44,276 nt of DNA from an uncultured Elusimicrobiales bacterium (GTDB taxonomy: Bacteria; Elusimicrobiota; Elusimicrobia; Elusimicrobiales; Elusimicrobiaceae): contig CALUUY010000008.1 of NCBI GenBank assembly GCA_944324095.1, positions 1 through 44,276 on the forward strand, in the 5' to 3' direction. Positions within the stretch are counted from its first letter, which is position 1, and the number at the start of each line of letters is the position of its first letter. Positions 1 through 44,276 of the stretch are shown piece by piece. Under the pieces are notes generated by a model that saw only the letters and a list, made by a program, of their open reading frames with translations, did no database searches and was not told where the DNA came from. The translations under genes were made by a program, and so were the position numbers.

Positions 1-243
1 TACGGAAGCCACAACCACTTCCTCCACAGGGGTTTCTTGTTTTTCTTCGACCGGGGCTTGCGTTTCAACCACAGTGGCGGCAGCTAAAGTGCCGTCCGCC
101 GGGGTAAAAAAGCGGGCAGATAAATTTTTATATAAGAAAAATCCGAACACACACAAACAAACAATGTCGATAATGATAAGGAAAAGCCACAAGTCTTTGT
201 TGGCGGCAGGTTTTTGATCTAAATCAAAGTTTTCGTTTTCCAT
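1..243 (-). CDS. Single-pass membrane protein, partial (C-terminus beyond window)
   Basis: The reading frame is open from an ATG at 243-241 to the window edge, so only the first 81 codons are seen. After a short charged N-terminus (MENENFDLDQKPAANKDL) comes one hydrophobic segment at about residues 18-40 (WLFLIIIDIVCLCVFGFFLY), then a low-complexity extracytoplasmic stretch rich in Val, Glu, Thr and Pro. It looks like a bitopic inner-membrane protein with a disordered periplasmic linker; the function is not recognisable. An AAGGA ribosome site sits about 8 nt before the ATG. The start lies only 15 nt after the tRNA-Gly 3' end on the same strand, with a run of six T between, so it could be co-transcribed with the tRNA. 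Confidence 0.75.
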   Translation of the reverse strand, partial: MENENFDLDQKPAANKDLWLFLIIIDIVCLCVFGFFLYKNLSARFFTPADGTLAAATVVETQAPVEEKQETPVEEVVVASV

Positions 244-258
244 AGGTTCCTTTAAAAA

Positions 259-329
259 AGCGGGCGAAGGGAATCGAACCCTCGTCTAAAGCTTGGGAAG
301 CTTCCGTTCTACCATTGAACCACGCCCGC
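259..329 (-). tRNA. tRNA-Gly (anticodon CCC)
   Basis: The minus strand folds as a cloverleaf. The acceptor stem is GCGGGCG (329-323) with CGCCCGC (266-260). The D-arm contains GGTTCAATGGTAGAAC. The anticodon stem GAAGC/GCTTT encloses the loop TTCCCAA, giving anticodon CCC (glycine, GGG codons). The T-arm is GAGGGTTCGATTCCCTT. The discriminator is U and no CCA is encoded, so a CCA-adding enzyme would be needed; the tRNA-Asn in this window does encode CCA. A TAAAAT -10 box lies at 354-349 on the minus strand, about 20 nt upstream. Confidence 0.95.
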
Positions 330-348
330 AAGGTACTGACGTATTATT

Positions 349-354
349 ATTTTA
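349..354 (-). promoter_or_regulatory. -10 box of tRNA-Gly
   Basis: The minus strand reads TTTTGTAAAATAAT. The TAAAAT hexamer would place the transcript start near 342, a short 5' leader before the tRNA at 329. The same TTTTGTAAAAT string lies upstream of rimO. Confidence 0.45.
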
Positions 355-417
355 CAAAAGTTTTATAAAACGTGCAAAAATTTCTAAAAACACATTTGAT
401 GTATAGCCAACAAGCGC

Positions 418-1086
418 TTAATTATTTTTTCTGGCGGACTCTACTTTTTGGTCCACCTTACTGTTTGACTTACCCAAAGCGTCCGTAATGCCCTGGATTT
501 TAGCCATAGCATCTTGCTCCATTGCTTTTTGGTCACGCGCTTTATTTAACGCAGCAGCCGCTTCAGAATTTTTAGCGGCACTCTCACGCTCCGCCTGTTG
601 TTGGGCGGTCATTGCGCCCAAACCGCTTTCACCGCCGCCCAACTTGGCCGCTTTTATGCCGCCGGAAGCGGCTCCTTCAGCCGGGCCGGAAGACACCGGC
701 TGCGCAGCTGCAGCGGCGGTTTTAGCGCCAGAAGGTTTGGGCGCTAAACTAAAAGCTTCCTGCACGCCGCTGGCGGCGGCGTCCAACCCGGGGCGAACGG
801 GGCCCGTCGGTTCGGTAAAACGCTGAGCACTTAAACCTTCCGGCGTAGTAGGGCGGACGGGGCCCGTCGGCTCGGTAAAACGGCCGGAGCTGTTACCCGG
901 TTGGGTGGTGGGGCGAACACTGCCTGAAGACTGAGTTGACGGGCGGGAATCCCCAGACGAAGCCGTAGTGGGGCGTACCGACCCCTGCGGCGCCGTATTA
1001 AAAGTGGGCCGGCTGGCGCCGCCAACTGTATAAGCTTGGGCATAAAGGCCTAAAAAGAAAACCAAACAAAAGGGTAAAAATCGCAT
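418..1086 (-). CDS. Secreted low-complexity repeat protein
   Basis: This 222-residue protein has a clear signal peptide (MRFLPFCLVFFLGLYAQA, probable cleavage after AQA). Residues about 20-100 consist of degenerate repeats built on VRPTT, such as GSVRPTT and RFTEPTGPVRP. The middle is Ala/Gly/Ser-rich, and residues about 160-215 look like a charged helical or coiled-coil tail (QQQAERESAAKNSEAAAALNKA). Two of the repeats are 60-bp direct repeats at DNA level. No enzymatic motif is visible. It is probably exported and disordered, perhaps an envelope or surface protein. The start is supported by a GAGGAG ribosome site (rc of ctcctc at 1092-1097). Product unknown; the reading frame is convincing because of the signal peptide and residue bias. 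Confidence 0.7.
   Translation of the reverse strand: MRFLPFCLVFFLGLYAQAYTVGGASRPTFNTAPQGSVRPTTASSGDSRPSTQSSGSVRPTTQPGNSSGRFTEPTGPVRPTTPEGLSAQRFTEPTGPVRPGLDAAASGVQEAFSLAPKPSGAKTAAAAAQPVSSGPAEGAASGGIKAAKLGGGESGLGAMTAQQQAERESAAKNSEAAAALNKARDQKAMEQDAMAKIQGITDALGKSNSKVDQKVESARKNN
791..882. repeat. 60-bp-period direct repeat inside the secreted protein gene
   Basis: The 32-bp units at 791-822 and 851-882 begin exactly 60 bp apart and differ at two positions (796/856 and 811/871). They encode the RFTEPTGPVRP repeats. Near-identity at DNA level points to recent duplication and possible copy-number variation. Confidence 0.8.
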
Positions 1087-1180
1087 ACAAAACTCCTCAA
1101 ATATCCTATTTAAAAACCGTATTATTTATAGTATATACTTATGCCCAAAGGTGTCAAGCCGTGCGGCGGGCAAGATATTT

Positions 1181-1189
1181 TGCTAAAAT
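1181..1189 (+). promoter_or_regulatory. Extended -10 promoter of the flavoprotein gene (leaderless layout)
   Basis: TGCTAAAAT matches an extended -10 (TGn plus TAAAAT). The hexamer ends 8 nt before the ATG at 1198. No Shine-Dalgarno lies between them, so transcription would start at or next to the start codon. Confidence 0.5.
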
Positions 1190-1197
1190 TTATAATA

Positions 1198-2424
1198 ATG
1201 ACAAACTTGCCTATATACGACGTAGCCATTGTGGGAGCCGGCGCCAGCGGCCTGGTGTGCGCGCTGGAATGTGCGCGGGCAAAAAAATCCGTGCTGGTGT
1301 TGGAAAAAGATGTTCAGCCCGGGCGAAAAATCCTCGCCAGCGGCAACGGGCGTTGCAATATAACCAACCGTTTTGCCGCGCCGGATTATTATCACGCCCC
1401 CCAAGAATTAATACAAGCTGCGTTTAAAAATTTTCCGTTTGAAAAAGCCCTCTCTTATTTTGAACAGTTGGGCATACCCCTGCGGGAAGAAGAAAACGGG
1501 CGCATTTTTCCGGCCACCGGTAAATCCACCTCTGTGTTAGAACCGCTTAAATTAGCTATACAAGAGGCCGGCGCCGTTTTACTTACCGGGCAAGAAGTAA
1601 ACCGCATCCAAAAGAAAAATCACTTTACCCTGCACACCGCACAAGGGGAAACCTTTTTAAGCCGCCGGGTAGTGCTGGCCTGCGGTTCCTGCGCGTACCC
1701 GCAGCTAACCGGCACGCAAAGCGGATACCAACTGGCTAAAAATTTAGGCCATCACATTATCCCCCCCACGCCGGCGCTGTGTGCGCTTAACTTAAAAGAA
1801 AAGGCCGTTGCCCGTTTGCAAGGCATACGCCTGCAGGCTGCCGTAACGGCGCGCCAAGGGCAAGAAATTATTTCCCAAAGCCAGGGAGAAGTGCTCTTTA
1901 CAAACTATGGCATAAGTGGGCCGGCGGTCATCAATGTAAGCGCTGATGTTTGCCAGGCGCTTACCCACGGGCCGGTGCAGCTGGATTTAAATTTATTTGC
2001 CAATACTCCCCATTTTAACAACCTGATGCAAACACGGCGGGAAACTTGGGGGCACAGACGCGCCAAGGATTTTTTTGCCGGCCTTTTACACGAAAACATA
2101 GCTAATTTATTAATAGATTTTGCCGGCATACGTAAAAACATTCCCGTGCAGGACTGGACGCCCGGCACCTGGCAAAATGTGGTAAACACCTTGCAAAAAT
2201 GGACGTTTAACGTACTGTCTGCCAGGCCGTGGGCCGAGGCTATGGCTGCACGCGGGGGTGTAAATACACGCGAAATAAACTATAATACTTTTGAGTCTGT
2301 TAAATGCCCGGGGTTGTTTATTACCGGTGAGCTGCTGGATGTGGACGGCCGCAGCGGAGGATTTAATTTACATTTTGCCTGGAGCAGCGGTTTTACCGCC
2401 GCGAGGAAACTGTCGGAGGATTAA
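1198..2424 (+). CDS. NAD(P)/FAD-dependent oxidoreductase, HI0933/BaiN family
   Basis: From the chosen start (MTNLPIYDVAIVG) the protein has 408 residues, the usual family size. It opens with a Rossmann dinucleotide-binding loop GAGASG (about residues 12-17), then the family motifs GRKILASGNGRCNITN (about 43-58) and, near the C-terminus, GGVNTREI and GELLDVDGRSGGFNLHFAWSSG. These are hallmarks of the HI0933-like flavoproteins (YhiN/BaiN); BaiN members reduce bile-acid intermediates, but most of the family has no known substrate. An upstream ATG at 1141 would add 19 residues before the canonical N-terminus and would overlap the promoter, so I prefer 1198. The stop lies 1 nt before the next gene's ATG, implying coupled translation. 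Confidence 0.9.
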   Translation: MTNLPIYDVAIVGAGASGLVCALECARAKKSVLVLEKDVQPGRKILASGNGRCNITNRFAAPDYYHAPQELIQAAFKNFPFEKALSYFEQLGIPLREEENGRIFPATGKSTSVLEPLKLAIQEAGAVLLTGQEVNRIQKKNHFTLHTAQGETFLSRRVVLACGSCAYPQLTGTQSGYQLAKNLGHHIIPPTPALCALNLKEKAVARLQGIRLQAAVTARQGQEIISQSQGEVLFTNYGISGPAVINVSADVCQALTHGPVQLDLNLFANTPHFNNLMQTRRETWGHRRAKDFFAGLLHENIANLLIDFAGIRKNIPVQDWTPGTWQNVVNTLQKWTFNVLSARPWAEAMAARGGVNTREINYNTFESVKCPGLFITGELLDVDGRSGGFNLHFAWSSGFTAARKLSED

Positions 2425-2425
2425 T

Positions 2426-3097
2426 ATGGTAGACATCGTAAGAAAAACAAGCAGTATTAATGACCCTCTTCACGTAGGGTTTATCCGCACCTATAGCATT
2501 GACGGCAAAGAAGTTTACCGTGAAACGCTGGATAAAAATTTGGACATCCAAAGCCACGAAGGCTCTATGCCGGACGGTACTGTAAAAGAATTTTTTGAAA
2601 ACGGCAAACTGTATTTTGAATGCGAGTTTAAAAACGGGCTGCGCAACGGCAAATGCAAAATTTATTTTGACAACGGCAAAGTAAATATTGAAAAGTTTTA
2701 TCAAAACGGCCTTTTGCAAGGCAAGGCCCGGGTATATAACCCCACCGGCAAACTGTATAAAGAATTTTCTTACGTAGATGACATTCAGGACGGGAAACAA
2801 ATAAAATACTATCCTACGGGTAAAATTTTGGAAGTTTCCGAATATCAAAAAGGCTACTTAAACGGCTTAAGCAAAATTTACACCCAAGATGGAGATTTAC
2901 GTTCCGAATGCACGTATAAAAACGATAAGATCATCGGGGATAAAATTGTCTATCACCCCAATGGCACCATCGCCTTAATCTCCCCCCACAAAGAGGGCAA
3001 ACCGCACGGGGTAACCAAAAAATTCAGCGAAAACGGCGACCTTATTGAAGAATGGTTCTTTGAGGACGGCGTGCTGACTTTGAAAAAAGTATATTAA
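2426..3097 (+). CDS. MORN/YwqK-type repeat protein
   Basis: This 223-residue protein lacks a signal peptide and consists mostly of about 23-residue repeats of the form (Y/F)xNGKLxxExxYKNGxxxGxxKxY, for example FENGKLYFECEFKNGLRNGKCKIYF. This is the MORN-variant pattern found in YwqK-like proteins. Such beta-hairpin repeats are general binding surfaces, and their partners are usually unknown. The ATG at 2426 follows a GGAGGA ribosome site placed within the last codons of the flavoprotein gene, so the two proteins are probably made together. A rho-independent terminator follows directly. The function is not predictable from sequence. Confidence 0.85.
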   Translation: MVDIVRKTSSINDPLHVGFIRTYSIDGKEVYRETLDKNLDIQSHEGSMPDGTVKEFFENGKLYFECEFKNGLRNGKCKIYFDNGKVNIEKFYQNGLLQGKARVYNPTGKLYKEFSYVDDIQDGKQIKYYPTGKILEVSEYQKGYLNGLSKIYTQDGDLRSECTYKNDKIIGDKIVYHPNGTIALISPHKEGKPHGVTKKFSENGDLIEEWFFEDGVLTLKKVY

Positions 3098-3107
3098 TTC
3101 CTTCCAT

Positions 3108-3136
3108 AAAAAACCCCGGCTTGGCCGGGGTTTTTT
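3108..3136 (+). terminator. Rho-independent terminator
   Basis: The stem CCCCGGC/GCCGGGG has loop TTG and a flanking A-run, followed by TTTTTT. It lies just after the stop of the MORN-repeat gene. Confidence 0.9.
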
Positions 3137-3365
3137 ACGCTTTACTCAATTACCCTTCTAGCCCAAACACCGCTTAAAAACTTTGCTTCTGCTCGTATTC
3201 CCCTTTTTTACTAAACCCTTTTCCGCGCATAAAACGCCTGTCTCCACACAATTCTAACATACGAGACATACGAGCAATGAGGAATACTCCAGCCGTTTGA
3301 TTGGGGCCTCTTATCGTTACCCACCCGTTAACCCTATTGCACGCCTGCCGAGGTTGGCAACACAC
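3137..3365. other. Intergenic stretch without a convincing gene
   Basis: This is the gap between two terminators. A 64-codon minus-strand frame is present, but it starts with TTG inside the neighbouring terminator and resembles nothing I know. No promoter, repeat or RNA fold stands out. Confidence 0.5.
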
Positions 3366-3393
3366 CAAAAACCCTCAGTTTTAGCTGAGGGTT
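3366..3393 (-). terminator. Rho-independent terminator (minus strand)
   Basis: On the minus strand ACCCTCAG-CTAAAA-CTGAGGGT is followed by TTTT. It lies about 30 nt after the stop of the secreted repeat protein at 3426-4568. Confidence 0.85.
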
Positions 3394-3425
3394 GTAACCA
3401 AATAGGGCATCCAGTGGATTAACTG

Positions 3426-4568
3426 TTAATTGGATTCCGGCACGGACATCTGCTTAGTCTGGAAAGAAGCTTCTTGGCACTGCGGTTCCTCGGCCGAGGC
3501 TTGGCAAACGCTTCTGCCTGTACGGGCCGGGCGTATGGTGTAACCCGGTTGTTTGCAGGGGCCGGAAAAACATTCCACTTTTTGCAAGTTACCGTATGCA
3601 TCGTAAGTTTCTTTTACTTGCATTTCACGCTGGTCATTATAGTGCACGCGGGTAAGAGGAAGGCCGCCTTGCGCAAAAACCGTCTGCTGCGTTAACTTGC
3701 CCGCCGTAAACAAAGAACGGGTGTGGGCGGTTCCGTCTAAATTAAAAGAAACTGATTCTGCAATCAGCCCGTCGGGCCCGGTTTGTTCCCAACGCAACAC
3801 GCGGCGGTCTTGATTGTAAATAACGTTAGAAGTTTCCTTACCAGTGTTTAAATCATAAATATAACGCAAGACCTGCTTATTTTTCTCGTCAAACCAATAG
3901 GAGGTTTGTAAGTGGCCGCTTTCCCGGTCATATACTTTGTGCATACGCTCACGTCCCCAGAAATCAAACCAGGTAAACTCAAAATCCATACGATTGGCAG
4001 TTTTAAATACGTTTTCTTCCCATACTTTACCGTTGGGGTAGAACAACTTTTCCGTAGAGGAGCCGTCCTCGTTGCGGGTTAAAGTACAGCGCTTTAAATC
4101 CCGGCGGGGGCAGTCTGTCGTTTTTAATAAACGGCGTTGCGGGTCAACAAATTGCTTAAGCGTATGAGAAGAGGAACTAACCGGAACCTTTGTCCAGGCT
4201 TGAGTAGCCGGGTCATACGTACTCCAAGACAGCAGCCTGCCGTCTTGAGTGTACACCAATGCCGTTTGCGGAGCAGAAGTATCGGGGTTTAATTCCAACT
4301 CCATCGTGGTGCCGTCCCCCGGGTAAAAAAACACATTACTTAAACGCTGGTCTTTCCCCGTAAAGCGCCATTCCACCCGGCCGCCTTCCACTTCGGTAAA
4401 AACTTCCACCCGGCTGCCATCGTTATAATGTTCTATTACACAACGCGGGATGGAGCCTTCTTCACACAAGCCGGCCGTACCGGCAGCCCCCGCCACGCCG
4501 GCCCCGCTGATTAGCAAAATATTCATAAATAGGGATAGTACGATTCCCTTCCAAAAAATCTTATTCAT
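3426..4568 (-). CDS. Secreted YD/MORN-like repeat protein
   Basis: This 380-residue exported protein has a hydrophobic N-terminus (MNKIFWKGIVLSLFMNILLISGAGVAGAAG) that reads as a signal peptide. The rest is a series of short beta-repeats such as EDGSSTEKLFYPNGKVW and NLDGTAHTRSLFTAGKL, resembling MORN-variant or YD (RHS-like) repeats. Several scattered cysteines (CEEG, RCVIE, DCPRRDLKRC, ECFSGPC) could form disulfides in the periplasm or outside the cell. No toxin or catalytic domain is visible. It resembles the cytoplasmic repeat protein at 2426-3097 in style but not in close sequence. An AAGGA ribosome site lies about 13 nt upstream of the ATG. Function unknown. Confidence 0.75.
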   Translation of the reverse strand: MNKIFWKGIVLSLFMNILLISGAGVAGAAGTAGLCEEGSIPRCVIEHYNDGSRVEVFTEVEGGRVEWRFTGKDQRLSNVFFYPGDGTTMELELNPDTSAPQTALVYTQDGRLLSWSTYDPATQAWTKVPVSSSSHTLKQFVDPQRRLLKTTDCPRRDLKRCTLTRNEDGSSTEKLFYPNGKVWEENVFKTANRMDFEFTWFDFWGRERMHKVYDRESGHLQTSYWFDEKNKQVLRYIYDLNTGKETSNVIYNQDRRVLRWEQTGPDGLIAESVSFNLDGTAHTRSLFTAGKLTQQTVFAQGGLPLTRVHYNDQREMQVKETYDAYGNLQKVECFSGPCKQPGYTIRPARTGRSVCQASAEEPQCQEASFQTKQMSVPESN

Positions 4569-4684
4569 TTTTATTTAATTCCTTAATAAAAACCCTTATT
4601 ATATAATACATAAAAAAAGATTATTTCCCAAGAGAGAACTTTTCCAAATGACTGTTTGACCCCAACGACAGAAACATTTTTTTT

Positions 4685-4693
4685 TGCTAAAAT
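4685..4693 (+). promoter_or_regulatory. Extended -10 promoter upstream of ackA
   Basis: TGCTAAAAT, identical to the element at 1181, lies about 70 nt before the ackA start. This gives a leader of roughly 65 nt that contains a small GGGG-AAACCT-CCCC hairpin and an AAGGA ribosome site. Confidence 0.5.
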
Positions 4694-4765
4694 ATAAAAA
4701 GAAAGTTGTTTTTATTTTTACATCAATTTGGGGAAACCTCCCCTATTTAAGGATACTCTAATAAA

Positions 4766-6130
4766 ATGATTATATTGTTTTTAAACTGCGGCAGTTCCTC
4801 CGTAAAGTACAGCGTGTACGATTGGGACAAAAAAGTCAGCCTCTGTGCAGGGGCCGTGGAAAGAATTGGTATTGAAGGCTCCTTCATCTCTCAAGACCGC
4901 ACTGGCTACCCTAAATTTGAACTTCAAAGAAATTGTAAAGACCATAAAGACGCCATCAACTTAGTTATCGAAACCTTAACTGATAAAGAACACGGCGTTA
5001 TTGAAAACGTAAGCGTTATTTCAGCCGTAGGGCACCGCATCGTACACGGCGGTAAATTTTCCAAATCCGTTATTGTGGACGACAGCGTAGTGGCTGAACT
5101 CAAAAACATTGCTGATTTGGCCCCCCTTCATAACCCGGCACACATTATGGGTATAGAAGCGGCCCGCGCGCTTATGCCCAATGTAACGCACGTTTGTGTG
5201 ATGGATACGGCATTCCACCAAACGATGCCGGCTTCTTCCTATATGTATGCGTTGCCGCGCAAATGGTACACGGATTATCAAATCCGCCGGTATGGATTTC
5301 ACGGCTCTTCCGTTTTATACACGTCCCGCCGGGCGGCTGTATTAATGGGTAAAAATGTAGATGAAGTAAACACCATTGTCTGCCACATTGGCGCCGGTGC
5401 CAGCGTAACAGCGGTTAAAAACGGCAAATGTTTGGATACCAGTATGGGGCTTACCCCGCTGGAAGGCTTGGTAATGGGCACCCGCAGCGGCGATATGGAC
5501 CCGTCTATTTGCTTTCATATGATGAACAAGCTGGGCCTTACGCCGGACGAAATGTACACCATTTTAAACAAAAAAAGCGGTATGTACGCCCTAACTGGTG
5601 ACCGCTTTGCCGATCAGCGCGACGTGCGCAAAGGCGCCGCCGAAGGCGATGAGTTGTGCAAGCTGGCCTTGGATGTGGAATGTTACCGCGTGAAAAAATA
5701 CATCGGGGCTTATATGGCCGCTTTGGGCCGGTTGGACGCCATTGTGTTTACGGCCGGCGTGGGTGAAAGAGCCACCAACATCCGGGAAATGATTTTGCAA
5801 GGCTTGGAAAATTTTGGCATTGTGCTAGATGAAGAGCGCAACAACTGCGCCGATACCAACAAAGCCGAATGCCGCATTTCCGCCGATGATTCTAAGGTAA
5901 AAATATTCGTCATTCCTACGGATGAAGAAATTGTAGGCGTGCAGGACATTGTGGCCTTGCTGGCGGGAACTTACGAAGATTACACCAAGTTCCGTTACAT
6001 CTTCCAGGAAAAGGACTACCGCAATAAACTGCGTGATGCTGCCTTTATAGAAGAAGTAAAGAAGAGACCGTTCCTGCTAAAAGCTGCCGTAAATTTACCT
6101 GAGCAGCTTAAGCAGAAGGACGCTAAATGA
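4766..6130 (+). CDS. ackA: Acetate kinase
   Basis: Acetate kinase interconverts acetyl phosphate plus ADP and acetate plus ATP in the cytosol, the ATP-forming last step of acetate fermentation. The ASKHA-fold signature is clear: LNCGSSSVKYS with Asn7 and Ser10-12, GHRIVHGG with the substrate Arg near residue 91, MDTAFH, FHGSS, GTRSGDMDPS and PTDEEIVG with the late Glu. At 454 residues it is about 50 longer than the common 400-residue form. The extra part is a charged C-terminal tail after the last conserved motif (YTKFRYIFQEKDYRNKL onward). Phosphotransacetylase is not adjacent. A terminator follows the stop. Confidence 0.95.
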   Translation: MIILFLNCGSSSVKYSVYDWDKKVSLCAGAVERIGIEGSFISQDRTGYPKFELQRNCKDHKDAINLVIETLTDKEHGVIENVSVISAVGHRIVHGGKFSKSVIVDDSVVAELKNIADLAPLHNPAHIMGIEAARALMPNVTHVCVMDTAFHQTMPASSYMYALPRKWYTDYQIRRYGFHGSSVLYTSRRAAVLMGKNVDEVNTIVCHIGAGASVTAVKNGKCLDTSMGLTPLEGLVMGTRSGDMDPSICFHMMNKLGLTPDEMYTILNKKSGMYALTGDRFADQRDVRKGAAEGDELCKLALDVECYRVKKYIGAYMAALGRLDAIVFTAGVGERATNIREMILQGLENFGIVLDEERNNCADTNKAECRISADDSKVKIFVIPTDEEIVGVQDIVALLAGTYEDYTKFRYIFQEKDYRNKLRDAAFIEEVKKRPFLLKAAVNLPEQLKQKDAK

Positions 6131-6136
6131 TTTATC

Positions 6137-6169
6137 AACTCCTGTTTGCCGTTTAAACGGGAGTTTTTT
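6137..6169 (+). terminator. Rho-independent terminator after ackA
   Basis: An 11-bp stem AACTCCTGTTT/AAACGGGAGTT (one G-T pair) with a 7-nt loop runs into TTTTTT. Confidence 0.9.
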
Positions 6170-6257
6170 GTTAGTAAAAAGCAGTATTCCGTCCGCAAGC
6201 GTTTTGGGTGCGGGCGCATAGAAGAGAGTAAAATTATACATTATGGAGTAAAAACTT

Positions 6258-6875
6258 ATGTTTATCCCCAAAGAAGTAAAGTTCTTTGATTTATTTGACA
6301 AACAAGCTGAAAACTTAGTGAAAGCGGCTGAGTTCTACAAAAAATTAGTAAATGAAGGTAATTTTACGCCGGAAAACGTGCGCGCTATGCACGAACTGGA
6401 ACACTACGGCGACGAATTAACCCACACCATTATCAACACCTTAAACGAAACCTTTATCACCCCCTTTGACCGGGAAGACATCTTGGCCTTGGCCAACCGC
6501 TTGGATGACATTATTGACGGTATTTATTTAATTTCCAACCGGTTTATGCTTTATAAAATCACCAAGCCTACCGAATACAGCAAAAAAATGGCTTCCACCA
6601 TTGAACAAAGCACCAAAGCGATGCAAAAGGCACTGGCGTCTCTTCGCAGCAACAAAAATATGAAAGAAACCTTATTCCAATGCGTGGAAATCAACCGCTT
6701 GGAAAATGAAGGCGACGTATTGCGCGATGAAGCCATCTCCGCTTTGTTTGAAAATGAAAAAGACCCGGTGATGATTATCAAACAAAAAGAATTATACGAA
6801 GAAGCCGAAACCGTAACCGATTTCTGCGAACACGTAGCCAACCTGGTAGAATCCATTTTGGTAAAAAACAACTAG
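6258..6875 (+). CDS. DUF47 (PhoU-like) phosphate transport accessory protein
   Basis: This 205-residue, all-helical cytoplasmic protein begins FIPKEVKFFDLFDKQAENLVKAA and contains the family's repeated acidic helix motifs, such as HELEHYGDELTHTIINTLN, FDREDILALANRLDDIIDGIY and INRLENEGDVLRDEA. These match DUF47/YkaA-like proteins, PhoU relatives that are usually encoded beside PiT transporters and thought to modulate them. Here it lies 9 nt before the PiT gene, in the same operon. A TATGGAG ribosome site precedes the ATG. The start at MFIPKEVKFF fits the family N-terminus. Confidence 0.92.
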   Translation: MFIPKEVKFFDLFDKQAENLVKAAEFYKKLVNEGNFTPENVRAMHELEHYGDELTHTIINTLNETFITPFDREDILALANRLDDIIDGIYLISNRFMLYKITKPTEYSKKMASTIEQSTKAMQKALASLRSNKNMKETLFQCVEINRLENEGDVLRDEAISALFENEKDPVMIIKQKELYEEAETVTDFCEHVANLVESILVKNN

Positions 6876-6884
6876 AGGCTAATT

Positions 6885-7934
6885 ATGACTTGGATATTAT
6901 TCCTAATCATTTTGGCGTTGTTTTTTGATTATTTAAACGGATTCCACGATGCGGCCAACTCCGTGGCGACGGTAGTTTCCACGCGGGTGCTCTCCCCCAA
7001 AGTGGCGGTAGCCTGGGCGGCGTTTTTTAACTTCGTGGCTTTTTTAATATTCCATACCGGGGTAGCCAAAACTATCGGCAGCGGTATTGTGGATTTGCAC
7101 ATCGTAGATGCAAACCTGGTGTTTGCTGCGTTAATGGGCGCCTGTGTGTGGAATATTTTAACCTGGTGGTGGGGGTTGCCTTCCAGCTCTTCCCACGCGC
7201 TTATAGGCGGGTTAATTGGGGCCGGCTTGGTAAAAGGCGGCTTTGGCGCCTTAATGGCTGGTGGGATTATAAAAACCGTGTTGTTCATCTTTATATCCCC
7301 CCTGCTTGGTTTTTTGTTAAGCACCATTATTGGTATTATTGTGTTTAACCTGTTTCGCAAAGCAAACCCGTTTAAGGTGGACCATTGGTTTAGAAAAGGC
7401 CAATTGTTTTCTGCGGCGGCTTACTCATTAGGCCACGGCGGAAACGACGCTCAAAAAACAATGGGGATTATTAGTATGTTGTTATTGGGCGGGTTGGCCG
7501 GCTCAGAAGTGGCCCCCATACGGGACTTTTTACTCTCCCACCACGAAATGGAACTGGTTTCCCAGGGGCAATTTATTGTGCCGCTTTCCGTAGTGCTGCT
7601 GTGCCACGGCGCGATTGCCTTGGGGACGCTGTCCGGCGGGTGGAGAATTGTAAAAACAATGGGTCAAAAAATTACCCGCCTGCGCCCGGTGGACGGTTTT
7701 TGCGCCGAATCCGGCTCCGCCATCTCCTTATTTATAGCCTCTATTATGGGCGTACCCGTCAGCACGACGCACACCATCACAGGGGCTATTGTGGGCATTG
7801 GTTCTCTGCGTCGCCTGTCGTGCGTACGCTGGGGCGTGGCCAATAAAATTGTATGGGCGTGGTTTATTACCATCCCGGCAGCAGCCGTTATTTCTGCCGC
7901 CAGCTACGGCCTAAAAGTATGGCTGTTTAATTAA
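6885..7934 (+). CDS. pit: Inorganic phosphate transporter, PiT family
   Basis: This 349-residue polytopic inner-membrane protein takes up phosphate (as metal-phosphate or by cation symport). It contains both copies of the duplicated PiT signature: GFHDAANSVATVVSTRV at about residues 20-36 and LGHGGNDAQKTMGII at about 182-196. The paired motifs SSSSHALIGG and PVSTTHTITGAIVG are also present. Hydrophobic segments fill the rest. It is the second gene of the DUF47-pit operon, which ends at a terminator 20 nt downstream. The substrate follows from family and partner. Confidence 0.93.
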   Translation: MTWILFLIILALFFDYLNGFHDAANSVATVVSTRVLSPKVAVAWAAFFNFVAFLIFHTGVAKTIGSGIVDLHIVDANLVFAALMGACVWNILTWWWGLPSSSSHALIGGLIGAGLVKGGFGALMAGGIIKTVLFIFISPLLGFLLSTIIGIIVFNLFRKANPFKVDHWFRKGQLFSAAAYSLGHGGNDAQKTMGIISMLLLGGLAGSEVAPIRDFLLSHHEMELVSQGQFIVPLSVVLLCHGAIALGTLSGGWRIVKTMGQKITRLRPVDGFCAESGSAISLFIASIMGVPVSTTHTITGAIVGIGSLRRLSCVRWGVANKIVWAWFITIPAAAVISAASYGLKVWLFN

Positions 7935-7954
7935 AACGCCCAGCTTGTAATTTT

Positions 7955-7987
7955 CCCCGGGAAGCCCTGGCTGCCCGGGGTTTTTTA
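7955..7987 (+). terminator. Rho-independent terminator after pit
   Basis: CCCCGGG/CCCGGGG pairs across a 12-nt loop and is followed by TTTTTT. Confidence 0.88.
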
Positions 7988-8007
7988 TTTATACACTGCA
8001 ACTCCTC

Positions 8008-8035
8008 TTGAAAATTAATTTAAATGAATTATACT
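8008..8035 (+). promoter_or_regulatory. Promoter of the short osmC gene
   Basis: TTGAAA (8008-8013), a 16-nt spacer, then TATACT (8030-8035). The predicted start near 8042 leaves about 23 nt to the ATG at 8065, including the AGGAG ribosome site. The -35 TTG could be mistaken for a start codon of a longer frame. Confidence 0.65.
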
Positions 8036-8064
8036 TATTCATATATATGATTAGGAGTTTGCGT

Positions 8065-8424
8065 ATGAAAATTACTTTTCCCGGCAATAAAAAAGTAAAT
8101 GGCGGAGACGCCAGCGGCCCCACGCCCATTGATTTATTTTTGGCCTCTCTAGGCAGCTGCAGCGGGGTATTTGTGCTTAACTTTTTAAAAATGCACTACT
8201 TGCCGGAAAATGTATATCTTACCCTAAACCCTATTTGGAACATCAATGAATATGTAATTGAAAAAATAGAACTTTTTATTCACTTGCCGCCTGGCTTTCC
8301 GGCCGGGTTTGACCACGCCCTCGTGGAAGTAGCCAAACGTTGCCTGGTAGCCCGGCACGTTAAAATCGCCCACGACATACGCATTGTTAGGGATGAAGGC
8401 CCCGCCCCCAAGCAGGCTGTTTAA
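8065..8424 (+). CDS. OsmC-family protein, short form
   Basis: OsmC/Ohr proteins are thiol peroxidases that act on organic hydroperoxides through two conserved cysteines. This 119-residue copy has one cysteine at Cys32 (SLGSCSGV) and one at Cys93 (KRCLVARHV), in the expected places. The usual CPV around the second cysteine is CLV here. It is shorter at the N-terminus than the other two OsmC proteins in this window. Start choice: the ATG at 8065 follows AGGAG by 7 nt, while the upstream in-frame TTG at 8008 is part of the promoter. It is monocistronic, with a bidirectional terminator downstream. Confidence 0.85.
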   Translation: MKITFPGNKKVNGGDASGPTPIDLFLASLGSCSGVFVLNFLKMHYLPENVYLTLNPIWNINEYVIEKIELFIHLPPGFPAGFDHALVEVAKRCLVARHVKIAHDIRIVRDEGPAPKQAV

Positions 8425-8443
8425 TCTCCACTCCTTTTAAACC

Positions 8444-8473
8444 AAAAACCCCGCTTTTAAAAGCGGGGTTTTT
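8444..8473. terminator. Bidirectional terminator
   Basis: A perfect 30-bp palindrome consists of an A-run, CCCCGC, a TTTT/AAAA centre, GCGGGG and a T-run. It separates the convergent osmC and 8491-9507 genes and has the A/T flanks to terminate both. Confidence 0.92.
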
Positions 8474-8490
8474 AGCAGTACAACAAATAC

Positions 8491-9507
8491 TTAATACAAA
8501 AAGAAGGAGGATGGATATTCCGGCATTTGGGCACCGCTTTTATAAAAATCAATCAGCAATTTCCAATCATCCTGCGCGGCACTCTCTGCCGGGAAAAAGC
8601 GTATAAAACTTTCCATCTGGTGCACCATTAGCCGTCTTAACTCCAACACAGAATAAATATGGTCATCCGTGGATTGTTCCGCCGCGCGAAGGGCACACTC
8701 TTTTAAGTTTTTCTTAATAGTGCCATAGGCCGTTACGTCTTGCATAATGGGGCCTAAATATTTAAGGCCAACTTTTACATCTTTTTCCAATACGGCTGCA
8801 TTTACTTCAAACGGCACCGGGGTTTGCTCAAAACGGCTTTGCATAATAATCTGTAAAAACCGAACCCGATCCACAGAATTAAGCCGCGGCAAGAAATTAT
8901 CGCTTAAACGTTGGGCCACCGCTTCAGCCAATAATGTACGGTACGAGGGAAAAGATTCTATTTTCTGCCAAGGCTGGGTAAGCAGCCCCGGGTTTTTATT
9001 GCGAAAAGTTTGCTCTGCCTGTTCTTGTGCGGCAACCAGTTCCTTCTCCAATATTTGCAACTTAGTGTGGTTTAAAGCCAAATTATTTTGCAGCTTGGAA
9101 AATAACACCATCAGCCACGCGTTCATCCCCAACATATTTTGTGTATCTTGCCGGGACATCATACCTTTGGTCTGCTTCCATAACTGGTTTAACAGCGGTT
9201 TATTTACCCCGCCTGCCCCCACTACCTGCACCAACGGGCTATTATGCTGGGCGGCCACGGTTAATGCGCGTTTAATAATCATCTTTTCCTTGCCCCGTTT
9301 AACCAAAGCTTCTATGCGGGCATTATCCAGCACAGCCGCCGCACGCGGCGCCGCAGCGGCTGTTTTACTAGCCAGCACCGGTAACGAAGCCGATTTTTTA
9401 GCCAATATCAATGCAGAACGGCCCGCCGCCTGCCCCCAACCGGCAGCCGGTAAACAAAACATCAAAAAAACAATCATATATTTATGATATCTATGCATAA
9501 TTTTCAT
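8491..9507 (-). CDS. Secreted protein of unknown function
   Basis: This 338-residue protein has a signal peptide (hydrophobic MIVFLMFCLPAAGW, probable cleavage near GWGQ-A). The mature part is Ala- and Leu-rich with long predicted helices, including LQILEKELVAAQEQAEQTF, which looks like a coiled coil. There are no cysteines after the signal region and no recognised catalytic motif. The first ATG at 9507 lacks a strong Shine-Dalgarno; ATGs a few codons later (MHRYHKY, MIVFLMF) are alternatives that would not change the mature protein. It stands alone between a convergent terminator and the divergent spacer region. I do not recognise the family. Confidence 0.7.
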   Translation of the reverse strand: MKIMHRYHKYMIVFLMFCLPAAGWGQAAGRSALILAKKSASLPVLASKTAAAAPRAAAVLDNARIEALVKRGKEKMIIKRALTVAAQHNSPLVQVVGAGGVNKPLLNQLWKQTKGMMSRQDTQNMLGMNAWLMVLFSKLQNNLALNHTKLQILEKELVAAQEQAEQTFRNKNPGLLTQPWQKIESFPSYRTLLAEAVAQRLSDNFLPRLNSVDRVRFLQIIMQSRFEQTPVPFEVNAAVLEKDVKVGLKYLGPIMQDVTAYGTIKKNLKECALRAAEQSTDDHIYSVLELRRLMVHQMESFIRFFPAESAAQDDWKLLIDFYKSGAQMPEYPSSFFLY

Positions 9508-9551
9508 CTGTGCTCTACTTTAATTGTGGCAATTAACTACCCGAATAAAAA

Positions 9552-9565
9552 GGGCCTTAAGGCCC
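9552..9565. repeat. Short GC-rich palindrome
   Basis: GGGCCTTAAGGCCC is a perfect palindrome. Read on the minus strand it runs into TTTTTATT, so it may be a back-up terminator behind the stronger hairpin at 9594-9624. Confidence 0.5.
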
Positions 9566-9593
9566 ATAAATCAATTATTTTTAGTCCTAAAAA

Positions 9594-9624
9594 TATACGG
9601 GCCTTTATAACAAAGGCCCGTATA
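9594..9624 (-). terminator. Rho-independent terminator of the nad operon
   Basis: TATACGGGCCTTT and AAAGGCCCGTATA pair over 13 bp around a 5-nt loop. On the minus strand this is followed by TTTTTAGG. It sits just after the aminotransferase stop. Confidence 0.9.
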
Positions 9625-9629
9625 ATAAA

Positions 9630-10835
9630 CTATAAGTTTTCTTTAATTGTTTGCGCTAGGCGTTTAACGCCCTGAATAATTTGCTCCCGGCTGGAATAAG
9701 AAAAGTTTAAGCGCATATCATTATGTACATCCGCCTGCGGATAAAAATCCACACCGGAAACATACGCCACATTGTTTTCCAAAGCACGGGGCAACATAGT
9801 AGCCGCATTTAGCTTAGCCGGCAAGGTAAGCCATAAAAACAACCCCCCTTCCGGGTGCGTCCAGCTAACGCCGGCAGGCATATTTTCTTTAAGCATCTGA
9901 AGCATTAAATCCCGCTTTTCTTTATAGGCCGCTACAATTTGTTTGATATGGGCCCGCAAAAGGCCGCGTTTTAAATATTCTTTAGCCGCCAGCTGTAAAA
10001 TGGGAGACGTGCACAAATCCATAGCCTGCTTTAAAATAACCAGTTTTTTGATAATTTCTTCCGGCCCTAAGATGTACCCCAAACGAAACCCGGGTACAAA
10101 TACTTTAGAAAAGGTAAACAAAGTAAGCACATTGCCTTGACCATTGTCTAACTTATAAAACGTTTTGGGAGCTTCCCCTTCAAAACGCACTTGACGGTAA
10201 GGGGAGTCTTCCACAATAAGCGTACCGTATTTTTTGGCAATTTCCAAAATTTTTAAACGGCGTTCTTCCGGAATAGTTGTACCGGTAGGGTTTTGGAAGT
10301 CCGGCACTAAATAGATAAATTTACAAATTTCGCCTTTTTGCTGCAAACGGGCCAAAATGGCTTCAATATCTTCTGCCAAGACGCCTTGATTATCGCTCTT
10401 AGCACCAATAATATCTGCCCCTGCCACGTGGAATGCCTGCAACGCACCCAAATAAGTGGGGGCTGCCGTAATGATGTGATCCCCGGGGTTTAAAAATAAC
10501 CGGGCCACCATATCCAGCGCCTGCTGCGCGGCCGAAACCACCAATAAATTGCCTCTTTGGCAGTCAATACCTTCGCTCTCTTTTAATAAGGAAACCAACT
10601 CATTTTTAAAAGAATCCTGCCCTTCCGTTGTACCGTACTGCAAAGCCTCTTTGGAGGAATTTTTAAGCACGTCCTGCATAATATTGGCCACATCCTGCGT
10701 GGGAAACATATCCGGGTCAGGCAAGCCGCCGGCAAACGAGATAATTTCCGGCTTTGATAATAATTTTAAAAGTTCACGAATGGCAGAAGCTTTACTGCGC
10801 GTTACCACCGCGGAAAACAGTTTATTATAATCCAT
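9630..10835 (-). CDS. PLP-dependent aminotransferase, class I/II (LysN/KAT-like)
   Basis: This 401-residue fold-type I aminotransferase probably transfers amino groups between an amino acid and a 2-oxo acid in the cytosol. Visible landmarks are ISFAGGLPDPDMFP near the N-terminus, GTTEGQDSF, VPDFQNPTG with the cofactor-contacting Asn, VEDSPYRQVRF, and TFSKVFVPGFRLGY with the Schiff-base lysine (about residue 246). The GGLPDP start and the PGFRLGYI context resemble the 2-aminoadipate/multi-substrate (LysN, KAT) group and the enzyme half of MocR proteins, without the DNA-binding half. The exact substrate cannot be read from sequence. It is the last gene of the nadA-nadC operon, 12 nt after nadC, with a GAGGAG ribosome site. 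Confidence 0.88.
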   Translation of the reverse strand: MDYNKLFSAVVTRSKASAIRELLKLLSKPEIISFAGGLPDPDMFPTQDVANIMQDVLKNSSKEALQYGTTEGQDSFKNELVSLLKESEGIDCQRGNLLVVSAAQQALDMVARLFLNPGDHIITAAPTYLGALQAFHVAGADIIGAKSDNQGVLAEDIEAILARLQQKGEICKFIYLVPDFQNPTGTTIPEERRLKILEIAKKYGTLIVEDSPYRQVRFEGEAPKTFYKLDNGQGNVLTLFTFSKVFVPGFRLGYILGPEEIIKKLVILKQAMDLCTSPILQLAAKEYLKRGLLRAHIKQIVAAYKEKRDLMLQMLKENMPAGVSWTHPEGGLFLWLTLPAKLNAATMLPRALENNVAYVSGVDFYPQADVHNDMRLNFSYSSREQIIQGVKRLAQTIKENL

Positions 10836-10847
10836 TCTTTCTGCTCC

Positions 10848-11690
10848 TCAAATTTCAATCTTATTATATTCTACAATTTTTAAACTTAAATCTTTTGCAG
10901 GTACGGAATGCGTCAACGCGCCGGAAGAAATGACATCCGGCCCGGCTTGGCAGTAGGCTTCCAAATTTTCTAAAGTAACCCCGCCGGAAATTTCTATCAG
11001 AGCCTTACCGTTTACTATTTTTTTACATTCGGCCGCTTGTTCAGGCGTCATATTATCCAACATAATAATATCCGCCCCGGCCTGCAGCGCTTCAAGCACT
11101 TGTTGAGGGGTTTCCGTTTCCACCTCTATCTTAGGCGTATGCCCGATAACTGCTTTTATTTTTTCCACCGCTTTGGTAATAGAACCCGCCGCCGCGATGT
11201 GATTGTCTTTAATCATCACGCTGTCGGCCAGCGTCATACGGTGGTTGCGTGCACCACCCACCCGCACGGCATATTTATCCAACCGGCGCATACCCGGCTG
11301 CGTTTTGCGGGTGTCCACAATCATCACCCCATATTTTTTACCCACACGCGCATAAGCCCGGCTGGCGGAAGCAATGCCGGATAAACGCTGCATAAAATTT
11401 AAAGCGGTGCGTTCTGCCTTTAAAATAGAAATAGCCGCGCCGGATAAACGAAGGACTTCTTCTCCTGTTTTTACCTCGTCCCCGTCTTTCTTAAGCGGTG
11501 TAAACTCAACAGCCGGATCCACCAGCTCAAACACTTGGCGGGCAATGTCCATACCACACAGCACCAAGTCTTCCTTGGCGCGCACTACGGCAATAGCGCC
11601 GTCGGTAGGGGTAAAGATGTTATCGGTGGTAATGTCCCCCAAGCCCAAATCTTCTTCTAAAGCAAGTAAAATTATTTTATCGGTAATCAT
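10848..11690 (-). CDS. nadC: Nicotinate-nucleotide pyrophosphorylase (quinolinate phosphoribosyltransferase)
   Basis: NadC converts quinolinate and PRPP to nicotinate mononucleotide with release of CO2, the step after NadA in de novo NAD synthesis. The 280-residue length is standard. The N-terminal EDLGLGDITTDNIF, the segment TALNFMQRLSGIAS, and the signature DTRKTQPGMRRLDKYAV followed by GGARNHRM provide the substrate-binding Arg, Lys and His residues. The C-terminal barrel motifs IEVETET and IMLDNM are present. Its ATG overlaps the nadA stop by 4 nt (ATGA), so the two are coupled. Confidence 0.96.
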   Translation of the reverse strand: MITDKIILLALEEDLGLGDITTDNIFTPTDGAIAVVRAKEDLVLCGMDIARQVFELVDPAVEFTPLKKDGDEVKTGEEVLRLSGAAISILKAERTALNFMQRLSGIASASRAYARVGKKYGVMIVDTRKTQPGMRRLDKYAVRVGGARNHRMTLADSVMIKDNHIAAAGSITKAVEKIKAVIGHTPKIEVETETPQQVLEALQAGADIIMLDNMTPEQAAECKKIVNGKALIEISGGVTLENLEAYCQAGPDVISSGALTHSVPAKDLSLKIVEYNKIEI

Positions 11691-12730
11691 TTGGTCAGCT
11701 CAAACATTTTTTCTATGGCTTTATAAGCCGCCTTGGCCGTGGCCGGATCCACCTGCACTTCCTGCCCGGGAAGAGGTTCCGCCAAAGCCTGTAAAGTATT
11801 GGCCAGCGTATTGCGTTTCATATAAGAACACACTCCAAACGGCCAAATAAACGTTTTATCCGGATGTTCGGCTTCCATACGGTTTACCATACCAAACTCC
11901 GTAAGCATACCTATCACGCGGGCAGAAGTTTTGGCCACAAAATCAGCCATTCCTTTGGTACTGCCGACATAATCGCATAAACGGCAAATTTCTATGGGGC
12001 ATTCCGGATGGGCCACAATTTGTATGCCCGGATGCTGGGCACGAAGCGCTTCTATGTGTTCGGGGCGGTATTTATCGTGCACGCAGCAAGACCCGCCGGA
12101 AGAGATAATCTTTTTAGGCGTACCGCGACGTACTAACTCAGCCGATAAGTTTTGAGCCATCAGCATATCCGGCACAAAAATCAGTTCATCCCCGGGCATT
12201 TTTTGGGCAATATCATAGACATTGCCGGAGGTTACGCAAGAATCACTCTGCGCTTTTACGTCTGCCGTACTGTTGATATAACACAATACCGGTACGCCCG
12301 GGTGTTTGGCTTTTAAGCGGGCTAAATCTTCGCCCGTCATAGAATCGGCCAACGAACAACCTGCGTGCCCGGCAGGAATAAAAACCTGTTTGCCCGGATT
12401 AATAATTTTGGCTGTTTCCGCCATAAACCACACGCCGGCAAAAATGATGACGTCCGCCTGAGTTTGCTTGGCTTTTAGGCTTAGCTCGTAAGAGTCCCCC
12501 CTAAAATCAGCCACCCCATAAACCAGTTCCGGGCTGGTGTAAGAGTGCGCCAGTACCACGGCATTTTTTTCTTTCTTCAGGCGGTTAATCTCCAAAGTAA
12601 GCGGGGCAGCGGCCAGGCAGTCCTGCAACGACCATTTGGCAGATTTGCTTTTAGATACACAACCAAGAAGCCCATATAATCTATGGGCTTCTTGGGAAAT
12701 CTGCTCTTGAGTAAAAGCCACAGCCGCCAT
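11687..12730 (-). CDS. nadA: Quinolinate synthase
   Basis: NadA condenses iminoaspartate with dihydroxyacetone phosphate to make quinolinate and carries a [4Fe-4S] cluster. The 347-residue protein has the expected three widely spaced cysteine sites: Cys125 in HAGCSLADS, Cys215/216 in GGSCCVHDKY and Cys301 in FGVCSYMKR. It also has HSYTSPELVYGVAD and the conserved PECPIEI segment. Its start overlaps the upstream lipoprotein stop by 1 nt (TAATG). No nadB (aspartate oxidase) or aspartate dehydrogenase gene is in this operon, so the iminoaspartate source must be encoded elsewhere. Confidence 0.96.
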   Translation of the reverse strand: MAAVAFTQEQISQEAHRLYGLLGCVSKSKSAKWSLQDCLAAAPLTLEINRLKKEKNAVVLAHSYTSPELVYGVADFRGDSYELSLKAKQTQADVIIFAGVWFMAETAKIINPGKQVFIPAGHAGCSLADSMTGEDLARLKAKHPGVPVLCYINSTADVKAQSDSCVTSGNVYDIAQKMPGDELIFVPDMLMAQNLSAELVRRGTPKKIISSGGSCCVHDKYRPEHIEALRAQHPGIQIVAHPECPIEICRLCDYVGSTKGMADFVAKTSARVIGMLTEFGMVNRMEAEHPDKTFIWPFGVCSYMKRNTLANTLQALAEPLPGQEVQVDPATAKAAYKAIEKMFELTK

Positions 12731-13053
12731 TATTTTTTATCCGCAGCGGCAGAATCTTCCGGAGAAGGAGGAACCGGTTCCTGGTCATCCACATCCGCTT
12801 TTACTTTTTTGGCCGGTTTTTTACCGCCCTTTACGCTTTGCAAATAAGAGGAATTGGAGATCTGTTCCTCATAAGGCAAAACCGTATCATAATCCGTTTC
12901 CGGCGCCAGCACGTTATCAAATTCCTGGTCGATAATTTGATATTTGGCGGCGTCTTTTTGCAAAGAAACCTCGGTTTGCTGTGTTTTGGTTTCACCGGAA
13001 GCGCAACCCGCAGCAATCAAAGCGGCGGCGGCCAAAAATAAAAACTGTTTCAT
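12730..13053 (-). CDS. Small lipoprotein
   Basis: This 107-residue protein has a type II signal peptide: MKQFLFLAAAALIAAGC with lipobox IAAGC and lipidated Cys17. The mature part is short, polar and Pro/Lys/Asp-rich, likely disordered, ending SPEDSAAADKK. No domain is recognised. It overlaps the nadA start by 1 nt and is the first gene of the nad operon, although nothing in it suggests NAD chemistry. A GGAGA-type ribosome site lies before the ATG. Confidence 0.8.
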   Translation of the reverse strand: MKQFLFLAAAALIAAGCASGETKTQQTEVSLQKDAAKYQIIDQEFDNVLAPETDYDTVLPYEEQISNSSYLQSVKGGKKPAKKVKADVDDQEPVPPSPEDSAAADKK

Positions 13054-13197
13054 ACCCTTTCTCCTTATATAAAATTACGCTGTAAATCCGTACTAATAAA
13101 TTATATATCATAATGGCCTAAATTGGGGACAGTTTTTTTAAAAAATACTCCCCCCAAAAAATTTACTGCATAAAAAAGCACTTTTCTGTCTGTTTTT

Positions 13198-13206
13198 TGA
13201 TAAAAT
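13198..13206 (+). promoter_or_regulatory. Extended -10 promoter of the AGCS gene
   Basis: TGATAAAAT lies 36 nt before the ATG at 13243. The leader carries a good GGAGGA ribosome site at 13227-13232, so this gene is not of the leaderless type. Confidence 0.5.
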
Positions 13207-13242
13207 TTAAAGGTTGTGATTAAATTGGAGGAATAAAGAAAA

Positions 13243-14739
13243 ATGGAAAGTCTTACGGGCCTTTTTAGCAGTATAGCGGCATTCCTTTCGGCCCCTTCCG
13301 TACACAATGCGTACGAGATTATGAACGCGTTCAACACGCTCATTTGGGGCCCGCCGATGATCATCCTTTTATTAGGGTTGGGAATTTATTTTACCATTCG
13401 GCTGAACTTTTTGCAAAAATATACCTGGCGTGCTATGAAATTATCCGTACAGAAAGTAGAATCGGAAGGGATGGTGAGCAGCTTTGGTTCCTTGGCGGTA
13501 ATGATTGGCGCCACGGTGGGCACGGGAAGCATCATTGGGGTTACCACGGCCATTGCAGAAGGCGGGCCGGGGGCCTTGTTTTGGATGATTGTTGCCGGCT
13601 TTTTTAACTTTGCTATTAAATATTGCGAATGTTTGGTTTCGTTTAAATACCGCGTAAAACTGCCAGACGGAGAATACGTGGGCGGGCCGATGTACTATTT
13701 AAATAACATTTTAAAATTTAAATGGCTGGCCATCATTTTTGCATTGGGTACGTTGCTGATGGGTTTTACGGCAGGAAGTGCTTTGCAGTCCAACTCCATC
13801 GCGGACGCGCTGCGCGAAGGCTACAACTTAAACCCCTGGTTTGTGGGGGTATTGGTAGCCATTGCCACGGCCGTAGTAATTATTGGCGGGGTAAAACGCA
13901 TTGCAGCGTATTCTGAATGGCTGGTGCCGATTATGGGCGGGATGTATTTGCTGCTGGCTATTGTGGTGATTTGTATGAATGTGGAAAAAATCCCCAATGC
14001 CATTGTAATGGTATTTAAAGGCGCCTTTACCGGGAAAGCCGCTCTGGGCGGGGCCGTGGGGGTTGGTATTATTGCGTTTATTAAAGCCATGATACCTGCC
14101 GTAAGCGCCGGGGTTACCCGCGCCGTGCTGGCTACGGAAGCCGGTATGGGTTCGGCCTCCATAGCGGCGGCTGCAGCCAAAACCCGCAGCGCTACCCAAA
14201 TGGCTATTGTATCGGCCACGTCCGTATTTTGGGCTATTTTTATTTGCTCGCTGACGGGTATCGTCATCATTCTTGCCGGGGATTGGCAAAACCCCAACGT
14301 TTATGCGGCCAACCTGTGCAACAGCGCTTTTAAAACAGTGCCCCTTATCGGTACGCCGATACTTATATTCTCGCTGGTAATTTTCTCGTTTACCACCATT
14401 ATCGGCTGGGGATATTATATGGAAAAAGCCTTGCAGTTTTTGCGGGGGGAAAGCTTTATCAAAGCGGCGCGTATCCTGTTCATCATCCTGGTGGCCTTGG
14501 GCGGCGGCATTGGAACCACCTTTTCTTGGGATTTAACCATTGCCGATACTTTAGCCCGTACGGCGGAAGCCAATAACTCCACCCGTTTTATGTGGGCCTT
14601 GGCCATATTTACGATGACGATGATGACCGTACCCAATATTTGGGCTTTGTGGTGCTTTCGCAAAGTTATTGCCAAAACCACCCACAAAAACATTAAAACC
14701 ATTGTGGGCAAACTCCCCCCGCAAGAAAAGGTTAAATAA
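13243..14739 (+). CDS. Sodium:alanine/glycine symporter, AGCS family
   Basis: This 498-residue polytopic inner-membrane protein takes up small neutral amino acids with Na+. After an N-terminal helix and NTLIWGPPMIILLLGLGIYFT it has the family motifs MIGATVGTGSIIGVTTAIAEGGPGALFWM, YCECLVSFKYRVK, GGPMYYL and GVTRAVLATEAGMGSASIAAAAA, which mark the alanine or glycine:cation symporters (AlsT/DagA/CycA-like AGCS). About ten hydrophobic segments follow. A GGAGGA ribosome site and a terminator bound the gene, so it is transcribed alone. No glycine riboswitch-like structure is evident in its short leader. Confidence 0.93.
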   Translation: MESLTGLFSSIAAFLSAPSVHNAYEIMNAFNTLIWGPPMIILLLGLGIYFTIRLNFLQKYTWRAMKLSVQKVESEGMVSSFGSLAVMIGATVGTGSIIGVTTAIAEGGPGALFWMIVAGFFNFAIKYCECLVSFKYRVKLPDGEYVGGPMYYLNNILKFKWLAIIFALGTLLMGFTAGSALQSNSIADALREGYNLNPWFVGVLVAIATAVVIIGGVKRIAAYSEWLVPIMGGMYLLLAIVVICMNVEKIPNAIVMVFKGAFTGKAALGGAVGVGIIAFIKAMIPAVSAGVTRAVLATEAGMGSASIAAAAAKTRSATQMAIVSATSVFWAIFICSLTGIVIILAGDWQNPNVYAANLCNSAFKTVPLIGTPILIFSLVIFSFTTIIGWGYYMEKALQFLRGESFIKAARILFIILVALGGGIGTTFSWDLTIADTLARTAEANNSTRFMWALAIFTMTMMTVPNIWALWCFRKVIAKTTHKNIKTIVGKLPPQEKVK

Positions 14740-14760
14740 TCAAACTACAACCTTGTTTAC

Positions 14761-14795
14761 ACTGCCCGGCATTTACTGCCGGGCAGTTTTTATTA
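14761..14795 (+). terminator. Rho-independent terminator after the AGCS gene
   Basis: The 10-bp stem ACTGCCCGGC/GCCGGGCAGT has a 7-nt loop followed by a T-rich tail. Confidence 0.92.
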
Positions 14796-14931
14796 TTGGG
14801 CGAAATGGGCGCCCCCACACAAGCCATCCGTGTCCGTTATTGGAGCTTAATGGGAAGCTGGCGTATCCAGAGTCCCCTCATAATGCAACACAACTGAGGT
14901 GCACGCCCTAAAGGCCCCTCCTTACAAACCC

Positions 14932-14968
14932 ACAAAAACGCCTCTGCCACATTGGCAGAGGCGTTTAA
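14932..14968 (-). terminator. Rho-independent terminator of the MscS-like gene
   Basis: The 13-bp stem AAACGCCTCTGCC/GGCAGAGGCGTTT has loop ACATT. On the minus strand it is followed by TTTTTGTG. Confidence 0.9.
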
Positions 14969-14988
14969 AATAACCGCTAAAATTACGA

Positions 14989-16263
14989 CTATTGTTTAAT
15001 GCTAGCAGAGCCAAACTCCTTTACGCTCTGCACAATACTGCGCCCGCTGGGCTGTTGATAGGCGCTGAGGCCAAATTCCGGCAAGACGGAAAACAAATGG
15101 TCAAAAATATCACTTTGAAGTGCCTCGTAATCCGTCCACACCGTGGTATTTAAAAAGCAATACACTTCCAACGGCAGGCCGTTTGCACTTTGCGGCAATT
15201 GGCGAACCATTAACGTAAAATTAGGGTCATTAGACACCACATACGAGCGGCTTTGCAAATACAGCTGGGCATATTGCCTAAAAGTACCAATATTGGTTAA
15301 ATGCCGTCCGTTTAAGAAGTTTTCCTTTACGTTGTGTTCGGCGTTAAAGGCTTTAATTTCAGCTTCCTTATTATTTAAATAATCGGTTAATAATTGAATT
15401 TTTTTCAAGCGTTCCAGCATTGGCTTGTCCACAAATTTAACGGTATCCACGTCCAAGCAAATACTGCGCTGAATGCGCCGCGCCTTGGCTTCGTACATAC
15501 CGCTCCAATTTTTAAACGGTTTGGAGATGAGGTCATACGTAGGAACGCTGACGATGGTCATATCAAAGTTTTGCACCCGCACGCTGGTTAAGGAAATGTC
15601 CACAATATTTCCGTCTGCGCCGGCGGAGTCCACGGTAATCCAGTCCCCTATTTTAATGAGTTTATTGGTAGTAAGCTGAATACTGGCGGCAAAACCTAAA
15701 ATAGGGTCTTTAAATATTAAAGAAAACACCGCCGCCAAGGCTGATAAACCGGTAATAATGTACATCGGCCTCCGCCCCAGCACCAAAGAAATAATGAATA
15801 AAGAAGTTAACAGAAAAATAATAATCTTTAAAGCCTGCACCAACCCTTTTATGGGGATATTGGGGTTACGCCCGTATAAGTGGTTTAGGGTATTTAAGCC
15901 GGCATTAATCAACCAAGCAAAACTTAAGATGATAAACAAACCGGTAAGCTTGCCCATAATGGTGGCCAACCAATCCACGTTTTTAGTAATAAACACCGGG
16001 TATAAATGCATAGCCACAATGGCCGCCGCCACTACGCCAGAGGCTGTAAAAAACCGATGCGTTTGCATAGCTTTGGCCCAGCGGTCAATCTTAAACCGCA
16101 AGAGCAACCCCGACACATACCGATTAAAAAACCAAGAAAAGAACCGCGCAATTCCATATAAAATTAAAACAAAAACCACGGCTGAAAGAAGCTGCGCCAC
16201 CGGCACGTTCCAGTGATCCGGCACAAAAGGGATTTTTTGTACATAGCTTAGAATAAAATTCAT
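14989..16263 (-). CDS. Mechanosensitive channel, MscS superfamily (YbdG-like)
   Basis: This 424-residue membrane protein has five hydrophobic segments in its first half (to about residue 190), then a soluble C-terminal domain. The MscS core is visible: the pore helix and following linker IITGLSALAAVFSLIFKDPILGFAASIQLTTNKLIKIGDWI, then the beta domain VDSAGADGNIVDISLTSVRVQNFDMTIVSVPTYDLISKPFKNWS. Overall length, the N-terminal helices and the inserted C-terminal region fit the YbdG/MscM-like subgroup better than the small MscS. Such channels relieve turgor on hypo-osmotic shock. An AAGGAGC ribosome site precedes the start. It is transcribed alone and divergent from the lipoprotein at 16305. 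Confidence 0.92.
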   Translation of the reverse strand: MNFILSYVQKIPFVPDHWNVPVAQLLSAVVFVLILYGIARFFSWFFNRYVSGLLLRFKIDRWAKAMQTHRFFTASGVVAAAIVAMHLYPVFITKNVDWLATIMGKLTGLFIILSFAWLINAGLNTLNHLYGRNPNIPIKGLVQALKIIIFLLTSLFIISLVLGRRPMYIITGLSALAAVFSLIFKDPILGFAASIQLTTNKLIKIGDWITVDSAGADGNIVDISLTSVRVQNFDMTIVSVPTYDLISKPFKNWSGMYEAKARRIQRSICLDVDTVKFVDKPMLERLKKIQLLTDYLNNKEAEIKAFNAEHNVKENFLNGRHLTNIGTFRQYAQLYLQSRSYVVSNDPNFTLMVRQLPQSANGLPLEVYCFLNTTVWTDYEALQSDIFDHLFSVLPEFGLSAYQQPSGRSIVQSVKEFGSASIKQ

Positions 16264-16291
16264 AAAAGCTCCTTGCCAGCTAAAAAGTTAT

Positions 16292-16297
16292 TATAAT
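16292..16297 (+). promoter_or_regulatory. -10 box of the 16305 lipoprotein gene (leaderless layout)
   Basis: A perfect TATAAT lies 7 nt before the ATG at 16305. There is no Shine-Dalgarno between, so the transcript should begin at the start codon. Confidence 0.5.
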
Positions 16298-16304
16298 TAA
16301 GTGT

Positions 16305-17183
16305 ATGAAAAAAATCTTACTGGGTGCAACCTGCATTTTACTGTCTTGCGGCTGCTATACGCCTTTAAATAATTCCGGCGTAGCCACCACCAAGCCCTGG
16401 CTGGAAGTTTCCGCCAAGAGGACGGATTTTGACGGCAAACAGTATGATTCTTGCTACCGCTTTAATCTGCGCTTTTTCCCTCAGGAAGCCGCCAGCCGGC
16501 TGGATTTGGTGGATAGCTGTATTTCTGCCTGTTGCTGGCGCTCAGAAAAGCAAAGCGTTACCTTAGATTTAAATAAAAACTTTAAAAAAGACCTGGCCCG
16601 TTACGGCCGTGCGTATTATTATACCCCCGGGCAAATTACGCTTACGGTTTCTCACTCCAACCTGGTTAACACAACCCGTGTAACCACAGCCCCTAAAGGG
16701 GTTATTAAAAATGACGGCCGCGTAAAACTAAAATACAAACTGGTGGAAGACCCCGCCCGTCTGGCTCAACTGGCACAAGACGAAGCCCAAGCCCGCGTAC
16801 GCAAAGCCACCAAAGAACAATTAGAACACGCCCAACAGCAAGCCCTCGCCCAGCAAAAATTCCGCCAAACCCACCTGGCCGAAGCCAAAACCTTGCTGCA
16901 GCGCGTCCAAGGCCCGCAAATAGACAAATATTTCTATTTTATTAACCAAAACTATCAAAAACAGGGGTGGACATTTTGGCTAGGTTCCCGCCAATTGGCT
17001 GCAGCCCCCACTACCAAAGAACACGTATATACCGTAACCTGTAAGGCGCTGGTAAAAGTGGGAGAGTTTCCCCAAGATTTACGCCAAAACACCGTTCCCT
17101 GCGGGGTATGGCAAGTAAACCTCAAAACGGCAAAAGCCTCCGCCTTGGATAAACTAGCCAAACAAATTGTAAAAGAATTTTAA
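16305..17183 (+). CDS. Lipoprotein of unknown function
   Basis: This 292-residue protein has a lipobox (MKKILLGATCILLSCGC, lipidated Cys at 17). The mature part has a Cys-containing N-terminal half (YDSCYRF, DSCISACC) with mixed beta character. A Gln/Ala/Arg-rich stretch at about residues 150-200 (QLAQDEAQARVRKATKEQLEHAQQQALAQQ) looks like a long helix or coiled coil. A C-terminal domain ends ASALDKLAKQIVKEF. I do not recognise the family. It stands between two minus-strand genes; the leaderless-type promoter fixes the start. Confidence 0.8.
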   Translation: MKKILLGATCILLSCGCYTPLNNSGVATTKPWLEVSAKRTDFDGKQYDSCYRFNLRFFPQEAASRLDLVDSCISACCWRSEKQSVTLDLNKNFKKDLARYGRAYYYTPGQITLTVSHSNLVNTTRVTTAPKGVIKNDGRVKLKYKLVEDPARLAQLAQDEAQARVRKATKEQLEHAQQQALAQQKFRQTHLAEAKTLLQRVQGPQIDKYFYFINQNYQKQGWTFWLGSRQLAAAPTTKEHVYTVTCKALVKVGEFPQDLRQNTVPCGVWQVNLKTAKASALDKLAKQIVKEF

Positions 17184-17523
17184 CTCTGTTTGCCCGCGCC
17201 TGTAAGTGCGGGCAATAGCCTTACACGCATATTTGCGCCACCCGTTCCACCGCCTTATACAACCGCACTCTTCATATTAATGCCCCGTAACCTCAGCCCT
17301 TTAAACCCTTCATAGCTCTAGCGCTTAGCGCCAAGGGGGCATTTACCCCACCCCAAAAATAGAAAGTAATAAGAAGGTTATCCCCCCTTGTTCCGTTTTA
17401 TAAAAACCATCACCGCTGTTGTTCCCCAAAAAACAACACCGGCCACAACCAACCGACATAAATGCTTTGGTAATAGGCTTTTCTTCTGTACCTCATCACG
17501 TTTTACCCCCACGTACATAACAT
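17184..17523. other. Intergenic stretch with no gene seen
   Basis: About 340 bases with frequent stops in all frames. A TGCCCGC/GCGGGCA hairpin (about 17190-17215) follows the lipoprotein gene but has no T-tract, so it is a weak terminator at best. Nothing else is identifiable. Confidence 0.5.
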
Positions 17524-17553
17524 AAAAAACCCCGGCCTTAGAGCCGGGGTTTT
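17524..17553 (-). terminator. Rho-independent terminator of the pal-like gene
   Basis: CCCCGGC-CTTAGA-GCCGGGG with AAAA/TTTT extension. The minus-strand read ends in TTTTTT. Confidence 0.9.
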
Positions 17554-17575
17554 GAATACATCATATAAAACAGCT

Positions 17576-18103
17576 TTAATAAACGGTGACCCAATCCCGC
17601 GTGGTAAAAGTAAATTCCACACGGCGGTTAGTGCGGCGGCCCGCGTCGGAATGATCCAACGTTAAGGGGCGGTCTTTCCCGTGGGCGTGAATGCGGATTC
17701 TATCCGCCGGAATGCCGCGGCTAACTAAATAAGATTTCATCGCCGCCGCGCGCGAACCGCTCAGCCAATAATTGTATTCCTTAGAGCCGATAATATCGGT
17801 ATGCCCTTCAATAATCAAACGAAGGTGCGGCTGGTCTTTCATAATATTGGCTACTTTATCCAAAAACAGGTAGGCATACTCCGGCGGGCGGATAGAGTCA
17901 AACTCATAAGTAATGGTGGGCAATTGCATACTTTTAAGCATTTGTTTTTCACTTTGCTTATACAGTTTAGCGTTGCGTTTGGCTTCCAACTCTATGACAG
18001 GATCGGGTTTAACCTCGGGTATTTCGTCTTCTTTTTGAGCTGAAGCGCAGGCCATAAAACTAAATGCAAATAAAAATAATAAAGCGGCTTTGGTAAAATT
18101 CAT
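17576..18103 (-). CDS. OmpA-family (Pal-like) lipoprotein
   Basis: From the ATG at 18103 the protein has 175 residues: a lipobox signal (MNFTKAALLFLFAFSFMAC, Cys19), a short linker, then an OmpA C-terminal peptidoglycan-binding domain. Domain landmarks are ITYEFDSIRP, the core IIEGHTDIIGSKEYNYWLSGSRAAAMKSYLVSRGI and the late RRTNRRVEFTF. Such proteins tether the outer membrane to peptidoglycan, as Pal does in Tol-Pal, but no tol genes are nearby. A longer frame begins at 18166, but only 18103 gives a signal peptide directly behind an AGGAGGG ribosome site. The flank upstream is the DnaA-box region. Confidence 0.9.
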   Translation of the reverse strand: MNFTKAALLFLFAFSFMACASAQKEDEIPEVKPDPVIELEAKRNAKLYKQSEKQMLKSMQLPTITYEFDSIRPPEYAYLFLDKVANIMKDQPHLRLIIEGHTDIIGSKEYNYWLSGSRAAAMKSYLVSRGIPADRIRIHAHGKDRPLTLDHSDAGRRTNRRVEFTFTTRDWVTVY

Positions 18104-18181
18104 AAAAACCCTCCTGCACCCATTATAGCAAAACCCCTGCCGGCGTGCATAAAAATTTTTGAACAAAATCCCCTTCCACAG

Positions 18182-18318
18182 TTATCCACACCCTGTTGAT
18201 AAGTTGTGGATAACTACCCCCTATACTCTACAACTATCCACAAAAAAATGCTTTTTTACAGCCCCTATATCAGGTTTGGGCGGAAAGGCTGTGGATAACT
18301 ACATAAAGCTGTGGATAA
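18182..18318. other. DnaA-box cluster, candidate replication origin (oriC)
   Basis: Four perfect copies of the DnaA box TTATCCACA lie in 137 bp: one on the plus strand at 18182-18190 and three on the minus strand at 18205-18213, 18290-18298 and 18310-18318. A one-mismatch copy (CTATCCACA) is at 18234-18242. All four perfect copies share the longer string AGTTATCCACA, and the last two start exactly 20 bp apart. AT-rich DNA and a long hairpin follow (18319-18480). Boxes plus adjacent AT-rich DNA in a gene-free stretch is the layout of a bacterial oriC. dnaA is not in this window, so alternatives are a DnaA-titrating locus or a DnaA-regulated promoter. Confidence 0.6.
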
Positions 18319-18336
18319 CTTTTAAAATTGTATAGT

Positions 18337-18404
18337 AAAAAGCCTATTTTAAAAGGGGGTTCTCCGTCGGAGAATTAAATTTTCCCCTAAAAAATAGGCT
18401 TTTT
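18337..18404. repeat. Compound inverted repeat in AT-rich DNA
   Basis: Perfect 14-bp arms AAAAAGCCTATTTT (18337-18350) and AAAATAGGCTTTTT (18391-18404) enclose a G-run/C-run pair (18355-18359 with 18384-18387). A nested hairpin TTCTCC-GTC-GGAGAA (18360-18374) lies inside. Either strand ends in a T-run, so it could act as a bidirectional terminator, a cruciform beside the DnaA boxes, or part of a small RNA. Confidence 0.7.
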
Positions 18405-18436
18405 GGGTTTTTTCTAAAAAAACTGTTGACAACTCT

Positions 18437-18476
18437 GCCTTTTTTTGTTCAATTTTTGCTAAAAAAAGGCTTTTTT
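18437..18476. terminator. AT-rich hairpin at the 3' end of the esterase-like gene
   Basis: GCCTTTTTTT (18437-18446) pairs with AAAAAAAGGC (18461-18470) and is followed on the plus strand by TTTTTT. It abuts the stop of the minus-strand gene and probably serves as its transcription end, although the T-tract is better placed for plus-strand transcripts. Confidence 0.5.
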
Positions 18477-19446
18477 ATTGTTTTTTAAGCGTAATTTTGG
18501 TTGAAAAGTCTTTTTGGGGCGTTTTTACCGTTAATTTTACGCGGCCGGGCTCCGCCCCGGATATTGCCGCCAGGCGTCCCTGTGCGGCATCCCAGTCTAA
18601 AACCGGCGGGCTGATTAATATAGAAGGCGGATAAAAACCATACTGTTCCCCATTCTGTAACCGCGCGCTAATAGCAACTTGTGCAGCCCCCTGCAAAGGT
18701 AATTTTTTGGGAGAAATATCCCATATTAGCTTTTTAATCTGCACTTTTTCTGCAGGGGCAAACCAATAGCTAAAGGGATTTTCTTCAAAAGGCAGCGTTT
18801 GGTTACTTTCTTTTAAAACAAAATGTTCACCATATTTAAAATGGGCCAATTCCAGCTTGGCTTGAAAATCCGCCAGTGTTTCCCGCTCGCCCAAGGCTAT
18901 TAAACGCAAGTTACGCGGCAAAACGGCCGCATTTAAAAGGGCCGGGTCTGCCTGTAACAATAGCACTTTGGAAAATAAAAGCCTTCTATATAACAGCGAA
19001 AACGCCGCCACCCCGCCAGGTGTTCCCTGCGCGATAAGAGCGCGGTGGTCATCGTCGGCAAAAGTGGGGTAATTGGTGTCCACATACGGGATTAATTCTT
19101 GCGTAAAAAACCGGGTTAAACGGCCGGCATCAGCCAAATCCTCTTCCGTTAAATTCACCCCCACCACCAAAGCCTTGGGCTGGGATTTTTCTATAAACCG
19201 GGCAGCCGCCGGGGCGTCTTTCGGGGAAGCTCCCAACACATACACCACCGGATAGCGCCCCATCAACGGAACCTTTTCTTCCGGCAAAAAGAAAGTAACT
19301 GTTTTGCCCGGTAAGGTTTGGGAAGGGAAATTAATAAAAGTCTCTCTTCCGGGGTTAATTAAAAGAAGCGGATCGGTGGATGACTGCTGGGCAAATCCCC
19401 CCACCGCCAAGAAACAGACCCATAAAAGCATCAAATATTTTTTCAT
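18475..19446 (-). CDS. Secreted esterase-like alpha/beta hydrolase lacking the catalytic serine
   Basis: From the ATG at 19446 the protein has 323 residues with a signal peptide (MKKYLMLLWVCFLAVGGFAQ). Residues about 40-225 resemble the esterase D/Fes-type alpha/beta hydrolases: PVVYVLG after the first strand, and FFTQELIPYVDTNYPTFADDDHRALIAQ before the nucleophile elbow. That elbow should read GxSxGG but reads QGTPGG (residues 140-145), so the serine is replaced by Thr142. The C-terminal 100 residues look like a beta-sandwich add-on (WDISPKKLPLQG onward). It may be a non-catalytic relative. A TGTTACAAT extended -10 lies 7 nt before this ATG, which supports this start over the upstream one at 19500. 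Confidence 0.75.
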   Translation of the reverse strand: MKKYLMLLWVCFLAVGGFAQQSSTDPLLLINPGRETFINFPSQTLPGKTVTFFLPEEKVPLMGRYPVVYVLGASPKDAPAAARFIEKSQPKALVVGVNLTEEDLADAGRLTRFFTQELIPYVDTNYPTFADDDHRALIAQGTPGGVAAFSLLYRRLLFSKVLLLQADPALLNAAVLPRNLRLIALGERETLADFQAKLELAHFKYGEHFVLKESNQTLPFEENPFSYWFAPAEKVQIKKLIWDISPKKLPLQGAAQVAISARLQNGEQYGFYPPSILISPPVLDWDAAQGRLAAISGAEPGRVKLTVKTPQKDFSTKITLKKQ

Positions 19447-19453
19447 ACCAGTT

Positions 19454-19462
19454 ATTGTAACA
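19454..19462 (-). promoter_or_regulatory. Extended -10 promoter of the esterase-like gene (leaderless layout)
   Basis: On the minus strand TGTTACAAT ends 7 nt before the ATG at 19446, with no Shine-Dalgarno between. Confidence 0.5.
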
Positions 19463-19479
19463 AAATACATTTTAAAAAA

Positions 19480-19523
19480 GATACAGGGCCTAACCTCCAA
19501 CTAGGCCCAAAGGCCCTTGTATC
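19480..19523. repeat. Imperfect inverted repeat
   Basis: GATACAGGGCC (19480-19490) and GGCCCTTGTATC (19512-19523) pair with one bulged base around a 21-nt loop. It lies between the divergent 18475-19446 and 19595-19762 genes and could be an operator or a transcription end. Confidence 0.5.
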
Positions 19524-19563
19524 ATCTTGTGCAAAAGGTTATCTTAATAGTAAAGGAACATCT

Positions 19564-19572
19564 TGCTATATT
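19564..19572 (+). promoter_or_regulatory. Extended -10 promoter of the 55-residue gene
   Basis: TGCTATATT sits 22 nt before the ATG at 19595. An AGGAG ribosome site at 19581-19585 lies between, giving a short conventional leader. Confidence 0.45.
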
Positions 19573-19594
19573 TTACATCCAGGAGTAGTGTATT

Positions 19595-19762
19595 ATGACC
19601 CAAAACAGCAATTTGCGTTTTTTACTGGCGTTAGGAAATAAAAAAGTAGTGGTGCTTAAAGATCACGATACGCTAAATATTTACAGCGATAACCGCCTAA
19701 CCAACGCCCGAAGCCGCGTATCCGTGGAACGGTTGGCTGAAGCGGTTGCTTCGGTACAATAA
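19595..19762 (+). CDS. Small protein, 55 residues, unknown function
   Basis: This short frame is supported by a promoter, an AGGAG ribosome site and a terminator directly after it, which together make a complete small transcription unit. The protein starts MTQNSNLRFLLALGNKK and ends RVSVERLAEAVASVQ. It has no signal peptide and looks like a compact cytoplasmic fold: strand (KKVVVLKD), strand (TLNIYSD), then a basic loop and a helix. The basic patch RLTNARSR could bind nucleic acid, but this is speculation. No family is recognised. Confidence 0.7.
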   Translation: MTQNSNLRFLLALGNKKVVVLKDHDTLNIYSDNRLTNARSRVSVERLAEAVASVQ

Positions 19763-19784
19763 ATTTAAAGGCTATTTTCCAAAA

Positions 19785-19817
19785 TTCCCCGGTTGCTATC
19801 TCCGGGGGATTTTTTTG
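19785..19817 (+). terminator. Rho-independent terminator after the small gene
   Basis: CCCCGG-9 nt-CCGGGG followed by GATTTTTTT. Confidence 0.85.
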
Positions 19818-19830
19818 TTGCCCCTGCTAA

Positions 19831-19839
19831 TGATATAAT
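19831..19839 (+). promoter_or_regulatory. Consensus extended -10 promoter (leaderless layout)
   Basis: TGATATAAT is a perfect extended -10. It ends 6 nt before the ATG at 19846, and no ribosome site fits between. Confidence 0.6.
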
Positions 19840-19845
19840 TGATTT

Positions 19846-20895
19846 ATGATAAAAAATAAACCCTTTTCCGCCTTTTTAGCCGCGGCCGCTTTACTGGCGT
19901 ACGCCCCGGCGTTTGCCCAAAACGGGCTGGAGCAAACTTTGCCCCTGCTGCAAAAAAGCAGCCGTTCCCAACAAGAAAACCAAAACGTGCTGGATTTGTT
20001 TTTACGCAGTAAAAAACCTACTGAAATTTTTGCCTCCGGCGCCAGCTTGGTGCGGCTTCCCCCGCCTGCCGGGCAAGAAAACTCCCTCTACGGCATCCTT
20101 ATGCGCGAGGGGGATATGCTCAAAAAAGTATTTGCGGCTGTTATTATTACGTCTATGGGCAGTGCGCGGGAGGAATTTTTGCCCCTGCTTACAGATGCCG
20201 TTCAAAGCCAAGATAATGCGCTTCGGTCTTATGCGGCCACGGCTTACACCATCATCACCCCCCAAGACACCCAATATGCCGATTTAGTGGTTAATTTGTA
20301 CATTTATGACCCGGATTTTGCCCAGCGGGCAATGAATTTGATGGCGTCATCAGACAAAGCGGTTTTAAAATTTTTAAAATCCGCCTCTTCCTCCCAAGAC
20401 CCCAAAGTGCGCGCCGCAGCAGCCGCCTGGTTGGGAGATTTACAAACGCCTTCCGCCGCTAAAATTTTGCTAAAAATGGCCAAAAAAGAACGCGTGTCAG
20501 ACGTAACCACCTCCATCGCGGCCGCATTAGCCAAAAACCAACAATACACCTTGGACGAATGCTTAAAAAATTTAGATAAAGACCACGACACCCCCCAAGC
20601 CAACACCTATGCCTTGGCTTTGGGTTTTATGACCGGCAATGCTTTAAACGGGATTAAAACCGCTTTAAATTCCAATAATACAGAAGAGCGCATTAACGCC
20701 GCCCGTGCCGCCGCCTATATGGCCGCCGTTCTGGCAAGCGACCAGGCCTCCCAATATTCAAACGACCTAACCTTTGACAAAAACCTCTTAAAAACCTTGG
20801 TGCCGCAGCTGGGCATTATGGCTAAAAAAGACGTATCCTCCGTTAAAGTGTACGCCAACAATGCCATTTACCAAATTGCCAAAATAAGCGAGTAA
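19846..20895 (+). CDS. Secreted HEAT-like repeat protein
   Basis: This 349-residue protein has a signal peptide (MIKNKPFSAFLAAAALLAYAPAFA, cleavage after AFA). The mature part is a string of helical pairs in HEAT-like style, for example DNALRSYAATAYTIITPQDT, DPKVRAAAAAWLGDLQTPSAAKILLKMAKKERVSDV and TEERINAARAAAYMAAVLA. HEAT repeats form protein-binding solenoids; the partner is unknown and the compartment is probably the periplasm. Its stop lies 2 nt before dut, so they share an mRNA, but the export signal argues against a common pathway. The leaderless-type promoter fixes the start. Confidence 0.82.
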   Translation: MIKNKPFSAFLAAAALLAYAPAFAQNGLEQTLPLLQKSSRSQQENQNVLDLFLRSKKPTEIFASGASLVRLPPPAGQENSLYGILMREGDMLKKVFAAVIITSMGSAREEFLPLLTDAVQSQDNALRSYAATAYTIITPQDTQYADLVVNLYIYDPDFAQRAMNLMASSDKAVLKFLKSASSSQDPKVRAAAAAWLGDLQTPSAAKILLKMAKKERVSDVTTSIAAALAKNQQYTLDECLKNLDKDHDTPQANTYALALGFMTGNALNGIKTALNSNNTEERINAARAAAYMAAVLASDQASQYSNDLTFDKNLLKTLVPQLGIMAKKDVSSVKVYANNAIYQIAKISE

Positions 20896-20897
20896 TT

Positions 20898-21314
20898 ATG
20901 AAAGTAAAAAAACTTCACCCTAATGCCAAATTACCCGTGCGCGCCCACGCCACGGACTCCGGGGCGGACTTGTTTGCCCTGCAAAGAACCGTTCTCCCCC
21001 CCCGTACCATTACCCACGTACACACCGGTATTGCGGTGGAATTGCCGGAAAACACTTCCGGTATTATTTGGGGTAAAAGCTCCGTGGAAAGCAAGGGGAT
21101 AAAAGCAATGGCCGGACTGATAGACGCCCCCTACCGCGGCGAACTGATTGTATGTATGTACAATTTAAACGAGCAAGAATTTGTTTTTGAAGCCGGGCAG
21201 AAGGTAGCCCAACTGGTGGTACTCCCCACGTTGTACCCTGCCTTTGAAGAAACGAACCAATTAAGCGATACCTCCCGCGGAAGCGGCGGTTTTGGCAGTA
21301 CCGGCAAACAATGA
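20898..21314 (+). CDS. dut: Deoxyuridine 5'-triphosphate nucleotidohydrolase (dUTPase)
   Basis: dUTPase hydrolyses dUTP to dUMP and pyrophosphate, keeping uracil out of DNA and supplying dUMP for thymidylate. The 138-residue trimeric-type enzyme shows all five motifs in order: ATDSGADLFA (1), GKSSVESKGI (2; usually GRSS), GLIDAPYRGELIV (3, with the catalytic Asp), AGQKVAQLVVLP (4) and the flexible C-terminal RGSGGFGSTG (5). It begins 2 nt after the HEAT-like gene stop and ends at a terminator. Confidence 0.96.
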   Translation: MKVKKLHPNAKLPVRAHATDSGADLFALQRTVLPPRTITHVHTGIAVELPENTSGIIWGKSSVESKGIKAMAGLIDAPYRGELIVCMYNLNEQEFVFEAGQKVAQLVVLPTLYPAFEETNQLSDTSRGSGGFGSTGKQ

Positions 21315-21318
21315 CTTT

Positions 21319-21344
21319 TACCCGGGGGCAACCCCGGGTTTTTT
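21319..21344 (+). terminator. Rho-independent terminator after dut
   Basis: CCCGGGG-GCAA-CCCCGGG followed by TTTTTTG. Confidence 0.92.
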
Positions 21345-21449
21345 GTGTTGTAACCGGCCTTACAACCAACTTACAAATTAGCCCCCGCAAAAAAGTGTTT
21401 TTTATGCTGGTTTTAAGTGCATTTGTATAGGCACTTTTGCCCTTAAATT

Positions 21450-21458
21450 TGTTATCAT
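21450..21458 (+). promoter_or_regulatory. Extended -10 promoter of the kdsA operon (leaderless layout)
   Basis: TGTTATCAT ends 7 nt before the kdsA ATG at 21466, and no Shine-Dalgarno lies between. It would drive the six-gene envelope operon from kdsA onward. Confidence 0.5.
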
Positions 21459-21465
21459 TAAGTAT

Positions 21466-22293
21466 ATGCAAAAAATAATTAAAATAGGCAACATAAAAAT
21501 TTCCAACAATCTCCCGCTGGTATTTATGGCGGGCACTTGCGTTATTGAAAGCAAAGAACACTATATTTCTACTGTCAAAAAATTAAAGAACATCATTTCC
21601 AAAACCAAACATCCGTATATTTTAAAAGCCTCTTACGATAAAGCCAACCGTACTTCTGTGGACGCTTACCGCGGCCCCGGTTTGGCCCAAGGGCTTGAAA
21701 TATTGGCCCAAGCCAAAAAAGAAACCGGATTGCCTTTGGTGGTGGACGTGCACGAACCGTGGCAAGCGGAAGAAGCCGCCAAAGTGGCGGACATTTTGCA
21801 AATTCCGGCGTTTTTGTGCCGGCAGACGGATCTGGTGCTGGCCTGTGCCGCTACCGGTAAAACGGTAAACGTAAAAAAAGGCCAATTTTTAGCCCCGGGA
21901 GCTATGGAGCAAATTATTAAAAAAATAGAATCCCAAGGCAACCGCAACATCATTCTTACCGAACGCGGCGCCAGCTTTGGCTATGGCGATTTGGTGGTGG
22001 ATATGCGCTCTTTGGAGATTATGAAAAGCTTCGGTTATCCGGTAGTGTTTGATGCTACCCATTCCGTGCAAAAACCCGGTGCTTTGGGCTGTGCCACGGG
22101 CGGAAACCGCGCTATGGCGCCGGTACTGGCTAAAGCAGCCACCGCGTTGGGGATTGCGGGGGTGTTTTTTGAAGCCCACCCGGATCCGGATCACGCTTTG
22201 TCCGATGGGCCAAACTCGCTCAATTTTGCCCAAGTGCAAAATATGTGCAAACAACTCTGCGCGATAGACGCAGTGGTAAAAAAATTTAAATAA
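21466..22293 (+). CDS. kdsA: 3-deoxy-8-phosphooctulonate (Kdo-8-P) synthase
   Basis: KdsA condenses phosphoenolpyruvate with arabinose 5-phosphate to give Kdo 8-phosphate, committing carbon to the LPS inner core. The 275-residue barrel enzyme has the family landmarks LKASYDKANRTS, RGPGL, TDVHEPWQ-type segment VVDVHEPWQ, IPAFLCRQTDL, NVKKGQFLAP, ILTERGASFGYGDLVVDMRSL, VFDATHSVQ and EAHPDPDHALSDGPNS. The Asn of NVKKGQ is at the position that is Cys in metal-dependent enzymes, so this is probably the metal-independent class (inference). It overlaps the next gene by 1 nt (TAATG). Confidence 0.96.
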   Translation: MQKIIKIGNIKISNNLPLVFMAGTCVIESKEHYISTVKKLKNIISKTKHPYILKASYDKANRTSVDAYRGPGLAQGLEILAQAKKETGLPLVVDVHEPWQAEEAAKVADILQIPAFLCRQTDLVLACAATGKTVNVKKGQFLAPGAMEQIIKKIESQGNRNIILTERGASFGYGDLVVDMRSLEIMKSFGYPVVFDATHSVQKPGALGCATGGNRAMAPVLAKAATALGIAGVFFEAHPDPDHALSDGPNSLNFAQVQNMCKQLCAIDAVVKKFK

Positions 22294-22478
22294 TGACCGT
22301 ACAACCCAAACAGCCAGAGTGGAAACCTTCCTTCAAATGGCACCTAAAAGCCTTGGCGGCTGCGGCGCTGAGTGTGGTGTTTTTGTTTATCGCACTCAAG
22401 GCGGCTTTTTATTTGCTGCCGGAAACTTTTTCACCCAAGACACCGGTAAAACAAACAACCCCCTGGCTTAAGGAGTAA
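22293..22478 (+). CDS. Small single-pass membrane protein in the Kdo/Lpt operon
   Basis: This 61-residue protein has a basic, tryptophan-containing N-terminus (QPEWKPSFKWHLKA), one hydrophobic helix at about residues 20-44 (LAAAALSVVFLFIALKAAFYLL) and a short Pro/Thr-rich tail. It overlaps kdsA by 1 nt and ends 3 nt before the isomerase gene, so it is tightly embedded in the operon. No family is recognised. It could be an inner-membrane partner of the LPS machinery. It is far too short to be the missing Kdo-8-P phosphatase KdsC. Confidence 0.75.
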   Translation: MTVQPKQPEWKPSFKWHLKALAAAALSVVFLFIALKAAFYLLPETFSPKTPVKQTTPWLKE

Positions 22479-22481
22479 AAT

Positions 22482-23474
22482 ATGCCATACACTAAACAAG
22501 AAATTTTAGATACTGCCAAACAAGTTTTAAAATTGGAACACGAAGCCTTGGCTTCCACCCAAAAAAGCCTGGACGACAATTTTTTAAAAGCCGTTAATGC
22601 CATTGCCAAATGCAAAGGGCGGGTAGTTATTATCGGTATAGGCAAAAGCGGGCTTATTGGGCGTAAAATTGCCGCCACAATGGCGTCCACAGGTACGCCG
22701 GCCATTTTTGTACACCCGGTAGAAGCTTTGCACGGGGACTTGGGGATGATTATGCCGGGGGACATCATTTTGGCACTTTCCTTCTCCGGGCAGACGGAAG
22801 AAATAAACAAAATTCTCCCCTCCTTGGAGCGGCGTAAATTAACCATTATCTCTATGACGGGGCACGCGCAGTCTAAACTGGCGTTAATGTCTGATATTCA
22901 CATTCAAATTCACGTTAAACGGGAAGCCTGCCCCTATAATTTAGCTCCCACCTGCTCCACCACCGCCACACTGGCAGTGGGCGATGCGATGGCTCTATGC
23001 TTAATGAAAATTAAACATTTTGAAAAGCGTGACTTTGCTATTTTCCACCCCGGCGGTTCTTTAGGCAAACTGCTTTTACAAAAAGTAAAAGACGTTATGC
23101 GTACCGGTAAATCTAACCCTACCGTACGGGAAAACGCCACCGTACAGGACGCCCTTTTGGTAATGACCAAAAGCGATGCAGCCGGCGCCACCAGCATTGT
23201 GGACAAAAACGGCAAACTCAAGGGCTACTTTACAGACGGTGATTTACGCCGCGCCCTACAAAAAGGAACCGATATTTTAAAACAAAACATTACTGAAGTA
23301 ATGACCAAAAACCCCCGCTTTTTGACCGAAGACGCCCCCGCGGTGGACGCGGCCAAAATGATTCACTCTACCGGGGTGGACAACTTGCCCGTGTTGGATA
23401 AAAAAGGCAAAGTTGTGGGGATTGTGGATGAAAAAGACCTGATTGAATATTTGGCTTTGGTGGACAAAAAATGA
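22482..23474 (+). CDS. kdsD: D-arabinose 5-phosphate isomerase (KdsD/KpsF type)
   Basis: The enzyme interconverts ribulose 5-phosphate and arabinose 5-phosphate, the KdsA substrate. The 330-residue protein has the standard layout: an N-terminal SIS sugar-phosphate domain (about residues 30-165) with GIGKSGLIGRKIAATMASTGTPAIFVHPVEALHGDLGMI, LSFSGQTEEI and APTCSTTATLAVGDAMA, then a CBS pair (about 205-325) with VMRTGKSNPTV and VMTKNPRFL. A GGAG ribosome site lies in the 3-nt-spaced junction with the small upstream gene. It overlaps lptC by 4 nt. Confidence 0.95.
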   Translation: MPYTKQEILDTAKQVLKLEHEALASTQKSLDDNFLKAVNAIAKCKGRVVIIGIGKSGLIGRKIAATMASTGTPAIFVHPVEALHGDLGMIMPGDIILALSFSGQTEEINKILPSLERRKLTIISMTGHAQSKLALMSDIHIQIHVKREACPYNLAPTCSTTATLAVGDAMALCLMKIKHFEKRDFAIFHPGGSLGKLLLQKVKDVMRTGKSNPTVRENATVQDALLVMTKSDAAGATSIVDKNGKLKGYFTDGDLRRALQKGTDILKQNITEVMTKNPRFLTEDAPAVDAAKMIHSTGVDNLPVLDKKGKVVGIVDEKDLIEYLALVDKK

Positions 23475-24010
23475 AGAAACAAACATTGTGGATTTTGGTT
23501 TGTTTATTGTTAACGGCGGCTTGCGGGTCTGACAAAAAATTTTCGCCCAATGAAGACCCGGGAATGCAGAAGGCCAATGTAGTGTCTATTTTTGAATCTA
23601 AAGCCAGCCAAAAACAATGGATTTTAAATTCCAAAGACGTGGACTTTTCGGATATGGAAAACGCCGCCTTGGACGAGCCTGAATTAATTTTAAAAGAAAA
23701 CGGCAAAGACTCCGCCCGCATTACGGCCAAACGCGGAATATTTAACTATCCGCAAAAGATGGTAACGCTGAAAGGAGACGTAAAAGCACGCTCCTTTGCC
23801 CAAAATTTAACACTGGATACGGATCATCTTTTTTACGATGTAAATAAAGACCGTGTATGGACGGAAGCCAAAACCATCGTTACACGCGGTGGCGTAAAAA
23901 CCACGGCCCAAAACGGCGTGGTGACCAATTCCAAATTAACTCAAATTGAATTTAAACGGCAATCCACCCAACTGCCCCAAACGGTGGAAGAACTAAAAAA
24001 CCCGCAATGA
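23471..24010 (+). CDS. lptC: LPS export protein LptC, predicted lipoprotein
   Basis: LptC bridges the inner-membrane LptB2FG complex and periplasmic LptA. This 179-residue protein has the LptC/OstA beta-jellyroll pattern (FESKASQKQWILNSKDVDFS, ENGKDSARITAKRGIFNYPQKMVTLKGDVKA). Instead of the usual uncleaved transmembrane anchor it has a lipobox (LLLTAAC, lipidated Cys about 17). It overlaps both neighbours by 4 nt (ATGA). The call rests on position between kdsD and lptA/lptB plus fold pattern; LptC sequences are poorly conserved. Confidence 0.85.
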   Translation: MKKQTLWILVCLLLTAACGSDKKFSPNEDPGMQKANVVSIFESKASQKQWILNSKDVDFSDMENAALDEPELILKENGKDSARITAKRGIFNYPQKMVTLKGDVKARSFAQNLTLDTDHLFYDVNKDRVWTEAKTIVTRGGVKTTAQNGVVTNSKLTQIEFKRQSTQLPQTVEELKNPQ

Positions 24011-24897
24011 ATAAACTGAATTTTTTATTTATTTTGTTGTCTTTGTCTCTTTTAACGACCGCCTGCACCGGTGTTAAAAAAGAGGGCCCTGTATTAAAAA
24101 ATCCGGCCCCTAAAGTAAAAGCCGCGCAGCAAAAAGTACAAAAAGAAAAACCCTCCTTTTCTATTCCGCAAACGCTGGGAGGCGTAGTTTCCAGCGATAG
24201 TTGGGTCATTTATCCGGAAAAAGAACAGGAAGAGTTCAAAGGCAATGTATATTACGATAACGGCACCTATACATTCCGTTCGGATTACGCTTTGTCTGAC
24301 CGCAAAAAGAGCACTTTTTCAGCCTCTGGCAATTTATTTGTAAAACAAGCCCCGCCCCAAGGGCCGGTATATGAGGCCTGGGCAGACAGCGGTTTTTATA
24401 ATTACGCCACTCAAAAAGGTGCTTTACAAGCCGGAAAAGGCAAATTTGTACGTTTAAATTATACCGATACGGACCGCGTGCTTACCCGCGCCCAAGCCCG
24501 CAAAGCAGATTTTGACGTTAAACAACAAACTTATAATTTACATACCGACGTAACCCTTCGCCGGCCTACTCAGTTTGGGTTGGCTACGGTTACGGCAGAC
24601 AGTCTGTCCGTGCGCCAAAAAGACGAATACGCCCTGTTAAAAGGCAATGCTAAAGTAACCACCCCCAACCATTCTTTAAGCGCACAAACCATTGAATTTG
24701 ACGGTAAAAACGACCGTTCCTACGCCTACGGTTCGCGCGTATTGGGAACCGGAAAGACAGAAGAAGGCCTCTTTGCCATTATTGCAGACCGGGCGGAGCT
24801 GGCCAATACCAGCCGCAAAATATCTTTTACGGGCAAGGTGGCGGGGTGGGTAGTGTCCGACGAAATCAACAAGTCGGAAGTAAATGACAAATTTTAA
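24007..24897 (+). CDS. lptA: LptA/OstA-like LPS transport protein, predicted lipoprotein
   Basis: This 296-residue protein has OstA-type repeats: EFKGNVYYDNGTYTFRSDYALSD, TLRRPTQFGLATVTADSLSV, LLKGNAKVTTPNHSLSAQTIEFDGKNDRSYAYG. These beta-jellyroll units form the periplasmic groove that carries LPS. It is longer than the E. coli protein (about 185 residues), allowing more strands. The N-terminus ends LLTTAC (Cys about 20), a lipobox, whereas LptA is usually a soluble periplasmic protein. It could combine LptC- and LptA-like roles. It overlaps lptC by 4 nt and lies 12 nt before lptB. Confidence 0.85.
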   Translation: MNKLNFLFILLSLSLLTTACTGVKKEGPVLKNPAPKVKAAQQKVQKEKPSFSIPQTLGGVVSSDSWVIYPEKEQEEFKGNVYYDNGTYTFRSDYALSDRKKSTFSASGNLFVKQAPPQGPVYEAWADSGFYNYATQKGALQAGKGKFVRLNYTDTDRVLTRAQARKADFDVKQQTYNLHTDVTLRRPTQFGLATVTADSLSVRQKDEYALLKGNAKVTTPNHSLSAQTIEFDGKNDRSYAYGSRVLGTGKTEEGLFAIIADRAELANTSRKISFTGKVAGWVVSDEINKSEVNDKF

Positions 24898-24909
24898 AAG
24901 GGGTTAGCT

Positions 24910-25629
24910 ATGGAACTGCGCAGCAAAGAAATAAAAAAAGTATATAAAGACCGTATGGTGGTTAAAGGCGTGAATATTCACGTCAAATCAGGCGAGATTG
25001 TGGGCCTGTTGGGGCCTAACGGCGCCGGGAAGACGACGTCTTTTTATATGATGGTGGGTTTTATACGCCCTACCAGCGGGCAGGTATTTATAGATAACGA
25101 CGATGTGACCTCCCTGCCTATGTTTCAGCGTGCCCGCCACGGACTGGGGTACTTGGCGCAGGAACCCACCATTTTTAAAGGGTTGACCGTGGAAGAAAAC
25201 CTGCTGGCTGTACTGGAACGTATTTTGGACGATAAGGCCGAACAAAAACGCCGGGTTGATGCCCTATTGGCGGAATTTGGCCTTAGCCGGCTAGCCAAAC
25301 AAAAAGCCTGGACGCTTTCCGGCGGAGAGAAACGCCGTATGGAAATTGCCCGTTGTATGATCAGCAACCCTAAAATTATTTTGCTGGATGAACCTTTTGT
25401 AGGGATTGACCCCATCACGGTAGCAGACCTGCGCAAAATGATTTTTAAATTAAAGGATAAAGGCATCGGCGTTTTAATTACCGACCACAACGTGCGCGAA
25501 ACCCTCCCCCTTACGGAACGCGCATACTTAATTTATGACGGCAAAATATTGGTAGAAGGCGACCAAAATACCCTGCTTAACGATAAAGACGCCCGCCGCT
25601 TGTACTTGGGCGAAGATTTTAAAATGTAA
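24910..25629 (+). CDS. lptB: LPS export ABC transporter ATP-binding protein
   Basis: LptB is the cytoplasmic ATPase of the LptB2FG extractor. The 239-residue protein has Walker A GPNGAGKTT (about residues 36-44), a Q-loop in GYLAQEPTIFKGLTVEENLLAVLE, the signature LSGGEKRRMEIARC, Walker B IILLDEPFVGIDP and the switch His in ITDHNVRETL. The YLAQEP and DHNVRETL strings are typical of LptB rather than of other ABC ATPases. lptF and lptG are not in this window. The stop lies 1 nt before the next ATG. Confidence 0.96.
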   Translation: MELRSKEIKKVYKDRMVVKGVNIHVKSGEIVGLLGPNGAGKTTSFYMMVGFIRPTSGQVFIDNDDVTSLPMFQRARHGLGYLAQEPTIFKGLTVEENLLAVLERILDDKAEQKRRVDALLAEFGLSRLAKQKAWTLSGGEKRRMEIARCMISNPKIILLDEPFVGIDPITVADLRKMIFKLKDKGIGVLITDHNVRETLPLTERAYLIYDGKILVEGDQNTLLNDKDARRLYLGEDFKM

Positions 25630-25630
25630 T

Positions 25631-26458
25631 ATGCCAAGAACCAATTACAAATCTATACTAGCCGCTTTAAAAGAAGCCTTTGGGCAAAAATTTCACGAAC
25701 GGACAAAATTTACCCCAGACGCTAAAACCGTCATTGCCGTATTTACGGAACTAAAGGATTATCTTTTTCAATATCCCCCCACCGTACGTCGGTTTGCCAG
25801 TGCGGCCCGTTTGGAGTGGTGCGCTAAAAAGCTGGAAAAACAATTAATTAATGCTTTATGCTTTCAGTGTGAAGGTGGCGGCACCTGCCAGTTATGTAAA
25901 GCACAAGCCAAAACCATTACGCAGCGTTTTATGCAGCAACTGCCGGAAATCCAGCGTATGCTAATTGCAGACGTACAAGCCGCCTTTGAGGGAGATCCAG
26001 CCGCTATGGACGAATTGGAACCCTTACTGTGTTACCCCGGGGTACTAGCCGTAGCCTACTACCGTATGGCGCACGCCTTGCAGGAGCAGGGGGTTCGTTA
26101 CATTCCCCGTATTATTACGGAATACGCCCACAGCTTAACGGGGATAGACATCCATCCGGGGGCCCAAATAGGCCCGGGGTTTTTTATTGACCACGGCACC
26201 GGCGTAGTAATTGGGGAAACGTGCATTATCGGCGCACACGTCAAACTATATCAAGGCGTTACTTTAGGGGCAAAAAGCTTTCCTTTAGACAAAAATGGAA
26301 ACCCCGTAAAAGGCATTAAACGCCACCCGAATATAGAAGATGATGTGGTTATTTATGCTGAAACTACCGTATTAGGCAATGTTACCATCGGCAAAGGCTC
26401 CGTGTTAGGCGCCAATAAATGGATTACCCAAGATGTTCCCCCCGGCTCTAAAATATAA
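25631..26458 (+). CDS. Serine O-acetyltransferase (CysE/EpsC type) with an unusual cysteine cluster
   Basis: The enzyme transfers acetyl from acetyl-CoA to serine, the first step of cysteine synthesis. Residues about 150-275 carry the left-handed hexapeptide helix: GIDIHPGAQIGPGFFIDHGTGVVIGETCIIGAHVKLYQGVTLGAKS with the catalytic His/Asp region, then KRHPNIEDDVVIYAETTVLGNVTIG. The helical N-terminal domain contains C77-x2-C80-x5-C86-x2-C89 (CFQCEGGGTCQLC), a zinc-knuckle-like pattern I do not associate with this family. The protein stops soon after the last coil (PPGSKI), so the usual C-terminal tail is very short. It follows lptB by 1 nt, the last gene of the operon before a terminator. No cysK is adjacent. 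Confidence 0.88.
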   Translation: MPRTNYKSILAALKEAFGQKFHERTKFTPDAKTVIAVFTELKDYLFQYPPTVRRFASAARLEWCAKKLEKQLINALCFQCEGGGTCQLCKAQAKTITQRFMQQLPEIQRMLIADVQAAFEGDPAAMDELEPLLCYPGVLAVAYYRMAHALQEQGVRYIPRIITEYAHSLTGIDIHPGAQIGPGFFIDHGTGVVIGETCIIGAHVKLYQGVTLGAKSFPLDKNGNPVKGIKRHPNIEDDVVIYAETTVLGNVTIGKGSVLGANKWITQDVPPGSKI

Positions 26459-26464
26459 TCCCTT

Positions 26465-26493
26465 AAAAACCCCCGGTTTAACCGGGGGTTTTT
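26465..26493 (+). terminator. Rho-independent terminator of the kdsA-lptB-cysE operon
   Basis: The palindrome ACCCCCGGTTTAACCGGGGGT is flanked by an A-run and TTTTT. Confidence 0.92.
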
Positions 26494-26691
26494 ACGTCTA
26501 ATAAATGCAGTGTAAAAAGCGTTTTTTACGCCCTTGCAGGCCCGGCTGGGCGGGAAGAAAAAAGATGTGCATCCCAAGATGTAACGACTCTGCGTGATAT
26601 TGAGGAGTGACTATCTCCCCCCTACCTGCTGCTTGTAAAAGATGTATTTAACTAAAAAGAAGGTTAGCTAGTAAGGCTATTTACATAAAAT

Positions 26692-26722
26692 AAAAAGCCC
26701 CCGGGCTTACCTGGGGGCTTTA
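26692..26722 (-). terminator. Rho-independent terminator of the pilin cluster
   Basis: AAAGCCCCCGGG-CTTA-CCTGGGGGCTTT. On the minus strand it is followed by TTTTTA. It lies just downstream of the last pilin gene. Confidence 0.88.
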
Positions 26723-26734
26723 AGTATATACTTC

Positions 26735-27220
26735 TTAATTGCAAACAAAGTCATTGGTACTTTTCATACCGTACACAGCACATTTGTCTTCACCACCGGT
26801 ACACCAAAAAGCACCACCCAAATCACCCGTATTATCAAACCAAAAAGACACTCCGGCTGTATCCCCCTCGTTACGAGAACAGCAAATCCAATTTGGGTTA
26901 GACGAAGGGAAAAAGCGATACGTAAAAGCATCTGTTCTTAACGTAGCGCTAGCCCCCTGCCCAGACAACGTGCCGGGAGTCTGCACGTCTAAAGAATTTG
27001 CTGTAAAAGAAGAGGGAATATTAGAGGAAGAAAAACTATCCTGTCCCATAGCATCCAGCATTCTTAATTTAGAATCCCCCATTTTTTTAAGTAGTGCCCG
27101 GGCTTCCGCCCCGCGGGATTTTTCTATTGTTTTTTCATACATAGGCACAGCCATCGTAATTAGCAGTGTCATAATAAGCACAGCCACCAGTAGTTCAACT
27201 AAAGTAAAACCTTTTTTCAT
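26735..27220 (-). CDS. Type IV pilin-like protein
   Basis: This 161-residue protein has a prepilin leader, MKKG then FTLVELLVAVLIMTLLITMAVPMY, with Glu5 of the mature form and cleavage before Phe by a prepilin peptidase. The long N-terminal helix includes KTIEKSRGAEARALLKKMG. The C-terminal half is Cys-rich (WICCSRNE, FWCTGGEDKCAVYG, DFVCN), suggesting disulfide-stabilised loops. It is the third of three minus-strand pilin genes. No assembly ATPase, platform protein or peptidase gene is nearby, so it relies on machinery elsewhere. It could be a minor pilin or a competence pseudopilin. Confidence 0.9.
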   Translation of the reverse strand: MKKGFTLVELLVAVLIMTLLITMAVPMYEKTIEKSRGAEARALLKKMGDSKLRMLDAMGQDSFSSSNIPSSFTANSLDVQTPGTLSGQGASATLRTDAFTYRFFPSSNPNWICCSRNEGDTAGVSFWFDNTGDLGGAFWCTGGEDKCAVYGMKSTNDFVCN

Positions 27221-27231
27221 AACTTAATCTC

Positions 27232-27708
27232 CTAAAAACAACCGCCTTCGGTTTTAGGCAAATCATATATATCACAAGCGGCCTGCGTTCCTACGCAAGA
27301 AACGGTTTGATCGTCCCGATGGAAAACAATACAGGTTCCGCCGTATGTACCGCCGCTGCGTTTGGCGGCAATTACGTCCCCCGCCGTAAACTTATACGTA
27401 AAGTTAGTAGTGGCTAAAGTAGCATCTTTTGCCATACTGACACCGCGGTCCTGAAACATATCCAAGCGGCCGATGCCAATATCGTTAGTGGGTGGATTAT
27501 TATATAAAGAATTATAATCATCATACCCAAAATCCGCCGCCAAACGCTCACTGGAATCATACAATGTTTTTAAAGAAGACATAGCTTCCGCCGCGCGAGC
27601 GCGTTCCACCACTCTGCGGTATTGGGGCAAAGCAATGGCCGACAGTACCCCTATAATGAGCACCACCGTTAAAATTTCCACCAGAGTAAAACCTTTTTTA
27701 TTTATCAT
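27232..27708 (-). CDS. Type IV pilin-like protein
   Basis: This 158-residue protein has the leader MINKKG then FTLVEILTVVLIIGVLSAIALPQYRRVVERARAAEA, a standard class III signal and N-terminal pilin helix. The C-terminal domain has several cysteines (GTCIVFH, QTVSCVGTQAACDIYD, GGCF at the end), including a Cys near the C-terminus like its neighbours. The mature N-terminal helix is very close to the gene upstream (ALPQYRRxxxRAR), so the cluster probably arose by duplication. It is 11 nt from the next pilin gene and co-transcribed with it. Confidence 0.92.
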   Translation of the reverse strand: MINKKGFTLVEILTVVLIIGVLSAIALPQYRRVVERARAAEAMSSLKTLYDSSERLAADFGYDDYNSLYNNPPTNDIGIGRLDMFQDRGVSMAKDATLATTNFTYKFTAGDVIAAKRSGGTYGGTCIVFHRDDQTVSCVGTQAACDIYDLPKTEGGCF

Positions 27709-27718
27709 AGTTTATCCT

Positions 27719-28168
27719 TTAAAAACAGCTTAGATCACTCTTATTAAAATTAAATACTTCCTCGCAAATATTTGAGGTTCCACAACAATACATTTTATTT
27801 CCATCATACGAAAATACGGTACCCTTGACTTCTCTGCCTTTTAATAATTTAGCCGTTACCGCAAGGCCGTTAGACAAGTCATATTCATAATTAGCCGTAG
27901 TAATCTTAGTCCCGTCAATACCGGTGGCCCCTTTTACGCCAATATCCAACATTTTAGCGTTAAACCCACTAGCTCCCCCAAAGGAAGGGTATCCGTTTTC
28001 CACAGCCCAACGTTCGCGCGATTCATACATAGGCGCCAACATACTTTCCGCTTCGGCAACGCGGGCGCGGTTTAAACTGCGGCGATACTGCGGCAAAGCA
28101 ATGGCAGAAAGCATACCCATTATCAGCACCACCGCCAACAATTCAATAAGCGTAAAACCTTTTTTCAT
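27719..28168 (-). CDS. Type IV pilin-like protein
   Basis: From the ATG at 28168 the protein has 149 residues: leader MKKG, mature FTLIELLAVVLIMGMLSAIALPQYRRSLNRARVAEAESML, then a globular domain ending MYCCGTSNICEEVFNFNKSDLSCF. A longer frame to 28252 exists, but the canonical prepilin start is at 28168, directly behind a GGAGG ribosome site. It is first in the three-gene minus-strand pilin operon. A short hairpin precedes its ribosome site in the leader. Confidence 0.92.
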   Translation of the reverse strand: MKKGFTLIELLAVVLIMGMLSAIALPQYRRSLNRARVAEAESMLAPMYESRERWAVENGYPSFGGASGFNAKMLDIGVKGATGIDGTKITTANYEYDLSNGLAVTAKLLKGREVKGTVFSYDGNKMYCCGTSNICEEVFNFNKSDLSCF

Positions 28169-28173
28169 AGCAA

Positions 28174-28229
28174 CCTCCGCTACACATAATAGTGTAGGTT
28201 TTTTAAAAACAATTACAATACCAATTATA
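28174..28229 (-). promoter_or_regulatory. Promoter and leader hairpin of the pilin operon
   Basis: On the minus strand a perfect TATAAT lies at 28229-28224. The predicted leader of about 48 nt contains CTACAC-TATTAT-GTGTAG (28197-28180) placed directly against the GGAGG ribosome site (28178-28174), so folding could affect translation. Confidence 0.45.
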
Positions 28230-28271
28230 GCTAAATAACCCGCCCGGCGCAAAGATTTAGTGCGCTTAATT

Positions 28272-28280
28272 TGCTATGAT
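28272..28280 (+). promoter_or_regulatory. Extended -10 promoter of guaC
   Basis: TGCTATGAT lies 38 nt before the guaC ATG, leaving a leader with a GGAGG ribosome site. Confidence 0.45.
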
Positions 28281-28318
28281 ATAAGGCGGATTTAACGCAT
28301 ACCCGGCCGGAGGACTGT

Positions 28319-29410
28319 ATGAGAATTTATGATGATATTCAATTAGATTATTGCGATGTGCTGCTTCGCCCCAAACGTTCCACCTTGGCGTCGCGCAGTG
28401 AAGTGGATGTGGAACGGGAATATACTTTTAAATGGTGTCCCAATCCCTTAAAAGGCACCGGCGTTATTGCAGCCAATATGGCCACCACCGGCACTTTTGA
28501 AATTGCCAAAGAAATGCAAAAATTGCATTTATTCACCGCCTTGCACAAACATTATACCGCACAGGAAATTATTGCTTTTTTAACTGAAAATAAAGACAAT
28601 CGCTTCTTGTTTGTCAGTTCCGGCGTGTCCGATGCTGATTTTGAAAAACTCACCCAAGTAATGAATACGGGCCTGATACAAAATATTTGCGTAGATGTAG
28701 CCAACGGGTATTCCCCGTATTTAATTAACTACATTAAGAAAGTTCGCCAAGCTTGGCCCAACGCCCTTATTATGGCCGGCAATGTAGTAACCGGAGACAT
28801 GTGCGAAGATTTAATTTTAAACGGGGCGGATATTGTAAAAGTGGGCATAGGGCCCGGTTCCGTATGCACCACCCGGAAACTAACCGGGGTGGGGCGGCCT
28901 CAATTTTCTACGGTTATTGAATGTGCCGACGCCGCCCACGGCGTAGGCGGTATGATTTGCGCCGACGGGGGTTGCACCGTACCTGGAGACGTGTGCAAAA
29001 GCTTCTGCGCCGGGGCGGATTTTGTAATGTTGGGCGGTATGCTGGCCGGCCACGCTGAAAGCGGCGGCGAAATGTGCGAAAAGCACTTCCAAACCCCCCA
29101 AATTAATTTTATAGACGATAAAACCTGCGCTATGGCCATAGAAACCAAACAATACAAAAAATTCTATGGGATGAGCTCCGAATATGCGCAAGAAAAACAT
29201 TACGGTGGGATGAAAAAATACCGCGCCAGCGAAGGCAAAGTGGTGGAACTGCCTTACCGCGGGCCGGTGGAGCACACCTTGCTTAACCTGCTGGGCGGTA
29301 TGAGAAGCTGTATGACGTACATCGGCGCCAAACGCTTAAAGGATATGCCCAAATGCGCCACTTTTTACCGGGTAAACCGCCAGCTTAATACCATTTTTGG
29401 TAATGAATAA
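28319..29410 (+). CDS. guaC: GMP reductase
   Basis: GuaC deaminates GMP to IMP with NADPH, returning guanine nucleotides to the purine pool. The 363-residue barrel protein aligns by eye with the E. coli enzyme: DVLLRPKRSTLASRSEVDVER, CVDVANGYS, GNVVTGDMCEDLILNGADIVKVGIGPGSVCTTR with the catalytic Cys about 183, GMICADGGCTVPGDV, MLGGMLAGHAESGGE and FYGMSSE. It has no CBS pair, unlike most IMP dehydrogenases. Compared with E. coli it has roughly 20 extra residues between the AGHAESGG and FYGMSSE motifs (about residues 246-280). Confidence 0.95.
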   Translation: MRIYDDIQLDYCDVLLRPKRSTLASRSEVDVEREYTFKWCPNPLKGTGVIAANMATTGTFEIAKEMQKLHLFTALHKHYTAQEIIAFLTENKDNRFLFVSSGVSDADFEKLTQVMNTGLIQNICVDVANGYSPYLINYIKKVRQAWPNALIMAGNVVTGDMCEDLILNGADIVKVGIGPGSVCTTRKLTGVGRPQFSTVIECADAAHGVGGMICADGGCTVPGDVCKSFCAGADFVMLGGMLAGHAESGGEMCEKHFQTPQINFIDDKTCAMAIETKQYKKFYGMSSEYAQEKHYGGMKKYRASEGKVVELPYRGPVEHTLLNLLGGMRSCMTYIGAKRLKDMPKCATFYRVNRQLNTIFGNE

Positions 29411-29509
29411 CCCGTAGGGCCAAAAACGGTACCAATACGGCACTAAAACTGATACAATGTACAAGTTAAGTTAAACGTCCCAGGGTATCCTGCGGAAAAG
29501 GAGAAAAAA

Positions 29510-29926
29510 ATGATTAAAGAAGGTTCCAAAGCAAAATTTGACTATACGCTTACCGTGGACGGTAAAGTAGCCGACACTTCCGCAGGCCGCGGCCCGTTGG
29601 AATACACCCACGGGGCGGGTATGATTATCCCGGGTTTGGAAAAAGAACTGGCCGGTATGAACGTGGGCGACAAAAAAACCGTTACCGTTAAACCCGAAGA
29701 AGGATACGGCTTAGTACGCGAAGACGCTATCAAACGCGTACCCAAAGAAGCTGTTTCCAACGCCGGCGAATTAAAAGTGGGCGATATGGTGGGCGCTAGC
29801 AACGGGGAACACACCTTCCGCGCTATTGTAAAAGAAATTGGCGAAAAAGAAATCACCCTGGATTTCAACCACCCCTTGGCCGGTAAAGAATTGGTGTTTG
29901 ACGTGGAAATTAAAGAAATTAACTAA
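29510..29926 (+). CDS. FKBP-type peptidyl-prolyl isomerase, SlyD-like
   Basis: This 138-residue protein lacks a signal peptide, so it acts as a cytoplasmic folding helper isomerising Xaa-Pro bonds. The split FKBP core is clear: AKFDYTLTVDGKVADTS, LEYTHGAGMIIPGLEKELAGMNVGDKKTVTVKPEEGYG, then an insert-in-flap segment (about residues 65-115) and DFNHPLAGKELVFDVEIKEI closing the FKBP domain. This is the SlyD arrangement, but the His-rich metal-binding tail of E. coli SlyD is absent. An AAGGAG ribosome site precedes the ATG and a terminator follows. Confidence 0.94.
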   Translation: MIKEGSKAKFDYTLTVDGKVADTSAGRGPLEYTHGAGMIIPGLEKELAGMNVGDKKTVTVKPEEGYGLVREDAIKRVPKEAVSNAGELKVGDMVGASNGEHTFRAIVKEIGEKEITLDFNHPLAGKELVFDVEIKEIN

Positions 29927-29941
29927 TATTTCTACTCACTT

Positions 29942-29973
29942 AAAAAACCGCCCGTTAACCGGGCGGTTTTTTT
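29942..29973 (+). terminator. Rho-independent terminator after the FKBP gene
   Basis: CCGCCCG/CGGGCGG stem flanked by an A-run and TTTTTTT. Confidence 0.92.
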
Positions 29974-30152
29974 GCATAAACTATACTAATTGGTATGACG
30001 CCCATTTAATGGGGTTCCCATTAACAAAGCCTTAAAATTCTTTGCCCTACTCCTTAGCGCTCCCATTTTTATCACACACTTATACAGTTAGGCCAAATAA
30101 GCAGCCTCTTTAGTTTAATTACACAAAGTAGCCCAGATTTCATCGCCTATAA

Positions 30153-30178
30153 CAAAAAACCCGCTTAAAGCGGGTTTA
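30153..30178 (-). terminator. Rho-independent terminator of the MgtE_N-CBS gene
   Basis: On the minus strand AAACCCGCTTTAAGCGGGTTT is followed by TTTG. It overlaps the last codons of the minus-strand gene at 30176. Confidence 0.85.
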
Positions 30179-30946
30179 TTTTTTACGGGTAAAAAAGCTT
30201 CTTAGCTTTGTACGCCAGCCGGGGCGGGCAGAAGTTGGCCATTCAAGCTGTGCGCACGCTACGCCCAAAATTTTACCCTCTTTATCCACCACCGGCAACA
30301 GCGGGCTTTGGGTTTGTTTAAACAAAAAAGCGGCCTGCTGGCAGGTGTCCTTGGGTAACAGCGTGCTGTATTGCGTATTCATTACAGAGCCCAACGCACT
30401 GCCTGCCGGATAAAACAATAATTCTGCCGTAGGGATAATCCCCTTTAATTGCCCGTCTTTAGCCGTTACAAAACACACGGCGGGTAATTTTTTACGCGGC
30501 AAGGTTTTTAAACGTTCCACTGCATCTGCCACTTTGGCATCCGTCTTTAAAGCCACAAAATCCGTACTCATTGTTGCCCCTACGCTGCCAGCCGGATACG
30601 CCAACACCTGCCCCAACAAAGCCACAAATTCCGGCTTGAGCGAGGCGGAAAGTTTTTCCCGGTAGGGGCCGGAAAATTCCTTCATCATACGCGCTGCCTG
30701 CAATACCTCCAAACGGGAAAACACATACGCCCCCTGCCTGGCCGGCAGACGGCGCAAAATGGCCGCCGCTTTACAAGGTTCCATTTGATTAAAGCAGGCT
30801 ATTAACGTTTGCGCTTTTAAAGGGGAAAGCAAAATTAGCGCCTCGTGCGTAGCTAAAGAGGCCAATGCCTTAGCCGCCGCTTCCGGGGCGGCGGTGATAA
30901 ATTTTTCGGTAATTAAGTGGGCCAGTGTTTCGGCAGGGGTAAGCAT
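30176..30946 (-). CDS. Soluble MgtE N-terminal/CBS domain protein
   Basis: This 256-residue protein has an MgtE_N-like helical domain (about residues 10-115; KALASLATHEALILLSPLKAQTLIACFNQMEPCKAAAILRRLPARQGAYVFSRL). A CBS pair follows (about 120-240; GATMSTDFVALKTDAKVADAVERLKTLPRKKLPAVCFVTAKDGQLKGIIP and SVMNTQYSTLLPKDTCQQAAFLFKQTQSPLLPVVDKEGKILGVA). In MgtE channels these two modules sense Mg2+ or nucleotides and gate the pore, but no transmembrane part is present here. It may act in trans on another transporter. A GAGG ribosome site precedes the ATG. It is divergent from the AlbA_2 gene. Confidence 0.85.
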   Translation of the reverse strand: MLTPAETLAHLITEKFITAAPEAAAKALASLATHEALILLSPLKAQTLIACFNQMEPCKAAAILRRLPARQGAYVFSRLEVLQAARMMKEFSGPYREKLSASLKPEFVALLGQVLAYPAGSVGATMSTDFVALKTDAKVADAVERLKTLPRKKLPAVCFVTAKDGQLKGIIPTAELLFYPAGSALGSVMNTQYSTLLPKDTCQQAAFLFKQTQSPLLPVVDKEGKILGVACAQLEWPTSARPGWRTKLRSFFTRKK

Positions 30947-31019
30947 AAAACCTCTTTTGCTTCTAATTATTTTTATTATAATAAATAAACAGGCCCCTAC
31001 GCCAAACGCGAGGTGAAAG

Positions 31020-32201
31020 ATGCTTTTTAATAAACCGATTAACGATTTGACTTTTCAGGATGTGGTGGATTTTTGTAAAAAAGAAATCCCCGAAGGCAAA
31101 CAGCTGGACTATAAATACCAGCTGCCCAAAAATAAAGAAAAATTTGCCAAAACCATAGCCTCTTTTGCTAACGCCTTGGGAGGAACCATCATCATTGGCG
31201 TGCAGGACGATAAAAACGATAAACCCGCCCCCCCGTTTACGGGTATTGCCTATCACGAAAAAATCCGTAACACCATAGAAGACATTATTCAGGTGTATAT
31301 AGACCCCATTGTATTTGTGGACATTAATACCTGCATTGGCCCCAACAACCGTATGTTTGTGGTCATTAACATTCCGCAAAGCAACTTAACGCCGCATTTG
31401 GTGGGTAAAAGCAAAAGGGCCTATGTAAGAACCGGCCAAAGCAGCCGGCCGGAAATTATCGTGCACCCGGCCAAATTGCCGTGGCTGTTGGATCACCGTA
31501 AAAAATCCGAACGGCTGCGCCATATTTTATACGACAAGGCCGAAAGCCACTTTGATAATTATCTTAAAATGAAAAACATCCGTCCGGACGGGTTACCTAT
31601 TTGCACGCTTTCCGTTTCTCCCCTATACCCGGAAGAACCGCTGACGGACTATAAACGCCTGCCGCAATTAATTAAAGAATGCACCACCCAGGCCTGGTTT
31701 GGGGCGCTGCCCGGGGAAGATTTCCCTCTCCAGCCCGTGCAAGACGGCATCAGCGTAATCAGCAACCTAAAAGACGTACACAAAACCACAGAATTTAATG
31801 CCTACGGCTTACTGATGGACAAACGCATCGCCGGAGAAAACAAAACCTTCAACGGGCACAAAGCCCGCGTGGTAAGCGTGGAAAAACTAGCGCAGGAATT
31901 AGTGCTGTTTTTTGTAACCGCCATCAAATATCTAAACAAAATATCGTTTGGCGGGTCTTTGTATTTCCGTTTAAAAATGAGCCACACCCACGCTCTGCGT
32001 GTATCGTTAGGCAAACAAAAAGCCACCGTGCTGGAAGATTATTTGCGTATGGATAGAACGCTTAACCTGCCGGAACTGGAGGACGGGCTTTCCGCCATTA
32101 CGCAAAATATTTTGCAGGAAGCGGCCTGGGGGCTGGGCATACCGGCTGACGCCCAGTATCTAAAGCATTTGGTGGACGGTTATTTGGGGGACATTGAATG
32201 A
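31020..32201 (+). CDS. AlbA_2 (Schlafen-like, divergent AAA_4) domain protein
   Basis: This 393-residue cytoplasmic protein has, at about residues 22-145, an AlbA_2 domain: EGKQLDYKYQLP with the conserved acidic/Lys strand, AKTIASFANALGGTIIIGVQDD, IPQSNLTPHLVGKSKRAYVRTGQSSRP. This domain is shared with Schlafen proteins and many bacterial putative nucleic-acid-binding or transcriptional regulators. The remaining 250 residues (from LDHRKKSERLRHILYDKAE) match nothing I know. A GAGGTG ribosome site and a TATAAT box (about 30976) lie upstream. It overlaps the SUI1-family gene by 4 nt (ATGA), implying coupled translation. Confidence 0.82.
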   Translation: MLFNKPINDLTFQDVVDFCKKEIPEGKQLDYKYQLPKNKEKFAKTIASFANALGGTIIIGVQDDKNDKPAPPFTGIAYHEKIRNTIEDIIQVYIDPIVFVDINTCIGPNNRMFVVINIPQSNLTPHLVGKSKRAYVRTGQSSRPEIIVHPAKLPWLLDHRKKSERLRHILYDKAESHFDNYLKMKNIRPDGLPICTLSVSPLYPEEPLTDYKRLPQLIKECTTQAWFGALPGEDFPLQPVQDGISVISNLKDVHKTTEFNAYGLLMDKRIAGENKTFNGHKARVVSVEKLAQELVLFFVTAIKYLNKISFGGSLYFRLKMSHTHALRVSLGKQKATVLEDYLRMDRTLNLPELEDGLSAITQNILQEAAWGLGIPADAQYLKHLVDGYLGDIE

Positions 32202-32527
32202 GCGAAGAACTTTTTTATTCTACCGACCCTGCCTTCTGCCCCCATTGCAAGCACATCCCTTGTATATGCAACCGTTTGGGCTCCCCTAAAAAGCAGAGTG
32301 AACCCGTACGCATACGTTTTGTAAAAAATGCCAAAGGCAGCGGTGTGACTCGGGTGGAAAAACTGTCTCTTCACCCGCAGGAAAAAGAGGCTTTATTAAA
32401 AAAAATAAAAAAAGCATTGGGCTGCGGCGGCACCATTAAAGACGGCGCCTTAGAAATACAGGGCGACAAAAAACCCCGCCTGCAAACCATCTTAGAGCAG
32501 GAAGGCTATAAAGTACGCGTGATTTAA
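32198..32527 (+). CDS. SUI1/YciH-family translation initiation factor homolog with Cys-rich N-terminus
   Basis: The C-terminal 75 residues form the eIF1/SUI1 fold: VRIRFVKNAKGSGVTRVEKLSLHPQEKEALLKKIKKALGCGGTIKDGALEIQGDKKPRLQTILEQEGYKVRVI. CGGTIKDGALEIQGD is the diagnostic YciH/SUI1 motif. Bacterial YciH can weakly influence start-site fidelity, but its in vivo role is unclear. The first 30 residues contain C14-P-H-C17 and C22-I-C24, a small zinc-ribbon-like patch. At 109 residues it is the usual YciH size. It overlaps the AlbA_2 gene by 4 nt and is followed 18 nt later by a pilin gene on the same strand. Confidence 0.92.
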   Translation: MSEELFYSTDPAFCPHCKHIPCICNRLGSPKKQSEPVRIRFVKNAKGSGVTRVEKLSLHPQEKEALLKKIKKALGCGGTIKDGALEIQGDKKPRLQTILEQEGYKVRVI

Positions 32528-32545
32528 ACAACCGGAGAAAACAAA

Positions 32546-33007
32546 ATGAAACACGGATTTACATTGGTGGAATTATTGGTAGTGGTATTGATTATTGGCA
32601 TTTTATCCGCCATAGCGGTGCCTTATTATTTTAACGCCACCGAAAGCGCCCGCAATACGGAGATTATACTGTTATGGGGCCGCACCAAAAACTTTTACCA
32701 CGGGCGGGTAATGAATGAAGACAGCGCACGCCGCTTGGAAGAACGCTCCAACCAAGATGGTAAATTAAAATATTTTAATGTGTCTATCGTCTGCCGGCCA
32801 GAAGCAGGAAAAGATGTTTGCTGGGAAGCGGATTTCCTGCAAAAAAATCCGGGGCACGTTCAATATAAACTAACCACTACAAACAATTTTGCCCACTTAG
32901 CTTGTATTGGGTTAAATGATGCCGGGAAAGACTTCTGCCTCTCCCGCACAACAGAAGACAACAAAACCACCATAGACGGGCAAGAAGGCTACATCATCCG
33001 CTTTTAG
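32546..33007 (+). CDS. Type IV pilin-like protein (isolated)
   Basis: This 153-residue protein has leader MKHG and mature FTLVELLVVVLIIGILSAIAVPYYFNATESARNTEIILLWG, a standard prepilin N-terminus with Glu5. The C-terminal domain has two Cys pairs (IVCRPEAGKDVCWEAD, LACIGLNDAGKDFCLSR). It is the fourth pilin-like gene here and lies apart from the minus-strand cluster, at the end of the AlbA_2-SUI1 operon behind a CGGAG ribosome site. Its helix differs from the ALPQYRR type of the cluster, so it is a distinct subfamily. Confidence 0.92.
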   Translation: MKHGFTLVELLVVVLIIGILSAIAVPYYFNATESARNTEIILLWGRTKNFYHGRVMNEDSARRLEERSNQDGKLKYFNVSIVCRPEAGKDVCWEADFLQKNPGHVQYKLTTTNNFAHLACIGLNDAGKDFCLSRTTEDNKTTIDGQEGYIIRF

Positions 33008-33053
33008 CGCAGCCTCTGCCAGCAAAACCACAAAAAAACATATTCAAAAAATA

Positions 33054-33083
33054 AAAACCCCCGGTTTTTACCGGGGGCTTTTA
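33054..33083. terminator. Bidirectional terminator
   Basis: CCCCCGG-TTTTTA-CCGGGGG with T-rich flanks on both strands, between the convergent pilin and 33099-33644 genes. Confidence 0.88.
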
Positions 33084-33098
33084 AGCTTAAAGCAATAT

Positions 33099-33644
33099 TT
33101 ATTTAACAGCTAAAGCTAAGCGGAGTTGTTTGGCGGCCATAGCGCTTAACTCGGCTTGGCTCAATTCTTCTTCAGGAGCAATTAACACTTCGAAGGTCTT
33201 GGTGGCAGGCGTTCTATACCGTCCGCAGCCTTGCACTTTAAAACTAATATATAAAGCATCCTCTTTTTCAATTACCGTAATTTGAGCGCCACGCAAATCC
33301 AACCCGGATCTATTTAAAATATGGCTATCTATTTTAATAGCAGCGCCTTTTTGGGTAACCACAGGAACAAAAGAAAACAATAAAGTTCCTTCAGGCGTAC
33401 GAACCGACATATTACCGTTGAAATCAGGGAACTTATAGTGATCTGGCACATAAAACACCCCTTGCGTTTTATATACCTGTAAATCTGTATTTTTAACAAT
33501 ATAAAAATAAGTTTTGCCTTCTTCAAAAGCGGTGGCCTGCTGGTTGTTTAATAAAATACCATCTTTTAAAGAGGTTAATAATTGTTGGGAAAACCCAAGG
33601 CTGGAGAGTCCCAAAAGACATATTAAAGCCAGTATTTTTCTCAT
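33099..33644 (-). CDS. Secreted protein, paralog 1 of a tandem pair
   Basis: This 181-residue exported protein has signal peptide MRKILALICLLGLSSLGFS. It aligns along its length with the next gene: QQLLTSLKDGILLNNQQATAFEEGKTYFYIVKNTDLQVYKTQGVF against QQILTSLRGGVMLNNKQEAAYEEGKTYFYIIENTDLQLYNTRGVF, and both end in SAMAAKQ/ELRLALA-K. The mature part looks beta-rich with one Cys (VQGCGRYRT) and a C-terminal amphipathic helix. No domain is recognised. The gene has its own GGAGG ribosome site and its own upstream hairpins, so it is probably transcribed separately from its paralog. Confidence 0.85.
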   Translation of the reverse strand: MRKILALICLLGLSSLGFSQQLLTSLKDGILLNNQQATAFEEGKTYFYIVKNTDLQVYKTQGVFYVPDHYKFPDFNGNMSVRTPEGTLLFSFVPVVTQKGAAIKIDSHILNRSGLDLRGAQITVIEKEDALYISFKVQGCGRYRTPATKTFEVLIAPEEELSQAELSAMAAKQLRLALAVK

Positions 33645-33668
33645 TTTATATTTCCTCCATATAGTTAT

Positions 33669-33699
33669 ATAATTGCTTATTTATTAGGATAGCAATTAT
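33669..33699. promoter_or_regulatory. Promoter-overlapping inverted repeat of paralog 1
   Basis: ATAATTGCT (33669-33677) and AGCAATTAT (33691-33699) form a 9-bp inverted repeat. On the minus strand TTGCTA, a 17-nt spacer and TTATAT form a plausible promoter lying within it, so the repeat could be an operator. This is inference from position only. Confidence 0.35.
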
Positions 33700-33719
33700 T
33701 ATCTGTTTATTCTATCGGT

Positions 33720-33750
33720 CAAAAGACCTGTTTTCTATATAGGTCTTTTG
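33720..33750. repeat. Inverted repeat with CAAAAGACCT arms
   Basis: CAAAAGACCT (33720-33729) and AGGTCTTTTG (33741-33750) are perfect 10-bp arms around an 11-nt loop. The same core recurs at 34473-34511, upstream of the sister paralog. Confidence 0.7.
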
Positions 33751-33763
33751 GTACTTTCACCCC

Positions 33764-33800
33764 AACAAAAAGGCATTGGCTTATTAAAAGCCAATGCCTG
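33764..33800 (-). terminator. Rho-independent terminator of paralog 2
   Basis: On the minus strand AGGCATTGGC, a 9-nt loop and GCCAATGCCT are followed by TTTTTGTT, about 30 nt after the stop at 33832. Confidence 0.9.
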
Positions 33801-33831
33801 TTAAATGCTTAAAACACCAAGCTTAAAGCCG

Positions 33832-34383
33832 TTATTTAGCGGCTAATGCAAGGCGAAGTTCTTTGGCAGCCATTGCACTTAACTGCTGTGCCGTTAAAGC
33901 GGCAGTATTTTCAGACGGAACTAATATTTCAAAAGTTTTGCTGGCAGATTTTTTCTCCCAACGGCACTGTTTCATCGTAAAGGTTAAGCGTAAACCTTTT
34001 TCGTCTTCCGTTACTTTTAAAGTGGCGCCTTTTAAATCCAACCCGTCCCAATGCAACATTTCGGTATTAATTTTAATAGCCAAACCTTTTTCGGTATTAA
34101 CCGGGTTAAAAGTAAAAGCTAAGGCGCCTTCATATTCATCTTCGGGTTCTTGTTTGCCAAACCAATCTTTTTTGTAATAGTCCGCCACCACAAAAACCCC
34201 GCGGGTGTTGTATAACTGCAAGTCCGTATTTTCAATAATATAAAAATACGTTTTACCTTCTTCATAAGCAGCTTCCTGCTTGTTATTTAACATCACACCG
34301 CCTCTTAAAGAGGTCAATATCTGCTGAGCGAAACCAGCCGTGCCCAGGCACAACATTAAAGCAGCAATTACTACTTTTTTCAT
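33832..34383 (-). CDS. Secreted protein, paralog 2 of a tandem pair
   Basis: This 183-residue exported protein (signal peptide MKKVVIAALMLCLGTAGFA) is homologous to the 33099-33644 product from the first mature residue to the end. Differences cluster in the middle (YYKKDWFGKQEPEDEYEGALAF). The single mature Cys (MKQCRWE) is in the same position as in the paralog. The shared features are a beta-rich body, a conserved AIKIN/AIKID strand and a terminal helix (SAMAAKELRLALA). It may be a periplasmic or surface protein. The GGGAG ribosome site supports the start. Its terminator lies between the paralogs. Confidence 0.85.
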   Translation of the reverse strand: MKKVVIAALMLCLGTAGFAQQILTSLRGGVMLNNKQEAAYEEGKTYFYIIENTDLQLYNTRGVFVVADYYKKDWFGKQEPEDEYEGALAFTFNPVNTEKGLAIKINTEMLHWDGLDLKGATLKVTEDEKGLRLTFTMKQCRWEKKSASKTFEILVPSENTAALTAQQLSAMAAKELRLALAAK

Positions 34384-34644
34384 TATGAAACTCCCTTACA
34401 ATATTTAAATTTACAGAAGGATTTCTCCCCCTGCATTTATACATTACCACTTATAAGGAGCCTCCGCCAATAGGCCAAAAGGCCCAATTTTACTTTAGGT
34501 CTTTTGGCCCCTTCCAGTCCTTCTTTCAATAGTCTATTTTTTACATTTTCCAACTGTAAAAATAGTTTTTAATTCGGCTTTATCCAACCCCAAGGCTTGT
34601 GGTACCAGTAAAACTTTTATCATTTACATTTAATTTGAACAATC
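34384..34644. other. Intergenic stretch without a gene
   Basis: No coding frame or RNA gene is evident. It contains an inverted repeat at 34473-34511: GGCCAAAAGGCC and GGTCTTTTGGCC, one mismatch, around a 15-nt loop. This carries the same AAAAG/CTTTT core as the repeat at 33720. Confidence 0.5.
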
Positions 34645-34681
34645 AAAAAATGCTGACAGCTAAATAACTGTCAGCATTTTT
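34645..34681. terminator. Terminator downstream of tRNA-Asn
   Basis: TGCTGACAG-CTAAATAA-CTGTCAGCA has an A-run before and TTTTT after. On the minus strand it ends in TTTTTTG, about 20 nt after the tRNA. Part of the arm (TGTCAGCA) is repeated once more just beyond it. Confidence 0.88.
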
Positions 34682-34701
34682 GTCAGCATCTACTTTAAAA
34701 A

Positions 34702-34776
34702 TGGCTCCCCGAGTAGGGCTCGAACCTACAACCTACCGGTTAACAGCCGGTCGCTCCACCATTGAGCTATCGGGGA
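34702..34776 (-). tRNA. tRNA-Asn (anticodon GTT), CCA encoded
   Basis: On the minus strand the acceptor stem is TCCCCGA (34776-34770) with TCGGGGA (34712-34706), then discriminator G and an encoded CCA (34704-34702). The D-arm is TAGCTCAATGGTGGAGC. The anticodon stem-loop CCGGC-TGTTAAC-CGG gives GTT (Asn). The T-arm is GTAGGTTCGAGCCCTAC. The cloverleaf is complete, 75 nt with CCA. Confidence 0.96.
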
Positions 34777-34849
34777 ATAAAACTGTTTGTTGGGAACTTC
34801 CCAATCACTACATAAATATTGTATTAAAAAAAAATTGTTTTGTAAACAA

Positions 34850-36076
34850 CTATTTATTTTTTGCCGTAACTACCGTCCAAAAATCATTACGTTTACGGCC
34901 CAACAAACTCACCACTATTAGTATAGCAAATATAACGGCAACTGTACACAGCGTATTACCAAGCCCCACCCAATGAATACTGGCAGACATTCCCAACACA
35001 CATAAACTTTCCACTACATACGTAGCAGTGGTAAATAGGCCCAATGTTTTACTTCTTAAAGCAGCAGGGGTGCGCAGTAAAATAATACTGATAATCATCG
35101 CCCCAAAAGCCCCAAACGGAATTCCACAAACCACCGTAGCTCCCAGCACCACCTCTTTAGGTAATTTAAACAAAAGCACCAAAACAGAAAGCAAATACCC
35201 CACATAATTAACACTCAACAAGGTAAAAAAAGTGAAGCGTTTAGCGGCAGAGGCAAAAAACAGCGCGCCCGCAAAAGCCCCCAAACCAAAGGCACCCCCC
35301 AATAAACCAAAAAATACGGAATCAAACCCTCTTTCATAAATATAAGACGGAAGGATGACCAACTCCCAGGATTGGCCCAGCAAGAAGGTAGGCAAGGTAA
35401 ATAAAATAGTCTCTTTTAAAACCTCGTCGGCACGGATATTGAACAACGCCTCTTTAAAACTCACAGCCGGGCGCAAGACACGCGGTTTACGGTGGCTATA
35501 CATTAACAAGCACAGCGTTACAATAACCATACAAAACGCCGTGCATACCACCCACGCGCTAAACAGCCCCATATAAGCAATCACAGCCCCGCATAAAAGC
35601 GGCCCCACCACAGACATTACCCCATCTAACGCTTCTATCATACCGGAGGTTTTGGATAAAGGCACGTCTGCATAGCGCGAAAACGTGGGCGACAGCGCCG
35701 TACGGGCCAACTGGCCCGGCGCATCAAAAACCGAGCTGGCAAAAATAAGCCCCCCCACCAGCCACGGCTCGGCTCTGCCGGCCGATATTAAGGCCGCAAT
35801 TGCACCGATTAATATCAACTGGCATACTTCACACCCAAACATTACTTTAGAACGCCCAAACCGGTCTATTACCTGCGCACCGAACAAAGAGGAAAACACA
35901 TTTGGCAAAAGAGAACAAAACCCCACAAACCCCGTCCACAGCACGCTGCCCGTGGTACTTAAAATATACCACGGCAGCAAAATCTGCATAAACTGATTAG
36001 CCAAGGAAGAAAAAGCCTCGGTTGTAATAATCAGCTTCCACGGTGTTTTATTGGCCGACTTGGTTAATAATAACAT
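34850..36076 (-). CDS. Major facilitator superfamily transporter
   Basis: This 408-residue protein has about twelve hydrophobic segments. The N-terminal helix pair has WYILSTTGSVLWTGFVGFCSLLPNVFSSLFGAQVIDRFGRSKVMFGCEV, the MFS loop-2/3 pattern (G-x-x-x-D-R-x-G-R). The motif ARTALSPTF resembles the DHA3-type (MefA/MFS_3) drug or macrolide efflux proteins. The substrate is not predictable. It starts 51 nt from the divergent DnaJ gene, so the two share a promoter region. No recognisable regulator is adjacent. Confidence 0.9.
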   Translation of the reverse strand: MLLLTKSANKTPWKLIITTEAFSSLANQFMQILLPWYILSTTGSVLWTGFVGFCSLLPNVFSSLFGAQVIDRFGRSKVMFGCEVCQLILIGAIAALISAGRAEPWLVGGLIFASSVFDAPGQLARTALSPTFSRYADVPLSKTSGMIEALDGVMSVVGPLLCGAVIAYMGLFSAWVVCTAFCMVIVTLCLLMYSHRKPRVLRPAVSFKEALFNIRADEVLKETILFTLPTFLLGQSWELVILPSYIYERGFDSVFFGLLGGAFGLGAFAGALFFASAAKRFTFFTLLSVNYVGYLLSVLVLLFKLPKEVVLGATVVCGIPFGAFGAMIISIILLRTPAALRSKTLGLFTTATYVVESLCVLGMSASIHWVGLGNTLCTVAVIFAILIVVSLLGRKRNDFWTVVTAKNK

Positions 36077-36127
36077 AGTATTTTACCCTAAAAATTATAT
36101 AAAATGATGTTGTTAACAGGGGGTACT

Positions 36128-37105
36128 ATGGCTGAATATAAAGATTACTATAATATATTGGGCGTTGGCAAAAATGCAACAGACGCCGAAATAAAAAAAG
36201 CGTTCAAAACCCAGGCGCGCAAATGCCACCCGGATATGCACCCGGAAAGCGAAAAAGCCAAATGGACGGAAAAATTTAAAGACTTAAACGAAGCCTACAC
36301 CGTTCTGTCTGACAAACAAAAACGCACCATTTACGACCAAGTGGGCAAAGAAGGCTATCAAAACTACGCCAAAGGCGGCGGTGCCAGTGCGGGCCGTTCT
36401 TCACGCAGTTCATCTTACGGGGGCAACCCGTATCAACAATACCAGCAATACGGCGGATTTGGAAACGGCGGCGCCAGTTACAATTTTAGCAGCTCCGGCG
36501 GCGGATTTAACGGGGCCGATTTCAGCGATTTCTTCCAAAGTATTTTTGGCGGGATGGGTGGAATGGGCGGTTTTTCCGGCTTTGGGCAAAATTTTGGCCG
36601 CTCGGCTGCGGCTGGAGCCCAATCCGGAGACGTGGAAGCCGAACTGGCCCTTAACTTAGAAGACGCCCACCGCGGCGGTAATATGCAGCTTACCTTGCCC
36701 AATGGCCGCAACGTAACCGTTAAACTGCCGGCAGGCGTGGGTGAAGGCAAAAAAATAAAACTTAAAGGTATGGGCAACCCCACCCAGCGCGGAAACGGAG
36801 ACTTGTATTTAATCATCAAAATCCGCCCGCACGCCCAATTTAGGCTGGAAGGGGACGACCTGTATGTCCCCGTCACCATTATGCCTTGGACGGCGGCCTT
36901 AGGGGGCATTATTTATGTGCCCACATTGGACGGGCCCCTTCAAGTAAAAGTACCGGCCGGAACCCATAACGGCAAAAAACTAAAAGTAAGCGGCAAAGGC
37001 TTAAGCGCCAAAGGCAGCCTGTTTATTACGCTAAACATAGATGTGCCCCGCACATTAACCAAAGAACAAAAAGATTTGTTCTCCAAACTGGCCGCTATTT
37101 CTTAA
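36128..37105 (+). CDS. DnaJ-class co-chaperone, CbpA-like
   Basis: This 325-residue protein has an N-terminal J domain (residues about 4-68; DYYNILGVGKNATDAEIKKAF, His34-Pro-Asp, then YTVLSDKQKRTIYDQVG) that stimulates DnaK. A Gly/Ser/Phe-rich linker (about 75-170; GGFGNGGASYNF, GGMGGMGGFSGFGQNFG) follows, then the DnaJ C-terminal substrate-binding domains (VEAELALNLEDAHRGGNMQLTLP to the end). The Cys-rich zinc finger of DnaJ is absent, the CbpA (type II) layout. The start at MAEYKDYY follows a GGGGG ribosome site; the earlier ATG at 36104 has none. It is first in an operon with two OsmC genes. Confidence 0.93.
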   Translation: MAEYKDYYNILGVGKNATDAEIKKAFKTQARKCHPDMHPESEKAKWTEKFKDLNEAYTVLSDKQKRTIYDQVGKEGYQNYAKGGGASAGRSSRSSSYGGNPYQQYQQYGGFGNGGASYNFSSSGGGFNGADFSDFFQSIFGGMGGMGGFSGFGQNFGRSAAAGAQSGDVEAELALNLEDAHRGGNMQLTLPNGRNVTVKLPAGVGEGKKIKLKGMGNPTQRGNGDLYLIIKIRPHAQFRLEGDDLYVPVTIMPWTAALGGIIYVPTLDGPLQVKVPAGTHNGKKLKVSGKGLSAKGSLFITLNIDVPRTLTKEQKDLFSKLAAIS

Positions 37106-37114
37106 GGAGATTTT

Positions 37115-37513
37115 ATGACCGAAATTACCTGCACTTACACCGGCGACGGACAAACCGAACTTGTACACGGCCCCTCCGGCGCGGTTATTCATACGGACTT
37201 GCCGCCCGACAACGGCGGCAAGGGGCGGTTGTTTTCCCCCACAGATTTACTGGCCTCGGCCTTTGCCTCCTGCGTGTTGACCATTATGGGCAAAATGGCC
37301 GCTGCCCGCGGAGAAAATTTACAAGGAGCCCGCTTAACCATTACTAAAGAAATGGCCCAAAATCCGCGCCGGGTAGGAGCATTTAGCCTTAAAATTGTTT
37401 TTCCGGCGCATTTTACGCAAGAACAAAAAAATTTTTATAAGACGGCTGTTAACGCCTGCCCCGTACACCAAAGTTTACATACGGACATAGGCTTAACTAT
37501 CAATATTGACTAA
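37115..37513 (+). CDS. OsmC-family peroxidase-like protein
   Basis: This 132-residue protein has paired thiols at Cys53 (ASAFASCVLTIMGKMAAARG) and Cys115 (NACPVHQSL), the standard OsmC/Ohr-fold positions for organic hydroperoxide reduction. The segment GRLFSPTDLLASAFASC is typical of the YhfA/OsmC group. An AAGGAG ribosome site lies in the 9-nt gap after dnaJ. It resembles its downstream neighbour (shared CPVH and FTxEQKNFY), suggesting a tandem duplication that has since diverged. Confidence 0.93.
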   Translation: MTEITCTYTGDGQTELVHGPSGAVIHTDLPPDNGGKGRLFSPTDLLASAFASCVLTIMGKMAAARGENLQGARLTITKEMAQNPRRVGAFSLKIVFPAHFTQEQKNFYKTAVNACPVHQSLHTDIGLTINID

Positions 37514-37525
37514 AGGAGACTTTCT

Positions 37526-37912
37526 ATGGCAAAAACTATTACCACACTGGCAGACAATCTGCACACGAGCAGCATTACCGAAGGGGTTTCCACCCCCATC
37601 GCTACCGAATATATGACTCCGCGCGCAAATATGAACCCCGGCGAAGTGCTGGCCGCCGCCTTAGGCGCCTGCACCTTAACGATGGTGGGTTATGCCGCTT
37701 CTAAACGCGGGGACAATGCCGCCGGCACCCAGCTGGTGTTAGACCCAGTTTTTGACGATAAACACTCCCGCATTGTAAAAATAGCGTTGGAATTTACTTT
37801 CCCTGCCGCTTTTACGCCGGAGCAAAAAAACTTTTATGTAAACGTGGCCAAAACCTGCCCCGTACACAACAGCTTGCGTGAAGACATTGAATATACGGTA
37901 ACTGTAAAATAA
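37526..37912 (+). CDS. OsmC-family peroxidase-like protein
   Basis: This 128-residue protein has Cys49 (AAALGACTLTMVGYAASKRG) and Cys111 (KTCPVHNSL) and the shared segment PAAFTPEQKNFYVNVAKTCPVHNSL, close to the preceding OsmC. The usual GxxxSPxExLxAAxxxC pattern reads NPGEVLAAALGAC here. An AAGGAG ribosome site precedes it. It ends the dnaJ-osmC-osmC operon at a strong terminator. Its role is probably detoxification of organic peroxides; the natural substrate is unknown. Confidence 0.93.
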   Translation: MAKTITTLADNLHTSSITEGVSTPIATEYMTPRANMNPGEVLAAALGACTLTMVGYAASKRGDNAAGTQLVLDPVFDDKHSRIVKIALEFTFPAAFTPEQKNFYVNVAKTCPVHNSLREDIEYTVTVK

Positions 37913-37917
37913 AATAG

Positions 37918-37954
37918 AAGCGTCCGCCACGAAACCCGCGGCGGACGCTTTTTA
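37918..37954 (+). terminator. Rho-independent terminator, abutting trkH
   Basis: An 11-bp stem AAGCGTCCGCC/GGCGGACGCTT around an 11-nt loop runs into TTTTTAT. The trkH ATG is only 12 nt after the end of the tail. Confidence 0.92.
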
Positions 37955-37966
37955 TCTTTTAGCCCT

Positions 37967-39343
37967 ATGCCTCAAATAAATTGGAAAGAAGTTTTTGTTT
38001 CTTTAAAAGATTTTACCAAAGCGTCCATAAAAAAATATACTTTGTGGATTTTGCATCTCTCCCCCCATCAAAACCTGCTGCACGGAGTGCTGTTATATAC
38101 GTTATTGGGGTGGGTGGCGCTGTCGCTTCCGTTTATGAACGCGCAGGATATTTCCTGGTTGGATAACCTCTTTACCGCAGCGTCCGCAGCCACCACCACG
38201 GGGCTAACCAGCGTCAGTACGGCGGACGGATACACCTGGCTGGGGCAGCTGGTAATTTTAATTTTAATTCAGGCGGGAGGATTAGGATACATGACGATGT
38301 CCTCCTTTGTATTTCTTTCTATGTCCCGGCGGCTGCGCCCGCATCAAAAAGAAGTATTAAGCGCGGAGTTTTCCCTCCCGCAGGAGTTGAACCTGCACGA
38401 CTTTTTACGCGCCGCCATCATCTTTACCGCCGTGGTGGAAAGCCTGGGTGCTGTATTTTTGTTTAACTATTTTATGCACCACAACTACGGCATTTTTCAG
38501 GCGGCGTGGTATAGTATTTTTCACAGCATATCGGCCTTTTGTACAGCCGGGTTTAGCTTGTGGAGCAACAACCTGGTTAATTTTTATGACAGCAAAACCA
38601 TCAACATTCTAATATCTTTACTGTCTTTATTAGGGGCGGTGGGTTTTATTGTGGTAACAGACATTTTTAACTGGATTACCCGCCGGGCAAAAACCATCTC
38701 TTACACTTCTAAAATTATTTTGCTGACGATGAGCAGCGTTTTACTTTTTGGCACTGTAATGGTGTACATCACCAACCCGGTAATGAGCTTGTGGGAGGCC
38801 TTCTTTCAGGCCAATGCGGCGATGACAACCGCCGGGTTTAATACGGTACAGATAGGGGCGATGTCCACCTGTTCACTGATTGTACTGGTTATTTTAATGA
38901 GCATCGGCGGTGCCCCCAGCGGTACGGGCGGCGGTATTAAATGTACGGCCTTTGCCAGTGTGATGGCTATTTTATACAACCGTTTACTGGGGCGCAAACA
39001 CATTTCTTTTTTAGACAGACGCATCCCCATACAAAAACTCTATTTGGCTACCTCCACCTTTATTTTTTATACCATCTTGCTGCTTGCCAGCGTGTTCTGG
39101 CTCACCTATACGGAGCAAGGCCAACCCTTCCTGCAACTGTTTTTTGAAGCTTCTGCGGCATTGGCTACGGCAGGGATGTCTATGGAGTTTACCTCCCAAC
39201 TGAGTGCTTGGGGCAAAATCATCATCATTATTACAATGATTATTGGCCGTGTGGGCGTTATTACGTTTGGTATGGCCTTGTTAAGGGATGACGATGACGA
39301 ACCCGAACCGGAACCGACCGAAAAGGCTGACCTGGCCATTTAA
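37967..39343 (+). CDS. TrkH-family potassium uptake protein
   Basis: This 458-residue polytopic inner-membrane K+ (or Na+) translocator has the four pseudo-repeat pore loops visible in order: AASAATTTGLTSVS (about residues 63-76), FCTAGFSLW, MTTAGFNTVQ and LATAGMSMEF. Each has the conserved Gly of the selectivity filter, and the conserved GGAPSGTGGGIKCTAF linker is present. The tail is acidic (DDDDEPEPEPTEK). No TrkA/KtrA regulatory subunit gene is adjacent, although family members usually need one. The start has no Shine-Dalgarno and lies just behind the previous terminator. Confidence 0.93.
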   Translation: MPQINWKEVFVSLKDFTKASIKKYTLWILHLSPHQNLLHGVLLYTLLGWVALSLPFMNAQDISWLDNLFTAASAATTTGLTSVSTADGYTWLGQLVILILIQAGGLGYMTMSSFVFLSMSRRLRPHQKEVLSAEFSLPQELNLHDFLRAAIIFTAVVESLGAVFLFNYFMHHNYGIFQAAWYSIFHSISAFCTAGFSLWSNNLVNFYDSKTINILISLLSLLGAVGFIVVTDIFNWITRRAKTISYTSKIILLTMSSVLLFGTVMVYITNPVMSLWEAFFQANAAMTTAGFNTVQIGAMSTCSLIVLVILMSIGGAPSGTGGGIKCTAFASVMAILYNRLLGRKHISFLDRRIPIQKLYLATSTFIFYTILLLASVFWLTYTEQGQPFLQLFFEASAALATAGMSMEFTSQLSAWGKIIIIITMIIGRVGVITFGMALLRDDDDEPEPEPTEKADLAI

Positions 39344-39372
39344 CCCCGGCCGGAAGCCCAAACTATTTTTTG

Positions 39373-39378
39373 TAAAAT
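39373..39378 (+). promoter_or_regulatory. -10 box of rimO (leaderless layout)
   Basis: TAAAAT, within TTTTTTGTAAAATATAAGT, ends 6 nt before the rimO ATG at 39385. No ribosome site is present. The TTTTGTAAAAT string is shared with the tRNA-Gly promoter. Confidence 0.5.
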
Positions 39379-39384
39379 ATAAGT

Positions 39385-40671
39385 ATGAAATTCTTTTTAA
39401 TCAGCTTAGGCTGCCCCAAAAATCTTACTAACAGCGAGGAGTTTACCGCCCGCCTGCTGGCCCACGGCCACCAGCTGGTATTCACCCCCGAAGAAGCCGA
39501 CACGGTGATCATCAACACCTGCGGTTTTATTTCGTCCGCCGTAAAAGAAGGCAACGAGGAAATCCGCCGCGCGCTGGATTTAAAAAGCCAAGGCGTCATC
39601 AAACGTGTAGCCGTAACCGGCTGTATGGTGGAACGTTATCGCCAAAAGCTGGTAAAAGATTTCCCGGAAGCAGACACTGTTTTCTCTATCTCCGCACAGG
39701 AACATATTGAAGATTTATTGGATAAAGACGGCCTATTTTTAGAGCCGCTTCCCACCAAGCTTTACCTGCCTGAGTTTAAAATGAGCCTTACCGCCCCCCA
39801 TACGGCCTATTTAAAAGTGGCCGACGGCTGCAATAACCGCTGTGCCTATTGCACCATTCCCTCCATACGCGGGCCGTACCGCTCTAAACCTATGGAGCAA
39901 ATTGTAAAAGAAGCCCGCCTAATGGTGCAAAGCGGAGTGAAAGAAATTTCATTAATTGCGCAGGATACCACGTCTTATGGGTTAGATTTGTACGGCGAAT
40001 TAAAACTAACCGAACTCTTGCAAAAACTGCTTAAAATACGCGGTTTGGGGCGCCTGCGCATTATGTATGCCTATCCGCACCGCGTTACGCTGGAGCTGGC
40101 CCGGTTAATGGCGGGAGAGGAAAAAATTTTCCATTATTTGGACATTCCCCTCCAACACATTGCAGACCCGGTGCTTAAAAATATGAACCGCCATTGCGAC
40201 GCGGCCAAAATCCGCCAGACGTTGGATATGCTTAAAAAAGAAGTGCCGGATATTTCCCTGCGTACCAATTTTATTGTTGGCTTTCCGCAGGAAACCCAAA
40301 AAGATTTTGAACAGCTAAAAAAATTCGTGCGGGAATACGAATTTGACAATATGGGCGTGTTTGAATTCTTCCGCGAAAAAGGCACCGCCGCCTATGATAT
40401 GAAGCAAATCCCCGCGGCTGTAAAACATCAGCGCGCCCGCGAGCTGGAAGAAACCCAAAGCCGCGTGATAGACAAAATTAACAAACGCCTCGTAGGTAGC
40501 GTATTAGAGGCTATTGCAGACGGCCCGGATTTTGGACGCACCTATAAAGACGCCCCGGATATTGACGGACGCGTAACTTTTACCCGCCCCGTAACCCCCG
40601 GCCTTATTTTTAAAGCCCGCGTGGTGGCCGCCCAAGGCTATGAACGGGAACTGGAACCGCTTATCAAATAG
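39385..40671 (+). CDS. rimO: Ribosomal protein S12 methylthiotransferase
   Basis: RimO adds a methylthio group to an Asp of ribosomal protein S12 using two [4Fe-4S] clusters and SAM. The 428-residue protein has the N-terminal UPF0004 domain cysteines (Cys10 in SLGCPKN, about Cys46 in NTCGF, about Cys80 in TGCMVERY). The radical-SAM motif CNNRCAYC starts near residue 149, and a C-terminal TRAM domain (about 365-425) ends the protein. LGCPKNLTNSE at the start and YAYPH separate RimO from MiaB-type enzymes. It stands alone between trkH and a convergent gene. Confidence 0.95.
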   Translation: MKFFLISLGCPKNLTNSEEFTARLLAHGHQLVFTPEEADTVIINTCGFISSAVKEGNEEIRRALDLKSQGVIKRVAVTGCMVERYRQKLVKDFPEADTVFSISAQEHIEDLLDKDGLFLEPLPTKLYLPEFKMSLTAPHTAYLKVADGCNNRCAYCTIPSIRGPYRSKPMEQIVKEARLMVQSGVKEISLIAQDTTSYGLDLYGELKLTELLQKLLKIRGLGRLRIMYAYPHRVTLELARLMAGEEKIFHYLDIPLQHIADPVLKNMNRHCDAAKIRQTLDMLKKEVPDISLRTNFIVGFPQETQKDFEQLKKFVREYEFDNMGVFEFFREKGTAAYDMKQIPAAVKHQRARELEETQSRVIDKINKRLVGSVLEAIADGPDFGRTYKDAPDIDGRVTFTRPVTPGLIFKARVVAAQGYERELEPLIK

Positions 40672-40702
40672 TTCCCCTCTATTGTTTATTTACAATACAC
40701 CC

Positions 40703-40730
40703 CAAAGCCCCGGTAAAAACCGGGGCTTTG
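40703..40730. terminator. Hairpin between convergent rimO and the phospholipase D gene
   Basis: An 11-bp stem CAAAGCCCCGG/CCGGGGCTTTG with loop TAAAAA. It lacks a T-tract on either strand, so it would be a weak intrinsic terminator. Confidence 0.6.
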
Positions 40731-40800
40731 GGTTATTACTTAAATAATACTTTTACAAGATTCACTGGCTATCTGCTGTACCACGGCGCCAATAGGCGGG

Positions 40801-42828
40801 TTAGAGTTGGTTCGTCAGCGCGTCCACCAGAAAGGAGGCCCAGCCAATATCCAGTTCCTGCGTCATTGGTTTAGAGTGGGCAAAATCTTTTTCAAACAAG
40901 CGTTTTTCCAGCTCTGCCACAAAAGCCGGGTCATCTATTCCCACACTCATTTCTGCATTGATAAACAGGCTCATTTTGTCAAAATTGGCCGACCCAACTA
41001 CCGCCCACCCGTCATACAAAGCGGCTTTTACGTGGCTCATACCGTTGTAAAAATAAACCTGCACACCGTTACGCCAAAGCTGGTTGGCTTTAATGCGGTT
41101 GTTGGCGTCCATAATACCGATATCGTTTTCTCCGGGTAAGATAACGCGCACATCTACTCCGCGGCCGCGGGCTTGGATGAGTTCGTCCACAATGCGGTCA
41201 TCAGAAAAATAGGCGTTTTGTATAAAAATACGTTTTTTGGCGCGGCGGATGGCTTCGCGCTGCGCGTTAAAAATTTCTGCATCGGTTGGCTTGGTGTACA
41301 TTAAACGCACGTTAATCATACCGGGTTCCTCGCGGTTCACGTCACGGGAACTTTTGCTAAACAGTTTGCGGTAAGCGGCGGCATAATCGCCCCCCCAGCC
41401 GGTAAAAGACCAGGTTTCATAAAAGTTTTTAACCAGCTTGCCCACCACAGGCCCCTGCAAAGCAAGCATCATATCGTGCCAAGTATAGCGGTATTCTTCA
41501 CCAATATTCATTCCGCCGGTATAGGCTATTTTACGGTCAACGATGTACACTTTACTGTGGTCAAAATTACTCCAAGTATTTAAATGGGTACGGGCAGAGG
41601 CTTTGGATTTTTTTTCTATATAATCATCTATGCTTTTGGGCATTTTAAAATGATCGCCGGGGGTAAACTCGGGCTCTTTGACGGAATTTAATACAGTGTT
41701 TAACTCGTCCACAATTACGCGCACATCCACCCCGTCGTTAGAGCGTTCACGCAGCATATCGGCAATTTTAAGCCCGTACGGATCGGCCGCAAAAATATAG
41801 GTGCGCACAAAAATAGACTCTTGCGCCCGCTGCATAGCCAAAATAAAATGCGGGAAAAATTCCTCCCCATCTATAAGTAAGGTAACATTGGCTTTATAGT
41901 TTTGGCGGCTGATGTGCCTGTCCAGCCAGGCATTAAAATCCTTTAAATCCATTTCCTCGCCGGATGAGGCCAGCGGGGGCACTTGGGGCAAATCTTTTAT
42001 CTTAGGCGGAAGCGCCGTGTACAGGGTGGACGTACCCATAGAAATCAATCTATGCGCCGACGTGAACGGCGCCTTAATCACCCCAAATAAATGACTTTTA
42101 ACAAAAAAAGAATAAATAAACGAAACCGAAAACCCCAGCCCCGTCATTTCCTTTTCCACTTGATAATAATCGGGCAGTTTAAGCTGGATGATTTGGTCTT
42201 TCTCTACATCTACATACAAAAAAGGAGAAAGCGGCACACCGTTTAGCGTAAGCAAATATTGGGTATAAGGCGCGTGGGTGGCTATAACCGCCTGTTTTAA
42301 GCGTTCATATAACAACGCCCTAAACTGAGCCGAAGACACCCGCCCCGTTATTTTTACGTCTGCCGGGGCTTTGTTTAGCTCCACCAAATCGGCAGAGCCG
42401 TCCGGGCGGCGGTACAGCATTGTTTCATAATTTTGAATAAGAACTACCTTGCCTTCTAACGGATGCTGCGGCAAGAGAGACATTAACGTGTCTTTTAATA
42501 GCACCACCCAGTCCGTACCGGCCAAGGCAACAGGTTCGGCGCGGCGGGGCATTTTTTTACCGTCTGCTTCCTGTGCACTTAAGGTGAGCATTGGCAAGCG
42601 GCTGGAAGGCTCCAAGTCTTTTAAATCAGCCTGTAAATAAAAACTTTTGCCTTTGTAGTCATATTGAATGTATAACTGATGAGAAGCCACAAACGCGGCT
42701 GACGGATTTAATCTCCCGCCGTCCACCGCTTCCAAGGCTTGGCGGCCTTTATAGGGTTGGCTGGTACAGGCGCACAATACGCACGCCAAAATGGAAAAAA
42801 ATACAAAACGAAACTTTTTTAAATTCAT
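40801..42828 (-). CDS. Phospholipase D/cardiolipin synthase-like lipoprotein
   Basis: This 675-residue protein has a lipobox (FFSILACVLCAC, lipidated Cys about 21), so it is anchored in an envelope membrane. After a 300-residue N-terminal region unlike known domains come two PLD modules with the paired HxKxxxxD motifs: HSKVYIVD at about residue 421 (followed by GGMNIG) and HVKAALYD at about 598 (followed by GSANFD). Two-HKD proteins of this type are cardiolipin synthases or phospholipases; this one is longer than ClsA/ClsB. Substrate lipid unknown. It has a leaderless-type promoter and stands alone. Confidence 0.88.
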   Translation of the reverse strand: MNLKKFRFVFFSILACVLCACTSQPYKGRQALEAVDGGRLNPSAAFVASHQLYIQYDYKGKSFYLQADLKDLEPSSRLPMLTLSAQEADGKKMPRRAEPVALAGTDWVVLLKDTLMSLLPQHPLEGKVVLIQNYETMLYRRPDGSADLVELNKAPADVKITGRVSSAQFRALLYERLKQAVIATHAPYTQYLLTLNGVPLSPFLYVDVEKDQIIQLKLPDYYQVEKEMTGLGFSVSFIYSFFVKSHLFGVIKAPFTSAHRLISMGTSTLYTALPPKIKDLPQVPPLASSGEEMDLKDFNAWLDRHISRQNYKANVTLLIDGEEFFPHFILAMQRAQESIFVRTYIFAADPYGLKIADMLRERSNDGVDVRVIVDELNTVLNSVKEPEFTPGDHFKMPKSIDDYIEKKSKASARTHLNTWSNFDHSKVYIVDRKIAYTGGMNIGEEYRYTWHDMMLALQGPVVGKLVKNFYETWSFTGWGGDYAAAYRKLFSKSSRDVNREEPGMINVRLMYTKPTDAEIFNAQREAIRRAKKRIFIQNAYFSDDRIVDELIQARGRGVDVRVILPGENDIGIMDANNRIKANQLWRNGVQVYFYNGMSHVKAALYDGWAVVGSANFDKMSLFINAEMSVGIDDPAFVAELEKRLFEKDFAHSKPMTQELDIGWASFLVDALTNQL

Positions 42829-42834
42829 TATTTT

Positions 42835-42843
42835 ATTGTATCA
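42835..42843 (-). promoter_or_regulatory. Extended -10 promoter of the phospholipase D gene (leaderless layout)
   Basis: On the minus strand TGATACAAT ends 6 nt before the ATG at 42828. No Shine-Dalgarno lies between. Confidence 0.55.
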
Positions 42844-42920
42844 AATACGCCGCCGAAGATAAGTAAAACGGTTGCCGTGCTTATCCCCATTCCATTTTAA
42901 TCTTAGAGCCGACACTTCAC

Positions 42921-43526
42921 CTATAAATAAGGCTTGATGGCTTTATGTACTTTTTGGGCCACTATTTCATAACCGGCGGCATTGGGGTGGATGGGATCGG
43001 CCTTATACTTATTTTTGCCAAAGATACCGTCCAAAATACCGGGCACAAAAAGGGCCTGTTTCTCTTTGGCTATTTGTTTGTAAAGTTTGGTATAGCGGCT
43101 CATACCGGGGTATCCGCCAGTGTCCACCAGAACGGCAATGGCTCCGGCTTGTTGTACTTCGTCAACAATATGGCGAATAGCTTGTTCGGTTTGTTCAAAA
43201 GGCACACTGCGCATAAAGTCATTTCCGCCAAATTCTATCAGCACCATATACGGGTTATTTTGAAGCACTTGCCCCAAGCGTGAAGGTGCATTGGCGGCAG
43301 TATCGCCGGATAAGCCCAAATTTACCACCGGGCGGTTAATCATACGCGCCAAAACAGCAGGGTAAGATTTGTCTTTCCCGGCGCCGTAACCGGCGGTGAG
43401 GCTATCCCCAAAGGCCACAATGTTTTGGCCGGAGTTGTGTAAATTTTTTATTTCCGGTGTTGTTGCGCCACGCATAAACCAAACCACAAATATAATTACA
43501 AAAAGCCATAAAATGTATTTTTTCAT
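42921..43526 (-). CDS. GDSL-type esterase/arylesterase (TesA-like), membrane-anchored or exported
   Basis: This 201-residue protein has a hydrophobic N-terminal segment (ILWLFVIIFVVWF, residues 5-17), a signal anchor or signal peptide. The SGNH hydrolase blocks follow in order: AFGDSLTAGYG with nucleophile Ser42, NLGLSGDTA with the oxyanion Gly, FGGNDFMR with the Asn, and DPIHPNAAGY with the catalytic Asp/His. This matches TesA-type esterase/lysophospholipase. The likely site of action is the periplasm. It is divergent from cdd, with only 66 nt between the start codons. Confidence 0.92.
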   Translation of the reverse strand: MKKYILWLFVIIFVVWFMRGATTPEIKNLHNSGQNIVAFGDSLTAGYGAGKDKSYPAVLARMINRPVVNLGLSGDTAANAPSRLGQVLQNNPYMVLIEFGGNDFMRSVPFEQTEQAIRHIVDEVQQAGAIAVLVDTGGYPGMSRYTKLYKQIAKEKQALFVPGILDGIFGKNKYKADPIHPNAAGYEIVAQKVHKAIKPYL

Positions 43527-43532
43527 ATTGTT

Positions 43533-43538
43533 ATTATA
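43533..43538 (-). promoter_or_regulatory. -10 box of the GDSL esterase gene (leaderless layout)
   Basis: On the minus strand TATAAT ends 6 nt before the ATG at 43526. No ribosome site is present. Confidence 0.55.
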
Positions 43539-43558
43539 AAAAATATTTCCGGCGGGGA

Positions 43559-43586
43559 TTGACTTTTTTAGCCGTTATTATAAAAT
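43559..43586 (+). promoter_or_regulatory. Promoter of cdd (leaderless layout)
   Basis: TTGACT (43559-43564), a 16-nt spacer and TAAAAT (43581-43586), then 6 nt to the ATG at 43593. A start site 7 nt after the -10 would be the A of the ATG itself. Confidence 0.7.
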
Positions 43587-43592
43587 AAGAGT

Positions 43593-44030
43593 ATGAAGAA
43601 ACCGACGAAAAAAGATTTAACCACCGCCCTTTTGGATGCTGCACAAGCAGCACGGGAAAATTCGTATTCCCCCTACTCCAAGTTTAAAGTAGGGGCAGCC
43701 GTTTTAACCCGCAGCGGACGCATTTACACGGGTACCAATATAGAGAACTCCTCTTTTGGCTTAACCGTTTGTGCGGAACGCAATGCCGTATTTGCGGCAG
43801 TGGGAGCCGGAGAAAGAGAGCTGGTAGCTTTGGCGCTGGTAACCGAAAAACTGCCGGGAGCAAAAGTAAACTCTCCCTGCGGGGCCTGCCGCCAAGTATT
43901 GGCAGAATTTATGAAACCCAATGCACCCATCTATATGGCTATGCTGGACGGGGTAAAACGCGTTGTGGTTAAAAAAACACTAAAAGATTTAATACCGCTG
44001 GTGTTTAACCTTACTACTACTAAAAAATAA
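43593..44030 (+). CDS. cdd: Cytidine deaminase
   Basis: Cdd deaminates cytidine and deoxycytidine to uridine and deoxyuridine in pyrimidine salvage. The 145-residue protein is the short, homotetrameric class. It shows SPYSKFKVGAAVLT, NIENSSFGLTVCAERNAV (zinc ligand Cys and catalytic Glu in C-A-E) and PCGACRQVLAEF with the other two zinc Cys. The ATG is 6 nt behind the -10, with no Shine-Dalgarno. A terminator-like hairpin follows. It complements dut in pyrimidine deoxynucleotide handling. Confidence 0.96.
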   Translation: MKKPTKKDLTTALLDAAQAARENSYSPYSKFKVGAAVLTRSGRIYTGTNIENSSFGLTVCAERNAVFAAVGAGERELVALALVTEKLPGAKVNSPCGACRQVLAEFMKPNAPIYMAMLDGVKRVVVKKTLKDLIPLVFNLTTTKK

Positions 44031-44057
44031 AGGCGCGGTAAAACGCGTCTTTATTTT
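44026..44057 (+). terminator. Rho-independent terminator after cdd
   Basis: AATAAAGGCGCG pairs with CGCGTCTTTATT (one G-T) around a 6-nt loop, followed by a short TTA tail. The left arm overlaps the stop codon. Confidence 0.75.
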
Positions 44058-44095
44058 AGGCGTAAGGGCGCCAGCGCGACACACGGGGGATTATT

Positions 44096-44276
44096 ATGCT
44101 ACACACCACATACAAAGGCTTAAACGCCTTTTATTTGGAGAATGATCAGCTGCGCCTTACTTTCCTGCCGGATTATGCCTGCAAACTGGCCAGCTTGGTA
44201 AAAAAACAAACCGGGCGGGAATTTTTATTCCAAAGCCCTAAAGAAAAATTAACGCTGCCGCATTACGGCGCACCGT
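44096..44276 (+). CDS. Aldose 1-epimerase-like protein, partial (runs off the window)
   Basis: The first 60 codons from the ATG at 44096 (behind a GGGGGA ribosome site) are in frame to the end of the window. The pattern of alternating strands NAFYLENDQLRLTFLPDYACKLASLVKKQTGREFLF resembles the N-terminal strands of galactose mutarotase-like (aldose 1-epimerase) proteins, where L-x-V-x-V-L-P-x-x-G-x-x-I-x-S-L is followed by G-x-E-x-L. The catalytic residues would lie beyond the window. The assignment is tentative. Confidence 0.6.
   Translation, partial: MLHTTYKGLNAFYLENDQLRLTFLPDYACKLASLVKKQTGREFLFQSPKEKLTLPHYGAP

What the first reader, a model, noticed from the sequence alone, without database searches (positions are those of the whole stretch)
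18182..18318. Five-box DnaA cluster in a gene-free, AT-rich stretch: candidate oriC away from dnaA
Four perfect TTATCCACA boxes plus one single-mismatch box lie in about 140 bp, and the perfect ones share the longer AGTTATCCACA. Two lie 20 bp apart in the same orientation, and AT-rich DNA follows directly. A random 9-mer should not occur four times in 140 bp. Gene orientation also shifts nearby: from 19.6 to 26.5 kb every gene is on the plus strand, while 8.5-18.1 kb is mostly minus, as expected around an origin. No dnaA, dnaN, gyrB or rpmH is in view, so this would be an origin separated from dnaA, or a DnaA-titrating site.
Basis: partly seen in the sequence, partly recalled or inferred. Interest (0 to 1): 0.75.

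Follow-up and report, generated by a model that had tools for sequence, protein, structure and literature searches.

The report
Non-origin DnaA-box cluster beside pal
A tight, family-wide conserved cluster of binding sites for the replication initiator DnaA in gut Elusimicrobiaceae is not the replication origin, which lies hundreds of kilobases away at dnaA, but most likely a DnaA-controlled switch in front of an outer-membrane lipoprotein gene.

Summary
In detail: four perfect and two one-mismatch DnaA boxes lie in 137 bp of a 371-bp intergenic gap, far beyond chance. The origin reading fails. In three relatives from three genera GC skew flips at dnaA; in the one-contig genome the cumulative minimum is at base 508, with dnaA at 586. 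The cluster lies in uniformly signed skew, 338 kb and at least 437 kb from dnaA in two of them. The dnaA-dnaN gap carries its own conserved boxes. The cluster itself is real and old: a sequence model finds it in 64 of 66 genomes of the genus and most of the family, with fixed box spacing (+12, +11, +83-85, +20). It almost always sits in front of the same Pal/OmpA-like lipoprotein gene. Pal homologues in the sister family lack boxes. In one clade where pal moved behind pyrG the cluster decayed; in one genome it persists without pal. Replichore position is not conserved (about 40, 57 and 80%). Two boxes form the 2-bp-spaced tandem 'double DnaA box' that marks DnaA occupancy in E. coli. Best reading: a non-origin DnaA assembly site acting in cis on the pal promoter; DnaA titration is the main rival. 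Nothing here is tested by experiment.

The parts
18182..18190 (+). DnaA box B1, TTATCCACA, perfect
   Evidence: aligned in 26 genomes
18194..18202 (-). DnaA box B2, TTATCAACA, one mismatch (perfect in many relatives); 3-bp gap to B1
18205..18213 (-). DnaA box B3, perfect; with B2 a tandem double DnaA box with a 2-bp gap
   Evidence: double-box signature from PMC11317965
18224..18232 (+). TACTCTACA, nearly invariant non-box element 17-19 bp after B3 in the genus; 1 occurrence in 800 kb of background
18234..18242 (+). extra one-mismatch box CTATCCACA, conserved only in part of the genus
18290..18298 (-). DnaA box B4, perfect; 83-85 bp after B3 in most genomes of the genus
18310..18318 (-). DnaA box B5, perfect; 20 bp after B4 throughout the genus
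18328..18336 (+). TTGTATAG element after B5; also present in the dnaA-dnaN gap of the genus
18362..18372 (.). CTCCGTCGGAG palindrome, core CCG(T/A)CGG conserved in most of the genus
   Evidence: the 7-mer itself is common in the genomes
18423..18431 (+). CTGTTGACA element, conserved across the genus
18122..18130 (-). extended -10 promoter element TGCTATAAT facing pal, conserved across the genus; 60 bp from B1; no matching -35
17576..18103 (-). Pal/OmpA-like lipoprotein gene (175 aa), the gene the cluster stays next to in the family
18475..19446 (-). esterase-like gene whose 3' end bounds the intergenic gap; not found in a genus subclade that keeps the cluster

Best explanation
It is not oriC. 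It is a high-affinity chromosomal DnaA assembly site, gained within the Elusimicrobiaceae, that lies upstream of the pal-like lipoprotein gene and most likely acts in cis on its promoter. DnaA would load on the inverted/tandem triple B1-B3 and on the pair B4-B5 about 84 bp away, perhaps joined by a DNA bend. From B1-B3, centred roughly 60-95 bp upstream of the inferred start, it would activate (or, in relatives where the boxes lie closer, repress) an extended -10 promoter that has no -35. This would tie production of an outer-membrane/peptidoglycan lipoprotein to DnaA level or nucleotide state, with some DnaA titration as a side effect. Shown: box content, spacing, conservation, pal linkage, and the skew minimum at dnaA in relatives. 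Inferred: DnaA binding, direction of regulation, looping, physiological role.
For: Skew and strand bias flip at dnaA, not here. In 29 genomes of the genus B1-B2 is 12 bp and B2-B3 is 11-12 bp; B3-B4 is 83-85 bp in all but two, and B4-B5 is 20 bp. The cluster is beside pal across the genus, including a subclade where another gene replaces the esterase on the far side. Pal homologues of the sister family f2 have no boxes upstream, apart from one lone box in one genome. In a single clade where pal now follows pyrG, boxes upstream of pal are gone apart from one one-mismatch box in G075, and the old site is left with 1-2 lone boxes; G072, G082, G084 and G085 nowhere have three perfect boxes together. 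In the genus the extended -10 is conserved and lies 48-50 or 58-61 bp from B1 in nearly all genomes, one helical turn apart, although the ATG-B1 distance varies from 63 to 131. No sigma-70 promoter with a -35 is found in the region. B2-B3 is a tandem double box with a 2-bp gap, the best predictor of DnaA occupancy in E. coli ChIP-seq, found at datA, DARS1/2, nrdA, polA and purH (PMC11317965).
Against: No binding or expression data. G079 keeps a cluster on another contig without pal, next to a dehydrogenase gene, while its pal beside the esterase has no boxes. Relatives are not independent: the helical-turn pattern could be one or two indels, and the loss with pal's move is one event. The distance from B1 to the pal start is quite different in E. 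minutum-like G067. Five boxes plus conserved elements over about 330 bp is more than one promoter needs.
Confidence: 0.5

Rival explanations
1. A DnaA-titrating or DnaA-nucleotide-switching locus working in trans on initiation at dnaA-dnaN, like E. coli datA or DARS or the Bacillus/Streptomyces DnaA-box clusters; linkage to pal is incidental.
For: Densest DnaA-box cluster of the genome, mostly consensus boxes (4 of 26 perfect boxes of the assembly). Architecture fixed over more than 130 bp, double box as at datA and DARS. G079 keeps a cluster without pal. The B3-B4 spacer keeps its length while its sequence drifts, as expected for a bent nucleoprotein complex.
Against: Replichore position is not kept (about 40%, 57% and 80% of the arm), whereas datA and DARS keep theirs in E. 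coli (PMC4585315). The cluster is absent from 99%-complete relatives G072, G076 and G085, though datA is dispensable too. Only one HU-family protein and no IHF pair was found in the eight genomes searched, while datA and DARS2 need IHF and HU substitutes poorly at DARS2 (PMC4245941).
Confidence: 0.33
2. A functional chromosomal replication origin separated from dnaA, or a second origin.
For: Dense consensus boxes, AT-rich flank, TTGTATAG shared with the dnaA-dnaN gap.
Against: 400 kb of one-signed skew around it in G043; no inflection over 160 kb in G067, where the cumulative minimum is at 508 bp beside dnaA; skew flips at dnaA in G014 and G088; the cluster is lost in viable relatives.
Confidence: 0.05
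3. A DnaA-independent element: the 9-mers serve another DNA-binding protein, or the conservation reflects an unannotated RNA gene.
For: Conserved elements besides the boxes (TACTCTACA, TTGTATAG, CTGTTGACA, CCGTCGG palindrome).
Against: Perfect DnaA consensus with the double-box spacing; no Rfam match in the intergenic gap; spacer sequence is not conserved while its length is.
Confidence: 0.07

Closest known systems
DnaA-regulated promoters with double DnaA boxes in E. coli (nrdA, polA, purH, nrdD, mioC, dnaA)
   Same: Tandem boxes with a 2-3 bp gap upstream of a gene, outside oriC (PMC11317965).
   Different: The target is a Pal/OmpA-like lipoprotein gene rather than a nucleotide, replication or RNA-metabolism gene; at least five strong boxes, with a second pair about 84 bp farther; nothing tested by experiment.
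datA and DARS1/DARS2 of E. coli
   Same: Chromosomal non-origin DnaA-box clusters (3-6 boxes) with conserved boxes and spacing, on a replichore arm (PMC4585315).
   Different: No IHF pair found in the genomes searched; position relative to oriC varies between genera; linked to one gene.
Non-origin DnaA-box clusters of Bacillus subtilis and Streptomyces coelicolor
   Same: Box clusters outside oriC in distant phyla; reported to repress untimely initiation (as cited in PMC4585315).
   Different: Those are described as close to oriC; this one is 338 kb from dnaA in G067 and at least about 437 kb in G014.
dnaA-upstream box module of other Elusimicrobiota families
   Same: Inverted/tandem two- or three-box module with similar 2-3 bp gaps; it is what the cluster model mainly hits outside the family.
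   Different: It sits at the dnaA start; in the genera that carry a strong pal cluster the dnaA start has at most a single nearby box.

Membership tests
Chromosomal replication origin (oriC) | GC-skew and coding-strand switch at the locus | tested here: not met
   switch at dnaA, none at the cluster
Chromosomal replication origin (oriC) | Cluster of DnaA boxes with adjacent AT-rich DNA | tested here: met
Chromosomal replication origin (oriC) | Marker-frequency peak, unwinding, autonomous replication | not testable with these tools
   needs growing cells or purified proteins
Chromosomal replication origin (oriC) | Present in all members of the lineage | tested here: not met
   no equivalent cluster in G072, G076, G085
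datA/DARS-type DnaA control locus | Three or more DnaA boxes with conserved spacing outside oriC | tested here: met
datA/DARS-type DnaA control locus | IHF dependence (IHF alpha and beta subunits) | tested here: not met
   one HU-family gene per genome in 8 genomes; own genome incomplete
datA/DARS-type DnaA control locus | Conserved relative distance from oriC | tested here: not met
   about 40%, 57%, 80% of the arm in three genera
datA/DARS-type DnaA control locus | Stimulates ATP hydrolysis or ADP release on DnaA | not testable with these tools
   biochemistry
DnaA-regulated promoter | Double DnaA box (2-3 bp gap) upstream of a gene | tested here: met
   B2-B3 gap 2 bp upstream of pal
DnaA-regulated promoter | Promoter of that gene near the boxes | tested here: inconclusive
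   conserved extended -10 without -35; no transcript data
DnaA-regulated promoter | Transcription changes with DnaA level or box mutation | not testable with these tools
   experiment needed

The most novel reading that the evidence does not exclude
In the Elusimicrobiaceae the DnaA-responsive module that elsewhere in the phylum sits at the start of dnaA was functionally replaced by a remote cluster fused to the pal promoter, so that DnaA homeostasis and envelope lipoprotein synthesis share one switch. Other families and genera g3 and g4 of this family carry a box pair at dnaA; g4 carries both; g1, g2, g5 and g6 have the pal cluster and at most one box near the dnaA start.
Probability: 0.12. 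Interest if true: 0.75.

Novelty: new member of a known kind. Interest (0 to 1): 0.42.

Why it matters
Box-based origin prediction would call this cluster oriC; the skew evidence shows why that would be wrong for this family. If DnaA does control pal, the replication initiator would directly set production of an outer-membrane/peptidoglycan tether, a link between replication and envelope growth for which a full-text search found no report. A relative with the cluster appears to be E. minutum, which is in culture, so the link could be tested.

Tried and rejected
oriC reading: rejected by skew. Fixed gene-dosage position as support for datA: rejected, because position varies. Esterase as the linked gene: rejected, since a subclade without a detectable esterase keeps the cluster beside pal. 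Known RNA family: none in the gap. Hairpin between B5 and the esterase: an inverted repeat around the CTCCGTCGGAG palindrome is visible in the window and its closest relatives, but its arms diverge elsewhere in the genus, so it was not pursued. Model hits outside the family: nine of twelve loci inspected lie at dnaA, so they are origin-type arrays, not the pal cluster. A literature search for Elusimicrobia with DnaA boxes gave nothing relevant. In the spacing table the B4 anchor was misplaced for L140, L123, L124, L190 and L191, so their B4/B5 values are ignored; direct scans show 20-bp pairs in all five.

Full report
The observation. The window (G000:C8, a 1.58-Mb draft genome in 87 contigs) has perfect DnaA boxes at 18182+, 18205-, 18290- and 18310- and one-mismatch boxes at 18194- and 18234+. 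These are all its perfect boxes. Simulated windows average 0.27 perfect boxes and never have two within 150 bp, and no other place in the assembly has three within 300 bp. The boxes lie in a 371-bp gap between an OmpA/Pal-like lipoprotein gene (17576-18103, minus) and the 3' end of an esterase-like gene (18475-19446, minus). Named relatives are uncultured Elusimicrobiales/Elusimicrobia. G067 is one contig of 1,643,562 bp, which from memory is the size of Elusimicrobium minutum Pei191; this identity was not verified.

It is not the origin. The dnaA gene is on another contig (C22), followed by boxes in the dnaA-dnaN gap that are conserved in the genus. The own genome is too fragmented to join the two loci, so relatives were used. 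In G014 (two contigs) skew goes from -0.035 to +0.051 across dnaA and plus-strand coding from 0.32 to 0.98, while the cluster lies in negative skew on the other contig, at least about 437 kb from dnaA. In G067 the cumulative minimum is at base 508 with dnaA starting near 586; the cluster at 338.7 kb lies in a steady rise over 160 kb. In G043, 400 kb around the cluster has one sign. In G088 (another genus) skew flips at dnaA and the cluster lies in negative skew roughly 145 kb from the terminus-side switch. The last figure, and the arm fractions of about 40, 57 and 80%, are estimates from 20-kb samples.

It is conserved. Loci around the esterase homologue in 30 genomes of the genus show the array beside it in all. 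A sequence-only model built from 26 of them finds it at E < 1e-10 in 64 of 66 genomes of the genus, and in g2 and most of g5. In 29 genus genomes spacing is B1-B2 12, B2-B3 11-12 and B4-B5 20; B3-B4 is 83-85 bp except for one genome at 74 and one misanchored value. The B3-B4 spacer keeps its length but not its sequence. TACTCTACA, TTGTATAG and CTGTTGACA are also conserved.

It stays with pal. Pal homologues flank the cluster in 39 of the 40 loci first examined (L137 was not resolved by the ORF rule used), and in the subclade without a detectable esterase. Pal homologues of sister family f2 have no boxes upstream, save one lone box in G108, so the cluster was gained within Elusimicrobiaceae: absent in g3, weak in g4 and g6, strong in g1, g2 and most of g5. 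In one g5 clade (G072, G075, G085 on the DnaA tree; G082 and G084 by the same neighbourhood) pal follows pyrG, has at most one one-mismatch box upstream, and the old site in G072, G075, G082 and G085 keeps one or two perfect boxes. G076 has no pal match at the strict threshold and no cluster. The exception is G079, with a cluster beside a dehydrogenase gene and a box-free pal elsewhere.

How it may work. B2-B3 is a tandem double box with a 2-bp gap; in E. coli such pairs (2 or 3 bp) mark 15 of 16 DnaA-bound regions, including oriC, datA, DARS1/2, nrdA, polA and purH (PMC11317965). A conserved extended -10 (TGCTATAAT, minus strand) faces pal, with no -35. B1 lies 58-61 or 48-50 bp from it in all but one of 29 genus genomes, a difference of one helical turn, while the distance to the start codon varies twofold. 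That places B1-B3 where class I activators bind (general knowledge), so DnaA-dependent activation of pal is the leading guess; related sequences are not independent, so the phasing is suggestive only. Titration or nucleotide-state control is the main rival: it is supported by G079 and by the strength of the array, and weakened by variable replichore position, by the absence of an IHF pair in the genomes searched, and by loss of the array in the clade where pal moved.

Comparison with the rest of the phylum. Outside the family the model hits mainly dnaA loci, where a two- or three-box module with 2-3 bp gaps abuts the dnaA start. Genera g3 and g4 still have a box pair there; g1, g2, g5 and g6 do not. 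Whether the pal cluster derives from, or replaced, that module cannot be decided from 9-bp sites.

Verdict. A real, conserved, non-origin DnaA-box cluster: a new member of a known kind (promoter-linked or control-site DnaA clusters), unusual in its partner gene. Binding and function are untested.

Noticed in passing
L002 (G000:C27), ORF 1-2814 +: A second DnaA-type AAA+ domain (Pfam Bac_DnaA, E 4e-31) inside a protein of more than 930 aa with a long low-complexity N-terminal part; a similar large-frame match is present in nearly all genomes of the family searched.
   Followed up: partly
G067:C1:1066161-1066766, G088:C1:86851-87498, G087:C2:192284-192895: Small (221-257 aa) DnaA-AAA+ homologues that could be Hda-like regulators, in genera g2 and g5.
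   Followed up: no
G079:C21:3956-4236 (L316): The box cluster lies beside an iron-type alcohol dehydrogenase gene, apart from pal; relocation or assembly error.
   Followed up: partly
G014:C1:217104-217199: Two perfect DnaA boxes 10 bp apart and a third one-mismatch box about 5 kb upstream of dnaA.
   Followed up: no
window 18337-18405: Inverted repeat AAAAAGCCTATTTT...AAAATAGGCTTTTT around a CTCCGTCGGAG palindrome, kept in the closest relatives only; the palindrome core is kept in most of the genus.
   Followed up: partly
L023 position 1538+ and equivalent places in other loci of the genus (inside the esterase 3' end): An additional, often perfect DnaA box conserved within the esterase coding sequence in much of the genus but not in the window.
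   Followed up: no

Follow-up and report, generated by a model that had tools for sequence, protein, structure and literature searches.

The window analysed here, the whole stretch of 44,276 nucleotides, comes from a Candidatus Avelusimicrobium-group genome (Elusimicrobiaceae), whose near relatives are gut metagenome assemblies. The locus examined encodes a Schlafen-type AlbA_2 protein, a SUI1/YciH-type protein and a pseudopilin on one strand and a soluble MgtE_N-CBS protein on the other, with the following features:

30176-30946, - strand: soluble protein of 256 amino acids with MgtE_N and CBS domains and without a channel domain, divergent from the AlbA_2 gene
30977-30982, + strand: TATAAT read from the sequence, a possible -10 element of the operon
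31010-31016, + strand: GAGGTGA, the 7-nt Shine-Dalgarno match of the AlbA_2 gene
31020-32201, + strand: open reading frame of 393 amino acids, AlbA_2 (Schlafen-type) protein
31092-31451, + strand: AlbA_2 domain, residues 25-144 (Pfam)
31092-31115, + strand: putative catalytic motif E25-xxxx-D30-Y31-K32 (alignment of 59 rows)
31206-31211, + strand: D63-D64, matching the tandem aspartates in SLFN14 (alignment and HMMER)
31551-32198, + strand: C-terminal domain (residues 178-393) of the AlbA_2 protein, without a described family
32198-32201, + strand: ATGA overlap of the AlbA_2 stop and the SUI1 start, read from the sequence
32198-32527, + strand: open reading frame of 109 amino acids, SUI1/YciH-type protein
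32237-32269, + strand: Cys14-x2-Cys17-x4-Cys22-x-Cys24, putative zinc knuckle of SUI1
32546-33007, + strand: pseudopilin (type IV pilin-like; N_methyl E 2e-7), third gene of the unit
33052-33083, strand.: hairpin of 14 pairs found by a scan, probable terminator for this unit and for the convergent gene at 33099

The pseudopilin gene starts 18 bases beyond the end of SUI1, and the hairpin probably ends the AlbA_2-SUI1-pseudopilin unit. At the upstream side, the candidate TATAAT lies some 40 bases from the AlbA_2 start, which implies a short leader; it is absent from the + strand output of a consensus promoter scan. Given this element and the 7-nt Shine-Dalgarno match, AlbA_2 is probably not leaderless, and a Shine-Dalgarno-like sequence precedes its orthologues too. 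SUI1 has no good site of its own (a match of at most 3 nt) and, as it overlaps AlbA_2 by ATGA, its translation probably depends on coupling. A sequence-only reading of this DNA had reported the overlap, which we confirmed, and had concluded that the two proteins are made together; the poor SUI1 site fits that conclusion, and it is from these two features that we infer translational coupling. Several pseudopilin genes with GFTLVE/GFTLIE N-termini are found in the window, at 26735-28252 (-) and 32546-33007 (+), and relatives carry further pseudopilin genes near AlbA_2. Two related adjacent open reading frames with signal-peptide-like starts, 33099-33644 (-) and 33832-34383 (-), vary in copy number and completeness among close relatives.

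The same reading saw signs that the genome uses leaderless mRNAs and, as speculation, linked the eIF1-like factor to initiation on them. Leaderless genes do not predominate: Shine-Dalgarno matches of at least 5 nt precede 19 of the 41 genes in the window, against a mean of 7.7 in shuffled sequence. We compared ten of the 18 genomes that carry SUI1 with ten that do not, picked for long contigs and represented by stretches of 14-20 kb. Matches of this length were as common with SUI1 (122/279 genes) as without (140/303; Mann-Whitney p 0.47), and so were TATAAT-adjacent starts lacking a Shine-Dalgarno sequence (44/279 and 39/303, p 0.21), so that the proposed link failed this comparison. Three genes of the window, 42921-43526 (-), 43593-44030 (+) and 39385-40671 (+), are AT-rich directly before their ATG, with a Shine-Dalgarno match below 4 nt; they are possibly leaderless, and would be a minority.

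The family assignment of the AlbA_2 protein was upheld by Pfam, where SLFN_AlbA_2 (PF04326) matched residues 25-144 at 68.6 bits (cut-off 25.3, E 8.9e-19). The AF2 model of the protein had a mean pLDDT of 85.3 and was poor at residues 123-157. Residues 1-129 of the model superposed on SLFN14 with Z 11.4 and rmsd 2.7 over 118 aligned residues, comparisons with Schlafen lobes gave Z 9.5-11.4 over about 118 residues with a single lobe aligned, and the tRNase domain of rSAMD9 gave Z 6.8. The modelled fold of the domain is that of a Schlafen nuclease lobe. In an alignment of 59 rows E25, D30, Y31, K32 and D63 were invariant and D64 was conserved in at least 90%. HMMER placed the D63-D64 stretch on the GVDD region of SLFN14 and, in an ungapped alignment, E25 opposite E211; the Pfam match begins at residue 25 with profile position 1, which suits E25 as the first Glu. 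These alignments suggest a register of the motif on SLFN14.

The Schlafen consensus motif is given as ExxxxExK in the available part of one report (PMC12215978), and the subfamily of the window departs from it by an invariant ExxxxDYK, with D for E. Distant homologues outside the family keep ExxxxDYK, and E stands at the place of D30 in all 11 motifs read by pattern among 15 other AlbA_2 loci. Since the consensus is not matched and the change is conservative, we filed the protein under the PF04326 domain family and not as a Schlafen RNase. It shares with the nuclease lobes of SLFN11, SLFN13 and SLFN14 the Pfam family, the fold, an acidic motif followed by K and the tandem Asp, and with the tRNase domain of SAMD9 the fold, but it differs from the Schlafen RNases in its ExxxxDYK, in the single lobe that aligned, where those enzymes have a two-lobed N-terminal nuclease region, and in a C-terminal domain that Pfam does not match.

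With D30 where the consensus has E, the activity could differ or be lost, and the protein might be a non-catalytic nucleic-acid-binding regulator that keeps the motif for binding or structure; the AlbA2 domain of SAMD9 was, according to the accessible text of PMC11221667, solved with DNA. We consider such a regulator unlikely, as E25, D30, K32 and D63 do not vary, the motif is retained beyond the family, and D for E is a mild exchange.

The C-terminal region of about 250 residues, described from the sequence as unrecognised, remains so: 249 residues lie beyond the AlbA_2 match, and Pfam found nothing in residues 178-393 of the window protein, nor in the domain of 5 relatives. Modelled alone, this domain reached a pLDDT of 95.9 and a pTM of 0.92. 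A search of PDB sequences returned just one flagellin at E 0.1, and Foldseek gave nothing at E ≤ 0.001, its TBP-like matches reaching E 2.3e-2 at best (prob 0.33). The best structural match was a weak one to AdoMet decarboxylase (Z 7.2, rmsd 3.8, 131 residues aligned), and unrelated folds followed next in the list at 5.4; we regard the apparent AdoMet-decarboxylase-like fold of the model as too weak to be relied upon. AdoMet decarboxylase has a self-processing serine preceded by Glu. In 44 aligned rows of our domain none of the invariant or almost invariant positions is a serine, and the function was rejected for want of a conserved serine and because the fold match is weak.

The SUI1 identity proposed for the second gene was likewise borne out, as Pfam SUI1 (PF01253) matched residues 34-105 at 53 bits (cut-off 25.5, E 5e-14). 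Matches in the PDB included E. coli YciH (1d1r, E 2.1e-12) and archaeal aIF1 (4mo0, E 1.4e-9). The SUI1 domain is common to the window protein and E. coli YciH, but their alignment begins only at residue 36 of the former, which also scores 72.1 bits against the YciH equivalog of NCBIfam (TIGR01158), under its cut-off of 111.65. E. coli YciH itself is reportedly, by the title of a 2015 study, unlikely to act in initiation fidelity. The N-terminal cysteines (Cys14, 17, 22 and 24) are present as described from the sequence but are not the added feature they were taken for, since 33 of the 40 Elusimicrobiota SUI1 proteins compared have the same CX2CX4CXC motif. Judged by its sequence the patch is ordinary for the phylum and resembles the zinc knuckle of archaeal aIF1, with putative zinc binding. 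In the accessible portion of a survey of 744 archaeal aIF1 sequences (PMC6237735), 64% are reported to have a putative zinc knuckle; many aIF1 have a four-Cys N-terminus like that of the window protein, but with the spacing CX2CGLPX3CxC.

We then followed the two genes through Elusimicrobiota. Among 90 Elusimicrobiaceae genomes an AlbA_2 orthologue was found in 81 and SUI1 in 19. Eighteen of the latter are among the 66 genomes of the host genus, the window included; the 19th (G070, another genus) has a fragmentary SUI1 match where a contig ends. SUI1 immediately follows AlbA_2 on its 3′ side in every one of the 18 host-genus genomes, as read directly in 17 and, in G014, from an AlbA_2 3′ end that shares contig C134 with SUI1. 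Counted by loci on named contigs, SUI1 was in the available flank of 15 of 75 AlbA_2 loci, each time directly behind AlbA_2. The overlap at the SUI1+ loci besides the window is a 1-nt one of TAATG type in 15/16. At least 40 host-genus loci (40 of the 56 read through) have AlbA_2 but no SUI1; at 28 of these 40 the AlbA_2 stop overlaps the pseudopilin start by ATGA; a co-oriented pseudopilin gene stands behind AlbA_2 in 54/57 host-genus loci.

Linkage was seen in none of the 19 genomes with both genes in the sister family f2 of the same order, where SUI1 and the AlbA_2-domain gene are on separate contigs in 18 and about 110 kb apart in the other (G072), some of the contigs ending near the gene. 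The surroundings of 20 SUI1 loci in f2 and further families, scanned for about 5 kb each side where the contig permitted, contained no match to the AlbA_2 profile. A plasmid search with SUI1 gave solely proteobacterial YciH-type relatives (15 records), and a literature search missing most subscription papers and bioRxiv returned no paper on the pair. The pairing is real, then, and strict where SUI1 is present, yet optional. Two AlbA_2 orthologues carry in-frame TAA codons (two in G066:C1:609164-610261, one in G300:C39:13632-14717) and are perhaps decaying copies. In genus g3 (L182 and other loci) a gene for an FAD-dependent oxidoreductase is often downstream of AlbA_2.

In a tree of 60 AlbA_2 proteins, from which the truncated G014 row was omitted, the SUI1+ rows formed two clades (5 and 12 rows) flanking a deep split. 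The pairing is not peculiar to the genome of the window, the case in which the sequence-only reading was to count as refuted. The tree needs two changes of SUI1 state, either two losses or two gains. We prefer an ancestral order AlbA_2-SUI1-pilin followed by two clean losses of SUI1, because SUI1 occupies the identical position in both clades and their SUI1 proteins group against all others (100/99); two gains at one site are the less favoured, still viable alternative. Protein identity between the clades is high for SUI1 (78%) beside 67% for AlbA_2, 56% for MgtE_N-CBS and 54% for the pilin. Clade A was paraphyletic in a first SUI1 tree; an AU test, for which six outgroup rows of that tree were left out, did not reject a single clade (p 0.122), and the fraction of fourfold sites identical between the clades is similar for SUI1 (0.45) and AlbA_2 (0.52). 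On these two results a recent horizontal arrival of SUI1 was dropped. Within its clade the SUI1 of the window has diverged furthest, with 76-78% identity to its four mates, against 92-94% for AlbA_2.

These data bear on the proposal, first made from the sequence, that AlbA_2 and SUI1 make up a module dedicated to translation control. Spelled out, SUI1 would either recruit the nuclease to the start codon or 30S subunit or antagonise it, and the overlap would fix their ratio. Adjacency in 18/18 genomes is more than expected of a random passenger, the genes overlap, the arrangement recurs in two clades distant within the genus tree, and the matched fourfold divergence needs no recent transfer. 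This part of the proposal stood. However, relatives mostly keep AlbA_2 without SUI1, so that the pair is not obligatory, the genes are unlinked in the sister family, and the AlbA_2-pseudopilin junction has the same type of overlap. Moreover, an alignment that lacked L105, a SUI1+ row, and the truncated L073 yielded one SUI1-specific AlbA_2 column (S131), against 0-2 for 16 control labels, which leaves a contact through such residues unsupported. We judge a dedicated module improbable.

A more lasting associate of AlbA_2 is the soluble MgtE_N-CBS protein (Pfam MgtE_N E 4.1e-8, CBS E 3.9e-12 in the window), which is encoded divergently no more than 1.3 kb from AlbA_2 at 56 of 57 host-genus loci; at the single exception the AlbA_2 start is 197 bases from the contig end. 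In genus g3 it lies beside AlbA_2 at 10 of 15 loci, and in genus g2 at neither of two. FKBP and guaC, the upstream neighbours in the window, were in the examined stretch of just 4/57 loci. A dUTPase gene adjoins MgtE_N-CBS in genus g3. The 90 family genomes divide into 76 with MgtE_N and AlbA_2, five with AlbA_2 alone, three with MgtE_N alone and six with neither, counts that are blurred by genes missing from fragmented assemblies and by related genomes not being independent. MgtE_N is thus found in 79/90, and the channel domain PF01769 is missing from 88/90; the two genomes that have it are without AlbA_2. It was not found in the assembly of the window (88.75% complete).

Matches in the PDB extended over both domains of the protein (8gpv, E 3e-10; 2yvy, E 7.6e-10), which resembles the cytoplasmic region of MgtE in having the N domain and CBS but lacks the plug helix and the channel. 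We compared it with the Thermus MgtE sites E59, D91 and D95, taken from the available part of PMC5882242. In an alignment of low identity the non-acidic A50 and Q83 stand opposite E59 and D95, while D91 has a gap opposite it, next to E80. The lost plug helix and the A50/Q83 counterparts count against a simple magnesium sensor. One could imagine a family-wide control pair, in which this pore-less MgtE half, short of Mg-binding equipment, gates a Schlafen-type RNase with a new C-terminal domain, and in which, in two lineages, an eIF1-like third part steers the nuclease to initiating ribosomes; taken as a whole, this scheme is a long shot.

Defence genes are usually patchy in distribution. AlbA_2 occurs almost throughout the family, usually in one copy and among stable neighbours, and a phage search and a scan of viral contigs gave no relatives of it; its presence in 81/90 genomes and this lack of phage and viral-contig relatives point to a core gene. 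An anti-phage abortive-infection effector like those reported for bacterial Schlafens is accordingly very improbable, despite a weak PADLOC match (E 0.0032) and the ties of Schlafen RNases to defence loci described in the accessible text of PMC12839542.

The reading we favour, with a probability of about 0.5, is that AlbA_2 encodes a Schlafen-type RNase that is inherited vertically and has SUI1 as an optional operon neighbour. The gene would belong to the core of Elusimicrobiaceae. The N-terminal domain of its product would most likely act as a metal-dependent endoribonuclease on structured RNA, for example tRNA, with E25, D30, K32 and D63 as the putative residues of RNA cleavage. For the C-terminal domain the most likely role is to bind a regulator or to form a dimer, and the regulator would probably be the divergently encoded MgtE_N-CBS protein. 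Two lineages also have an ordinary SUI1/YciH gene in the operon, whose product would be made through translational coupling, as a co-expressed, dispensable neighbour that perhaps adds initiation control; joint action with AlbA_2 may occur, but SUI1 would not be a required partner.

Should AlbA_2 prove to be an active RNase, a whole bacterial family would have retained a Schlafen-type enzyme for a housekeeping role, in contrast to the cited reports on bacterial Schlafens, which concern defence. The link to SUI1 as first proposed matters less, being optional. The channel-less MgtE half encoded beside AlbA_2 offers a testable clue to the way in which an RNase of this kind may be restrained.
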